This document shows positions 1 to 64,000 of a DNA stretch of 64,000 nucleotides, in pieces; positions within the stretch are counted from its first letter, which is position 1; every line of letters starts with the position of its first letter. The stretch comes from Spinellus fusiger (taxonomy: Eukaryota > Mucoromycota > Mucoromycetes > Mucorales > Phycomycetaceae). Position numbers and translations under genes: made by a program. The notes beneath the pieces are model-generated. The model searched no databases, was not told the origin of the DNA, and was given only the letters and a program-made list of their open reading frames with translations. The stretch is taken from contig JALLLS010000027.1 of the NCBI GenBank assembly GCA_025094145.1, positions 124,001 through 188,000 on the forward strand, read 5' to 3'.

Positions 1-3000
1 TACACCTCTGTACATGTGTCTATATGTATCCATGTGTAGGCATAGTCTCTCCCACTCCCTCTGTTTTTTTAAATGAAATGTTATCTTCTTTTTTACCTTC
101 TTTTTTACCATGCGTGGTTTGCAGTACAGCTCCACTGGACTGTGATGTGCATGGATTGGAGGTATTGGAGGGAGATATATGCGCAAGATCAAGTTCTGAA
201 TGACTTCTTTTTGAAGACACTAGAAAGAGAAAAAGTCAGTCTGATCTTGCCTTGCCTTGTCTGTACCTTCTGCCTTTGCTTTTCCTTTGCGTGGTTTGGT
301 GGGCCTCTGTTTTGGCTTCTCTGCTAGCTCCTGTGTACTCCGACGTCGACCCAGCCCAGCAATGCCCTCTGAAAAGTCTTTCATCATACTGGATCGAGAA
401 GGAATGGGGGCTAGCTCCATGTCTTTTTGACTTTTTGAGCTTCGTGAGCTCTTATCAGAAGCAGTAGAAGGTGACTTGCTGTGTCTTCCAAACATTGTCA
501 GCTTGGGCTCATGAGAAACCTTCCAGCCCCGTTCCACAATACTGGAAAGGATACCTTCGCGTGCACGGGCCATTGGCTGTGCAAACTTTGGTGATTTCAG
601 GGCAGCATACTCGGCATTAATCACTTGTCAAATAGGAAACCAAGATCGAATCTTGCATGAGCCATTTGTGCCCCTTCCTTCTTTTCACAACTCACACTTT
701 GCCAGGATAAAAAATCGCAAGTCAGAAGGATCTGAAAAGAAGGCATCCTGAGGCAAACTAGGGCCAAAGTCAGGTACGTCTTCTACCGTCGCCACCTCCA
801 CTCTAAAGTAAGCATAAAATAAAAGTGAGTTGTTTTCTTTTTCTTCTTGTTGGTTTGTCATCTCATTTCTCTTGTCTTTTTTTTCTCTCCCTTTTTTCTT
901 TCTTTTTCTCTCGTTTTACAAGTGTAGATACGCATCCATACGCATCAATACACAAATAGATATACAGATGGATAGATGTACCCACTTTTTTTCTTTCTTT
1001 CTTTCTCTCTCTCTCTCTTTCTCTCTCTCTCATCCTCACACAAACTCAATAGTCCCCCCTTGCATACCTCCACCCAATTTTCCCATTCCACTCCTCTTCG
1101 TGCACGACAATAAAGGCATGCAAGAACTGTGATTTAATCGCCGCAGGGTTAAATGGCTGCTGTCCTTCTGCAAAGACAATACAGACAATATCTGCGTAAC
1201 CATAGTGATAAGTCGTCTTTTTGTATCTAGGTTACCCCATGAGACATTTCTCTCCACTCACCATTCCCAATATGTCTTTTACGCTGAATTTGCTGCTTAT
1301 CACCTGGCTTTGAAGGAATCAACGTTGACACGTGGTAGGCCAGAACGTTGTCATTCCAAGCATCTGTAAAGGTGTGCTCACCAGAATCACCGCCTAAGAA
1401 AGAAGGAGAAACAGGTGGGTTAAAGAGGAACCCATTGAAAAAGCGCACAGACTTACTCTTTGTATCTAATCCAGCAGCCCACCCCATGTAGCCTTGCAAT
1501 TCAATGCGCTGGCCGATAATATGAAGAAACCGGTCAAACTTTTCTGAATCATGTTGGTTGGAGAACCAGTCTTCTTCTTTTGTCTGTCCTTCTTTTACAT
1601 ACAACACACCAAACTTATACCGTTTATGGTTCTTATCATAAAGACAATCAGCATCAGTGGTTATCTTCTTCTTCTGTTTCTTTCCTTCCTAATATAAAAA
1701 GACTTACAGCATTCTCATCCAATCGAAGCACTTCATCTTCAAGACCTGTTGCCTGCATGGTCTCGGCATCAATTCTCCCGAGTCTGCTAAAGGGCACATC
1801 AAAGGACATTTCAATTACACCCTTCCAAGTGGTGTCCTGTATTGAATCACACGGCGTGTCTATACTTGCAGAATCTAATGGGGCCGTCAATAGAAAGGAG
1901 TCGGGCACGATCTTCCTGATGTCTGGACACTAATAACATGAGGGAAGGTGTTAATACGGATAGTAATACAAATATCAATACAAGTATCCATTGTCATGCC
2001 CACGATGAAGACACATGTATATGCCACATAGAAGAAAGACTACACACACACACACACTTACCTGCTTGGTTCTGACAATGATAAGGTACTCTCTTTGTCC
2101 CTCACCCCCACTGTCCTCATCTGTCTCTTCATGATGGCATACTACAGTAATAAGAATAGGTTCGCCATCCTCCATATAGCCACAAAAGGCCACATAATCT
2201 GTCCCCACAAAATGAGATTGAAACCAATCCACATCACTGTCCATATGTTCTACAGGTGCTTGGCTATAATCATCACAGGGAACATCTGCCATGGGTTCTG
2301 CACCAAACCTGTTGGCACCTTCAATCCTGTACCCCTTGCACGGTATCACCATGGCCTTTTCAAATACTTTATGGTACTGGCTTATGCACTGATTTACCAT
2401 CTGCTTCATGGCAGACACAATCTCCTTGACGGCTTTTGTAATTGCATGGTGGGTCTCTGCCTCCTTCTTCAGCCGTTCTTTCATCTTCAAAGGTTCTACA
2501 CCAGTTCCAAGCGCACGGCCTTCTCCAAGCTGTCTCTCGAGATTGATAAAGAACAGGGTGACGCTCTTTTTTGAGAGTGGGCCCTGCACATCCCATTCCA
2601 CCATGTCTGACATTTTACGCAAGTCCCGGGCAATGGATTGCAGTGCCTCGTCAGGAAATAGAATGGCTGCCCTGGAACCAGCCAAGGGGGGAGCAAGCAC
2701 AACAGAGGCGAGTGTTTGATCACAGGCATGGATCAATTTGGTGTGGAGGGTGGTGAGTGTCGTGGTGACAAGGAAGGTGGGGTTGGAGAAGTCGAATCTA
2801 GGTTTGCGTGTTGGTGCAGCGGCTAGTTTTGAAGGATCTGTTCTGTAAATATCTTCCTGAGCAGTGTGAACAGGGTGCTGTCCTTGAGCCAATTGTCTTA
2901 GTGAAGGCACCTTGTCCTATATAAGTGAATAGATGAATAGATGAGTAAATAGATAAACGAAATAAAAAAAGAGAGAACAGAAATACAGAATGAGTGTCCA

Positions 3001-4236
3001 TGGTATCGAATCTTTCTCTTTCTCTCTCTTCTCTCTCTCTCTCTCTTCTTTCTCCATCTCTATGGTTACCTGGCATGATTTGGCTCTCTGTCGACTCCAT
3101 ACAAGGTCCTGCAGGGATGGTTTGGACTGAATGGCATGATCACTTCTCGTATCCAACATCTCCATCTCCTGAAAAGACAACATGCTCGAAGCAGACGACC
3201 CACATTCATCAAAAAAGGCCATGTTCTCAATCTCTTCTCCAAACAACAGCTTCCCGACAGCACTCGATGTCTTGTCCTCGTGGCCTAGCAAGCAGGCCCC
3301 CTCCTGCTCCATGATTCTTGCCATCTCATCACTGAACCCAAGGATAGGATCGCTTCTTTCTTCGCTGATCATCGAGACGCGCCGTGAAGCGCTTTCCTTC
3401 CCTAGACTCGCTGCATCGGCCATGCTGTTCCTCCGTTTCGACAGCGACTTGGTCTCTCTTGTCTGCTGGCTCGTGGTTGCGCGACCGTCTTTGAGTTCAA
3501 GGACCGAATAGCTTGTGGACGTATTCAGACTTAGGTCAGCAATGGCCACCTCCTCCACCCGTGGCTCTGAGGATTTGGAGAAGAGGCCTGCCAGGTGCAG
3601 TGTGCTGGGGGTGCGTCGACGGAGGCGTGTGGAGAGAGACTCACGATCGGGGAGGGTGTGGGGTGTGTGGGGTGTCTCTGGATGGCTGTTGGGGTTGGAG
3701 AGATGGCGGCTTTTTCTGTGGAGTGCTCGCTGACTGCTTGTTTTGATAACAAAATCCTTTACAGAGACAAGCGAGGACTTGACGACGTTTGGGAGTTTGC
3801 TGATGCGGCTGGCAGTGCTGAAGATGGAACTGGTGGTGGATGTGGTGGAGTGTAATGAGTCGTTGGAGCTGCGTCGGACAATGCGCCGAGGAAATGTGTC
3901 GTGGAAGGCGTCTGCTGCATGGGTGCGCTGAGGATCTTGGCGGAGGGCTGCCAGGCTGTTGATGCGGGAGGAGGATGGGTGTCTTTCGCTGTTACTGCTG
4001 TTGCTGCTGTTGCTGCTGCTGTTGTTATTGTTGTTGCTGTTGTAGTAGTATTGGTGGTAGTGGTGGTGAGAGTGGTGAGAGTGGCTCATTCGGTTGTAGT
4101 TCATGTCGAGTGAGGCTGTTCGTAGGGTTTGGACATCTCCATGTTTTTCACCAGAGCGATGAGGAGTGTCGTTCTTGGCGTCATAGCTGTGGGCATGAGA
4201 AGCACTATTGCCCGCATGATCTTGAGCCGACAGCAT
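1..4236 (-). CDS. Rap-GAP domain GTPase-activating protein (3' end outside window)
   Basis: Predicted GTPase-activating protein for Rap/Rheb-type small GTPases. Exons, read on the minus strand: 4236-3070, 2916-2062, 1929-1708, about 1631-1262, 1191-1068, 802-696, 623 to about 275, and more near 220 running off the window; all phases agree. The N-terminal 390 residues are low complexity (His/Tyr/Asn/Ser runs), typical of a disordered regulatory region. The Rap-GAP core spans exons 2-7. It shows the block FGVLYVKEGQTKEEDWFSN, then HVSTLIPSKPGD, and the loop HIGND-IVCIVF, formed across the 1262/1191 splice, which carries the asparagine 'thumb' that family members use for catalysis. After it come FIVVHEE, VPDFGP and LINAEYAALKSPKFA, the usual C-terminal part of the domain. 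The tail is Ser/Lys rich. The exon 3/4 junction is the least certain, since alternative acceptors exist. Identity as a Rap-GAP is secure; the substrate GTPase is inferred. Confidence 0.88.
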
Positions 4237-4802
4237 AAAGAAGAGAAGGAGTGGATAGGTAGAAGAGTGCTATTCACACTTATTCTTTTCTTTTATATAT
4301 GTTTATTATTATTACGCTTCTTGTCCTTTTCTTTTTCTCTCTCTCTTTCTCTCTCTTTTTGTCAATGTGAGAGAAGCAGCAGAAGCAGCAGAAGAAGAGC
4401 AAAAAGGGAAGAAGAGGGAAGAAAACAAGATGCAAGGGACTTGAAATTTGGCTTCCCTTCTTTTTTTTTCCGCTAACAAAACAAGGAGGGAAAAATGGAA
4501 GCAGAGGAGAAACTCAACCTATACTCTCACTTTCAAAATAGAACTTACTTTTAAGCCTAAAAAGGAATGCGACCATTCACAGTGCGAGCAACGTGTCTTG
4601 AGCATTCATAAAGAGATACTGTGTGGGATGTAAAGTGGGATTATTCGGGCTGCTTTATTATCACAAGATACACTAGGAGGGTGGGTATAAGAGAAAAAAA
4701 GAAAGAAAAAAAAGAAAAAGATAAATCAAGCTATGTACAGGTAGAATAGTGAGAGAATCCCTCGTATGCCCTGCTTAGGTTGGGACTACATGCATAGGTG
4801 GA

Positions 4803-7198
4803 TTAATTTCCATTGGAGGTGAGTGCGGGTATGAGAGATGAGATGATTTCCAAGGGTTCAATGGGCTCGGTGGGTTCGGTGGGAGGAGTGGGAGGAGTGA
4901 GTTTGGTGTGTTGGACTGTCTTTAAGGGTTCTGCCTTTAAGGGTTCTGCCTTTAAGGGTTCTGCCTTGGTGAGTTCGGTAGGTTCGGTAGGTTCGGTGGG
5001 TTTGGTGGACATAACAGATAAAGAAGATACAGCAGCCTCAGTAGTAGTAGTGGCTGCTACTGCTTCTTCAGCAGCCTGTTCTTCAGCAGCCTGTTCTTCA
5101 GTAGTAACAGGAACTACCACAGCAGGCGCTGCCTCTATTGCCTTGGACATGGATCCCTTGCTGTGCTGGCTTGCCTGCTCACGGTCCACCTTCACCTTCA
5201 TAAGGAATTCGGGAACTGTCTCCACCAAATGCTTGTAGATCTCATCCGAACTCTGGTCAATGCCTGACTCCATCAGAAGAGAGACAAAGTGGGTTTGGAG
5301 TTCAGCAGTGGTAATGTGATCTATGGGAATACTGTCTGCGAACTGGTTGCACACATCTTGAAGGAAGGCCTGTCGTTCATCCCCCACACTTTCAGAAGTA
5401 TCATTCTCTCCACCAAAGAAGCGCCAGAACATCTCTTCAATCTGTTCACGGGCAGCATAGTCAATGATAATCTTCATATCAATTCTGCCTGGTCGCATCA
5501 TGGCTGGCTGAAGTTTGTTGATCTCATTGCACGTCATAAATATCACTAGAAATAGTCATTTTTTTAGCACATAAGCATCCTCTACTACGATAGAATTCCA
5601 TGACCATGGCTATGAACTTACTAGATCCTTCTTGGGCCTGGATTCCGTCCAATGCATTCAACATGCCTGCCATTGTCAAGCGAGGCTCTCTTCCACCCAA
5701 ATAATGATCGAGATCCTCAATGACAATGATGGTATTATCAGGACTACTGGTCAACATCTCACTAAACTCGCTGTCACCGGCCACTTCCGTCAGATTGATA
5801 AGGGCGATATTCATTCTCAATTTGCTCTAGTCTGAGTGAGATAAAGGTCTTTTTCCTTCTTTCTTTTTTATTGCTACAAGTGACTTACCGCAAGAGCCTG
5901 GATAAGTGAAGATTTGCCAGTACCAGGAGGACCGTACAAGAGGTAGCCACGACGGTAGGGAATGCCTCTGGATTTGTACCACTTCTTACGGTAAAGGAAG
6001 GTTTCCATGTCTGTTATGCACGCAATGAATGAATTTCATTCTCCTCTTGAACAAGTGAAAATTAAGACTTACCCGTCAAGATCTTCTCCTTGAGCCCGCG
6101 CTTAAGAGCCACTGTATCAAATCCACGTGGCTCTATTGTCTTTGAGGTTTCCCAGCCATAAATACCGTATCTGTAGATAGTCACCTAAAGAAGTAAAGTG
6201 TTCATGGTTAGGATTCATAGTGTATCTACCTATGGGCATCTACATGTCATCTATGGAGATGGAAGGGTGTACGACACTACTACTTACACTGTCGCCGTCC
6301 TCTTCGTTGTATTCGTCCGCCCACTCTTGCATAAACCGCCTCAGTTGAGCAAGATCGTTGCCTTTCATTCTAATAATAATAATAATAATAATATAGATGA
6401 ATAAAGAATACATAGGTGAGTCCAATGCAATGTCTCAATGGTATAGATTAGTAACTCTGTTACTTACTCAAAAGACAAATAGACATTGTAATCTCTTCTG
6501 ACCTTCTCATCACCATCACTTTTACGAGAGACATGAATTGTGTGTCCCTTGTAAGAAAGCTCTGCAGTGGTGTTGATAACTATGGGAAAGTGAATCCATA
6601 AAAATCAGTCTTTTTCTTCTTTTTGTAGAGGATGATCAATGCAGCCTAACTTACGAGGATAAAACCCAACTTTTGGCAATGGCTTGACAAGGGGTGTGTC
6701 CACTTGATGTACTTCTTCTGGCTCATAGTAAGCAACAGCTTCTGTCATTCCAGGAACACTCTTTGTATTCTTCTTGACAAAGTAGTCCATGGCATGGAAG
6801 AGGGCTTCTGCTGGTCTGACTTCTACAGAGACTGTGTTTTCAATCTTTTTGTTATAGAAGTAATATTCGATAAAGGAATCCCAGTAGGTCTTCAAAATGG
6901 CTATAGAGAATAAGTGAGTGAATTATGTCTCCGAGATGGATAGATAAAATATAGATATTTATAAAAACCCTACTAGAAGGACTAGCTTACGTGTGACATA
7001 GACAATGATACTCAGCATAACAAAATCGTTACCAAAGTAACGCTTTCCAAGCTGCGTAAGGCGTTGTCCCAAAAGACTTTCCCAAAAAGATTCTTCAGAT
7101 ATCTTTTCAAGAAAGGTAAGGACTTTGTCTAATACTAATTGAAGATGCTTCAAAGTCGCTTCTCTCTTTAATGCGCTAGTAGTGGCTACTGTAGACAT
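4803..7198 (-). CDS. BCS1-like AAA ATPase
   Basis: AAA-type ATPase of the Bcs1 family. The family founder is a mitochondrial inner-membrane translocase that inserts the Rieske protein into complex III; other fungal members have unassigned substrates. About eight exons on the minus strand: exon 1 starts at ATG 7198 ([17 protein letters not shown]), with later exons near 6902-6654, 6585-6470, 6370-6286, 6186-6074, 6015-5890, 5825-5623 and 5547-4803. The Bcs1-specific region contains [17 protein letters not shown], followed by the Walker A motif [11 protein letters not shown] (about 5900-5935), Walker B IIVIEDLD (about 5705-5730), and the sensor/arginine-finger stretch RPGRIDMKI (about 5480-5500). 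A hydrophobic stretch near residues 60-75 may be the membrane anchor. The C-terminal tail is unusual: low complexity, with three tandem KAEPL units (4920-4965) and several TEP repeats. Which Bcs1-family role it has cannot be decided here. Confidence 0.87.
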
Positions 7199-10100
7199 GA
7201 TAAGATTGATTTAACAGTGATTTAATAGAGAAGAGGGCGAAGTTGGACAAGAGAGAAAAGGATAAGGTAAGAAGAGTAGGAAGAGCAGAAAAAGACAGTT
7301 GTATTTATAGGTAGAAGATGAAAAAAAGAAAAAAAAGAAAAAAAAAAAGTATATTTGCAGAAAGAGATAGAGGAATGGGAATAAATCCACAGCCAAATGT
7401 GGTACATGTTAAGCGATGGGAGATAGCACCCGTGTTAATGCGCAGTGTTGCTTAGGCCAGAGGCTGCCTTACTGCGGTTTATCTGAGCATGAAAGGGGAG
7501 AACGACGTAGTAAGTTCATGGCGCAGTGGATGAATCTGTAGATGTACACAAAGGGGCTCTTCTAACAAGAGAATGCCACGTTTCTCTTGTAATAGTAACA
7601 TATCAACTATGTAGATGTGTGTATGTAGATGTGTGTATGTAGATGTGTGTGTTGACTGTTGACTGTTTGGCTGCGGAATGTCTCTTTTCTTCTCCTGTTC
7701 TTTTCTATCATCCTATCAAGCTTAATATGAAGAACTGCTGAGTCATCTCATTACTTTATTGAAGGTATTTTATTATTAGCAAGAGTGACCTTTCTTAATA
7801 GCATAAAACACATATCTATAGAATTAACATGAATGGTGGATTAGCCACTATAGTTGTGAGGACAATCAAGACGGACCCTCCATTGAAAGATAAAGCCTTC
7901 TCATGTAAATAGTCTCTATTTTATTTATATAAAAATACACTTTCTAATGAGAATGCACTATTGTTTCTTCTCGCAAGACTCCTTTAGAAGAGAGGGTCTG
8001 GTCCTTGATGACCATAATGATAAGTATAAGCAATCGAAACACTCTAGTCGTAATGTAAATCAACAGAAAGTCTTAGTTTAAAAGACCTGAACCTTGAGCA
8101 ACTAACTTTGCCACACCTTTTCACCTGTTTGGTTCACAAAAGCATATCATAAAACTATAGATTCTCTCCACCCTATAAATCGTAATTTTTTCTTTTTTCT
8201 ATTGGGTTGTTTTCGTAGATCTAAGGACATATTCCTAGAATAGAGAAATGCTAAACTTCGGTTTTGAGGGGATCTTTACTCTTGTGACAATAAAACACAA
8301 TACTTTTTTATCAGATCGAAAACCATTCTGTATTTATTCCCAGTAAAGAAAAGGACAAACGGACAGACAGCATTGAGTATTCCTAAGTATTATTAGATAT
8401 TATAGTGCTAATAAATAGCAGTGGACATGAGTAAAAACATCATAACCTAATCCTCTTGCTAGCTTGGCGTCAGATACATCTTATTATGGACCCGGAATTG
8501 AAACAAAAAGAGAAAGCCATCGCTTATTCATCAATGGAGTGTACAAAGGTGGTAACCAGATATATCTCGGAATAGGGATAATTTATTTGTACTTTATCTA
8601 TGCCAATCATGAATTAGGACGTCGTCTATTATTTAAAAACTGGGTCAAAAAAATAATCTTTTCTATAGATAGAACTGTATCTTTTAATATTGCCAACTAT
8701 GCCACTTGGCCTATTTATACTCAATAAAATAAAGAGAAATGAGTTTGACATTTTATTGCTTAAGTAAAAGTATTGATATGGTTGGATATTGAATATACTT
8801 TAGCTTGTAAGACCCAATGAGTTCACTACTGCAGATCAAAAGTGAACTGTCTCTCTCTCTCATCTTTACACTGACCATGGCTGTTCTCTATGATGAAGAT
8901 AGTGTGCAGTACCATAATGAGCATAGAGCCTATCTCAAATATTGCTTGTCTGATCAGAGAAGACCTACTATTAAAATTATTAATATTAGTATTAATATAT
9001 TAATTTAGGAAGAGCTCATGAAGGACCAATCACTGATCACCACCAGCCACTCATCGTCTGAATTTTACAAATACAGTCTGTGGGTGTGTATAGAAGCTGG
9101 TCACTTTGTACAAGCAAGAGGACTCCACTTACTCTGCCCTATTTTAGTTTCTATAGGTCTGAGGACTGAAAAGAGCAAGACATCATCAGTGCAAAAAGTA
9201 GGAGGACAAGTAAATGTTATTCATATCAACAAATCAAATAGAGATGTACTTTTTATGGAAGGTCTTTTTATGGAGTGATAAACATAAACTTTAAACAAGC
9301 TTTATCCTACACCAACTCAAGTCGAGTATCTGAGCCACATCCCATTCTCCTTTGTTTTCTTTTTCCCTTTTGTCTGGAATCAAAAGAGCTTAAGCTATGA
9401 AGTCATAGTATTAGGGATTTAGGGTATTGTTACCACACAAAATAGACTCTGTGGCGCTTCCAGGGTGTCCAGTCTTTATCTTTTCTTGTTCTGTTTCTTC
9501 TTATTTTGGTTACCAGACACTGATCTTGGTGCATTACTAGTCACTATTGCAGTGCATACAATTGAGCGTACTCACTGAGCATTCTTTTTTTTTTCTTTCT
9601 TTCTCGTGGTATCTCTTTAGGTAATAGCAAATTGTGATATAACTTTTTCTTCTTTTCTTATCTTTCTTCCTCACTCTATATTATTTTAATGAGTTGGTTT
9701 CCTTTTCTTCCCTCTTCTTGGAATGGACCTAATGTTATATTTCCAATTGTATGATACTATTCACTATAAAAGACAACAGTCTAATGATTTGAATCTGTGT
9801 CCTTGTCTCTTCTCGAAATGATTCTCTTACAGTAAATAGATTAAGGTATCTACCACGTACAAAAGAATGGAATACAAATACTTTTATTTCAACAGACAGA
9901 TGGTTTAAAGAGATGAGTTCAATAGAACCAATGTCAGTTTCCCAGGTGTTGGTACAGTGTAAGTATAATCTATTCAAGAGAGAAAACCTTACTATCCTAT
10001 GATCTAGGGCAGTTTGGTGGGACTAGAATTCGATTCGCTCTTCTATAATAATAATACAAAAGTTTAAATAGATGACCGTCCTATGAAATAGACAGTATTT

Positions 10101-10620
10101 CTTATTGATTTATTTATAAATATAAATAATGACGTGGAACAAGCCTTCACTCTATGGGCTACAACATGAAAGTATCAACATATCACTGTACATACAGTCA
10201 GGGCGATCTATTCAATGAGTAGTTACCAATGCTAATGATCCAAATAGGATTTTCTCCTATTGAACTCTTCCATTCGTAAGATGGCATATAGCACTTGCTT
10301 ATTCACCAACACAAAGAAACATCATTCTATTTCTGTATGAGGATTGCTCTTAAAGACTAGGTAAAATGGTACATCGAACTAGATAATTTATACTTTGCCA
10401 AACAATTGTACTTCTATAGAGTCTCTTTGTACACACCAGGAGGTCTTTAGGATATAAAAAGAAATAGTCGAAATACAATTGTTTAGAAATGACACATCGA
10501 TTTGAAAAGGAGCAAAAATAAACTAAGATGTATTCATGTTAGTTCTTAAAGATTATTATTATAATTTAGCTGTAAATATCTGAATCCCGAAGAAAACCAC
10601 TTTCAATGTGGCGATATATA
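7199..10620. other. Gene-poor stretch, no recognisable gene
   Basis: About 3.4 kb with A/T runs and a short tandem repeat of a gtagatgtgt-type unit (about 7610-7650). The first few hundred bases should hold the BCS1-like gene's promoter, but no motif stands out. Open frames at 8464-8727, 8817-9008 and 9018-9278 (+) and 9735-9977 (-) are short, show no family motif I recognise and lack convincing splice links. They may be remnants of an old mobile element. Confidence 0.6.
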
Positions 10621-10622
10621 AT

Positions 10623-10686
10623 ATGAATGCATCAAAGAATATCTACTCTTATGTGACTGTATAGATACCCTTTGATGCATTCACAT
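10623..10686. repeat. Imperfect inverted repeat at the 3' end of the Fanzor-type relic
   Basis: tgaatgcatcaaagaatatc at the left pairs with gataccctttgatgcattca at the right, with about two mismatches in 20 and a loop of roughly 20 nt. The right arm is the NRDVNASKGI coding segment, so the palindrome straddles the end of the open frame. Such a structure could be part of a guide-RNA scaffold or element end, or simply a local duplication. Confidence 0.6.
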
Positions 10687-11150
10687 CTCTGTTCTAAACA
10701 ATTCCGCAACTTTGGCAAGCGCGGATAGTGTTGAAATTCACTAATACCTCAGTGAGGATATTTGTGTTATAAGTGTGACAGATCTTGAGAACAAAAAAAG
10801 AAGACAAAGTAACTGTTAGAAGAGCTTTTCATATTGGGTGAGAGATCAATCATGTTTACCTTTGATATTCGAAACTTATCAACATCAACTACAAGAAGAT
10901 CTTCGTCTTTTTGTCTCTTTTTCGATGATTGATATAAAATTCTTGTCAAACTAACACGATGACCTTTAAACTTGGCAGTTTGGTAGGATCATACTCTAAT
11001 CTTTTTAGGTGCCAATACCCCTTCTCACTAATAAAACAGTAAAAATGATTAGTTCGAGATGTATTAATGTACTCTCTATGTGTGTGTCGTATTACCCTTG
11101 CACTGACAGCTTCTTCTTGCCTTTGTCTTTGTAACAGATTCACTGGGCTT
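10649..11150 (-). pseudogene. Decayed Fanzor/TnpB-type nuclease, C-terminal part
   Basis: Read on the minus strand with small introns spliced out, this stretch gives FKGHRVSLTRILYQ, then LLVVDVDKFRISK, an intron (about 10866-10790, GTAAAC...CAAG), then ICHTY, RACQSCGIV, a TAG stop and NRDVNASKGI. This order is the signature of the TnpB/Fanzor C-terminus: the RuvC-II strand (here VDKFRISK for the usual VDEFRTSK), a four-cysteine zinc ribbon, and RuvC-III W-N-R-D-x-N-A. The gene is broken. The first ribbon pair reads C-H-T-Y, so a cysteine is lost. The tryptophan expected before NRD is a TAG stop (10694-10696). The glutamate of VDEF is lysine. The remaining upstream piece (about 10946-11143) gives EKGYWHLKRLEYDPTKLPS. 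No complete RuvC-I region was found. It is clearly distinct in sequence from the four Fanzor copies elsewhere in the window. Confidence 0.72.
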
Positions 11151-14100
11151 ATTAAAATAAAAGAATATACAATAGAAACTGACTAACATGTCAGACATAA
11201 TAAACATATAATCACCAGATCACAACTGTTGGTTTATATGCCAGACAAAGACAAACAAGTTAAAGAGGGTAGAAGTTATGAAGAACAACAGACAGTGTAA
11301 TTAGCAGGTATTAATATCCGAGCAGAAGAGAACAAAACGAATTTTCACAAGTCACTTGCTTAATCAGAACTACCAAAGTAATGCAGACTACAACAACATT
11401 CTAGAAAGAAAAGAATTCCTTAAAGAACAGTTGCCTAGTTACCCATTGTGCTCAAATCGTGTGTTGTGTTCCTGTTCATGTACCCTCTTTGATTTCCCTA
11501 GACTAGCCTTTGTAATAATACTCTATTTCGTAGTCCCTGCTAGAGACCCAATATCTATACATTTATCTCTCTAGTGGTCCTGTTGATAACCTTAGTACTC
11601 TTTATTACAAATACTTGCATGCCTTTGATTTTAAACACAGATACATAAAAGGGAACTTTTTATTGGGACATAAAAGGAAGGAGATATCACCGCCTAAAAG
11701 CCAGAAATATCTCCTGGTGTGTAGAGCTGGGTGTCTTTGGCTTAGATTCCATAATAGACTTACCCTTTTTTTGTCTTATGCTTATCATAATCATTTTTCA
11801 TTCTCAATGGAAGAGTGGATACACAATAGATCAAGCTATACAGAAATAAAGATCTCTGTTATCAATAGATACTCTATTTTGATTTTTGTTCGGAAAATAG
11901 ATGGCCCGTACTGTTTTACCTTTCTTATCAATGCTACACTAAAAGGATGAAGAAGTATAGAATAAGTAAATAATAAGTAAATAAAACAATTCACAGATGG
12001 CAGATTTGATATTTAAGTTGTTTTATAAATCCAGATATGGATAGAAGCATACCTTTTTTCTTTCTTTCTTTCTATTTCTATTTCTATTTCTCTATGTATT
12101 CATCTTGAAACAATCTTCATTGTCTGATAAAATAAAAATAAAAAGTACTTTCTTTCCATCTATAAAGGATCTGTGACCAATCAACAGATCTTCAGGACTC
12201 TTCTGTTGCTATAAAAGAAAGTATTTTGTTTTTGTTACAGGCTCACTACCAAGTAGATTGATTGATATGAAAACACCTACCCACTATTAGAATGTGGGCT
12301 TCTGCTTGCCTGCACCCTCCCTGATAGGTTGTGTGTATGTAAATAAAATTAAAGGCACTGAATTGCATACAAAAAAGAAAAAAAAAAAGAAAAAAAGAAA
12401 AAGGGCTTTTGAATGCTGCTATTATTTTATGCTGAGAGATACAAGGTAGTTTGGTGAACTGAGTTTATACCAGAGAAATGCATCAAGACATCATGTAGAC
12501 TTATATTCTAAATTAAATTCGTCATTGGTCAATCAATGACAGTGTCCATCTCCATGGAGATGCCTGTTTCCATAACAACTCATTGGCTATCTTAATAAAG
12601 ATTATCTTTGCTATTTTAAAAGAGTAGAAATATCTTTGGAATAGAATATCTGCTATAAAATTAAGGCCAATGTGTTGACTTTTGTTTACTAGAGGTGTGA
12701 TTAAGAGTGAGTCCATGCCCCATTCAAGTAGGTTGATAATGAGAACAGTCAATGTACATATTTTAAAAAGGTTATTCTATCAAAGCACCTAATGATTCGT
12801 CAACACGTATTAGGAATATACTACTAGAATATAGATATTGATTCAGCAGCCAATAGAATACGAATTTATGCTTGGTAAAGAGTCGTGTAAGCTAAACAAG
12901 AAATACAGGGAAAAAGCAAGCACCTAGGCAAATGAATAGAATGTTTTTATAACCCTGGACTTTATCTTGTTATATCAAGCCCTGAAATTGAATGTAGTTT
13001 TTGGATGGGAACAGCATTCAGTGCCAAGATCATTGCAATTGCTTTTACTTTTATGGAGTGTGAGCTAACACAAGGCCCTGATAGGGGTTCCATTGAGTAC
13101 ACAAATATGTCTGAAAAGAGAAGAACACCACCAGTCACCTTTTGCCTAGGAACAGTGGGTGTTTATTCTCTTGCAGGAATGGCATACACTACCATGAGAT
13201 CAATCCACCACTTCTATTGCTAAACTATCCCTTTCTTATCCAATATCACCCGATACAATGTGGTTACTCTCTACAACACCCCCCTCCCCTAAGTAATCAG
13301 GCTATTTCAAATCTCTTATCAAAGCATTCATAACGTGGCAACAATACAAATACATGGGTTAGCAATGAAAATAGAAATCAATGCTAAAGGCTGGATAGTA
13401 TGTTATCAGCAGAAGATAATGATAATGATAATGATAATAGTATAATATAATATAATATAAAAATAAAAATAGCCACCTTAGTAAATGTCTTTTCTTCTTC
13501 TCTTATAGACTCATCTTTATTCATCTATTCTTCTCTCCATATTCAATGACATTACATTGTTTCTTTTCTATTCTTTTTATTTGGAAGATACACCCATAAA
13601 AGAGTACAGTCTGTGTTCTTTATTATTACTATTACTATTATTGGACTATGTATCTACTTAACAATTCCAATCTCTCTCCATAACTTCTTTTCTCCTTGAT
13701 AGACATAGTCATATGAATGAATATCAATGGATATCCATGATCGCCTATAGAGAATAAGTTATGAATGTATTACCAAATGTCTAGTATAAAATGATAATAA
13801 TATAAATAGTAAAATTATCTATAGAGAACACCTATCCATCATAACACTCTATTCTATCTATTCTCTCCATTTTCTCTCTCTTTCTCTCTCATCTCTACTA
13901 AGAATACTACTGTTTTCTTTTTCTGTTTTTTTGTTGGCAGACTTCTCTTTGAACTACTTTCATTAGACCCCATTTTTATCACGTGATATGTACAAGGATG
14001 GAAATTGCCTTCACAGAAACGCTTCTTCACTAGTGCACTGTAAAAAAAACCACCCTTCACTCACTGCCATTTTCTCTCCTTTTCTTCCCTCTTTTCTTCT

Positions 14101-14303
14101 TTCCTTACTTCCCTCTTTTCTCTCTTTCCTCACACCATACCCCCACCCACCCACACATACACACCCACACACACACAAATAACTACACCTAAAGCCTGTT
14201 AAGCTATTACAACTAGAACTATCTCACTGCTCTATCTCTAAACCCTTATTATTTCTTCCTTCTTCCTCTTATTTTACGACCCTTTTTATTCCATCTCAGC
14301 ATA
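11151..14303. other. Gene-poor stretch upstream of the B56 gene
   Basis: No gene recognised over about 3.1 kb. It holds one copy of a dispersed repeat (11611-11726), a gataat-type tandem repeat followed by tataa repeats (13418-13465), and a pyrimidine-rich run just before the B56 gene (14060-14300) that is a plausible core promoter and 5' leader. Open frames at 11356-11574, 11615-11950, 12522-12752 (-) and 13005-13333 show no recognisable motif. Confidence 0.55.
11611..11726 (+). repeat. Dispersed repeat family A, copy 1
   Basis: This segment matches 48953-49068 over about 115 bp. Shared blocks are gattttaaacacag, cataaaaggg, aaaaggaaggagatatcacc and atctcctggtgtgta. The centre contains an inverted repeat, ggagatat...atatctcc. 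Probably a short non-autonomous element or part of a larger decayed transposon. Confidence 0.7.
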
Positions 14304-17130
14304 ATGATGAAAGGAATCAAGGATGTGGTAAGTTCTACTGTCTGTGTGTCTGTCCCCTCCACTCTTACCAGGGCTATTTTCCATACTATCAACACTACAG
14401 CTCTCTAGGAGCAAGTCATCTCATCAAAGTGAGCCAAAGTCCCAGAAGCAGCGGCAATCCACACCACCCACCCAAGGCCCTGTTCGACCCACCATGTCAA
14501 AGAACAAATCCTCATCTACGACACCTGTACAGCAAATAAACAGCACGCCACCTCCACCGTCATCTCACACGCCACCTGCGATAGACCCTAGTATGCCAGA
14601 ACTATTTCCTAATGTAAGCCCACCGAGACATGCAACACCAAGCCGTCTTGAATAGATCCACTCATGACTCCATGACCTATTTCTTCTTTCTTTCTTCTTT
14701 CTTCTTTCTTCTTTCTTCTTTCTTCTTTCTTCTCATGTAGGGAGTGTTACCTCCATCAGCACCCAGATCACCTGTTGGCAGCACTGGAAAAGGCATCAGT
14801 AGACTCCAACCCACACCCAAAGATACTATTCCTGTAGGCAAGACCCCTCGACGCCAACGCTCTTCTCGGTTCAATGTGCAGGAACAAATGGAACTCGAGA
14901 AATACCCCCATTTCAATGGTACACTTGTAGAGAAACTATGTTGGATCAATGTCTCATCTCTTCTTAGAGGTTCCCCCCACACAGCGCCATGAACTGTTTG
15001 TTAGAAAACTAGCACAATGCCAAGTCCTGTTTGACTTTAATGATGCATCTTCTGATCTTAAAGGAAAGGACATTAAACGGCAGGCATTACAGGAGATGCT
15101 GGAGTATGTGGCTACTACCAGGGGGGCTATTGTGGATCCTATCTATCCTGATGCCATTCGTATGGCAAGTCTTTATTTTATTTTATTTTATTTTTATTTA
15201 TTTTATTTTTATTTATTTATTTTATCTATCTATGGGTATTCATGGTCATCTCTATCTATATGAACAGTTTTCTGTTAATCTGTTTAGAACTATTTCACCA
15301 CAATTGGCTACAGGAGGAGTTGCCTATGATCCAGAAGAAGATGAGCCCGTGCTGGAGACAGCTTGGCCTCACTTGCAGCTTGTGTATGAGTTCTTTCTAC
15401 GCTTTGTAGAGTCTCCTGACTTTAATGTGAATATTGCCAAGAAGCACATTGATCAAAAGTTCATTCTTCAGGTAGGTCTACAACAACAAAGGCAATAGAG
15501 AGAGAAGGAGACAATGTCATGCTTACTAACACAAAGAACCCTTTCCTTCATGTCCTGTTTGATGATAGCTACTTGAATTGTTTGATAGTGAGGATCCCCG
15601 TGAACGTGATTTCTTAAAGACAACATTGCACCGGTTGTATGGAAAGTTCCTTAACCTTCGTGCTTTTATACGACGTTCCATCAACAACATTTTCTTCCAG
15701 TTTGTGTATGAGACTGAGAAGTTCAATGGCATTGCTGAATTGTTGGAGATTCTAGGAAGGTACACACTTTGCTTATTATCCAAAAGAGAGAGAGAGAAGG
15801 AATGAAGGGGAGAATACTCACCCCCACACTCTTCTTTCATCTTTATCATTCTGTCTAGTATCATTAATGGATTTGCACTTCCCTTGAAGGAAGAACATAA
15901 AATCTTCTTGAAAAGAGTTCTTATCCCTCTTCATAAACCATCTTCTCTTGCCATGTACCACCCTCAGCTGGCCTACTGTGTTGTACAATTCTTAGAAAAG
16001 GATCCCACATTGACGCCACAAGTAAACATGAGTGCAGGGAGAGAGGGAGAAAAAAAAGACCATACATAGAGCTGACATTGGGTGTCTTTAGGTTGTTTAC
16101 AGTCTACTTCGCTACTGGCCAAAAGTGAACAGTGCAAAAGAAGGCATGTACCTCAATGAATTGGAAGAGGTGTTGGACATTACAGAGGGAATCGAGTTTA
16201 CCAAGTTCATGGTCCCTCTCTTCCAAAGAATAGCGTTGTGTGTTTCTAGCCCTCACTTCCAAGTAAGTCGACTTTCCTCTGTCACTAGAGAGCGAGAGAG
16301 AGGCCATGGCGTTTATTCATTTGTGTGCATGTGCATGTGTGTATAGGTTGCAGAGCGGGCTCTGTATTACTGGAATAACGAATACATTGTGAATCTTATC
16401 CATGACAATGTGGACACTATCATGCCTATTATGTTTCCCCCGCTTTTCAGGAACTCAAAGACACATTGGAATAGGTAAGAGAATTCAACTACAGCCTGGT
16501 TGAGTAGACATGTCTCATGTGTGTATGGGATGGAACAGGTGGATTAATCGAGTGTCTTCTTAGAACAATCCACGGTCTTGTCTATGGGGCATTAAAGGTG
16601 TTTATGGAGACAGATCCAGGTTTATTTGATGAGTGTTCTGAGAAGTATAAACAAGAAGAGAGTCGGTAGGTAAAGAGACCTGTTGGACGATGGGAGGATA
16701 GAATGATGAACATGTATATCCAATAGAAAACAGTCTGTTCATGAAAGAAGAGAGCAACGATGGAAGCATTTGGAGCAGTTAGCTCAAAGTGCAAATACTA
16801 ATGCTCTTGTTATTGATGATACTGTCCAACAAGGTGAGTTCTATTGCGTCCAGTGCCTACCCAGCACCCTTTGCTGATGTTTTTTTTGTATTCTATACTC
16901 TATACCCTATATTACATATTTATATTATTTATTTAATTAGAGCCAAACAGAGCAGACATTAGAGAAAGGGAAGAAAAGGAGCAAGTAGAGGAAGAGGTAA
17001 GTTGGGACTGCTGTGTTGGTGATGATACAAGTGAACTCACTCATCCATGAAGATTCCTCACTACTACCAAGGCTCTACACATGAAAAAAGACTAGCACAG
17101 GACACACCACCTGTGAAAGTGTTCAAGTGA
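14304..17130 (+). CDS. PP2A regulatory subunit B56 (B') family
   Basis: Regulatory B56/B' subunit of protein phosphatase 2A, which sets substrate choice and localisation of the PP2A core enzyme; yeast Rts1 and fission yeast Par1 are the known fungal relatives. Thirteen exons. A 24-nt first exon (14304-14327, MMKGIKDV) is followed by a Ser/Pro/Thr-rich N-terminal region (14401-14613 and 14741-14918), then the conserved HEAT-like core from [18 protein letters not shown] onward. Recognisable core blocks are [98 protein letters not shown] and [10 protein letters not shown]. The acidic, variable C-terminus ends at TGA 17128-17130. One intron (15165-15267) starts with GC instead of GT (ATG|GCAAGT). 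The conserved Met-Phe of the family falls exactly at that junction, which supports it. Function assigned by homology; confidence is high. Confidence 0.93.
15165..15267 (+). other. GC-AG intron in the B56 gene
   Basis: The donor reads ATG|GCAAGT and the acceptor GAACAG|TTTTCT. Splicing here rebuilds the family-conserved stretch [10 protein letters not shown]. No GT donor nearby keeps the frame. The intron body is rich in ttatttta repeats. Confidence 0.8.
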
Positions 17131-17212
17131 ACATGGCAATAATAAAGTGTACACAGCGCCTACTTTTTTTTTATTTATTTTACAACTCTAGAAGATAGTC
17201 AAGTATTATATA

Positions 17213-17306
17213 CTAGACATTTTAATGTCTTTTACATGAAAAAATTCAATAAGATACACTTAATTATTATTTTGGATAGTTTACCTGTAGCATGGGTTTC
17301 CGTCTG
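17213..17306 (-). ncRNA. Candidate Fanzor guide-RNA (omega-RNA-like) tail, copy 1
   Basis: TnpB and Fanzor guide RNAs are generally made from the element's end just past the nuclease gene, with the guide read from flanking DNA. This 94-bp tail lies between the old Fanzor stop and the element boundary, and ends in a perfect palindrome (stem 17215-17221 with 17224-17230, agacatt/aatgtct). The assignment is by position only; no expression or fold was tested. Confidence 0.3.
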
Positions 17307-17846
17307 TTAGTCAACTGAGGCTCCAGCAATAACTGGGGAGGAGAAAGATGGAGATGAACCAATAGATTTGGACCTTTTCTTGGTTTTAGTAGTATCTTTA
17401 TGTTCTCTTTTGTTATATCCACAAAAGCACTATGAGAGGGTACCATTTTCCCTTGGAGACATTAGACTATGTCCAAAGTTCAATGTAGCAGCTAGATCAC
17501 AGTTCCAAACCCTCAATGTCTTGTCTTTCATACAATATTGGTTTGAACACCTATTTGAAGGGAGAAAGATGAGTTTCTTTTTTGGTATAAAATTAAGAAG
17601 AAATGACCTGAGAAGACCATGACATTTAACTTGGAGCATTTTTGTTCGTTGATAGGACATAGGGTTCTTGACATGTTTAAATGTTTCCAAAGGTGAGAAC
17701 TTGCACCCAGGACACAGGCTCGATGTTTTGAATTCATTGATAAGATAGAGTCTGAATCCTTCTTTCTTCAACATCCTCCGCATGTCTTTTCCCTTTATTG
17801 TCATTCTTCTGGTAGGATTCGCACCTGAATAACTTGCTATAGTCAC
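17307..17846 (-). pseudogene. Fanzor (TnpB-like RNA-guided nuclease) C-terminal fragment, copy 1
   Basis: Homologous to the C-terminal third of Fanzor proteins, eukaryotic relatives of TnpB that act as RNA-guided DNA nucleases. Visible in order: an ASYSGAN segment; GKDMRRMLKKEGFRLYLINEFKTSS, whose glutamate in INEF is the RuvC-II position; the zinc ribbon CPGC...CSNQYC; CHGLLRS; and the RuvC-III motif LRVWNCDLAATLNF, whose Asp is kept while the usual Arg of W-N-R-D is Cys. An in-frame TAG (17430-17432) cuts the frame after PRENGTLS. Beyond it the same frame continues with CFCRYNKREHKDTTKTKKR to a TAA at 17307, which resembles the basic tail of intact Fanzors. An AG acceptor (tttctatag) lies just before the frame, so it was probably an internal exon. 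No RuvC-I aspartate was identified upstream. Likely inactive. Confidence 0.78.
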
Positions 17847-19057
17847 CTATAGAAATCAAATACATGTAAGAACCCTAGGTTGATTCTATAAGCACATTGT
17901 GTGTTTTCTTGAATTTATTCGTATCTTGTTGACTGTATAACATCTTTAGTTCAGAAAGAATAGATAGAAATACAATAAGAAAAAGGAAAAGGAAATAAAT
18001 AGTTATTGTATTAGCAACATTGAATAGTGCCAGCTATTATTTATCATCCATTGATGTGATGGTGTCGTTAATAGCTTCTTAGGTCCAAAGGTATTGTTTT
18101 AGTTAACGTACGACTCACACTGCTCTTTTTTTATTCAACCTGTATGTTATTATTTTATTCTAATGATTATTACAGATAGAAGAACTTTAAGGAAATAACC
18201 ACCAAAAGCTACATATACTAATGCAGGCTATTGTAGTTTTATATTATCTCTGAAAAATCCATTCACTGTATTCAAATATACTACAGCTTATCATAGATGC
18301 TTCATCACAAACCATTGATTGTGTAGCTGTTTTTTATGAACTTTTAACTGTTAGTTTCTTGCTGTTTAATACAAGAACTAAGGTAACAGCATTCTGTATG
18401 CTGCTTATTATATCTCTTCTCAGTGTTTCATGGTTATGCTGTATGAGATTTAGGCAACCTTGTTCAATGTTAGTATATACTCTGTACTGATAAAAAGGCT
18501 TTCCAAATAAATGCAAGTGATTTATTTTTCTGTACATCAATCCTAAGCAGTAGTATTTTAGTGTGCTTATCTTGACATTTTGGTCATTGACTGAGCATGT
18601 ATCTCTATTCTAACCTAACTGCACTGTATGAAGAATAAGTACGTAGCTCATAGGATCATGCGACTGATTTATCTCACTCATTCTTTACATTAAGATACCA
18701 TTTCTTGGTCTTATCACAGTGACACCACTTTCTGTTTGGTTTCTATCAGTATTTGGACAGTTGAAATGACTTTTGTGTAAATGACCATATCCATAACAGT
18801 TTGTATATCTATTTTGAAGATGGTCCACTCAAAAGAAGTTATTGGGTATATATTCAGGATAAACATACTTGTTCAAGAAAGTGTTAATACAGTCATACTC
18901 AACTGAATCTAATCATTTTCAAGATAAATATCAGGACGAAATAGATAGAACATATTCAACAGTAAATAAAACACTTTACATTTGATTTAGAATATTCAAA
19001 CTTAAACACAACAAAACTCAATATCTTTAATTATCGAAAATAGAAAAATAATAGGAA

Positions 19058-19783
19058 TTAATATTTTGTATGCCCTCCTTTGGCATCAATGACTGTCTGG
19101 TATCTATCTGTCATACTTTGAATTTATTATTGTGCAAGTTCAATACCAAATCCCTCCTACTCTTCTGCAAGTAGAATATTCAAGATCTCTACATTGTTAA
19201 TAGATACCCTTCTTTCTTCAATTCGTCTTTCTATAGCCCACCAGATGTGTTCAATTGGATTCAAAAAGGGCTTTGTGTAGGTCAGTAATTAAAGCCCCTA
19301 ATCTAATGTGTCTCTTTTCACCATCTAGCATAGACCCCAGTATGACAGCTAGCACTCTTTTATTGTAACAGAAACTCGTTTTTTTTCTTTCTGATACAAT
19401 TCCATGAACCAAGGATGGAACTCACCAACTAAAACAGTGATGTATTCGTCTTAGTTTACAGTGCCATCAACAAAGACTAATGGGCCAAATCCGTCAGCCT
19501 AATGGCAGCTCCAAAACATCACACCATCGCCACCAAACTACATTGTTGGAGCAATAGTATTATAACTATAACGTTCTCTAACAATTTTAATGACATACAT
19601 ATCTCTATCATTCCCTTTCATAATGTATGTTGACTCATCAGACTAAATGATACCTCTCCACTAATCACTCGTCCAATTGATATATTCCTTAGCCCAACAA
19701 AGCTGTTTCTCTTTGTATTTTGCAGTCAAGGCTGCCTTGTGGTCTACAGAAAAGGATACATACTCTAACTGATTGCAGTAGCT
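19058..19783 (-). pseudogene. Tc1/mariner transposase fragment, copy 1
   Basis: The minus strand encodes the C-terminal half of a Tc1-type DDE transposase. Recognisable pieces are SDESTYIMK, VMFWSCH, GPLVFVDGTVN, NPIEHIWWAIERRIEERR, and the typical tail SMTDRYQTVIDAKGGHTKY followed by TAA. Several in-frame stops interrupt it, for example after WSCH and after VDGTVN. The N-terminal DNA-binding half is missing because the element is cut at 19783. Confidence 0.8.
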
Positions 19784-19855
19784 GATAATATTATATATAT
19801 ATATCAAGCTAATCAAAACTAGAAATAAGAAAATAAAGTAGTGATAAAAGGCTGT

Positions 19856-22486
19856 TCATTCAAGTGTCAATCCCAATCTTGCTGCCTTGAAACGAGACAT
19901 TTTCTTTGGAATGGTTTCCTGATCTTGTTCTTTATCTTTGGAGGGCAATGGAAGATCCTCATCAATGACTTTAAACTCTGGCTTTGAGTCAAAGGAAAGT
20001 TCACCCATGGCTGCCAACATCTCCTGTCGTTTGCGCTGATAATCACTCGTAATCTATGGGCCATGGAAGTTCTTAGCCCATATCCTTGCTCATCTCTATT
20101 CTCTCTCTTACCTCTTTCAAGTACATGTCATCTTCCATCTCTTCTATTTCTATAGGCTCAGTCTCTCTCTCCATCACCTTGCCTCTCATCGTAACAGAGT
20201 CCATTTTAGATTTGGCCTTTCCATCCTCTAACCGAGACAAGGGCACCTTTTCATTTTTAAAGGATACAGGCAATATCTCATTATCACTTCCATTGTTAGG
20301 TCTCCATAATGTCTGAGGCACTTTATGAGCAGTACTAATAAGGTCTTTGATATCAATAATACAGGGTTCATTAGGTGTGTTTTCATCTTGAATGCCATCT
20401 TCACTGTCTAATGAAGGATACCCATCCTCATCCATAGCCACTTGTTTCAATTGCTCTTTCTGAAGCACACGGAAGATATCTTCGGGAGATCGAATAGCAT
20501 ATTGGTGCAAAGAAGTCTCCTGTTTAGGTTCTTCTTGTTTGATAGGCTCTTGGTAACTATCTCCCACACGAGTAGAAGGTGATTCTCCTCGTTCATGTTC
20601 ATGCACTACTGTCATGGCATCCCAAGTGACTTTACGTTTTGGTGTGTCTTTGGTGTGTGGGATGGCAGTAGCAGATGCAGTAGCAGATGCAGATGCCTTC
20701 TCCTGCTGTCTGGCTTGTTTGAATTTAGATACCTTCTTGGGTCGACTGGGCTCTACAGAAGGAATCTGTCGGTTGGCTTGGAGTACAGCTGTCTGTTTCT
20801 TCAAATACTCTTTCTCATCCAATTGGTCTTGGTATTCTCTAGCAGCGAGCTGTGCATCAAGGTCTTCTGTGCTAGGCATTGGTTGAGATTGAACAGATGG
20901 GCTGTTGTTCTGCTGCTGTCTTGCCATCATGAATCGAGAGGGAGTCTGTTTTACACTGGTGGCAGGGGATGGTTTGGCTGCAGACTCACTCACTCTGTCA
21001 GGAAGACGTCTTATCTGTTGGGGCGCTACTTTGAATGCAGGTTTCTTTGGTATATTAGCTGAGGTGACGATAGGCAGTAGGTTTGAAGTGTTCTCTTCCT
21101 CTTCCTCTACTGCCGCCGCCGCTGCTTCTTTCTTCTCTTCTTCCTTCTTTTGTTGAAGAGCTTGTTTAAATTTGGATATCTTCTTAGGAACAGGTTCTAC
21201 AGGAGCCACTGCCTGTTCTGTGACTGAATGTTCAAACACATCCTTCAATGCAGCTTCTTCTTCCTCTTCTTCAATGGCAGCAAGATCATCAGCAGGAACT
21301 GTTGTGTCTGTTACTGTTGGTTCTTCATTGTCTTCATTCTCAGAATCCCTTTCTTCAGGGAATCGAGCTTGAGGGTCTTCATGGTAAGTGAAGTTTTCAT
21401 GATCCACAATACCCTCTGTAGCATATTCCTCATCGTCTTCAAAGTGATCAAACACCGAATCAGCCACCTCAGTATCATAATACTCATTCCATTCCTCCTC
21501 CTCCTCCTCCTCCTGTTCCTCATTGGCCATTTCCACTGCTCTTTTTTTCTCTGGTGTGTGTTCATGGAGCGACCCATTCTCTGCCATTTCTGCCTCCTCC
21601 TCCTCCAATCTACGGAGCATATCAAACAATGCCTTGTTCTCCTTTTCTTCCTGTGGAGAAATACTCTTTTTTTCTGGTTTCATGGCATGGTCTCTTTCTT
21701 TTCCTTTTAATGTCTTTGATGGCACCTTTTTTTCGTTCAATGGCAGTGGTTCTCTGATCTCCATGATAGGCAAACCCTCTTCATTCAACTTTTGTGTTGT
21801 TATTGTAAAAAAAAAGAAGAAAAAAGTTAATACTAAAAGAAGAAAGAAAAAGAGGGAGAGAGAGAGTCCTTTACCTCTTGAGTATCTGATGGAAACACAC
21901 CTGCTCTGCTCTCTGACTTTAATTTCATAGCATTTAACTGTGCTTCTACTAATCGATAGTTTTCTTGCACAGCTAAAAGAAGAACGATAATAATAAGAAT
22001 GAAAAAAAAAAGCAGCCGTCAGTTCACTGACTCTGCATACACACTACAAGGATTACCTTGCTTTCGACGTTCAACAATAGCCACTGCCTGTTTTGCTGAT
22101 CTTTCTGCATAATATTGATCTCCTAAATAGACAAGAATTTCATTGGTGTGGATGAATTTTCCAGGCATAAATGCTAATTTCCCCATAGGAATCTATTGTG
22201 AATTGACTTAGCATAATGTTATGGTGGCAGGGGTATTGAGTGAAAGATAGATAATAGTATAGTATAGAAGAGTATAGTATAGAAGAGTATAAAATAAAAC
22301 AACACTCTTTACCATAGCACTATGGGTTGTCTTGTCAGGAAAGGTGCGTAGTTGGTTGGCCAGGGCTTCATAGTCTTCTTGAAAGGACTGCCACTGCCTT
22401 GCTTCTGACTCTAATTGAACCAGACGCTGTCCAATATGAGAAGACCATTGGTGGATTTGTTTTCCAAGTTGCTGTTGAGGGGTCAT
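19856..22486 (-). CDS. URI/Bud27-like unconventional prefoldin
   Basis: Homologue of human URI1 and yeast Bud27, a prefoldin-alpha-type chaperone subunit linked to RNA polymerase assembly and TOR signalling. Five exons (22486-22313, 22192-22057, 21972-21875, 21788-20112, 20053-19856) give exactly 760 residues. The N-terminus is a coiled-coil prefoldin domain starting MTPQQQLGKQIHQWSSHIG. The family signature IPMGKLAFMPGKFIHTNEI, then LVYLGDQYYAERSAKQAV and IVERRK, lies in exons 2-3. The rest is acidic and probably disordered, with Glu runs. It carries three copies of a short basic box: KISKFKQALQQ, KVSKFKQARQQ and KMSRFKAARLG. The last is at the extreme C-terminus, as in Bud27/URI. The start at 22486 is the first ATG of the open frame. 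It is convergent with the B56 gene, with a mobile element between them. Confidence 0.9.
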
Positions 22487-22976
22487 GGTTAACAAAAGAG
22501 AGAGAGAGAAAGAGTGAGAAAATGAGACTCGGGAAAATAAATAACAGGGACTTTAGCTGTCAAGTATAGTCAATAAATAACAAATAGCCGATGGATAGCA
22601 AATAATAAAAGAAGGAAAATACGTCGTATTATGTGCATGGCCTTGATCTTCACAAGCCACCCTATAAAGAGAGCATAAGACTATTTCTTATGATTCTTTC
22701 TGATCCAAGGTACCTACTATTTCCAAAAAAAGGATATTGTTTATAGATGAATTATGCTAAAATGTACAATGTCCTATTCTGATCCCGATGGCCACTCAAT
22801 AGTACAAGACACACAGTCCATGAGCAGTAATAAAGATAAGAGATTGAGATTGAGATTGAGAAAGAGAAAAGAGAACATCGAGGCCTTGCTTAAAATCCAA
22901 TAAACTGGGAATCCTTAATAAGTAGCACAAATATCTCCATGTCTGTACATGTACCACCTATGAATCGTGCCAATTG

Positions 22977-23092
22977 TCGTCTTTGGGTTTAACCAAAGGA
23001 AATCCGGACAGTTCAAAGAGTAAACAAAGTCTGATCTTTATTGATGGGTCTTTCGCCCATCTTTTATACTTTTCTAATTGATACTGTCTACT
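22977..23092 (+). repeat. Dispersed repeat family B, copy 1 (possible LTR fragment)
   Basis: It shares gtcgtctttgggttt at its start and tcttttatacttttctaat at its end with 49215-49325, with weaker matching between. The start forms a small palindrome (ctttgggttt/aaccaaag). The layout suggests a decayed LTR or other terminal repeat; no internal retrotransposon coding sequence is visible. Confidence 0.55.
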
Positions 23093-23748
23093 AATAAAAG
23101 CTATGGAAAGCCCCTTGTTACTACAGTATCATCCCTGAGATATACGCCTTGCTACTAACTCATCTTCTACCATGTGGTCCCGTTTAGGCCATTTGTGTTT
23201 CTGTTGACTGGGATGATCGATAGTTCTGTTTATGGAAATGTGATTATCCGACACAATGCCAATACCTTCTGTTTCATTGCGTGGCATATCTTGGGACCTT
23301 CAAACAGCGCAACTGTGAGTCAGCCGGTCCTTTCCTCTTGTCCCAGTCATTGGTTACATGTATTTAGTGTCTATCTTCATAAGGAACCCGCTAGACCACC
23401 AAAGCTCAGTCTATAAGGGAGAGGGGTAGATGTCTCTTTTCAATTGTATTGTTAGAGAGATCAGGACAGGTAAGAAAGAATGTAGCTCTTCTTCTAGCCC
23501 ATAAGACGTCACTCTGGAGTGTGTCCCTAGGCTATACTAGAGTAGACCTCTCTTCTCCACTACCACTCTGCTACATATTATCAAGAGTACTATGCTTGGA
23601 ACTACAGAACCTAAACCTCCCAAGGATCAACACGTCATCCCATATAAAATAGACGAATAATTCTCCAACACATTAATGAATATGCACTACTTTCGGCCCA
23701 AAGGATTTAATGCGACTAAAAGCAGTCACTCTACTTCCCAAGAAGAGT

Positions 23749-23755
23749 CTATAAA
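23749..23755 (+). promoter_or_regulatory. TATA box of the tryptophan synthase gene
   Basis: TATAAAG lies about 65 bp upstream of the ATG at 23818 and is followed by a pyrimidine-rich leader. Its position fits a fungal core promoter. Confidence 0.5.
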
Positions 23756-23817
23756 GCAGGATCCTTTCTTACTTAGTCCTCCCTTTTTATTTTTCATTCA
23801 TTGGTACTATTATCACC

Positions 23818-26232
23818 ATGTCAAATAAACTCCACCAGGCCTTCCAGAAAGCAAAGCAAGAAGGTAAGTCTTCCGTGGTTAAAGAGCAGAGATGGGGCGT
23901 GTGTGACTGTATCATAAAATCTTACTCTCCTTTTTCCTTTGTCACTCTTGTATGATGTACATAAAAGAGCGTCCTACATTTGTAGTCTTCATTACTGCAG
24001 GCTATCCCACAGTAGAGGACACTGTGGATATTATGCTGGCCCTTCAGAGAGGAGGAGCAGATGTGCTTGAGCTTGGTAACATCAATTGACATGGAAATGT
24101 CTCTTTACTACAGAGATAGACTAATGTGAGATGTGTTTTCAATAGGCATTCCCTTTACAGATCCTTTGGCAGATGGTCCTACTATTCAGCATGCCAGTAC
24201 AGTAAGTAAACTAAATAAAATAAATAAGAGAAACTCTCCCTAGCTCCCATTCTACTAATGAATATATATATAAATATATTCCACCTATCTTTTGTCATGG
24301 CCTTGTTAACTTATCCATGGGTATGATCATTAGGTAGCCCTCAAAAACAATGTAGATATCAAAGTCAGTTTGGAGATAGTACGCAAGGCAAGAAGCCGTG
24401 GTCTCCATCTCCCTATTGTATTCATGGGCTACTACAATCCAGTCCTTGCTTATGGAGAAGAGACATTGGTCAAAGAATGCAGTGAGGCAGGTGTCAGTGG
24501 CTATATTATTGTGGATCTTCCTCCAGAAGAAGCCTTGTCCTTCCGCAACCTATGCATTGATCACCAGCTCTCCTTTGTTCCTCTGATTGCACCTTCCACA
24601 AGCGAAGCCCGTATTCCTCTACTAGCCAGTATTTCGGATTCCTTCATCTATGTAGTCTCTCGTATGGGCGTCACTGGAGCCACAACAAAAGTCAATACCG
24701 AACTGCCAAACATGATCCAAAGAATAAAGAAATACACACAACTGCCACTGGCTGTTGGATTTGGTGTCTCCACACCTGAGCATTTCCAACTGGTGGGCAC
24801 ACACTCTGAAGGTGTGGTGGTGGGATCCCGCTTCATCACCCTTATCCAAGAAACCCTACAGGCAAAGAAGAATCTTGTCCAGGCTGTCGAGAGCTATACC
24901 TCCTTCATGTGTGGTCGTTCATTGAACACTTCTTCTGATTCCTCCTCCTCTCTCCCTGACAGTGAGACACAGGGCCAGCATAACAGCACCATTGCTCTGG
25001 ACAGAAACGCTCTTTCCAGCACCTACTACCAGCTCAACACCCGCTATGGCCAGTTTGGTGGTGCCTATGTGCCAGAAGCCCTTGTGGCCTGTCTGGAGCA
25101 ACTAGAGCGAGTGTACATTGACGCCATGGCAGATCCTGCCTTTCGTGCTGAATTCGAGTCTTACTATGATTACATGTCGCGCCCTTCTCAGCTCCAGTTG
25201 GCCAATCGATTGACAGAAGATGCCGGTGGAGCTAGAATCTGGCTGAAACGCGAGGACCTCAACCACACAGGGTCGCATAAGATCAACAATGCAGTAGGTC
25301 AGATACTGCTCGCCAAGCGTCTGGGCAAACGCAAGATCATTGCAGAAACAGGTGCTGGGCAACACGGTGTGGCCACCGCCACGGTGTGTGCCAAATTCAA
25401 CATGGAGTGTATTATCTTTATGGGAGAAGAGGACTGCCGTCGCCAGGCTTTGAATGTCTTCCGCATGCGCATGTTGGGAGCAACGGTGGTGCCAGTGACA
25501 GACGGATCCAAGACCCTCAAGGATGCTATCAATGAAGCCATGCGTTACTGGGTGACCAACAACGACACCACCCACTACCTTGTGGGGTCTGCCATTGGAC
25601 CCCATCCCTTTCCTACAATTGTGCGTGAATTCCAGTCGGTGATTGGTAGAGAGACGCGCTCCCAGATGCTAGAGAAGGCAGGCAAGCTTCCTGATGCTGT
25701 AGTGGCCTGTGTGGGAGGAGGCTCCAATGCCATTGGTATGTTCCATCCCTTTGTCAATGATCCTACTGTTCGTATTGTGGGTGTGGAGGCAGGAGGAGAG
25801 GGTGTGGACACTGAGTTCCATTCTGCAACTCTTTCCAAGGGATCTCCTGGTGTCTTCCATGGCACACGAACCTACCTATTACAAGACACAAAGGGGCAAA
25901 TCATGGAAACACACTCTGTCAGTGCTGGTCTTGACTATCCTGGTGTTGGACCCGAGCATTCTCATCTGAAGGATTCTGGAAGAGCAAGCTATGTAGTAGC
26001 GAATGATGCAGAGACACTGATTGGGTTCAGAAAAATGACTCAACTTGAAGGCATCATTCCTGCCCTTGAGTCCTCTCATGCGATCTATGCTGCTTATAAA
26101 TTAGCAGGTGAAATGGGAAAAGACAAGGACATTGTTATTTGTTTATCAGGCAGAGGTGATAAGGACATGCATACTGTTGTTGAAGTATTGCCTAAGCTTG
26201 GACCCAAGATTGACTGGGATCTGCGATTCTAA
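23818..26232 (+). CDS. Bifunctional tryptophan synthase (alpha-beta fusion)
   Basis: Catalyses the last two steps of tryptophan synthesis: indole-3-glycerol phosphate to indole (alpha) and indole plus serine to tryptophan (beta), EC 4.2.1.20. Four exons (23818-23863, 23968-24075, 24146-24201, 24334-26232) give 702 residues, close to other fungal fused enzymes. Alpha half: [19 protein letters not shown], then [20 protein letters not shown], containing the catalytic Glu and Asp; [11 protein letters not shown]; and the phosphate-binding [10 protein letters not shown] roughly 50-residue Ser-rich linker follows. Beta half: [13 protein letters not shown]; the PLP lysine in [28 protein letters not shown]; the phosphate loop [13 protein letters not shown]; and [12 protein letters not shown]. 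No damage is seen. In yeast the fused gene is TRP5 and in Neurospora trp-3; I do not assign a symbol because the species is unknown. Confidence 0.97.
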
Positions 26233-26420
26233 GTCTATTTTTCCATTTCTCCATTTCTCCATTTCTCCATTTCTCCATTGCTTTTTTTTTCTACCTTGTT
26301 TTTATTTTTGTTTATATTCTTTCTATTCTACGCCTTTGTTCAATAAACCACCAGCCATTTGTCTTTATATATTAAGAAAGCTAGTCAACAGACTTTAGAG
26401 TATGTATGAATGAACATATA

Positions 26421-27300
26421 CACTCCCAAGTAATAAGTGACTAAACAAAAAATCAACTGTTTTGAAACTATTTTTATTTTGAAGAATAAAGGCATATCTA
26501 TTAGTCCAAGATGTTCACAATGAAAGGTTCATGGAATAAGACAAGATTTGGAACAGTTGTTCTTTAACTGATTATCTACTTTTATTATTATTATTATAAA
26601 GACATTGCTCAGTACTTTGTAGCAAAGCCTTTATTCTTCATCACAGTAGAGCACCTCTTTGGCATACTATTGACTAAGTTTTCCAGAAATTCATTTGGAA
26701 TCTTCTCCTATTTACTATGCAAGTATCGTTCAAGCTGTTTTGTATTGGTTATGCTTGTAAGTGTCATGCCAGGTTGTTTTGATGGTGAGCATGAAAAAAC
26801 CCGAGTTCATTCATGTATTTTAGAAATGTACTACGGCAAATATCCACGCCTGTATCATTCATATTTCTCAAATGAAATATAATGATTTGTATAGGGTTTC
26901 TGCGAACAGACAAAACTATTGTCATATTTGAAGTAGATGAAACCTTTTTAGGTCTTCCTGTACGCATTTTGAGTTGAATTATACCTTTGATTTTATACAA
27001 TAGAACACTCTTGCTCACTGTGTTCTTTAGGATGTCAATTTCGTCAGCAATCTCTTGATAAGTAGCATATCTTTTCTATTGTCCTATGATTTGTCTTATA
27101 ATAAGCATAGTATGCTCTCTTCTTTTGGCGGGACTATCTTTATGTCCTTGGCTAACAGTTGGCTGATCTTCATTGCCTGGTGTCATTTTTTGAATAAGTT
27201 AGAAAAGAAAAGAAAAAGACCTGTATTTTATTTTTGAAGAATAAAAAATAAAAATAAAAATAAAATAGTTTGCCGTTTAGTCACTTATTACTTGGGACTG
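26421..27300. mobile_element. Internally deleted Tc1 element with intact terminal repeats
   Basis: An 880-bp element bounded by TA dinucleotides (26419-26420 and 27301-27302) and 26-bp terminal inverted repeats. The left end is cactcccaagtaataagtga and continues ctaaac; the right end reads cagtcccaagtaataagtga in reverse complement. The CAGT start and TA target duplication are typical of Tc1/mariner. The arms differ by one base. Inside, on the minus strand, are an N-terminal helix-turn-helix segment and a C-terminal tail of a Tc1 transposase, with the catalytic middle missing. Confidence 0.9.
26599..27060 (-). pseudogene. Tc1 transposase remnant (DNA-binding part plus C-terminal tail)
   Basis: The N-terminal part reads MRTGRPKKVSSTSNMTIVL and then NPIQIIIFHLRNMN, followed by STFLKYMNELGFF, the bipartite helix-turn-helix and GRPKK linker of Tc1 transposases. 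About 70 bp further on, the frame EKIPNEFLENLVNSMPKRCS...MKNKGFATKY gives the usual C-terminus, preceded by a TAG where such proteins have Trp. The whole DDE core is deleted, so it cannot be active. Confidence 0.8.
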
Positions 27301-27341
27301 TATCTTTAGGGCTATCCATGGTAGCTGTTGGGTAGTTAATA

Positions 27342-27436
27342 CTAGACATTATAATATCTTTTTGCATGAAAAAATTCAATAAGATACACTTAATTATTAT
27401 TTTGGATAGTTTACCTGTAGCATGGGTTTCCGTCTG
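27342..27436 (-). ncRNA. Candidate Fanzor guide-RNA tail, copy 2
   Basis: A 95-bp tail equivalent to that of copy 1. The terminal palindrome is imperfect here (agacatt facing aatatct). Assigned by position only. Confidence 0.28.
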
Positions 27437-27976
27437 TTAGTCAACTGAGGCTCCAGCAATAACTGGGGAGGAGAAAGATGGAGATGAACCAATAGATTTG
27501 GACCTTTTCTTGGTTTTAGTAGTATCTTTATGTTCTCTTTTGTTATATCCACAAAAGCACTATGAGAGGGTACCATTTTCCCTTGGAGACATTAGACTAT
27601 GTCCAAAGTTCAATGTAGCAGCTAGATCACAGTTCCAAACCCTCAATGTCTTGTCTTTCATACAATATTGGTTTGAACACCTATTTGAAGGGAGAAAGAT
27701 GAGTTTCTTTTTTGGTATAAAATTAAGAAGAAATGACCTGAGAAGACCATGACATTTAACTTGGAGTATTTTTGTTCGTTGATAGGACATAGGGTTCTTG
27801 ACATGTTTAAATGTTTCCAAAGGTGAGAACTTGCACCCAGGACACAGGCTCGATTTTTTGAATTCATTGATAAGATAGAGTCTGAATCCTTCTTTCTTCA
27901 ACATCCTCCGCATGTCTTTTCCCTTTATTGTCATTCTTCTGGTAGGATTCGCACCTGAATAACTTGCTATAGTCAC
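27437..27976 (-). pseudogene. Fanzor C-terminal fragment, copy 2
   Basis: Same frame and motifs as copy 1, including the zinc-ribbon cysteines, VWNCDLAATLNF and the early TAG (27560-27562). It differs at two residues: KKSSLC for KTSSLC and KILQ for KMLQ. Confidence 0.77.
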
Positions 27977-29145
27977 CTATAGAAATCAAATACATGTAAG
28001 AACCCTAGGTTGATTCTATAAGCACATTGTGTTTTTTCTTGAATTTATTCGTATCTTGTTGGCTGTATAACATCTTTAGTTCAGAAAGAATAGATAGAAA
28101 TACAATAAGAAAAAGGAAATAAATAGTTATTGTATTAGCAACATTGAATAGTGTCAGCTATTATTTATCATCCATTGATGTGATGATGTCGCTAATAGCT
28201 TCTTAGGTCCAAAGGTATTGTTTTAGTTAACGTACGACTCACACTGCTCTTTTTTTATTCAACCTGTATGTTATTATTTTATTCTAATGATTATTACAGA
28301 TAGAAGAACTTTAAGGAAATAACCACCAAAAGTTACATATACTAATGCAGGCTATTGTAGTTTTATATTATCTCTGAAAGATCCATTCACTGTATTCAAA
28401 TATACTACAGCTTATCATAGATGCTTCATTACAAACCATTGATTGTGTAGCTGTTTTTTTATGAACTTTTAACTGTTAGTTTCTTGCTGTTTAATACAAG
28501 AACTAAGGTAACAGCATTCTTTATGCTGCTTATTATATCTCTTCTCAGTGTTTCATGGTTATGCTGTATGAGATTTAGGCAACCTTGTTCAATGTTAGTA
28601 TATACTCTGTACTGATAAAAAGGCTTTCCAAATAAATGCAAGTGATTTATTTTTCTGTACATCAATCCTAAGCAGTAGTATTTTAGTGTGCTTATCTTGA
28701 CATTTTGGTCATTGACTGAGCATGTATCTCTATTTTAACCTAACTGCACTGTATGAAGAATAAGTACGTAGCTCATAGGATCATGCGACTGATTTATCTC
28801 ACTCATTCTTTACATTAAGATACCATTTCTTGGTCTTATCACAGTGACACCACTTTCTGTTTGGTTTCTATCAGTATTTGGACAGTTGAAATGACTTTTG
28901 TGTAAATGACCATATCCATAACAGTTTGTATATCTATTTTGAAGATGGTCCACTCAAAAGAAGTTATTGGGTATATATTTAGGATAGACATACTTGTTCA
29001 AGAAAGTGTTAATACAGCCATACTCAACTGAATCTAATCATTTTCAAGATAAATATCAGGACGAAATAGATAAAACATATTCAACATTAAGCATACCAAA
29101 GCTCAATATCTTTAATTATAGAAAATTATAGAAAAAAAATAGGAA

Positions 29146-29641
29146 TTAATATTTTGTTTGCCCTCCTTTGGCATCAATGACTGTCTGGTATCTATCTGTC
29201 ATACTTTGAATTTATTATTGTGCAAGTTCAATACCAAATCCCTCCTACTCTTCTGCAAGTAGAATATTCAAGACCTCTACATTGTTAATAGATACCCTTT
29301 CTTCAATTCGTCTTTCTATAGCCCACCAGATGTGTTCAATTGGATTCAAAAAGGGCTTTGTGTAGGTCAGTAATTAAAGCCCCTAATCTAATGTGTCTCT
29401 TTTCACCATCTAGCATAGACCCCAGTATGACAGCTAGCACTCTTTTATTGTAACAGAAACTCGTTGTTTTCTTTCTGATACAATTCCATGAACCAAGGAT
29501 AGAACTCACCGACTAAGACAGTGATGTATTCGTCTTGGTTTACACTGCTATCAACAACGACTAATGAGCCAAATTCATTAGCCTAATGGCAGCTCCAAAA
29601 CATCACACCATCACCACCAAACTACATTGTTGGATCAATGG
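29146..29641 (-). pseudogene. Tc1/mariner transposase fragment, copy 2
   Basis: C-terminal part only. At the site where copies 1 and 3 have a stop after VDGTVN, this copy has CAA (VNQDEYITVL), so it preserves an older state there. The stop after WSCH is shared with the other copies. Confidence 0.78.
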
Positions 29642-29731
29642 GATTGAATTGGGATGAGATAGTGGATATATAACATGAGATAGAACATATATGAAAAGAA
29701 AAAGAAAAAGAAAGAGAAACTAGTCTACGTT

Positions 29732-31561
29732 CTAAGAAATAGATGCAGGTGCAGGGGAGGCTAATCTTGCCATACGCTGTTGTCCCGCAAGTGTTATTAG
29801 CTTTTCACAGACCTTTGGGCTATAGGGAAAGACATGGCCATCTCCTTCGCCCCTGTAAAGAGGTACTATCAAACCATTAGTTCTTGTGGATTTCCCCCTT
29901 GTCAATGTCTACTGATCTCTAATGTACATAATAAAGATAGATAGATAGAATCTACACTCACTTATCCAGCTAAAAGGTGTAGGCCCCATAACAGACTTCC
30001 AGTTGTTGAACATTCCAACATTAAAGAGCAGCTCTTTATAATGTAGAGACACAACTTCAAAGTTGGATCCACTGTTATCAAAGTCAATCCGCACCTCCTG
30101 GAGTCGTGTAGAAAGGCATTCAATGGTTGTTTTGTTTTTTAGGATATAGTGAGCATGAACAAATGCAAATCCACAGAGAACAGTACCAAATAGAAAACCA
30201 CTTGAGAAGGAATAGAGACAGTGTCAATAAACATGCACACTGATATGCATACTTACATGATAAGTATTACTATCCAGTGTGGATCCAGTTCTAGTCCCTA
30301 GAATAATAATAATATAGAAAACAAAGATTGCTCTTTTAGTCCACCCTATGTTTGTCCCATTCTCTTTAGAGTGTTATTGACTGATTCTTTCTGTTAAGTG
30401 GCAGAATACACACCAAATCTTCAACCCCTGTAAGCAAAGGTCTCCAGCATTTATACCAGATATTATTGCACAGATTCATGAACAACGTTACAAGTGTACA
30501 TAGGTACCATTGATAGAACTTCCAGCAGAGATGGAAGGTTATATAGCCTACCTTTTGTTGAATGGCATCAGCAACAAGAGGGGCTGTTGTGCATACAATC
30601 CAGAGAGCATAAAGACATGTATAGCAGACAAATAGAAAAAAGAACTTATAATTGCCATGTCCGACACAACCACTGACCCTAGTACAGATCCATTTCATAG
30701 ATGAATACGTATTCATTCATTGTATGTCTTTTTCTTCTTATGGCTTACCAAGGACAGTGACTAGATAGTGTGTGTTAGAAAACAAGAAAACATAATGCAC
30801 TACACTACACTACACTGCACTACAATAGAAATAAAACACTTACTGATCCATCTTCAACACACATGTGTTACACTCTTTACAGTGATGTGTTCTCTCTGGC
30901 TTAATACATTGACATGTATCACAATAATGGGGCATACCATTGCCATAAGCAATAGAGAAGATAGGAAAGAGATATCCTGCTTGATGGCAGGAGGGTGTTT
31001 TCGGTGAACAATGATCACTACTGGGAGAATAGTAGTACTCTGGTAACTGAAAAGGGGTGGTGATCATTTGAGAGCCATTCTCCTAGTGTTGCATGTCCAT
31101 GGAGCGTTAGTGGCCCCTGTGTCTCTGTACCTTTTTTCAGATTACCTTATTAGGATGGCCAGGATGAGTGAATAAGACTCTCATATAGGACAATAGACAG
31201 AGAAGCCAGAGTGTAGACGCAATGGCTATAAAGACAGCTAATAGGAGCCCATCCAAAGGCCTGTTTACCAAACTGCTCTTATGTGCTCTTGTCTACACAG
31301 AGAAGTAGCTGCCTTACCTCCTTGTACTGTTGTATTATAAATCAGCAGGGCAACTACAGAATGCAATAGAATGAACATTGAGTGGATAGGTACAAGCCAT
31401 AGTTGCTAATGTGGTGTCTTTTTCTTCTCCAATTGTGCCCGCAACAACCCCCACTTACCACAGACACGAAATACATAGACATACCAAGAATACGCTAATA
31501 TCCCTAGAGCCAAGAGAGGAAGAATAATCCCGGCTGAAACTGCACCCAAGCGAGATGACAT
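29732..31561 (-). CDS. DHHC-type protein S-palmitoyltransferase
   Basis: Membrane enzyme that attaches palmitate to cysteines of target proteins, usually at the Golgi, ER or plasma membrane. Exon 1 starts at ATG 31561 ([19 protein letters not shown], first membrane segment). Later exons add hydrophobic stretches near 31400-31320 and 31250-31150. The cysteine-rich domain is [20 protein letters not shown]...CVLKMD. The catalytic D-H-H-C-P-W is built from three exons: it ends exon ...GATCA (to 30844), continues through a 12-nt exon TCACTGTCCTTG (30760-30749) and ends in the exon starting at 30678 ([13 protein letters not shown]). Downstream are the fourth membrane segment ([16 protein letters not shown]) and TTIE, the family's TTxE motif, then a C-terminus ending ASPAPASIS at 29732. 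No in-frame alternative to the microexon was found. It resembles the yeast Pfa family; the exact orthologue is not decided. Confidence 0.9.
30749..30760 (-). other. 12-nt microexon encoding most of the DHHC catalytic motif
   Basis: Flanked by TATCTAG at the acceptor and GTAAGCC at the donor. With it, the joined exons read Asp-His-His-Cys-Pro-Trp in frame; without it, the catalytic motif is absent. Flanking introns are about 83 nt (30843-30761) and 70 nt (30748-30679). Confidence 0.82.
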
Positions 31562-31720
31562 GAGAAGACTGCATTCACAATCCTTGGACCAAGGAATGAA
31601 TACACAACCCTAGTGAAAAAGGCAAATTGAAATGCTCAAGGGCCACCAACAAAGTCCGCCTGAAAGTACAAGAGCAGATCTTCTTTTGGGTGTCACTCCA
31701 CGCTCAACCTTGATTGATTT

Positions 31721-31945
31721 CTAATTTGCCCTACTCCTTCCCTCCTCTTTTTCTTTCTTTGAGCCGCCTAATTTATGTCCATGGGCAGACACTGGCTGTC
31801 GAATGGCACACCCTGCACCAGTCGTAAAGTGATGGAGGATCCCATTCATCTTATGCAGTGGACTGCTCTTTCTGCTGCTCTTTCTGCTGCTCTTGTGGCT
31901 TGCTCCTGACTTGTATGTGTAGCCAAGCAAAAGGCATTGAAGCAT
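31721..31945 (-). CDS. Small Lys/Ser-rich ORF, unrecognised
   Basis: A 74-residue open frame starting MLQCLLLGYTYKSG, with a tandem SSRK repeat and a basic C-terminus. It lies upstream of and on the same strand as the palmitoyltransferase gene, separated by about 160 bp. I recognise no family. It could be a short gene, an upstream exon or chance. Confidence 0.25.
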   Translation of the reverse strand: MLQCLLLGYTYKSGASHKSSRKSSRKSSPLHKMNGILHHFTTGAGCAIRQPVSAHGHKLGGSKKEKEEGRSRAN

Positions 31946-32046
31946 AAATATTAAGTCACACTTCTCCCTAGTGTCTATCTGTCTATAAAATAATAAAGCC
32001 GGGTTTTTATTTTATATCAATCTATATTTGTTTTCTTATTTTAACT

Positions 32047-33780
32047 ATGTACCCTGGGTCGTCAAAGGTATTTTTCTTGATGGAGAGAACCTGCTGTAGA
32101 ACAGATCCATCACAGTGGAGTGTGGATGTATTGACTTGTTTCTGTGCTGTTCTTATTCTCTCTCTCTCTCTCTCTCTCTCTAGAAACAATCTACTGTAAG
32201 GTATACACCATCAACAGGTAACATGGTTCTTGTGTCTGGGGGGGCACTCTTGGGATCTTCTGGATCAAGACTACAGAATCACTGACACTAGAATGGATAT
32301 GACCTTATATTAGAAACATTCTCTAATAGGCATCTTCCTTCAAAGAATGCATGTAGGAAAAAATAGCCCTCTAGAAAATAAAAGTATTGAAGCAATCTTC
32401 TCTTTTTCTTCTTTCTCTTCTTTTTCTGCTCTTCTACATGCATACATCTATCTATACATCCATATGCATATACCATACATGGTCTGGTTGACCACTCTAG
32501 CTGTGGCAAGAATCTACAGAAAGAACGCACTCTTCCGACCCGAGGAGTCTACAGAAACAGAAATGGAGGGCGATACACCCAGTGAAATCATGAATATAGA
32601 CACCTCTCCTCGCTACTCAAAGGCCTCTCGTGTGACTTCAGACGAACTATCACAACTTCGCTCACGAATAAAAATGGCATGTTGAGTTTCTTATTACTAT
32701 TGTGTTTTACATTGAACAGGGCAAGGTTGGCTTATGATCATGGTTTATAAGGTGGAAAGAGATTTTAAAGAATTGATCCATCTGAGGTACACTGAGCCAG
32801 AGACAAGTCTTAATGAATTGGAGAAATGTATGGCAGCAAGAACACAAGGTAAATCCTGATCCTGATCTTGATCTTGATCTTGATCTTGGGCAACACTTGT
32901 CTATTAGCAGCCAATTCATCCTTGTGTGTGTGTGTGTGTGTAGCGGCTGATGGTGCCATTGAGAGCTTGAAACAGATAAAAGAGGGACAAGATGTTATAA
33001 TTAAAGAATTAGAGACAAGACTTGCAGAAGCACAGAAAACAGGTAAATTGGCATAGATCTGATCATGTCCCTTTTCCCTTTTTTTTATTCTCATTACACA
33101 TCACTGCTTTATATGCACGCCTATAACTATGTGCGTGTATGTATCTGTATGTATATGTATCTGTATCTGCATATGTATGGTGATATGTGTGTGTATCTTT
33201 AGTGGAAGTCCTTGAAATACAGAAACAGAAAACAGCCAATGAAACTGGTAAATGTTGCCTCGTGCGTCCACAGTCCCTCTCCATACCTTTTTTTTTTATT
33301 TTTTTATTTTTTTATATCTGTATCTATATCTATATTTTAATATGCCAGAATAGAAACTTCAACTGTCGATTTCTACCAGTATTTAACAGGAATGACCCTC
33401 ACCGATGTAACAAAGACAGAGAAAGAGACGATTTACACATGTGAACAACAAGGAAAAACAGGAAGTAAGTTCAAGGCTGTCCACCAACAACACCCAAGAG
33501 AAAAGAAAAAAGAAAAAAAAGAAAAGAAAAGTATATTCATGTGCTGTTGAAAGATATTCAGTTTAAGCTCATCCAGCCCATGGATCCTCAGCAAGGCGTT
33601 CATTACGAGCCCATCCTAGACAAACAGCACAATGCTCATTTCATCTCGACTCTTCCTGACTTTGTGAAGCATAAAATCACATTCAACACTGACAGTTTAC
33701 AAAAGTTTTATACACTGCTCAATCAATCACTTCAATCAGAGACAGAAAACATCAACAAGGACACTCTGTTACAACCTTGA
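32047..33780 (+). CDS. Monopolin/kinetochore subunit, Csm1/Pcs1-like
   Basis: Probable homologue of Csm1 (budding yeast) and Pcs1 (fission yeast), coiled-coil proteins with a globular C-terminal domain that clamp kinetochore microtubule sites and act at rDNA. Eight exons (32047-32067, 32184-32217, 32501-32680, 32720-32848, 32944-33042, 33203-33247, 33354-33464, 33554-33780) join in frame to 281 residues. The N-terminus is MYPGSSK-KQSTVRYTPST. The middle is a coiled coil (LNELEKCMAARTQAADGAIE, then ELETRLAEAQK). The C-terminal domain reads TVDFYQYLTGMTLTDVTKTE, YTCEQQGKTG, IQFKLIQPMD and VHYEPILDKQHN, matching the Y-x-x-L-T-G...C...F-x-L pattern of the Csm1 C-terminal domain. The first two exons are tiny (21 and 34 nt) and are inferred from splice sites and frame. 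Spc24/25-type RWD kinetochore proteins look similar and are the main alternative. Confidence 0.72.
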
Positions 33781-34288
33781 AGGAGAGTGTCGATCTTTTC
33801 CATGTTTTTTTATAGGGTAGGAAGGACAAGGCAACACAGATCCAATTTAAAAATAAAGTAGAATAAAGTAAAATAAAAAACTTAGCATTAGCATTGTCTT
33901 TATGGATAAGATAGAAAACAGAGTGCTTTGTGTTGCATAAGTCTCCTTTATAATAGACATATGTAGTCAGTCCTATGAATGATAGGTGGGCGTTATTAAC
34001 AAGGTGGTGGGTACACTCTACCCCATGTCACACGATAGTGTCGTTTTTGTTTGTTTGTTTGTTTGTTTGTTTATTTATTGAATGAGATTATGAATGCATC
34101 TACAAACAATGCTATAAAAGTGAGATATATGTATATACATCAGGACATTGAGTCCAATAGAATGACAAGTGGAATAGGAAACAAATTAGTAGAATAAACT
34201 ATGACTATAAGAGGACTCTTTTTCAAAAAGAAAAAGAGATAAAAAGAGATATAAAAAAAAGAAGGAAAGGGGCCATGGATAAGTCCAT

Positions 34289-35299
34289 CTATGAACGTCG
34301 ACTGATTAATAGAGTACTCCGAGAGAAACTCAATACACGACCCAATGTACGTTTCAATAGACTCTTCTTTTCTTGTTTTTTGGGACGGGTTGTTCTTTTT
34401 GAGTATATTCTCTTTAAGAAGGATCCCTTTCTTTGTAAATTGGCAGGAAAGACATTTTCTGATGCTATGGATTCACTAGAAGACATACATGAAAGAGTGG
34501 ATGATAGGGAGGAGGAGGACGAGGAGGCGGAGGAGGACGAGGAGGCGGAGGAGGACGATGAGAGAGAAGAACAAATGGAAGAGGCAGAGGAAGAACAAAC
34601 AATGATGGATGTATTGCTTGTAGGAGTATATTCAGGTGGATCAAAGGCATATTCCAGGGAATAATGTGAGGAAGGTGTTTCATAGAATAGGAAATCCTCT
34701 GTCTCTGTTGGATAGGGTGGATGGTCATACATTGGATGTGCTATTGACATGTCATCTAATGGAAAGCAATGAGATACATAACACACTACTATGGATCCTA
34801 ATCCATGATGGGATAAAGGACAATTACCATGATGGGAATAGTCTTCGATGGAGTAGCTATCAGAGGACTCGTCTTGTTCGGGTGTTTGTGAGGTGTATGC
34901 TCTCTCATTTCTCTCCATTAAGAGTCTTCCTTGTAAGATCAGCTCATCCACAGAGAGCTGTTTAAGACTGCGCTCGAGTCCACAGAGACTCACAGGTTCT
35001 CTCGGATGTGGATAATCAGGAAGACCATTGTACCCTGGCTCATGTTCATACGTATAAACAGTGGGGGGCTCAGTTGAGAATCTAACTTTCCGGCTCAATG
35101 TGTCTTGCTCTTGTTCTTGCTCGTTGCTATCTTGTTCTTGGCTTGCATTTTTCTGTGTCAGATTGGCGGCAATAAGGTTTGTATAAAACTTTTCTATATC
35201 AATGTGTTGTCTGCCGCTGTTGTGTCTGCTTGGCCACTCTGGAGGTGTTGTTTCCATGGGAATGACAATGGGTGGACGATAGGGTGGGTTGGTTTGCAT
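34289..35299 (-). CDS. Unrecognised low-complexity protein with KVRF motif
   Basis: Starts at the first ATG with a normal context, MQTNPPYRPPIVIPMETTPP (35299), and ends at 34289. Features: a Gln/Glu-rich segment; RKVRFSTEPPTVYTYEHE near residue 70, whose KVRF resembles the protein phosphatase 1 docking motif; a Tyr/Pro/His-rich centre; a run of about 45 residues that is almost entirely serine; and a basic C-terminus (SLLKRTLGRVLSFSRS). A 72-nt stretch (34827-34756) has perfect intron ends (GTAATT...CCATTAG) and a length divisible by three, so both spliced and retained forms keep the frame. I do not recognise the family and assign no function. Confidence 0.6.
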   Translation of the reverse strand: MQTNPPYRPPIVIPMETTPPEWPSRHNSGRQHIDIEKFYTNLIAANLTQKNASQEQDSNEQEQEQDTLSRKVRFSTEPPTVYTYEHEPGYNGLPDYPHPREPVSLCGLERSLKQLSVDELILQGRLLMERNERAYTSQTPEQDESSDSYSIEDYSHHGNCPLSHHGLGSIVVCYVSHCFPLDDMSIAHPMYDHPPYPTETEDFLFYETPSSHYSLEYAFDPPEYTPTSNTSIIVCSSSASSICSSLSSSSSASSSSSASSSSSSLSSTLSCMSSSESIASENVFPANLQRKGSFLKRIYSKRTTRPKKQEKKSLLKRTLGRVLSFSRSTLLISRRS

Positions 35300-38200
35300 C
35301 AATAGAAACAAGTAAAGAAGGTATAAAAGCAAGAGGCAGAAAGGCAAAGGGAGTGTTATTTATATTTCTCTATCTGGCCAGTTACTAAAATAATAAAAAA
35401 TAAAAAATAAAAAAAAAGTCGTGAATGGAAATAGTAGAGGGGTTCTACAAAATAAACATGAAGAGAGAGAGGAGGGCCTCAGACCAGGCAAATCATAAGG
35501 AGAAAAGCTTAACAAGTGTACAAATAATGCCGAGCATGAGACTGACTATTTGATGAATCAAGTCTACGAATTAGAATCAGTATTGTTAGAGCATGTACAC
35601 TTATTCCATCTGGGTTTGCTAGAATATCTCTGGGATTTTCATGTTATCTGAGTTATCTGCTCGTTTATCTATTTCATGCACTCTTCAAGGAAGCGGTGTT
35701 TTCTGTTATTACCAAGGTATGCTGGGCACATGCAAGACTAGTAAGACCTACGATGACTCCATTCTATCGTTGGCTGTAGACCTGTGTTTTTGTTGTAGTT
35801 AGTCTTGTTTTTCTTTTCTGTTTTTTCTCTCTCTCCATGTATGTATTTATGTATTTATATATTTAGGTATTTCTGTATATTTATCTATCTATTTATGTAG
35901 TTGTGTATATATTTATATATATATTTAAATATATATTCATCTATTCACTACATTTGTAAGGCCTGATAACAATAGAGATTGACTTTTATTGGCTCCCTCT
36001 TTTCTTTTTCTTTTCTTCCCTTGAATCCATAGTAAACATTCGTCATCCATCACCCTATCCACTTCACTGTATTAGAATAGTAGTATATAAAGAGAAACAT
36101 CTGAAATATTTCATTAAGTTTCAATCATCTGAATACACATTTATTACCACCCTAATACCTTTTTGTAGATACATAATAAAGTAAATTAATAGTCAGGTTG
36201 GCTCACTGCCAAGAACAGCCAATGCATATAAGATATTCACATTTTTCACTGAGATGGATTTTATTCATAAAGTACAAAGAGTAAGACAATTATGTAATAA
36301 ACACAAAGACTATTTATCTGCTGTTTACATATTTTTATTTGATCTGTTTTAGAGTTAGCCATGCGTTTTGAGATGATTCATAGACTGTTCCCATGAGTCT
36401 GCTAATTTTCATACTCTCTGTATTCCTTCTGTGAACCATTTTAATTTATTATAGAGCCTTATAGCTGTTCCTTTGTCGGAAGTTGTGATTTTATTTTTTA
36501 TTTTATTTTTTATTTTATTTTTATTTTATTTTTATTCTACTTTACCTTATTCTACTTTATTTTATAGAGCCAATGTGTGCCTTAATTATTTGTCTATCAG
36601 AGTTAATAACTTGGAGTCAATAATAGTGTGCTTTTTAAACCATTTTTACATTACTTTTCTTAATTTATAAGAAATAGAAACAGGCTCTTTTGATGTTCTT
36701 GAATCAACTTTATTTCCCTACTAGAGCTTGACCTAATAACCTAAAATATTTTATTTGGCAGAGTGGGTGTGATGCCTAGGTCACACCAATAGAATGTCTT
36801 ATTTAGGACAGTTGACTTGAACTTGTCAACCCTGGCCAGTCTAGCTATCTGATGACAATAGGAATAGTGTCCACATAGACATGCACATAGCTACGCCTCC
36901 AGGTAGACCTACCTATGAATATGCCATTCCTTGGAAGATATTAAGCTTTGGTAGATAACCCTTTTTTCTTTCTTTCTTTCTTTTTTCTATGAAAGACTGT
37001 ATTTCTATTGAGCTTATCACCTACAGAGGGAGAGAGAGAGAGAGAGAGAAAGTGTGTGTGCGTCAATGGATATCTAGGCTCCTCAGTATCATTTTACAAC
37101 TCTTCTATTTTCATACTTTACAAAACATTGTGCTATATCCCTCACATTTAATAATAACAAAATAGTAGACAAGTAGGACAAGCACAGTGGAGTGGACTCA
37201 TTCATTGAATTCAGCAGTATAGATTAGCTATTGGGCGATTGAAACTCACTTCAATACCAAGACTAAAATCAGAAAAAGAAAAAAAGAAAAGAAAAAAAAA
37301 AAAGAAAACTCCAAGCTTAAAATGTTATTAGGCTGAATTGTGTATATCTTTAGTGTGTCTTCTTCATAGTATACATGTATTCATTCTATGGCATTATGGG
37401 GTGAGTATATAAAAAAGACATAAAGGCCTACTCTATGTTTAATATTTAGCTGGACTACTCCTATTGTTTGTAAGAAAGCTACCTACCATAAATGAGCAGT
37501 GAGTTCAAGTGCAATGGTGGGTATAAGAATAGAATAGAATAATCTTCCGACGACGTGTCAACAGACAATCATGTGATGAAAACTGATTTGGATAAGCATT
37601 AGCCAAGAGCCAAGAAACTTCAAAGCAGCTCACAAGTCTATGTGCAATATCAGTGTTGCCTGCTTTTTATTTTTATTTTTATTTCTGTTTCTTTACTTTC
37701 CTCACACTTAGGTCGGTCATTGTATTCTTTGGGTCACCTGTGCTATGGCCAGTAGGACGAAGAGAACAAGAACATATCTATAGTCAAGACATAATTACAG
37801 TCAAAATACCAGGGCGTCGATGGATGTCAATGGCATAACAAGACCCTACATACAGCATAGATAGGCTATTGATGAATAAACTATAATTCATACTCATAAA
37901 TAGAAGGGTATATTTCTTGGATCTGAGTCGACCGTATTAGTAACCTATATTGCGCACGTGCATGTTTCGCAGTTGATACAATTACACCTGCAGCTGTTTC
38001 TGTTGTTGGATCTTACAGGCAGTCATTTACTTTTGCTGTTGTGTTCATTGCCCATGTTGATTAGCTTGTAGACTTTTTAACACATAAAGCCTATCAGGCT
38101 GACAGAAAGATGGGGTCATAGTGTAGAATAAATCGAAGGAAAGGCATGGCGTAATAGTTGCTCTTATTGAAATGAAAAGCACCCATCCTTTGACTGAAAT

Positions 38201-41200
38201 AAAATGTTCAGGTACTGGATTCAAATTTATTACGAATCAATGGCAATCGATGGCTTTATGACCGCTGTATTCTACTGTGAACTGTAAAACATCTTTTTAG
38301 AAATTATAGTGCCCAAGCCTTACACTTTTGGTTTCCAAATACCCATTTTATGCCGATACCACCTTGCAGTTTCTTCAATAATAGATTGAGAAGCAATGTT
38401 GTATATTCTATAGAGTAAGGTAGAGTAAGGTAGAGTAGGGCAGAGTAGGGTATAAAATAAAAGTACTTCATCTATTGACTTTGCTGACTAGCTGGAAAAA
38501 AACAACAACAAAGGAAATGAAATGTCTTTAAGCTAAAATTACCAAGGTCTTATGATATTCTCGATGCATAGTGCATTACTGATTTAAAATACATGTCTTC
38601 TTAGTTTGTTGAAAAATAGTCTTTTTCATCTCTTAACTTTAATTAAGAATATGATCTTTCTTTAATAATTCATTTGAAAAGTATACATTTCCATCTTTAT
38701 GGGTTATAGCTTAATTTAATGAATACCAAACTATTATTTTACTTGTCCTGTGTGTAGTGGAACTCACTAATCTATAGGCAGTAGTTTCCACTGAATTCAC
38801 TAATAAGGTGACTAAGGCGGAAGACATATATGTATTGATGTAGTCTATAAAGTCATACTACTAAGCATGTACTGTTGACTTGATGTGAGTAAGTAAAAGG
38901 ATCACTTGGTGTTACTAAGTAGGTGATGATGTAGTTATTGCATCCAAGCAGTTTGAATAGAAATTTCATACTTCAAAGTGATCCCAAGAAAAAGGACTAC
39001 TAATTCATAATCTACCAACCATAAATAAATTCTTCTGACGTCCTATGCAAAAAGACAGGGTATGTCTAGCATGCTGTTGGAGTAAAAAAGCTTAAAAACA
39101 CACACACACAGAATGATCATAGTTAACCAATTTTGTTGGCAGACTTGAAATGAAACATCCTATCTTTGTTGAGGAATTATAAAGCCAAGCTCCAAGAAAG
39201 ACTCTTGGCATTGTCTTATGCTATTTCAACCCCTTATTGAGTTCAGACTTAAAGATATTTCTGCCATGTTCAATTTTCTTAGACTTAGCTGAGCCTGCAT
39301 TTTATCATGTCCACCAATAATTTGTTAGAAAATATGAAAAATGCAAATGCAAAAACCCTACTTGTATATTAATCTAAAAATAAATGACAGAATCTGATAC
39401 TAGCAGCAATATGCGATCTTTTGATGGAGTAATTCTATGGGTTTAATCTCTTTGTTGTTAAATAATCACAAATTTCCAAAAAGACGTATCTAAACTTTAT
39501 TAAGATCCTTACCCTATTATAGATCTTTTTTTTTCGGAGCAGTAGATACTCACCGTCAATAAGTAAAGCTATTTTAGTAGTTTAATAAATACCCAAAGGT
39601 GCTTATTTATTATTATTCAAGAAACAGTGTCAACTTGTACTAATAGAATATATTTCCTTGGATTGACAAAAGAATGTCATTTCATTTTATGGAATCACAT
39701 TTAGGTACTCAAGGCATACAAGAAATAGGGTGTATCTCTTGTTTTAATCTAGTGAATGCCATACACATTAAACATATTCTCTATGTAAAGCCTGTATTTT
39801 CATATTTTTATATTTTTATATATTTCCTGATGATATTCAAAATACTGTTGATTATAGCTTTTATTAATATTCAGTGCTAAATGACTTTATGTTTTTTTTA
39901 CAAGCCTCATTTATTCAGTGGTATCACATAGTCATCATCTGTTTCATTGTTTAGTCTCAAGTACATAAAGCATTTATATAATTGCTACAAGACAGACCTG
40001 TTTTATTATACATTCATGGGATAATAATTTCTCACCATCTGATGAAAGCCACTTGAAGAAATGTCTTTACTATCACCCCCTTTAATTTTGAGAAGTACAG
40101 CCATGTCAATTACAAAAAAAAACATAACATAACGTTTAAAAAGAGAATGTATACAATGTTTGTATCAGACAAACTTAAACTAATTGCCTATTTATTTCAT
40201 ATGTATTTGTACTGAAAAGCCTCTTGGGTTATTCTATGTGTATGTTCTCGTGCACGAGTGTTGTTTTTATTTCTTTTAGAGATATGTTTTCGTTTGTATG
40301 GGTAATATTGTTTAATGTACATTGTTTTACTCATTTTTATGATTTATGTACTTTTAAATATTTTTGATTATTGTAATCACAGATGATGTCTTGGTCTGAT
40401 TTATATTTGATGTGACATAATAGTGTGATTCTACATGTCTTCCCAACTCTACTTGGCCCGTTGATTCATGTCTATACTATTGAATAAAAGTAACAACCAA
40501 TGTGTCATTAGCACTCCAAGGAAATAGTTTATCTCTGTGATGTGCTTGAAAGTTAAAAAAAAACTGCGTAGTTAATCTACTTTCTTAATTAACCTTTGTC
40601 TTTGGCTAGTATCCACATCTAAATAGCTACAAATTTGTATATTTACATAGTTTTCTTAAAAAAAAACCCCCCTTTAAATTAGCATTCGGTAAATTAGCAT
40701 TTATTAAATTTCGATTTTAAATCTATACATTTGGTCATTGACAACTACATGAAAACTCCATCTATATCACACATCTTTTTTCTTAACCCATTTTCCCCTT
40801 TCTAGACTTTCTATCACTTTCTTTGTTGTTATAATATTTTCTTCAAAGCCCCTTGAAAACCTGGCACTTTTATGCTATTATAGAAATACATGGGAATAAG
40901 ACTTCTAAAATTCGCGTTTGCCCCCTTTTATGATGGGCTTCCACAGCTTAATAGTGTTGATTCAAATGGTAATTTCAATTAACTTTTGCCTTATATTTTC
41001 ATGCAACCCTTTCCCTTGCTCTTTAATTATTATGAAAAATAAAATAAAAAATAAATACAGTAAGGTTTAAGCAAGCTTGAGTCTTTTTTTACTGATTCAA
41101 TAATGCAGTCTTTTAGGAGATATTAGAGCAACTTCTAGATAATTACTTAAAGTGACCTTTTATTTTACTCCATTAAATTTTTATCTGTAAACATAAAAGA

Positions 41201-42457
41201 CATAAACATCTCATGTAATACGTTTCAAAACTACACAAGAGTTTAATGTTTTCTTCTTCTGGTTACTGTTCTTAGTTGATTATACTCGTTCTAACTCATG
41301 AGGCTTATATCAAGGGATCTTACATGCCAATGCATAATATAATAATGTCATACTTTACTATTACTTTTTCTGTCATTCTGTTTAGAGGCACGATTAATAA
41401 CGTGAACACAGATTATCCATTAGCCTTATGCTTATCTATATTTACGCCTATTGTCTTACCAACATTCTATATATTTTTATTGTTATCTAGTTCGTATTTC
41501 TTTTACACGTGTGTACTACGTAAAGAATAGGCATATTTCAAAATACTAAATGTGCATTTGGAATTCCACATCCAGACAATAAGCATTTTAAACCATATTA
41601 TTTGTGCACTATTTTTCCCGACTTGCCTGTATTAGAATATAATATTGCATTATCTGGAATGAGTAAATAAGATGTCTGATAGTGTTTAACTTCCTTTTGA
41701 ATTGAACCATGTGTATACAGTCTGTGTCTTTCATAATAATAGCAATGATGAGGGTAGAAAGCATGGCTTAAGAAGGACACTAAAAATATATTGAAACTGA
41801 AATTATATTAGTAGCACAATGTTATTCTTATTTTTGCCCACATTTATTGCAACAAAGTAAAGGAAAACACTAATTATCATTGCATGTAATTATAGATAAG
41901 GAGGAGAGAAGAAGAAGAAAAAAGGCACAATCTTTTTTATTTACACAGTATGGATAGGATATTCTTCAAATGCATAATCATAGGATAGACATAGTATAGT
42001 TCAAGTTTCACAACAATGCTAATGAGTTGAGTGAACCTAACTTGAGCGATATACCATGTTGAAATTACCATTAAGCTGGTATATCCCATTTGCCTAATGC
42101 CAAAATAGTCTACCCCTGTCTGGGAAGATCTGTCATTTCATATAGACTTTCGATTCCAATGATAAACAAGTCACTGTGTACCTTTTTCATCTAACCTCCT
42201 CTTCTTTTGTTAGTAAGGATCATCTTAAATGCAACATATATTTGTAATTGTATTTGAATCTGATTTTTGTATTTATTTTTTGCTTTATTCTTTGTTCTAT
42301 TCTTCATCTATTAGTTCTTTTTATTTTGATTAGTCACAAGCAAACATACTATTTTCCAATCTTCTCTACTCATACTGAAATAGGTACAATTCGATCCTAT
42401 TATTTTGTCCGTGTTGAAAGGAATCACTTTTGTTCATACGACTGCTGCCCATCCGAA
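35300..42457. other. Gene desert
   Basis: About 7 kb with no recognisable coding sequence on either strand. It contains microsatellites: tttat-type units near 36485-36535, (ga)n at 37028-37050, and gtagagtaag-type tandem units near 38415-38450. Isolated open frames (36473-36670, 37653-37838, 39674-39880, 41276-41530) are hydrophobic or AT-driven and show no motif. No terminal repeats were found by eye. Confidence 0.55.
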
Positions 42458-43781
42458 ATGAAGTCGAGTGATCCATTTTATTCACTGAAAGATATGACAG
42501 CTAGGGGAAATAAACCATCTGTCTATTTCGAAAACGAATACGACACCTCTAACAAATGGGCTCCAACATCTAAGAGCATACACATTGACAATTGTATAAG
42601 AGAGCCTCCGATAGCAAATAAGTTTATTCACGAATATTTTGAAAATGGGCCAAATCATGCGACTGAGAAGGAAATGGAGGATGAATCAACTCAACTAAAC
42701 ATACATGAGCAATGTACCAGCACCTTACATAAGCACAGATACTGGACAGACCGCATTATAGACGACATCGCAGGCCTGATTCATGTTCTTTCTCCCCTAG
42801 GTGAGGTGCTTTACTGTTCTGAATCATGGACAGACTTAACCGGATACTACCCACATGAACTTATCGGGCAACCGTTTGCCAATTTCATACACATCGACGA
42901 TCTCGATATATTTATCAGAGACTTTAATTTGGTATTCCATCGGCGCGCACAAATGAAAACACACTTTCGACTAAGAAAAAAAGATGATACCTACATTCTC
43001 TTAGAGTCAGTGAGTCAATTGAAATCAAATTCAGAAGAAAAAAACGTTCAGAACGTATTTTCTATTGCAACACCCTATATGACTAGTTTGAGCAGCTCAA
43101 TTGATTCATTTATTGATCTGAAAATGGAAAATGAGTGGCTAAAGCAAAGATTAAAAGAAGTAGCTGCTTGTGAAAAAAGCGAGTTTGTAATTCCATGTCC
43201 CAAAAGTATTTCAGTCAACTGCAAAAGTGAAGAAAAGTTTGAATTACGACAAGCTCCTATCCAATTGCTAGAAGAAAGGCGTCTATGGCCCAAAGCATCA
43301 AGCCTGCCACTAAAAGAGAGTGGAAGCCCCGAGTCTATAGCATATCATCCTACTGAAAGCTCCTATACAGGCCATCTGTCGGACTTTTTTGGAGATACAT
43401 TTGAACGAAAAAAGAAATGGAAGCGACAGGCAAGTACCAAAATTAGAAGGGGTCACAGTCACATGTTCCTATTCTGAGTTTTATTTCTTATCTGCCATTG
43501 CTTCTGGGTTTAGAAAAAGAGAAAAGTAGAAGAGTACATTTGTACCGACTGTGGCACGGCTAATTCACCTGAATGGCGAAAAGGACCGCAAGGTCCAAAG
43601 ACGTAAGTTGAATCAAGGAAGAGTGGTTGATAGAGCCCTGTTATTAATATAAGATTATAATTCTATGGACTTTGTATTGTATAAATATGGCCATAATATC
43701 CCTGTCATTAGGCTTTGTAACGCATGTGGCCTACGGTGGGCAAAGAAAAACAAGAGTTATTTGAAAACAGACTACACCTAA
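42458..43781 (+). CDS. White-collar-2-like PAS/GATA zinc-finger factor
   Basis: Homologue of WC-2, the partner of the blue-light photoreceptor WC-1 in the white collar complex that drives light-responsive transcription. Three exons (42458-43429, 43514-43602, 43712-43781) give 376 residues. A PAS domain covers about residues 105-230 ([20 protein letters not shown], then [21 protein letters not shown] and [11 protein letters not shown]). It has no LOV-type NCRFLQ cysteine motif, so it should not bind flavin itself, which fits WC-2 rather than WC-1. A short coiled coil follows. The C-terminal GATA finger reads [20 protein letters not shown], then [16 protein letters not shown], preceded by a basic KKRK signal. 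The first intron (43430-43513) starts with GC (CAG|GCAAGT). The open frame extends upstream to 42248 through a hydrophobic run that is unlikely to be used. Mucorales often have several WC-2 paralogues. Confidence 0.92.
43430..43513 (+). other. GC-AG intron in the WC-2-like gene
   Basis: Donor CAG|GCAAGT, acceptor GGTTTAG|AAAAAG. This junction gives [17 protein letters not shown], matching the usual lead-in to the WC-2 finger. A GT donor four bases later (GCAA|GTACC) puts the finger out of frame. Confidence 0.8.
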
Positions 43782-44006
43782 CCCATTCGTCTCTACTTTT
43801 CACTCTTACTTTATCCGACGTTGACCGGGATGACAACGCTATTTGTCTCAATGTTTGTCTTTTTCTATCTTCTAAGCAAGGATTGGACTGCTAGAGAATA
43901 TACTATATGGGAACTCTAAATATGATTTATGTATACAGCTATATATATTGCCATTTATGCTTTTCATTTATGATATTTTAATTACAAATAAGAGACCTTA
44001 TTCTAT

Positions 44007-45171
44007 ATGCAAATGACTGACACTTCCACTGATGACTTGTCAGAATTATTGCGAAGTCCTGTAAGTCCACAGCTACTATCCTATGTTTCTCGACAGGCAT
44101 CTCTGGTGCTTCCTTGTGATGACCAGCCCCCCATAGACAGTGATGAGCAATCGCCAGTACTTCCACACCTCCATACTTTTGTTTGTCTACTAATTAGGAG
44201 ATCTTCCATGAGGTCTGGTACACTCTTGGCAGCTCTTGTCTTCCTTAGACGACTTCAACAGCGTTTGTCGGCAGTCGCCAAGGGAAGTTACTGTACATGT
44301 CATCGCATCTTTCTTGCAACCTTGATTGTCACTTCAAAGTCTCTTCATGACTCGTCACCAAGAAATAAGCATTGGGCAAAGTATGCCATTTATTTCAATC
44401 TATCTGAAGTTAACTTGATGGAGATCCAACTTCTTACACTACTGGTAACAATGAGTGAATATAATCTGATGTTTAGTGAATAATGGTAGGAATGGGATCA
44501 GTTTAATAATGCCTATATTCTTTTTCTACTAGAATTATAACTTGCTCATAAACATGGAAGAAATCGAATATGAATGCAAGCGATACTACCAGTCCTCCAG
44601 ACGGACCTCCTTCTTATCTCCACAGCCTTCATCTCTACTACCACCCCACCCAAGCTCTCTCCATGCACCACCGCAGCAAAAGACTCACATGCATGCATTC
44701 AGTACTATGGTTCCTATGAAAGTCAGCTTTATTGAATCAAAGCCTTTTGATATGATCTCTTCTGTAAATACTACCAGTGTTAGTTCCATGACAACATCTG
44801 TATCGGACCAATACCCGACAGTTCAAAAACCAATATTTGCTTCTAGTAGTGACTCTGTGGACTCGCTTTCTTCCAGCGAAAGTTCTGATGTCTCTTCCAA
44901 TGACTTGCTGCAGGCCTCTGACATTGGACTGGTTGCTGATAATGGCATCAAAATACTCAATCCATTCTATCCCCCTGCTCCTGCAATGCTTCATCACAAA
45001 ACTCCAGAAACCCCTATCCGCTATCAGTATTGCGATGTCGATGCAAAGACACGCATGTCCTCTTTTTCTGATCTGCCGAAATCCCATCCAGGCACTCGGC
45101 ACCCTGTAGATATGTTTATCGACATGTATAGTAATTCAAAGACAGTGGTTTACAAACCACCCCAGCCTTAA
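44007..45171 (+). CDS. Pcl-type cyclin (Pho85-cyclin/G1 cyclin-like)
   Basis: Cyclin of the Pcl1/Pcl2 class, which activates a Pho85-type cyclin-dependent kinase in yeast. Two exons (44007-44444 and 44533-45171) give 358 residues. The cyclin box lies at about residues 45-160: FVCLLIRRSSMRSGTLLAAL, then FLRRLQQRL, CTCHRIFLATLIVTSKSLHD, SSPRNKHWAKYA and EVNLMEIQLLTLLNYNL. These are the conserved helices of the Pcl family, including the K-x-x-x-D-x-S-x-x-N-K-x-W block. The C-terminal 190 residues are Ser/Pro rich and probably disordered, with phosphorylation-prone Ser-Pro sites. It lies 225 bp after the WC-2-like gene on the same strand. Whether it is controlled by light is not shown by the sequence. 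Confidence 0.85.
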
Positions 45172-48100
45172 AAAGAGTGTACGAAAAAGTGCATATTGCT
45201 CCACTGGTGCAATGTAGTGTGAGGAAGATTTTTATATCCTCAATTTTATATCAGACAATAGATCTATCAGTTTAAGCCAAGTAATATGAATCAATGTACT
45301 TGAATGTTTTTTCTTTCTTTCTTTTTCTTTCTTTTCCTTTTTTTTTTGCATGGTAACCAATGTTTATGTTAGTAGCTATGTTTTATATTGATTCACTTAG
45401 GATAAAACTCTTTGAATTATTCAATAACTGTCTTGAAGAAAATAATAATAGTATTCTATTACAATTGATCCACTCTATTCCCTAGAACAAGAAGCATATG
45501 TTTTTTATTGTGATACCAATGATCGTCTTAGAATGTATTCATTGACATTGTTTGTTAATTCCACATCTTACAAAATATGTGTCCAAAAATAAGTAAAAAG
45601 GGAATAAACTCTCTTTCACATTCTTAGTATCGTATTTGTGTTGGGGTTGTAGAAGGTTGAATAGCGTATAAAGGGTTTTATTTATGCCAAGACATCTTTT
45701 CTTGTTTGAATAGCACGAGAAGAGGTCGTGTTCTCCTCGATGGTTCTGATTTGAAGTATCTATTTATGAGCTTAAATATCCTAGATAGTTAGACTTTTGG
45801 AATCCATTAAGATTAATGGTATCTACTCGACTTTATTCTATAATAGGTAGAACACTGTGGATGATTTATATTTTATCTATTAGGAGCATCTTCTTAAGAA
45901 GAGTGGGGCTGTATTTCATTTCAGCCTACCTCAACATTCTATCATACTCTCTTTAGTATACCCCATGTTGTTTCCATGTTCAATCTTTCTATTCTTTTCT
46001 TTTCTTTTCATTTTCATTGCGATAAACATGTTTAATAATAATGAGAAGATATTGGATCAAAGTGAATTTCTAGTATGTAAGAATATTCTATTATTATAAT
46101 CATGGATCTGAATGGATCTGAAGCATCAAGTAATCAGTAGATCGACCTATAATCATGTGTCTAATCTCCCACTCATAGAACGCTATAAAACGTCTAGAAT
46201 CAATTTCTCTATCGATCATCAACATACACCCTGAATATCTCATTATCAATAAAATAATAGGCTATACTCGTCAGGCAATAGGGTTAGTCCAACAAGATGT
46301 AGCACTTAATTAAACCATGTTCTTTTTGCTGTTCATCTTCCTAACTGCCTTAAATAAAACTTGTGAATGAAAATAAAACCGGATAAATAGAGCTATTATT
46401 TTCAATTATAAATTAAATTGATTCATTTTCCACTGGTCATATAGCAAAGAGTTCTTTCCTATTACGCATTGTGCCCTTTGAGACTAATTAGCTTTGTATC
46501 ACTTGCGATAACCTTTATGGATGTTTAATTTTTAAAATAATAATGATAATAATTGTACTAATTGTACCAACAACAACAATAGTAATAATAATAAGTCATT
46601 GAAGACATAGATATTTGTTGAAAATGATAGGTTTGTTGAGAGCGCTCTATAGAGAATAAATGTAATGATCATCAGGAGTTTATGACTAATCATTCGTATT
46701 TGATGAGATTCATATCTTGGATTCACATAGAACTGTCATAGATAGGGGTCAGCCAGATAAGGATAATATCAGTTCAACTGAGCAAAAAGAGTTGCATTTA
46801 CTAGATAGCTTCATTTATAGTATATATTCTAATCCTCGTCTGCTTGATTTACACACAACAAATGTTCATACACGGAAAGATTGAACACCCTATGCTCATC
46901 ACGACGAATCAACTTTATACTAAAGCCACAGGAAAGCATAAAAATCTCCGTCAGTAATGTTGTGTGGTAGAAAGTGGGTTTGAGCCATCCAACTAAAAGG
47001 TTTAAGCACAAGGGCTATTAGATGGCTGTTTTACGGAGTCTGTTAGTTATTATTTTATTTTTGTACTAGACTTTGTTTAAGAACAAAACTATCCAAGGAA
47101 TTCAACTGTAGGATAACAATTCTTAGACTTTAAAAAGAAAATTTTAATAGTAACTGCTGTTCTCGACATTTTATTTAATACATATGCTTGTAAAGAACTG
47201 TTGTGTTACATCAGGAAGTGTATTCAATGAGTGGCTTAATAAACTACCATTGCCTATGTGTGCAGTGTGTAGTATACATTCATCTCTCTTTATTCTTCTA
47301 TTTATTAGCTACCAGTATATTATGATATAGAGGGTAGGTATGACATAAAGAAACAGTGGAGCATTTCTATCTGTACTTTTCCCATACTGAAATTTTTAAA
47401 TATTCTCTCTTTTTACTTGTTAAAAAAGTTGTAGGATATGCATATCAGCTAAAAAAAACTTCTTTTTATCATTCATCATTAGTCTACTATTGTCTATTTC
47501 TTGAGATTAATAGAGTGTTGAACACTCACTTTATCAATGTATTGTATACGCTTGCAATCTTTTTTTAGCTTAAAAATGATGTCAAATGAAGAAGAAACCC
47601 CAGACTGGAGATGAAGCCATCCATCAGAATAGCATTAATACATCACTAACATGCATACCCAAATAAGAATAAAATCACCGAAGCCAATTATTATTAGAAA
47701 CAAGTAAGCATTGGAAAAGTGGACGACATTAAGACAAATACATCAGCTAATAGAGAATAAGCAGTAGAGTAAAACATATTCAATACCTATCTGAAAGTGG
47801 ATTGGATTTGTATTATAGAATAATGCTTTTCTTCAACTACACACCAGAAGATTTTTGGGATATATAAGGAAATATCCTGAGAATGAGATTACAATATTCT
47901 TATGATTGGCTAATGTGTTTGAAAAGGCCTTTTTCGCTGTCTAAATGGGCCATTTCAAACTTTACCTGCCTATTTTAGCAATGGCTATTGACTTTGCAAT
48001 TAAAAAGTATAGAATTGGCTGTAAAGACAAAAAATAGAACAAGAATCACCCCAAAATTACAACTCAGTCACTGCATTTATTGTTTAACATAATGTGTTAA

Positions 48101-48952
48101 CTATAAGCCTACAGTATTTGCAGTATAGCACTGATTAAGAAAGATGTTTATTATAAGACGCACACTGAATTAACTCTAGTGGTAATTGTCCATAAAATAG
48201 AACCAAACTTACATTGAGAACAGTGTATTCATTTATTGACTCACTATCTATAATCACCTCAATTATCTTATTGTAACTGGTATTAACAGTGGTGCTTAAT
48301 GATAACAAAGCATTGTTTCTAATATTGGACTTTAGGCTCAAGGTAAATAGAGTGTAAATTGTTTGACTTGTAGACTATAGAGAATTGTAGGATAAAGTGT
48401 AATAGATAACTAGAATAATAGATGAAATATTATTTGTTTTGATATTCCCCTCCTTTTGTTATTTCTTACACTGCCCATACAACTTAACACCCAAGTACTC
48501 GTCAAGATGAGCATAAATAAGCAAGGTAATGTGCCATTATTAACAAAGAGAAACAATAAAAGGAAGTGACAGACACCACCAAGGACTATTCTAGTGATAA
48601 AAAGGTAAGCAGTGTCTTTATCTGGGCTTGATCTCATTACAACCCACAAGACACTCATCGTATTGTTATTAATAATCAAAGACTCCTTTCAAGTCAGTAC
48701 TAAGTATTCTTCTATACTGTCTAGGGTGTCTAGGGTATACTCCTGAGCATAGTTATCTATCTCCCAAGGATAAAGCACAAGGCTTTCAGGGTATAGATTC
48801 TATTTCTATGAGGAAATTCACTTATTCAGTGGCTATAGTCATAATATAGTATTATCTATACCATTACAATAAACAATGCTATTCGTCAACAATATTCTAT
48901 TGATAATACAATTTGATAGCGAGTTATCTTAGAAAAGGAAATACTAATTTAG

Positions 48953-49068
48953 ATACTTGCAAACCTTCTGATTTTAAACACAGTTCCATAAAAGGGCAAA
49001 ATATTTTTCGGTCTTAAAAGGAAGGAGATATCACCGCTTAAAGGCCATAAAAATCTCCTGGTGTGTAT
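48953..49068 (+). repeat. Dispersed repeat family A, copy 2
   Basis: Counterpart of 11611-11726, in the same orientation, with roughly 80-85% identity by eye. Confidence 0.7.
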
Positions 49069-49214
49069 AAGGAAAACATTGAAGATATCTACAGCATGGC
49101 CTGAGAACACTTATTCAATAGGCGAATCAATGAGTAAACAACCGACAAAAGTCACATTTACTGATTTGTTAAAATTTATCCATGCCATTCACTTTACATA
49201 AACTAACTACACTT

Positions 49215-49325
49215 TTGTCGTCTTTGGGTTTTTAAGCCAAAGGTATACGGAACAATAGAAAGTTTAGTTAAACTCTGTTGTTTATTGAATAGAATTTTTA
49301 AGTCTTTTATACTTTTCTAATGGTA
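49215..49325 (+). repeat. Dispersed repeat family B, copy 2
   Basis: Counterpart of 22977-23092, in the same orientation. The central part is more diverged than the ends. Confidence 0.55.
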
Positions 49326-49586
49326 TGTATTCAGGGGTTAACTATCGAAAATACTGTGAACTATCAACATCCCTTGATGTTCGATAGAGTCCTCTTCTCG
49401 TTTTGGCAATTAATGAGTTCTAATTCTCAAGAGAGTGATTCTTCCAAACATAGCAAAAAGCCTTCACGACACTGGTATTTTATTGTTTATATGAATGTCC
49501 AACAAAAAAAGATCAACTGTTGGCTATTCTTTTTTTTTTCATGGACTGTGATTTCTGTTGATAGGTAATTTATAAGTGTTTTTCTA

Positions 49587-49681
49587 CTAGACATTATAAT
49601 ATCTTTGCATGACAAAATCGAATAAAATACACTTCATTATCGCTTTTTAGATAGTTTACCTGTATCATGGGTTTCCGTCTG
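49587..49681 (-). ncRNA. Candidate Fanzor guide-RNA tail, copy 3
   Basis: A 95-bp tail, nearly identical to copy 4 but about 15% different from copies 1 and 2. Assigned by position only. Confidence 0.28.
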
Positions 49682-50221
49682 TTAGTCAACTGAGGCTCCA
49701 GCAATAGCTGGGGAGGAGAAGGATGGAGATGAACCAATAGGTTTGGACCTTTTCTTGGTTTTAGTAGTATCTTTATGTTCTCTTTTGTTATATCTACAAA
49801 AGCACTATGAGAGGGTACCATTTTCCCTTGGAGACATTAGACTATGTCCAAAGTTCAATGTAGCAGCTAGATCACAGTTCCAAAGCCTCAATGTCTTGTC
49901 TTTCATACAATATTGGTTTGAACACCTATTTGAAGGGAGAAAGATGAGTTTCTTTTTTGATATAAAATTAAGAAGAAATGACCTGAGAAGACCATGACAT
50001 TTAACTTGGAGCATTTTTGTTCGTTGATAGGACATAGGGTTCTTGACATGTTTAAATGTTTCCAAAGGTGAGAACTTGCACCCAGGACACAGGCTCGATG
50101 TTTTGAATTCATTGATAAGATAGAGTCTGAATCCTTCTTTCTTCAACATCCTCCGCATGTCTTTTCCCTTTATTGTCATTCTTCTGGTAGGATTCGCACC
50201 TGAATAACTTGCTATAGTCAC
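49682..50221 (-). pseudogene. Fanzor C-terminal fragment, copy 3
   Basis: As copy 1, with LRLWNCDLAATLNF and NFISKKKL instead of LRVWNCD and NFIPKKKL. The TAG after PRENGTLS is at 49805-49807. Confidence 0.77.
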
Positions 50222-51428
50222 CTATAGAAATCAAATACATGTAAGAACCCTAGGTTGATTCTATAAGCACATTGTGTTTTTTCTTGAATTTATTCGTATC
50301 TTGTTGGCTGTATAACATCTTTAGTTCAGAAAGAATAGATAGAAATACAATAAGAAAAAGGAAATAAATAGTTATTGTATTAGCAACATTGAATAGTGTC
50401 AGCTATTATTTATCATCCATTGATGTGATGGTGTCGTTAATAGCTTCTTAGGTCCAAAGGTATTGTTTTAGTTAACGTACGACTCACACTCCTCTTTTTT
50501 TATTCAACCTGTATGTTATTATTTTATTCTAATGATTATTACAGATAGAAGAACTTTAAGGAAATAACCACCAAAAGTTACATATACTAATGCAGGCTAT
50601 TGTAGTTTTATATTATCTCTGAAAGATCCATTCACTGTATTCAAATATACTACAGCTTATCATAGATGCTTCATCACAAACCATTGATTGTGTAGCTGTT
50701 TTTTTATGAACTTTTAACTGTTAGTTTCTTGCTGTTTAATACAAGAACTAAGGTAACAGCATTCTGTATGCTGCTTATTATATCTCTTCTCAGTGTTTCA
50801 TGGTTATGCTGTATGAGATTTAGGCAACCTTGTTCAATGTTAGTATATACTCTGTACTGATAAAAAGGCTTTCCAAATAAATGCAAGTGATTTATTTTTC
50901 TGTACATCAATCCTAAGCAGTAGTATTTTAGTGTGCTTATCTTGACATTTTGGTCATTGACTGAGCATGTATCTCTATTCTAACCTAACTGTACTGTAGG
51001 AAGAAAGAAGTACGTAGCTCATAGGATTATGCGACTGATTTATCTCACTCATTATTTAGAGTATGCTGGCATCTCTTGATCATATCACAATGTCTCTACT
51101 TTCTGTCTGGTATCTATCATCATTTAGACAGTTAAGATGACTTTTCTACAAATAGCCATATCCATAACAGTTTGTATATCTATTTTGAAGATGGTCCACT
51201 CAAAAGAAGTTATTGGGTATATATTCAGGATAAACATACTTGTTCAAGAAAGTGTTAATACAGCCATACTCAACTGAATCTAATCATTTCCAAGATAAAT
51301 ATCAGGACAAAATAGATAGAACATATTCAACAGTAAATAAAACACTTTATGTTTGATCTATAAGCTTCAAACTTAAGCATATCAAGTCTCAATATCTTTA
51401 ATTATCGAAAATAGAAAAATAATAGGAA

Positions 51429-52340
51429 TTAATATTTTGTATGCCCTCCTTTGGCATCAATGACTGTCTGGTATCTATCTGTCATACTTTGAATTTATTA
51501 TTGTGCAAGTTCAATACCAAATCCCTCCTACTCTTCTGCAAGTAGAATATTCAAGATTTCTACATTGTTAATAGATACCCTTCTTTCTTCAATTCGTCTT
51601 TCTATAGCCCACCAGATGTGTTCAATTGGATTCAAAAAGGGCTTTGTGTAGGTCAGTAATCAAAGCCCCTAATATGATGTGTCTCTTTTCCCTATCCAGC
51701 ATAGACCCCAATATGACAGCTAGGACTCTTTTATTGTAACAGAAACTCATTGTTATTCTTTATGGTGCAAGTCAATGTACTAAGAATGGAACTCACCAAC
51801 TAAAACAGTGATGTATTCGTCTTAGTTTACAGTACCATCAACAAAGACTAATGGGCCAAATCCGTCAGCCTAATGGCAGCTCCAAAACATCACACCATTG
51901 CCACCAAACTACATTGTTGGAGCAATAGTATTATAACTATAACGTTCTCTAACAATTTTAATGACATAGGTATCTCCATCATTCCCTTTCATAATGTATG
52001 TTGACTCATCAGACTAAATGATACTTCTCCACTGATCACTCGTCCAATTGATATATTCCTTAGCCTAACAAAACTGTTTCTCTTTGTGTGTTTTTCAGTG
52101 AAGGCTAGCTTGTGGTCTACAGAAAAGGATACATACTCTAACTGATTACAGTAGCTGATAAGGGTGTCTCTACATACATCCACCTCAAACTTCAATATTC
52201 TCAATGTCGGTTGATTGTATGAGGCAAATGGATCCTTTCTAATAACATCTTTCCATGTGTCTTGAATCCATCTCATTAACTTTTTAGGGGTTTCCATGAC
52301 TCTATAAATGCAATAGTGGTCTACACTCTTTGATGTTTCT
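51429..52340 (-). pseudogene. Tc1/mariner transposase, nearly full length but broken
   Basis: It retains N-terminal sequence missing in the other copies: ETPKKLMRW for the GRPKKL linker, then DTWKDVIRKDPFASYNQ and VCRDTLISYCNQLEYV (second helix-turn-helix). This is followed by FTEKHTKR and, in shifted frames, SDESTYIMK. The DDE core and C-terminus match copy 1. It has several stops and at least one frameshift near 52080-52100, where copy 1 differs by a few bases. The far N-terminus fades out near 52340. Confidence 0.78.
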
Positions 52341-53138
52341 AATACTACTTTAAACTATAGGCTTTTCCCTCACAATCACACTCATAGCCAACTCTAATCC
52401 AGTCATAAACAGGCAATAAATACCCTATCATCTTCCATATTTTGTCTTGTCCTATTCTCCACAAATGTAATATTCTGAATATCCATATAAAATAATGTGT
52501 TGGCCTAACACTATTAAGAAAGAACAGAGCTTCATACAATAGAAATAAGTCTCTCTTCTTTTATCACCATGCTTCCCAACAAATATATTAAATAGGTTAT
52601 GTACTGCATACAGATCCTGTAGAGTACGGTCACTGCAAATATATTAAATAATAAATTCAATGAGGGTGACTGTGCACTATCCATCAACCAATCAATTAGC
52701 CGGATTGTCCCTTCTTAAGAAGTGATTTTTCAGTAATTATATAGTTAAGCTATAGTTAAGCTATAGTTATAGTTATAATAATTCTATTCTTTAGATACAT
52801 CTTCTTATGAGGAAAGGCTACTCTATGTGGAATGTACCCTCAACACTAACATCTCTTTCTCTCCTATGGACATTTTTATTTGAGAATTTTAGTCATGTCA
52901 ATCTCATATGACTATGACTATCATTCATATATTTTTACTTATACTTTTGACGCGTCATTTCTTACTTGTCACTCCCCTACCTAATTGCCCTCTTCTTTCT
53001 AGTGCTCTACCCTCTACCCTCTGGTATGTCTCCACACCTGCCATGGATACATCTCCTTTTTCTGCTTTATTTCCTGCTTTACACACGTACAAAAGCACAA
53101 CTGTCTGTGACTTATTTTATATTATACAAAAAATATAT
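52341..53138. other. Spacer with no recognised gene
   Basis: It holds a 64-codon minus frame (52345-52539) of unknown origin, possibly part of the element upstream of the transposase, a ctatagttaag tandem repeat near 52740-52780, and the region downstream of thioredoxin. The plus frame 52908-53456 is mostly antisense to thioredoxin. Confidence 0.5.
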
Positions 53139-53502
53139 TTATTGAGACAAAGCAATAAGCTTCTCTTCAACATTGCCAGCACTGGCACCCACCACTTCAT
53201 GGGCCTTTACACCATCCAAGAAGTAGGCAAAGGTAGGCATGGCACGGACACCCACTTCAGAGGCAACATCAGGGACATCATCTACATCCACCTTGGCAAA
53301 GACAATATCGGTATATTTGTTGGAGAAGCCTTCGTATTTGGGGGCAATCACTTTGCAAGGACCACACCAGGTAGCGTGGAAATCAACAACAACCTAGTTG
53401 GGTTGGTACTTTTGCTCTTTTCAGTAGCATCTAACTTACTTTCTTGTTGGTGTTAATCAATTCATGGAACTGCTGGAGGCTGGTAATAGTGACAAGAGGC
53501 AT
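53139..53502 (-). CDS. Thioredoxin
   Basis: Small cytosolic disulfide reductase, 105 residues, from two exons (53502-53440 and 53393-53139). Start MPLVTITSLQQFHELINTNK; active site FHATWCGPCKVIAPKYE with the WCGPC pair; then KVDVDDVPDVASEVGVRAMP, which holds the cis-proline, and FAYFLDGVKAHEVVGAS. The length is normal and all key residues are present. There is no targeting peptide. It sits in the loop between two inverted Fanzor elements but is itself intact. Confidence 0.95.
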
Positions 53503-53550
53503 GGTTGTAATAATAAAGAGGTTTAGAGAGACAATGGGAGGCCGCTGTCT

Positions 53551-53655
53551 ATATTGTATTTATAGTCTCCGGGATCTGGTAATTAAAATAGTCATTGTGA
53601 CGTTGGAAATAAGCAGTCTACCTCAAGGCGATTCCCTTATCGATTCCATGATTGG
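53551..53655 (-). promoter_or_regulatory. Thioredoxin promoter: TATA and CCAAT boxes
   Basis: On the minus strand, ACTATAAATACAATA lies about 50-65 bp upstream of the ATG and a CCAAT pentamer lies at 53651-53655, about 150 bp upstream. Both are typical fungal promoter elements; function is inferred. Confidence 0.45.
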
Positions 53656-55104
53656 TGGCTGGAATTGAATTGCCTGAACATAATGGGGGAAGATAAGTGT
53701 AATAAGAGAAGAGAGTTGCGTCATATTATTCATGACTAAGAGTACACACACTAAGCGATTCTTCTGGCCTTTAAACAGTGTCTTTTCTATTTACACCTAA
53801 AGATTTTTCTGGTTTTAAAGCAGTAGACATCCCTTTCTTGTTACGTAATAAGTAATTGCTTTATATTGATGCCAAAGGAGGGCATACAAAATATTAATTC
53901 CTATTATTTTTCTATTTTCGATAATTAAAGATATTGAGACTTGATATGCTTAAGTTTGAAGCTTATAGATCAAACATAAAGTGTTTTATTTACTGTTGAA
54001 TATGTTCTATCTATTTTGTCCTGATATTTATCTTGGAAATGATTAGATTCAGTTGAGTATGGCTGTATTAACACTTTCTTGAACAAGTATGTTTATCCTG
54101 AATATATACCCAATAACTTCTTTTGAGTGGACCATCTTCAAAATAGATATACAAACTGTTATGGATATGGCTATTTGTAGAAAAGTCATCTTAACTGTCT
54201 AAATGATGATAGATACCAGACAGAAAGTAGAGACATTGTGATATGATCAAGAGATGCCAGCATACTCTAAATAATGAGTGAGATAAATCAGTCGCATAAT
54301 CCTATGAGCTACGTACTTCTTTCTTCCTACAGTACAGTTAGGTTAGAATAGAGATACATGCTCAGTCAATGACCAAAATGTCAAGATAAGCACACTAAAA
54401 TACTACTGCTTAGGATTGATGTACAGAAAAATAAATCACTTGCATTTATTTGGAAAGCCTTTTTATCAGTACAGAGTATATACTAACATTGAACAAGGTT
54501 GCCTAAATCTCATACAGCATAACCATGAAACACTGAGAAGAGATATAATAAGCAGCATACAGAATGCTGTTACCTTAGTTCTTGTATTAAACAGCAAGAA
54601 ACTAACAGTTAAAAGTTCATAAAAAAACAGCTACACAATCAATGGTTTGTGATGAAGCATCTATGATAAGCTGTAGTATATTTGAATACAGTGAATGGAT
54701 CTTTCAGAGATAATATAAAACTACAATAGCCTGCATTAGTATATGTAACTTTTGGTGGTTATTTCCTTAAAGTTCTTCTATCTGTAATAATCATTAGAAT
54801 AAAATAATAACATACAGGTTGAATAAAAAAAGAGGAGTGTGAGTCGTACGTTAACTAAAACAATACCTTTGGACCTAAGAAGCTATTAACGACACCATCA
54901 CATCAATGGATGATAAATAATAGCTGACACTATTCAATGTTGCTAATACAATAACTATTTATTTCCTTTTTCTTATTGTATTTCTATCTATTCTTTCTGA
55001 ACTAAAGATGTTATACAGCCAACAAGATACGAATAAATTCAAGAAAAAACACAATGTGCTTATAGAATCAACCTAGGGTTCTTACATGTATTTGATTTCT
55101 ATAG

Positions 55105-55644
55105 GTGACTATAGCAAGTTATTCAGGTGCGAATCCTACCAGAAGAATGACAATAAAGGGAAAAGACATGCGGAGGATGTTGAAGAAAGAAGGATTCAGA
55201 CTCTATCTTATCAATGAATTCAAAACATCGAGCCTGTGTCCTGGGTGCAAGTTCTCACCTTTGGAAACATTTAAACATGTCAAGAACCCTATGTCCTATC
55301 AACGAACAAAAATGCTCCAAGTTAAATGTCATGGTCTTCTCAGGTCATTTCTTCTTAATTTTATATCAAAAAAGAAACTCATCTTTCTCCCTTCAAATAG
55401 GTGTTCAAACCAATATTGTATGAAAGACAAGACATTGAGGCTTTGGAACTGTGATCTAGCTGCTACATTGAACTTTGGACATAGTCTAATGTCTCCAAGG
55501 GAAAATGGTACCCTCTCATAGTGCTTTTGTAGATATAACAAAAGAGAACATAAAGATACTACTAAAACCAAGAAAAGGTCCAAACCTATTGGTTCATCTC
55601 CATCCTTCTCCTCCCCAGTTATTGCTGGAGCCTCAGTTGACTAA
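55105..55644 (+). pseudogene. Fanzor C-terminal fragment, copy 4
   Basis: Protein identical to copy 3 over the open frame. The premature TAG is at 55519-55521, and the old reading frame continues through CFCRYNKREHK and VIAGASVD to TAA 55642-55644. A ttctatag acceptor at 55095-55105 precedes the frame, so an upstream exon is expected; the 68-codon frame 54416-54622 (MMYRKINHLHLFGKPF...) is a possible but unproven part of it. Confidence 0.78.
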
Positions 55645-55739
55645 CAGACGGAAACCCATGATACAGGTAAACTATCTAAAAAGCGATAATGAAGTGTATT
55701 TTATTCGATTTTGTCATGCAAAGATATTATAATGTCTAG
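55645..55739 (+). ncRNA. Candidate Fanzor guide-RNA tail, copy 4
   Basis: The 95-bp tail read in sense orientation ends agatattataatgtctag, directly followed by TA and host sequence. Assigned by position only. Confidence 0.28.
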
Positions 55740-55741
55740 TA

Positions 55742-56577
55742 AAGTATTGTTTTAAAATAGGAGGTTTAGGGATATCCAATGTCTTGTTTCCTATTGTAAA
55801 AATACCTTGACATCATGTTGTATTAAAGTATTCTAAGAAAATAGTGTATCTGTTGACTCTTTGGAGAGAATTGTGTATGAATCTCCCTATATTTCAAAAG
55901 ATCTTATAGGATGGCTATTAGGCCCAATGTGCGATAAGTACCTCACACCCAGAAATAAAATAAAATAAAATAAAAAATAATTTGAACTGTGTACATCAGA
56001 GATATTTATTCTTTTTCAGGAATCTAGATTCAGAGTGTGAGTACTGTATGTAGACAGAGATGTTATTCTTTTTTTTTTCTTTCTTTTTTAATAGGATAGT
56101 TGACTATGAATATAGAGGCACATGTAGATTTATATCTTATAGAATAAAAACAAAAACAAAAACATGGCAATAGACTCTGCCTGACACTTATGCTACACAT
56201 CCAATGGATGCCATTTACATTTATACTGTATAGAAACCTTGAATACAATGGCACTCAAAGTACTGTTTCGAGTGCAATGGCTACTCCACTGTACTCAACA
56301 GAGTTCTATCTGTCTTAAATTAATTTTCATTTCTTCTCTGATGTCTTTATAGTGTAGATACTGAAGAAACCACCGAGAAATATCAAGACATTGCTCAGAA
56401 TAGGATGAGACAGGAAGCCATCCTTAACATCCATGGACTCTCTACTAGAAATTCTCGGTCGAGCCAATCAGAGTGATCCAAGGAAGTAGAATCCTGTCTC
56501 ATTCCAAACCCCATGCATGGATCACTTCAGTGTAGATCCATCCTAGTGATGGCTTATACTATTACCACCTTGTTATT
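55742..56577. other. Spacer with structured segment before the Tc1 relic
   Basis: No gene. Between 56370 and 56500 there are nested inverted words: accgagaa (56371) with ttctcggt (56452), and atgagacagga (56404) with tcctgtctcat (56489). They could be subterminal repeats of the following Tc1 relic. Confidence 0.4.
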
Positions 56578-57690
56578 ATGTCTTGTTCAAACAACACTAC
56601 TCATACCGACAGCCCATTCATCAAGTCCTCCAAAGACAAGGAAAAACAAACCAGCCTAATAACTCGCACTGCTGTCATACACGAGTACACAGCCAGCAGT
56701 AAATCCGTTGCTGAGATAGCTCGTATGCTTAACCTACTGCCTAAAACTGCAGGCAACATAATAAAGCATTACCAAACAACGGGTCTTGTTGAGGCCTCTC
56801 CCAGAAGTGGAAGAAAGAGAAAGATTGACGATAAGAGTGCTGTGGTGATCAAAAGAGAGATCGAGCGCGATCCCACTCAGACACATGCTGCTCTTTGTGA
56901 AAACACCGCTGAGAAAGTGTCTATTAAGACCATGAAGAGGTTTCTGAAAAGAGAAGGGTATCAGCCACACACTTCACACAGGAAGCCTCTTATGACCAAG
57001 AAGGCCATGGAAAAAGAAGGTGTAATGAGCCTATGAGTTCTTCACTGGACACACATGAGCAGTGGAGTGAGGCTCTATGACAGGGATGACTGTTACGAGG
57101 ATAAAAAAAACGAAAAGAGAACAGGATAGTGTGTATATTTTTCTTCTCTTTCCTGAGCACACTTTTGCTATGTGCTAATACGGTGGAGGAGGTTTATGGG
57201 TAATAAAGGAGCAATAGAGGCACCGAGAAGATATAACAAACATCTCCACGGGTCCACCTGCTTGTAACTCAATCTAATAGAGCATGTTGGGTCTTTATGG
57301 AAGAATAGATGTAATAACAAAGCAGTACTTCTAAGCAGCCTTTGGAGGCTATCTTTGCTGGAATGAACAGTTACTGTTTAGCTTGTCCATTAGCCACTCT
57401 ATTATTTGTAATCTATAGTCTGTATCACATCTACATACATCTCTCCTACTCTTGTCTTGCCTTGATAGCTGGCAGTGCTCTGCTAGTGCCTGTTCTTGAT
57501 AACAATTCATACTCACTTATACTCACTTATACTAATATATTAGATACCCTTTTATAGTAGGGATAATAAGCACTTTACAGTGTATTCTATGCATACATAA
57601 AGGGCAACTGTACACAAAGAGTACATCCACCAGCTTGGCATCAGTGTAGAATGGAGATATCAAGCAGTGATGGATGCCAAAAGTAAGTTA
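56578..57690 (+). pseudogene. Degenerate Tc1-type transposase
   Basis: The first 152 codons are open: TRTAVIHEYTASSKSVAEIA begins a paired-like helix-turn-helix, followed by SPRSGRKRKI (the GRPKK-type linker), a second helix-turn-helix ending TMKRFLKREGYQPH, and KPLMTKK. A frameshift then occurs at about 57010-57050, where THEQWSEAL is seen in another frame, matching the usual W-T-x-E-Q-W block. Near 57625-57665 a Tc1-like C-terminal piece, WRYQAVMDAKSK, is visible. The distance fits one transposase of about 340 codons. The catalytic core between is too decayed to trace. The open DNA-binding portion alone could be expressed, but nothing shows that it is. Confidence 0.65.
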
Positions 57691-58047
57691 CATACACTAC
57701 TAAATAGTACAGGTCCTATAGATCAACACATACACTATGATACGTTACTCTATTTCTATAGATATTAACATTAGGAATTAGTAACTAAAGAATGAATAAA
57801 GCTAATAACAGAATCTATATATATATACTATCCACCATCTATTATCCACTATCCACTATAGATAGCATATAAAGAAGCTGCACTAAGAAATAAAACAAAA
57901 GAGAGAGAGAGAGAGAAAGGAGACACTGAAAAGGCTGTTATTTCATCAAAGCGTCATCACGGGGGAACTGCCTTGACTTAATGAGCGTGACTGTCATCCC
58001 TTTTGTCCCAAGATAGCCATGGTGATGCTTACTCTTTGTTCAGACCA

Positions 58048-59251
58048 ATGACCTTCAAAGACCGTACAAACGAATTCCATGCTATTGCAGAAAGAGTCCG
58101 TTCTCGCCAACATCTTCCCAACACACTTGAGAAGAGGGCCTTGATTGGTACCACACCTAGTTCTCCCAGCCTCCAACAGCCCTCCCGTAGTGAGTTCTCT
58201 CTCATGGCAGCAGACATCAGCCGTAACATTACCGGCACAGCAGGAAAACTAGAGAAACTCACCAAATGTAAGTTGTCTCTATCTATACATGTGTAGTTGT
58301 GTTGATGGGCCTATTCTGTAGTGGCCAAGAGAAAGACGCTGTTTGATGACAAGCCAGTGGAAATCAGCGTAAGGACACTGCCATGGGAACCTCTTTATTC
58401 ACCTGCCATAGGAACTGACGTTTATCATCAAACAAGACATTGCCAAACTCAATAAGCAGATTGCCATGCTAAAAGACTACACCAAACACCAAAAGCATGC
58501 CTCTAAACAGGCCTCTGAACACACTTCCAATGTAGTGGTGGCATTGCAGAGTAAATTGGCAGACACTTCCATGAGTTTTAAGGATGTGCTTGAGATACGC
58601 ACAGAGGTAGGAACCAATAACGCTCCTATGTGTTTCTCATACTAACACCCTCCCCAACAACAGAACATGAAAATCACCAAAGACAAGCGAGATCAGTTTT
58701 TGTTTTCTGCAACAGACAAAGCAGGAGCACCTCCCTTGGGTAATGTTTACAAGATGAAGCTATAGGTAAACTAACTAGTGAGACAGCCGACTCTCCTCTC
58801 CTCAAACCACGCAGACGTCCCAATGCCACAGTGAACTACGCAGAAGAGCAAGAGACAACCCTCTCCCTGGGTATTCCTATGCTTACACAACAACAACAAC
58901 AAGAACAGATGATGGTGCTTGAGCAGGACCGCTACATTGACCACCGCTCCAGTGCCATTGAAAGCATTGAAAGCACTATTGCTGAACTAGGAGGCATCTT
59001 CCAGCAACTGGCTACCATGGTAGCTGAACAGAGAGAGACTGTGCAAAGGTAGAGGGCTTCTTCTTCCACCACCTTACTCATGTGTCCATAATAGAATTGA
59101 CCAGAATACAGACGACATTGAGATGCATGTCATGGGGGCACAGCGAGAATTACTGAAATACTACACTAATATAAGCTCCAATCGGTGGCTCATCATCAAG
59201 ATATTTGTCACCATTGTCTGCTTCTTTCTTCTGTTTACTCTTATCATGTAA
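58048..59251 (+). CDS. Syntaxin-5/Sed5-like Qa-SNARE
   Basis: Qa-SNARE of the early Golgi, needed for ER-Golgi and intra-Golgi vesicle fusion. Six exons (58048-58267, 58322-58368, 58412-58606, 58664-58739, 58787-59048, 59095-59251) give 318 residues. The N-terminus MTFKDRTNEFHAIAERVRSR matches the Sed5/syntaxin-5 peptide that binds the SM protein Sly1. A three-helix region follows (ELTFIIKQDIAKLNKQIAML...). The SNARE motif spans about residues 225-285: DRYIDHRSSAIESIESTIAE, then LGGIFQQLATMVAEQ, with the zero-layer Gln in IFQQL. A C-terminal anchor (WLIIKIFVTIVCFFLLFTLIM) ends the protein. The intron at 58740-58786 is 47 nt with a CTAAC branch site. An alternative 26-nt version also keeps frame but is implausibly short. 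Confidence 0.93.
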
Positions 59252-59347
59252 CGAATAGACTTATTTATAGTCAGCCTCGTTACGTCACTCTCTTTTCCCG
59301 TGAAAGTAGCTCTCACTGTTTTATGCCTTTCAATCTTACTTTCTCTA

Positions 59348-61199
59348 ATGGCTTACTACAACAAGGCTATTCCACGCCTACACACTACGAGTGCCTTTTC
59401 TAATATTACTCATGACTCCCCCTATGACTTTAATAATAATACTGCCTGGTCAGACTACGCACTGGATAAGGAATGGGAAGAGGGACCGCCTCTAGGGTTA
59501 TTGCCAGCCGAAACCCTCGAAGAACAGCAATACATTCTCATGTCCGATCCAAACTATATTCGACAGCAACATCTACTGCAAGAGAAACAAACACTACAGC
59601 AGCACGGAGTAGACTACTACCACGGCTCTCTTAGTGAGGACGCAGGTAGGTATTTCAGTGACAATGACAGCACGAGCAAACACACACACTCCATGACAGC
59701 ACCAACAACGCCCGTGCCTATAGCAGCCACACCCATAGCTATTACTCTCGCCACACCATCCATCAACACAGCCGCCACTCTAAGCACAAGCACACCTCGG
59801 CCTATTCCAGTGGCAGGAGAAGGGCCTATTGACCACCAGCGTAGATTCAACGAACTCCAAGCACGCTTCCGAGTGAACTATGCACGTAAGCCTTCATTCG
59901 ACAGTAGAAGTTTTGGCATTGATGCTCTCTCTCTCTCTCTCTCTTTTCTTCTTTCTTTTGTCTATGTACACTATAGAAAGTTCTCTCTCTAGCTCAGAGC
60001 GTGGTAGATCCTTCTCTCCTCCTCTTAAAGATACAACCACAGCCCCACACTTGGCCTCTTCTCTGCCCAGTCGCACAATGCCCATTCAAATACAAAGAGT
60101 GTATCGACAGAATCCATCCCAGCCATTGGATGCCGAACAGCACCAACGCCGTCTGGATGATCAGCTTATCAAAGTGAACTTTGATGACATTACTGTCTCT
60201 GAGCTGAAAGAGATGTTACGCCAAAGAAGCAAGCCAGCGACTGGTAAAAAGGCTGTGTTAATGCAGCGGCTACAAGAGGAGCGTGAGTTGATCAAGGTGG
60301 CTCGTCATGGCAAGCCCCTCTCTTCTTCCCAGCTACTGTCTGTGCCCATGTCTATGCCCATGTCCATGCCCATGTCTGTATCCATGTCTGTGGCAGGGCC
60401 TGAGCCTAGGCTTGGGTCTGTGCCAGTGCCAGTGCCAGTACCTATTCACTGCGACACTCTTTACTCGCACTCATTCCAAGGCACACCTCTGAGTTCTCCA
60501 TGTTCTCCTGCCTTTGAGGGCCCTTCTTCTGTGCCCAATTCCTATTTTGCTGTGGGCTCACCTGCAGGCACCACACACTCTCTCAATTCCTCCATTGCCA
60601 ATATGCACATTGGCTCCCCTCCTCATAATGTAAGACGGTACTCACCTTATGGGTCTGGGATGTCGCGTATTGGCTCTCCCAAGCCACCACAAAGCCCTGG
60701 CTATGGTTCACTGGATGAGTCGTCTCATGCCTCCCGAGGCAGAAACCTCTATCCTTGGAATCCAGCCATGGGGTCCAATGGGCGTAACAAGACCTATGCA
60801 CCTTTCACCTCCTCTACATTGGCCACTCCAGACAGAGAAGTGGATATCAACCCATTTGATATGAATAGACTGTCTGAGGATTATGCTGAGGATCATTCAA
60901 GAGGGATCCACATTAAGCAAGAGATGGGAGACTGGACACATACTTCTAGAATGGGTTTGCAAGGTGACTTATTCTTGGAGGACTGTTTCTTTATTGACCC
61001 TCTATGCACATTAGATACGCAGCAGGACTCTGTGAATCTACTGGAGAGCTTTAGCCAACAAGAACTTATGGCCTTGTTGAACACTCAGCCATTTCAACTC
61101 AATCTTCCCTTGGATCCCTTTATGGCATCTTCAGAGCAAGATTCACATTTTAACAGCGCTACCCACCACTATGATCATGAGAGAAGAGAAGGAAGATAG
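59348..61199 (+). CDS. SAP-domain protein, otherwise unrecognised
   Basis: Two exons (59348-59885 and 59977-61199) give 586 residues. It starts MAYYNKAIPRLHTTSAFSN, the first ATG of a frame beginning only 96 bp after the Sed5 stop. A SAP motif (DITVSELKEMLRQRSKPATG, then KKAVLMQRLQEE, about residues 245-280) predicts binding to DNA or chromatin-associated RNA. Two QRRF/QRRL segments (HQRRFNELQARFRVNYA and HQRRLDDQLIKVNFDD) flank the intron. Between them and the C-terminus are low-complexity stretches: a seven-fold P/S-M-S-M repeat, a Pro-Val run, then Ser/Pro-rich sequence. The C-terminus is acidic and hydrophobic (LFLEDCFFIDPLCTLD, NLLESFSQQELMALLN), which looks like an activation domain. 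This points to a nuclear transcriptional role, an inference only. Confidence 0.75.
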
Positions 61200-62538
61200 T
61201 TTACTTGCCTGCCTCTTTCTCTTATCACTGTATATTTTCGCTTGTATTTTTTCTCTCTTTTCTTTCTTGCTATTTTCAATACTTGTATTTTTTCATAGAC
61301 TCCTGTCCATGTTTTATCTATTATTCAAAGTAGACTGTGTAGAATAGACACTTTGTTAAGAGAATAATTAAATAGGGCACTCATAGGTAATATATAATAC
61401 TTCATTCGTAAAACAAATAACAAATAACAAATAAACTTCATGTTCTTTCTTTGTCTTTGTTGAATAGATTGTTGAGATACATTTCACCTGTAAATAGGTC
61501 GTCCTTAGGCTATAGTAAGTATTGTTGATAAAGAGAGAAGATAACGTTGACTTGTTATTGGCAATGACTCATTCATCGGCTGTAATGTAGAGTTGTGTGT
61601 AATCTACAGCATAACATAATCCATACCTCAATTCAGACACTTTTACTGTGTACAACCTCACTTTTAATAATCAAAACTCCCTCAGTAATCATTAGTCAAG
61701 AGATTTCTGTTGACATGCGGATTCTCCACGCTGTTTTTCTTCTTTCTTTCCAGTGCTGATTCTAAAAAAATATATTTATATATTACGCTATAGACATAAT
61801 GAAGATCTTTTCTATAAGTAGAGTGATGTGAAGACAGCATAGAAAGTATTTACTTTGTTTAGGCTAACTTCTTCAGTGTTTATTTCTATAAAGCATTTTC
61901 CACTGTTTTTCCTTTGCTGCTTCTCACTTTGTATTTTAAAGAACTCTATGTTTTAGCCATGATCCACCTTTCTTTATGGTTGAATGCTATCAATTCAACC
62001 CCAGTCACTCTGGGCTAGTGCCAAGTTATATCAATGGCTTGATCTTATTGCATAGAGACCAAAAAGGCCTTTTTTTTATATCACAGAAAGATGTCTCCAG
62101 CAACAAGTCTTCTTTCTCATGTTTCTAGGGTGATCTGTCCTTATTCTCTTTTGGATAATACAAAAGAGAAACAGAAAAGAGGAAAAGAGGAAAAGTTAAA
62201 TGTTTTTCTGGGGTAATTTAATGAGGCAACTGAATTCCAAAATGAAAATAAAAACCTCCCCCCCCACATACACACAGCTACACACAGCTACACATACATT
62301 TATAGATATAATTATCATATGAATTCAATCTGACATTGTTGAGAAATCCGTGTTCCTATGGATTCTCGTATTCTTAATGTGTAATTCTTTATTCTCCTTT
62401 TCACCTTTCTCATCGTGTGACCCTTTATTTTAAAAGGCTATTCGAGTGAATGTGTATAAAAACAAAAACAAAAAAACAAAAAAAACAAGAAATAAAAAAG
62501 ATACGTTTTTCTCTTTTCTTTTCTTTTCTCTTTCACTT
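61200..62538. other. Intergenic region before the carnitine acyltransferase gene
   Basis: No gene recognised in about 1.3 kb. It contains a tandem caaataa repeat near 61410-61435, a C8 run with ca repeats at about 62255-62300, and A-rich then T/C-rich tracts (62455-62535) just before the coding region. Confidence 0.55.
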
Positions 62539-64000
62539 ATGCCTCATACTTTTTCTTTCCAAGAAACTCTTCCAAAACTTCCTGTGCCTGATCTCAAGGA
62601 GACATGTGCTATCTACTTGCAGAGTCTAGTTCCTTTATTGAGTCCTGCTCAATTCGAAGAAACAGAAAAGATAGTTCGTGAGTTTGAATCCAGTGCACTG
62701 GCCCACTCTCTCCAGCAGCGATTATTGGACATTGAAAAGAGTTCTACTTACAACTGGCTAGAGGAGACCTTTTGGATTAAGAAGGGTAGGTGTTTTTATT
62801 ACTATTACTATTACTATTACTATTACTATTACTATTACTATTACTATTACTATTACTATTACTATTACTATTACTATTACCATGACTACTACTATTACTA
62901 TTATCATCAATTACTATTACTATTATCATCAATTACTATTACTATTATCATCAATTACTATTACTATTGCGTACATGAGATTGACATTCTATCGTATAGC
63001 CTATCTTGAATGGAGAAACTGCTTGATGGTCAATAGTAACTGGTATACACTTGGAAAAGACGACATCACCCACCCAAAGGTTCTTTTGGAAACTCCTTTG
63101 AATGCAGTCAAATCCGGAGAATTTACACACTACCAAATTAGAAGAGCTGCCCACCTTATTGTGGGCGGTGTGGAGTACAAAAACATCATTCAAAGGTAAT
63201 CCCAAAATACAGGGGCTCTGCTGACAGTATCTACAGTGGAACACTTCCTATTGAAATGCTGAGAGGTAACCAGGCACAGTGTATGCATCAGTACCGCCGC
63301 ATATTTGGTGTCACCCGTATTCCAATGCCTCACTGTGATTCTGTTCTTCAACATGATCCTTCAAAGTACAGTCATATCACGGTCTTGGTACGCGACCAAG
63401 TCTTCAGATTAGATACATGTGACGGACAAGTACTCAAGACAGTGGATGCTATTGAAAAAGAACTGTTGGATATTGTTGGTTATGTCCAGCATTTGAAAAC
63501 ACCAGAAGCACCCATCTCTCTCTTGACAAGTTGGCATCGTGATTCGTGGGCTGTAGCACGTAACCATTTGCTTGCTTTGGACCCTAGTAACCGTGAATCC
63601 ACTGATATTATTGAACAAAGTCTATTTACTGTGTCTCTTGATGACCACACTCAGGGAAATGATCTATCACTTCAAGCAAAAACAATAATGTGTGGCCACC
63701 AAGGAATTGGAAATGGACACAACCGCTGGTATGACAAGTGTATCAATTTAGTGATAGAGAACAATGGAAAGTGTGCCATATCTGGAGAACACTCTCCTCT
63801 GGATGCATTGACTGCTAGTTATGTATTGGACCATATGCTGAAGGAGCCCTGTCCAGGCCCTTTGAACCCTCAAGTAGTGAAAGGTGCTCTTTCCAATGTA
63901 CACCACCTGAAATGGAAGATAGATGCTACCCTAGAAAAGGCACTGGTGGAGGCACAAACAGTAGCAGACGTTGTAGCAGCAGACTCTGATGTTGGTGTCT
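62539..64000 (+). CDS. Carnitine O-acyltransferase (acetyl-type), 3' end outside window
   Basis: Transfers acyl groups between CoA and carnitine to move acetyl units between peroxisome, cytosol and mitochondrion. Exons 62539-62785, 63000-63195 and 63237-64000 (continuing) join in frame. Family blocks are ETLPKLPVPDLKETCAIYLQ, then YLEWRNCLMVNSNWYTLG; SGTLPIEMLRGNQAQCMHQY, then RRIFGVTRIP; VVARNH-type AVARNHLLALD; and ISGEHSPLDALTASYVLDHM, whose His is the catalytic base. The start is uncertain. ATG 62539 follows a pyrimidine tract and a ttccaag acceptor-like site lies at 62560, so an upstream exon carrying a targeting sequence is possible. The first intron is a long microsatellite; the second is only 41 nt. 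Confidence 0.9.
62795..62970 (+). repeat. (TACTAT)n microsatellite inside an intron
   Basis: About 85 bp of nearly pure tattac units followed by some 85 bp of interrupted attactattatcatca units, lying within the first visible intron (62786-62999) of the carnitine acyltransferase gene. Confidence 0.9.

Follow-up and report, generated by a model that had tools for sequence, protein, structure and literature searches.

Fanzor1 genes carried by mariner elements and by Helitrons have already been published (PMC3627910; PMC10711439). CRe-1, CRe-2 and CRe-3 of Chlamydomonas are described as Fanzor1-bearing non-autonomous Helitron2 elements (Bao and Jurka 2013, PMC3627910), and PGv-1 and PUl-1 as Tc/mariner elements with a Fanzor1 gene (PMC3627910). 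A further Fanzor element, MCi-2 of Mucor circinelloides, was left unclassified in 2013 according to the same account (PMC3627910).

The window, that is, the whole stretch of 64,000 bp analyzed here (C118:124001-188000 of the 38.08-Mb, 197-contig Spinellus fusiger assembly), contained four units in which, as the initial annotation had reported, a Fanzor C-terminus was joined to a Tc1/mariner sequence at one junction (TGTTAA joined to TACAG(C/T)C in 4/4 window copies). The main unit, read here as a non-autonomous Helitron-Fanzor derivative with a nested mariner, extended over 49585-52743, with ends common to other copies and with the minus strand as the sense strand of both Fanzor and Rep; its end lay about 400 bp past the position 52340 first assigned to it. 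The second copy (17211-19788, minus strand) was 5'-truncated within the mariner and had the 9-bp direct repeat TATTATATA at both boundaries, and the third (27340-29634, minus strand) was likewise 5'-truncated within the mariner, without a boundary repeat. The fourth (53865-55741, plus strand) was inverted with respect to the main copy and 5'-truncated at the mariner 3' end; it retained only about 200 bp of mariner and no transposase domain. Identity to the main unit over the common part was 96% for the 17211 copy, 94% for the 27340 copy and 100% for the 53865 copy, and the left boundary, taken in the orientation of the element, was the same in all four (17211, 27340, 49585 and, in reverse, 55741). 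An open frame resembling thioredoxin (WCGPCK; 53139-53393, minus strand), identified by eye only, was located in the interval separating the main copy from the inverted fourth one.

The 3' terminus of the outer element, AGATATTATAATGTCTAG at 49585-49604 (minus strand), was made up of a 6-bp palindromic hairpin and CTAG, followed by TA. When the 3' ends were aligned, the CTRR terminus and upstream hairpin of Helitrons were recovered as CTAG in 38/41 ends, and the next base was T in 41/41. The 5' terminal arm, of about 70 bp (52675-52743, minus strand), started in sense orientation with TATAATTACTGAAAAATCACTT after an A; the outer 5' end was TATAATTACTGAAAAATC, in short form TATAATTACTG, with A as the preceding base in 22/23 cases and, at the position before that, A or T in 23/23. 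The 5' TC terminus of Helitron1 was not found, since the outer element starts with TATAATTACTG. In the terminal hairpin 98.2% of cells were paired, as against 17-53% when the alignment was slid by 1-3 columns; pairing and covariation were not above shuffles (109 and 87 of 500 shuffles, respectively). With up to two mismatches the 3' motif gave 320 strand-matches in the genome and 4 in the control, palindromic sites possibly counting twice, and the 5' motif gave 85 and 0, a one-ended pattern in which motif divergence and palindromy may widen the gap. No inverted repeats between the two outer ends were seen by eye, and the value observed in a search for short asymmetric terminal inverted repeats of the Helitron2 type was reached by 658/1000 shuffles; a short palindrome at the 5' end was seen by eye only. 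Five 3' ends (C195:97239, C24:531028, C182:92047, C79:223398 and C133:95629) were soon followed by a stretch resembling the element's own 5' end (up to three mismatches; control 0), either a target preference or a tandem remnant. Head-to-tail tandems were not accepted, and in L023 the likeness stops after about 13 bp.

Remnants of a Helitron Rep-helicase gene were found in the same family. A 91-aa frame at 50704-50979 (minus strand) was homologous to, and represented the same segment as, the Helitron_like_N (Rep-N) fragments of sister copies; the window frame itself gave no profile score, and its best E-value against the PDB was 0.32, nothing meaningful. Against PF14214, the sister copy L023 reached E=6e-5 and a query joined from pieces of L009 reached 9.3e-6, both under the curated cut-off. 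This Rep-N family gave 27 matches in the genome (60/60 candidates scored) and was found in 0/14 control genomes. Two PF14214 matches lay within copies of the element (C64:10708 in L022 and C195:98422 in L023), one inside an arm match (C110:1151696) and two at 511 bp from a 5'-end motif (C124:79703 and C124:141687); these five scored 24.0-26.0 bits against a curated cut-off of 28.9. In addition, a PIF1 helicase fragment overlapped the arm edge, on the Fanzor-sense strand, in 7/7 copies with an arm match from query 183/184. On C2, a colinear series on one strand comprised, within 4.5 kb, Rep-N (406505-407006) and PIF1 (408273-408887), both over the cut-off, the Fanzor C-terminal domain (CTD; 410405-410928) and the 3' end (411010-411028). 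At this RepHel locus there was no RuvC-segment match among the best 120 of 388 candidates and no 5'-end motif at up to two mismatches, and among the loci read none combined an intact RepHel, an intact Fanzor and both ends. RepHel was thus represented by fragments inside or overlapping copies, with Rep-N under the cut-off in the mariner-bearing ones. We conclude that the outer element is, to judge from its sequence, probably a Helitron derivative.

The Fanzor part of the main unit consisted of a 138-aa frame (49805-50221, minus strand) with the INEF motif, the zinc ribbon and WNCDLAA, and with RuvC-I deleted; its coding part would continue to a stop near 49690, according to an alignment with L010. 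This frame matched Parasitella parasitica Fanzor 1 (PDB 9cf0; phmmer E=1.1e-18) across INEF, the zinc ribbon and WN-D-LAA, and the Spizellomyces Fanzor with E=2.7e-4; PF07282 was reached at E=7.5e-4 only, under the family cut-off. Of the Fanzors with a solved structure, the one from Parasitella, a fungus of the Mucorales, was closest to the Fanzor of this genome. The C-terminus named in the initial annotation was thereby confirmed, but not the nuclease: of the features of a Fanzor1 nuclease (RuvC-I aspartate, rearranged RuvC-II, zinc ribbon and RuvC-III), RuvC-I was missing from the window units.

A longer parent copy elsewhere in the genome, L074 (C90:141000-143500), had DPGRRD as RuvC-I and the rest of the Fanzor1 features too, matched 9cf0 with E=4.9e-86, and ended in the same palindromic 3' terminus, with stops in its C-terminal part. 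The full copy L013 aligned to L074 at 1-587 and then at 579-775, with about 1.65 kb skipped, and this alignment shows the internal deletion that removed RuvC-I from Fanzor. By tblastn, RuvC-I (near residue 138) was covered by 0/21 junction copies matching the RuvC segment of the parent (the four window copies and 17 from L009-L028), all of which started at residue 291 or later; L025 carried the junction without a match to that segment. Outside this set, L067 covered RuvC-I and also had the mariner left repeat, and L069 kept N-terminal Fanzor pieces together with the same repeat. Since both keep the mariner plus other Fanzor pieces, the arrival of the mariner in the family predates some or all of the Fanzor deletions. 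Judged from these alignments, the window Fanzor is an internal-deletion remnant and not a nuclease gene, and lacking RuvC-I it should not cleave.

Across the genome, the 182-aa L010 frame as query gave at least 150 matches (best 150 of 541 candidates), a few of them in long frames extending upstream, and the parent's RuvC segment gave at least 121 (best 120 of 388 candidates), with stop-free matches at C110:854376 (663-aa frame), C2:336851 (641 aa) and C121:236970 (550 aa). Such long-frame copies might act in trans. Purifying selection on the Fanzor remnant was rejected, the median dN/dS of the C-terminus being 0.80, which indicates little constraint (33 pairs with dS>0.05, drawn from a set of 11 stop-free copies that left out those with stops or partial matches; the copies were not independent, as six come from the tight cluster on C118 and one C-terminus is common to L010 and L017). 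A second, very abundant repeat family was noticed around PF07282 zinc-ribbon matches (147/150 over the cut-off; best 150 of 457 candidates), with related pieces in the window at 10430-11723 and 48505-49067, one of them to the left of the main unit. In the loci of this repeat family (L029-L048) the end motifs of the unit were missing in 20/20 at up to four mismatches, and the Fanzor CTD had no tblastn match.

Seven copies (L059-L061, L065 and L071-L073) retained nothing of the Fanzor side but its final 172 bp, a part that would suit a transposition end or the end of a guide RNA, or serve as both. Over the terminal 175 bp, aligned from 36 copies, RNAalifold gave no structure beyond the 6-bp terminal hairpin, and a conserved guide-RNA scaffold was rejected on this result. 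A more elaborate reading, an RNA-guided Helitron family in which the Helitron 3' hairpin doubles as the guide-RNA end of Fanzor, flank-matching sites are cut by a full-length Fanzor acting in trans, the derivatives keep the 172 bp for both functions and the mariner rides along, is considered improbable. The (A/T)ATA at the 5' boundary is similar to the 5'-CATA target-adjacent motif of SpuFz1 (PMC10432273), and no conclusion was drawn from this similarity.

The mariner was placed inside the unit. Its left terminal inverted repeat, TACAGCCATACTCAACTGAATC (22 bp; 51259-51280, plus strand), lay at a TA, and its right repeat, the degenerate AAATTCAATGAGGGTGACTGTG (52653-52674, plus strand), was aligned by eye; both were internal to 49585-52743 and not at its outer ends. 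The right repeat was near-intact in L012, L017 and L022. Broken transposase remnants (51437-52354, minus strand) included NPIEHIWW and ended, in a by-eye translation, with DAKGGHTKY and a stop, motifs that we take to be those of a Tc1/mariner transposase. The initial annotation had recommended profile searches; they found DDE_3 (PF13358) only in the relatives L022 (E=5e-7) and L062 (3.9e-8) of eight pieces scanned, and left the window transposase without a Pfam score and the Fanzor frame below the cut-off mentioned above. The window mariner was 73.5% similar to L022 DNA over 1288 columns, so that its assignment, although upheld, goes through these two relatives, the DNA similarity and the motifs read by eye. 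L022 contained a stand-alone mariner (1367-2719) with a near-identical left repeat and an inverted copy of it at the far end, and it was thus in relatives that DDE_3 and matching inverted repeats were found, both repeats being present in L022. The inverted repeat was found at the junction (up to five mismatches) in 18/20 loci of L009-L028 and 7/8 of L049-L056, the misses being L020 (main copy), L028 and L055; those loci that carry it, like all four window copies, had TGTTAA or a close variant as its context.

Two further loci with both outer ends were informative. L060 had no mariner, its left arm running up to the junction and continuing with the 5' arm; 37 bp at the junction were unaligned, so that L060 could have lost the mariner by deletion instead of showing the site before insertion. 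L062 carried a different Tc1-type mariner in the opposite orientation. Because the mariner stands alone in L022, is absent from L060 and is replaced by another in L062, it is most simply explained as nested in an older element, and it looks like a passenger rather than the engine of spread.

The initial annotation had interpreted the locus as a Tc1/mariner with Fanzor cargo, in a layout like that of bacterial tnpA-tnpB elements, and had advised looking for full-length copies with both ends and a TA duplication. A true Tc1/mariner that captured a Fanzor and is moved by the mariner transposase, as PGv-1 is, would agree with the common strand and the constant junction of its two parts, with the TA after the outer 3' end and with the three copies ending at or near the mariner right repeat. 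It is nevertheless largely refuted by the internal position of the mariner repeats, the outer ends being unlike them and showing no consistent target duplication. The copy without mariner and the copy with another one, the Rep and PIF1 remnants, and the transposase frames, among which no long one was found (longest, 121 aa across eight mariner regions scanned), also argue against it. Tc1/mariner as the motor was rejected once its repeats proved internal to the unit, and we regard it as very unlikely.

Among 31 copies dissected, 14 reached the 5' end (8 of them picked for that feature), 3 ended at or near the mariner right repeat and the remaining 14 counted as truncated, including L009, L011 and L018, which were close to full length. 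The 3' end was reached by 39 of the best 40 matches, the query being anchored at that end. Direct repeats of 9, 8 and 8 bp were present at the boundaries of 3/31 copies (the 17211 copy, L021 and L027), whereas 9/930 non-self pairs reached 8 or more; the mean shared-flank length equaled that of shuffles (85/200 at least as high). These 31 copies thus showed no general signal of target duplications and a weak excess of 8-9-bp boundary repeats. A plain Helitron leaves no 8-9-bp direct repeats at its boundaries, and those three copies count against the Helitron reading. The 5' truncation and the boundary repeats would suit a LINE-driven, target-primed copying of a transcript ending at 49585, which predicts constant 3' ends, truncation to differing extents at the 5' side and short duplications of the target; however, the flanks as a whole did not exceed shuffles, poly-A was not seen at the 3' ends and many copies had a precise 5' end too, so that this explanation appears slightly less probable even than a mariner motor.

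In L012 (4637-4658), L017 (4770-4791) and L027 (about 5001-5020) the Helitron-type 3' end was kept and the other end lay at or near the mariner right repeat, as if this repeat were usable as an alternative end. In L020, a piece (4518-5961) ran from the mariner left repeat to the outer 5' end, about 200 bp from an oppositely oriented copy. These three ends and the L020 piece are not explained by the Helitron reading.

When 49587-52340 was compared by BLAST with its own genome, at least 62 matches were obtained (best 40 of 1155 candidates); among the matches listed, four on other contigs covered the entire 2754-base query, and copies on other contigs were 75-95% identical to the unit. Diverged copies with the same Fanzor/mariner junction were found on many contigs, which shows a mobile family rather than one segmental duplication. 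Flanking sequences were unrelated immediately at the element ends, both for the window units and for these diverged copies, and the unit has therefore transposed. Moreover, 49585-51461 and 53865-55741 were about 100% identical across 1877 bp with different flanks, indicating recent activity. Movement as a single piece, which the initial annotation had deduced from the shared junction, was supported, since dispersed copies agreed in their ends and in the junction inside the unit, and flanks differed between close copies with 94-100% identity. An element pair was repeated with near-identical spacing at C68:377487-386282 and C69:12989-21792, perhaps on allelic or duplicated contigs. Segmental duplication of a single nested insertion, the composite never having transposed, was rejected as hardly credible: near-identical copies do cluster locally in contig C118, but flanks differ exactly at the precise 3' ends, for the window units as for the diverged copies elsewhere, so that of this refuting scenario, foreseen at the outset, the nested insertion was found, copied by transposition. 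The unit is a real, mobile and recently active Helitron-Fanzor derivative with a nested, decayed mariner, which had been misread.

Taken as a whole, the locus is very probably a non-autonomous Helitron-Fanzor1 derivative mobilized in trans by RepHel, with a hitch-hiking nested mariner. In this reading, it derives from a Helitron family with a Fanzor1 gene on its 3' side; the internal deletion of about 1.65 kb took most of Fanzor, including RuvC-I, and further deletions most of the Rep-helicase gene. A Tc1/mariner inserted about 70 bp inside the outer 5' end, when some or all of the Fanzor deletions had yet to happen, and later decayed. The composite was then amplified through its outer ends, the 5' end TATAATTACTG after an A and the 3' hairpin with CTAG before TA. 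Its motor is probably the RepHel protein of other Helitron copies, acting in trans by a rolling-circle transfer that would keep the 3' end and often stop short of the 5' end, which would account for copies truncated at the 5' side. For movement, the unit would need neither the transposase of the mariner nor its own remnant of Fanzor.

The locus brings together a Fanzor1-Helitron association and Rep-helicase remnants inside one family, and it is a warning that a transposase next to a Fanzor need not be its motor. This genome has Fanzor copies with long frames, about 300 matches to the end motifs and local copies of very recent origin side by side, which makes the role of Fanzor for the transposon testable here. 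No description of the nested Helitron-Fanzor-mariner arrangement was found in the Fanzor papers covered, mainly open-access ones, which is not proof of absence.

As far as the cited descriptions go, PGv-1 and PUl-1 resemble the present unit in combining Fanzor and a mariner transposase in one mobile unit, and differ in having mariner inverted repeats and TA duplications at their outer ends, whereas the mariner repeats here are internal (PMC3627910). MCi-2, compared by description only, also has a fixed Fanzor-bearing 3' part, a variable 5' part and no inverted repeats, but its duplications are of 11-12 bp, ATAATTNNNN(N) (PMC3627910); the present family may suggest a class for such unclassified Mucor Fanzor elements. 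Helraiser/Helibat, as reported, shares the CTAG 3' terminus and the palindrome just upstream, and its insertion between A and T is like the target suggested here, whereas it starts with TC and has alternative ends at its 3' side, the truncation here being 5' (PMC4778049). CRe-1, CRe-2 and CRe-3 differ in target (TTTT, against insertion apparently between A and TA here) and in the asymmetric terminal repeats of Helitron2, which were not detected here; unlike them, the present family has Rep-N and PIF1 fragments in its copies and a nested mariner (PMC3627910). They nonetheless share with it a Fanzor1 in a Helitron, a 3' hairpin, 5'-truncated copies with intact 3' ends and direct repeats flanking truncated copies, the latter rare here, and the one-ended pattern observed in this genome is that of these Chlamydomonas Fanzor Helitrons (PMC3627910).
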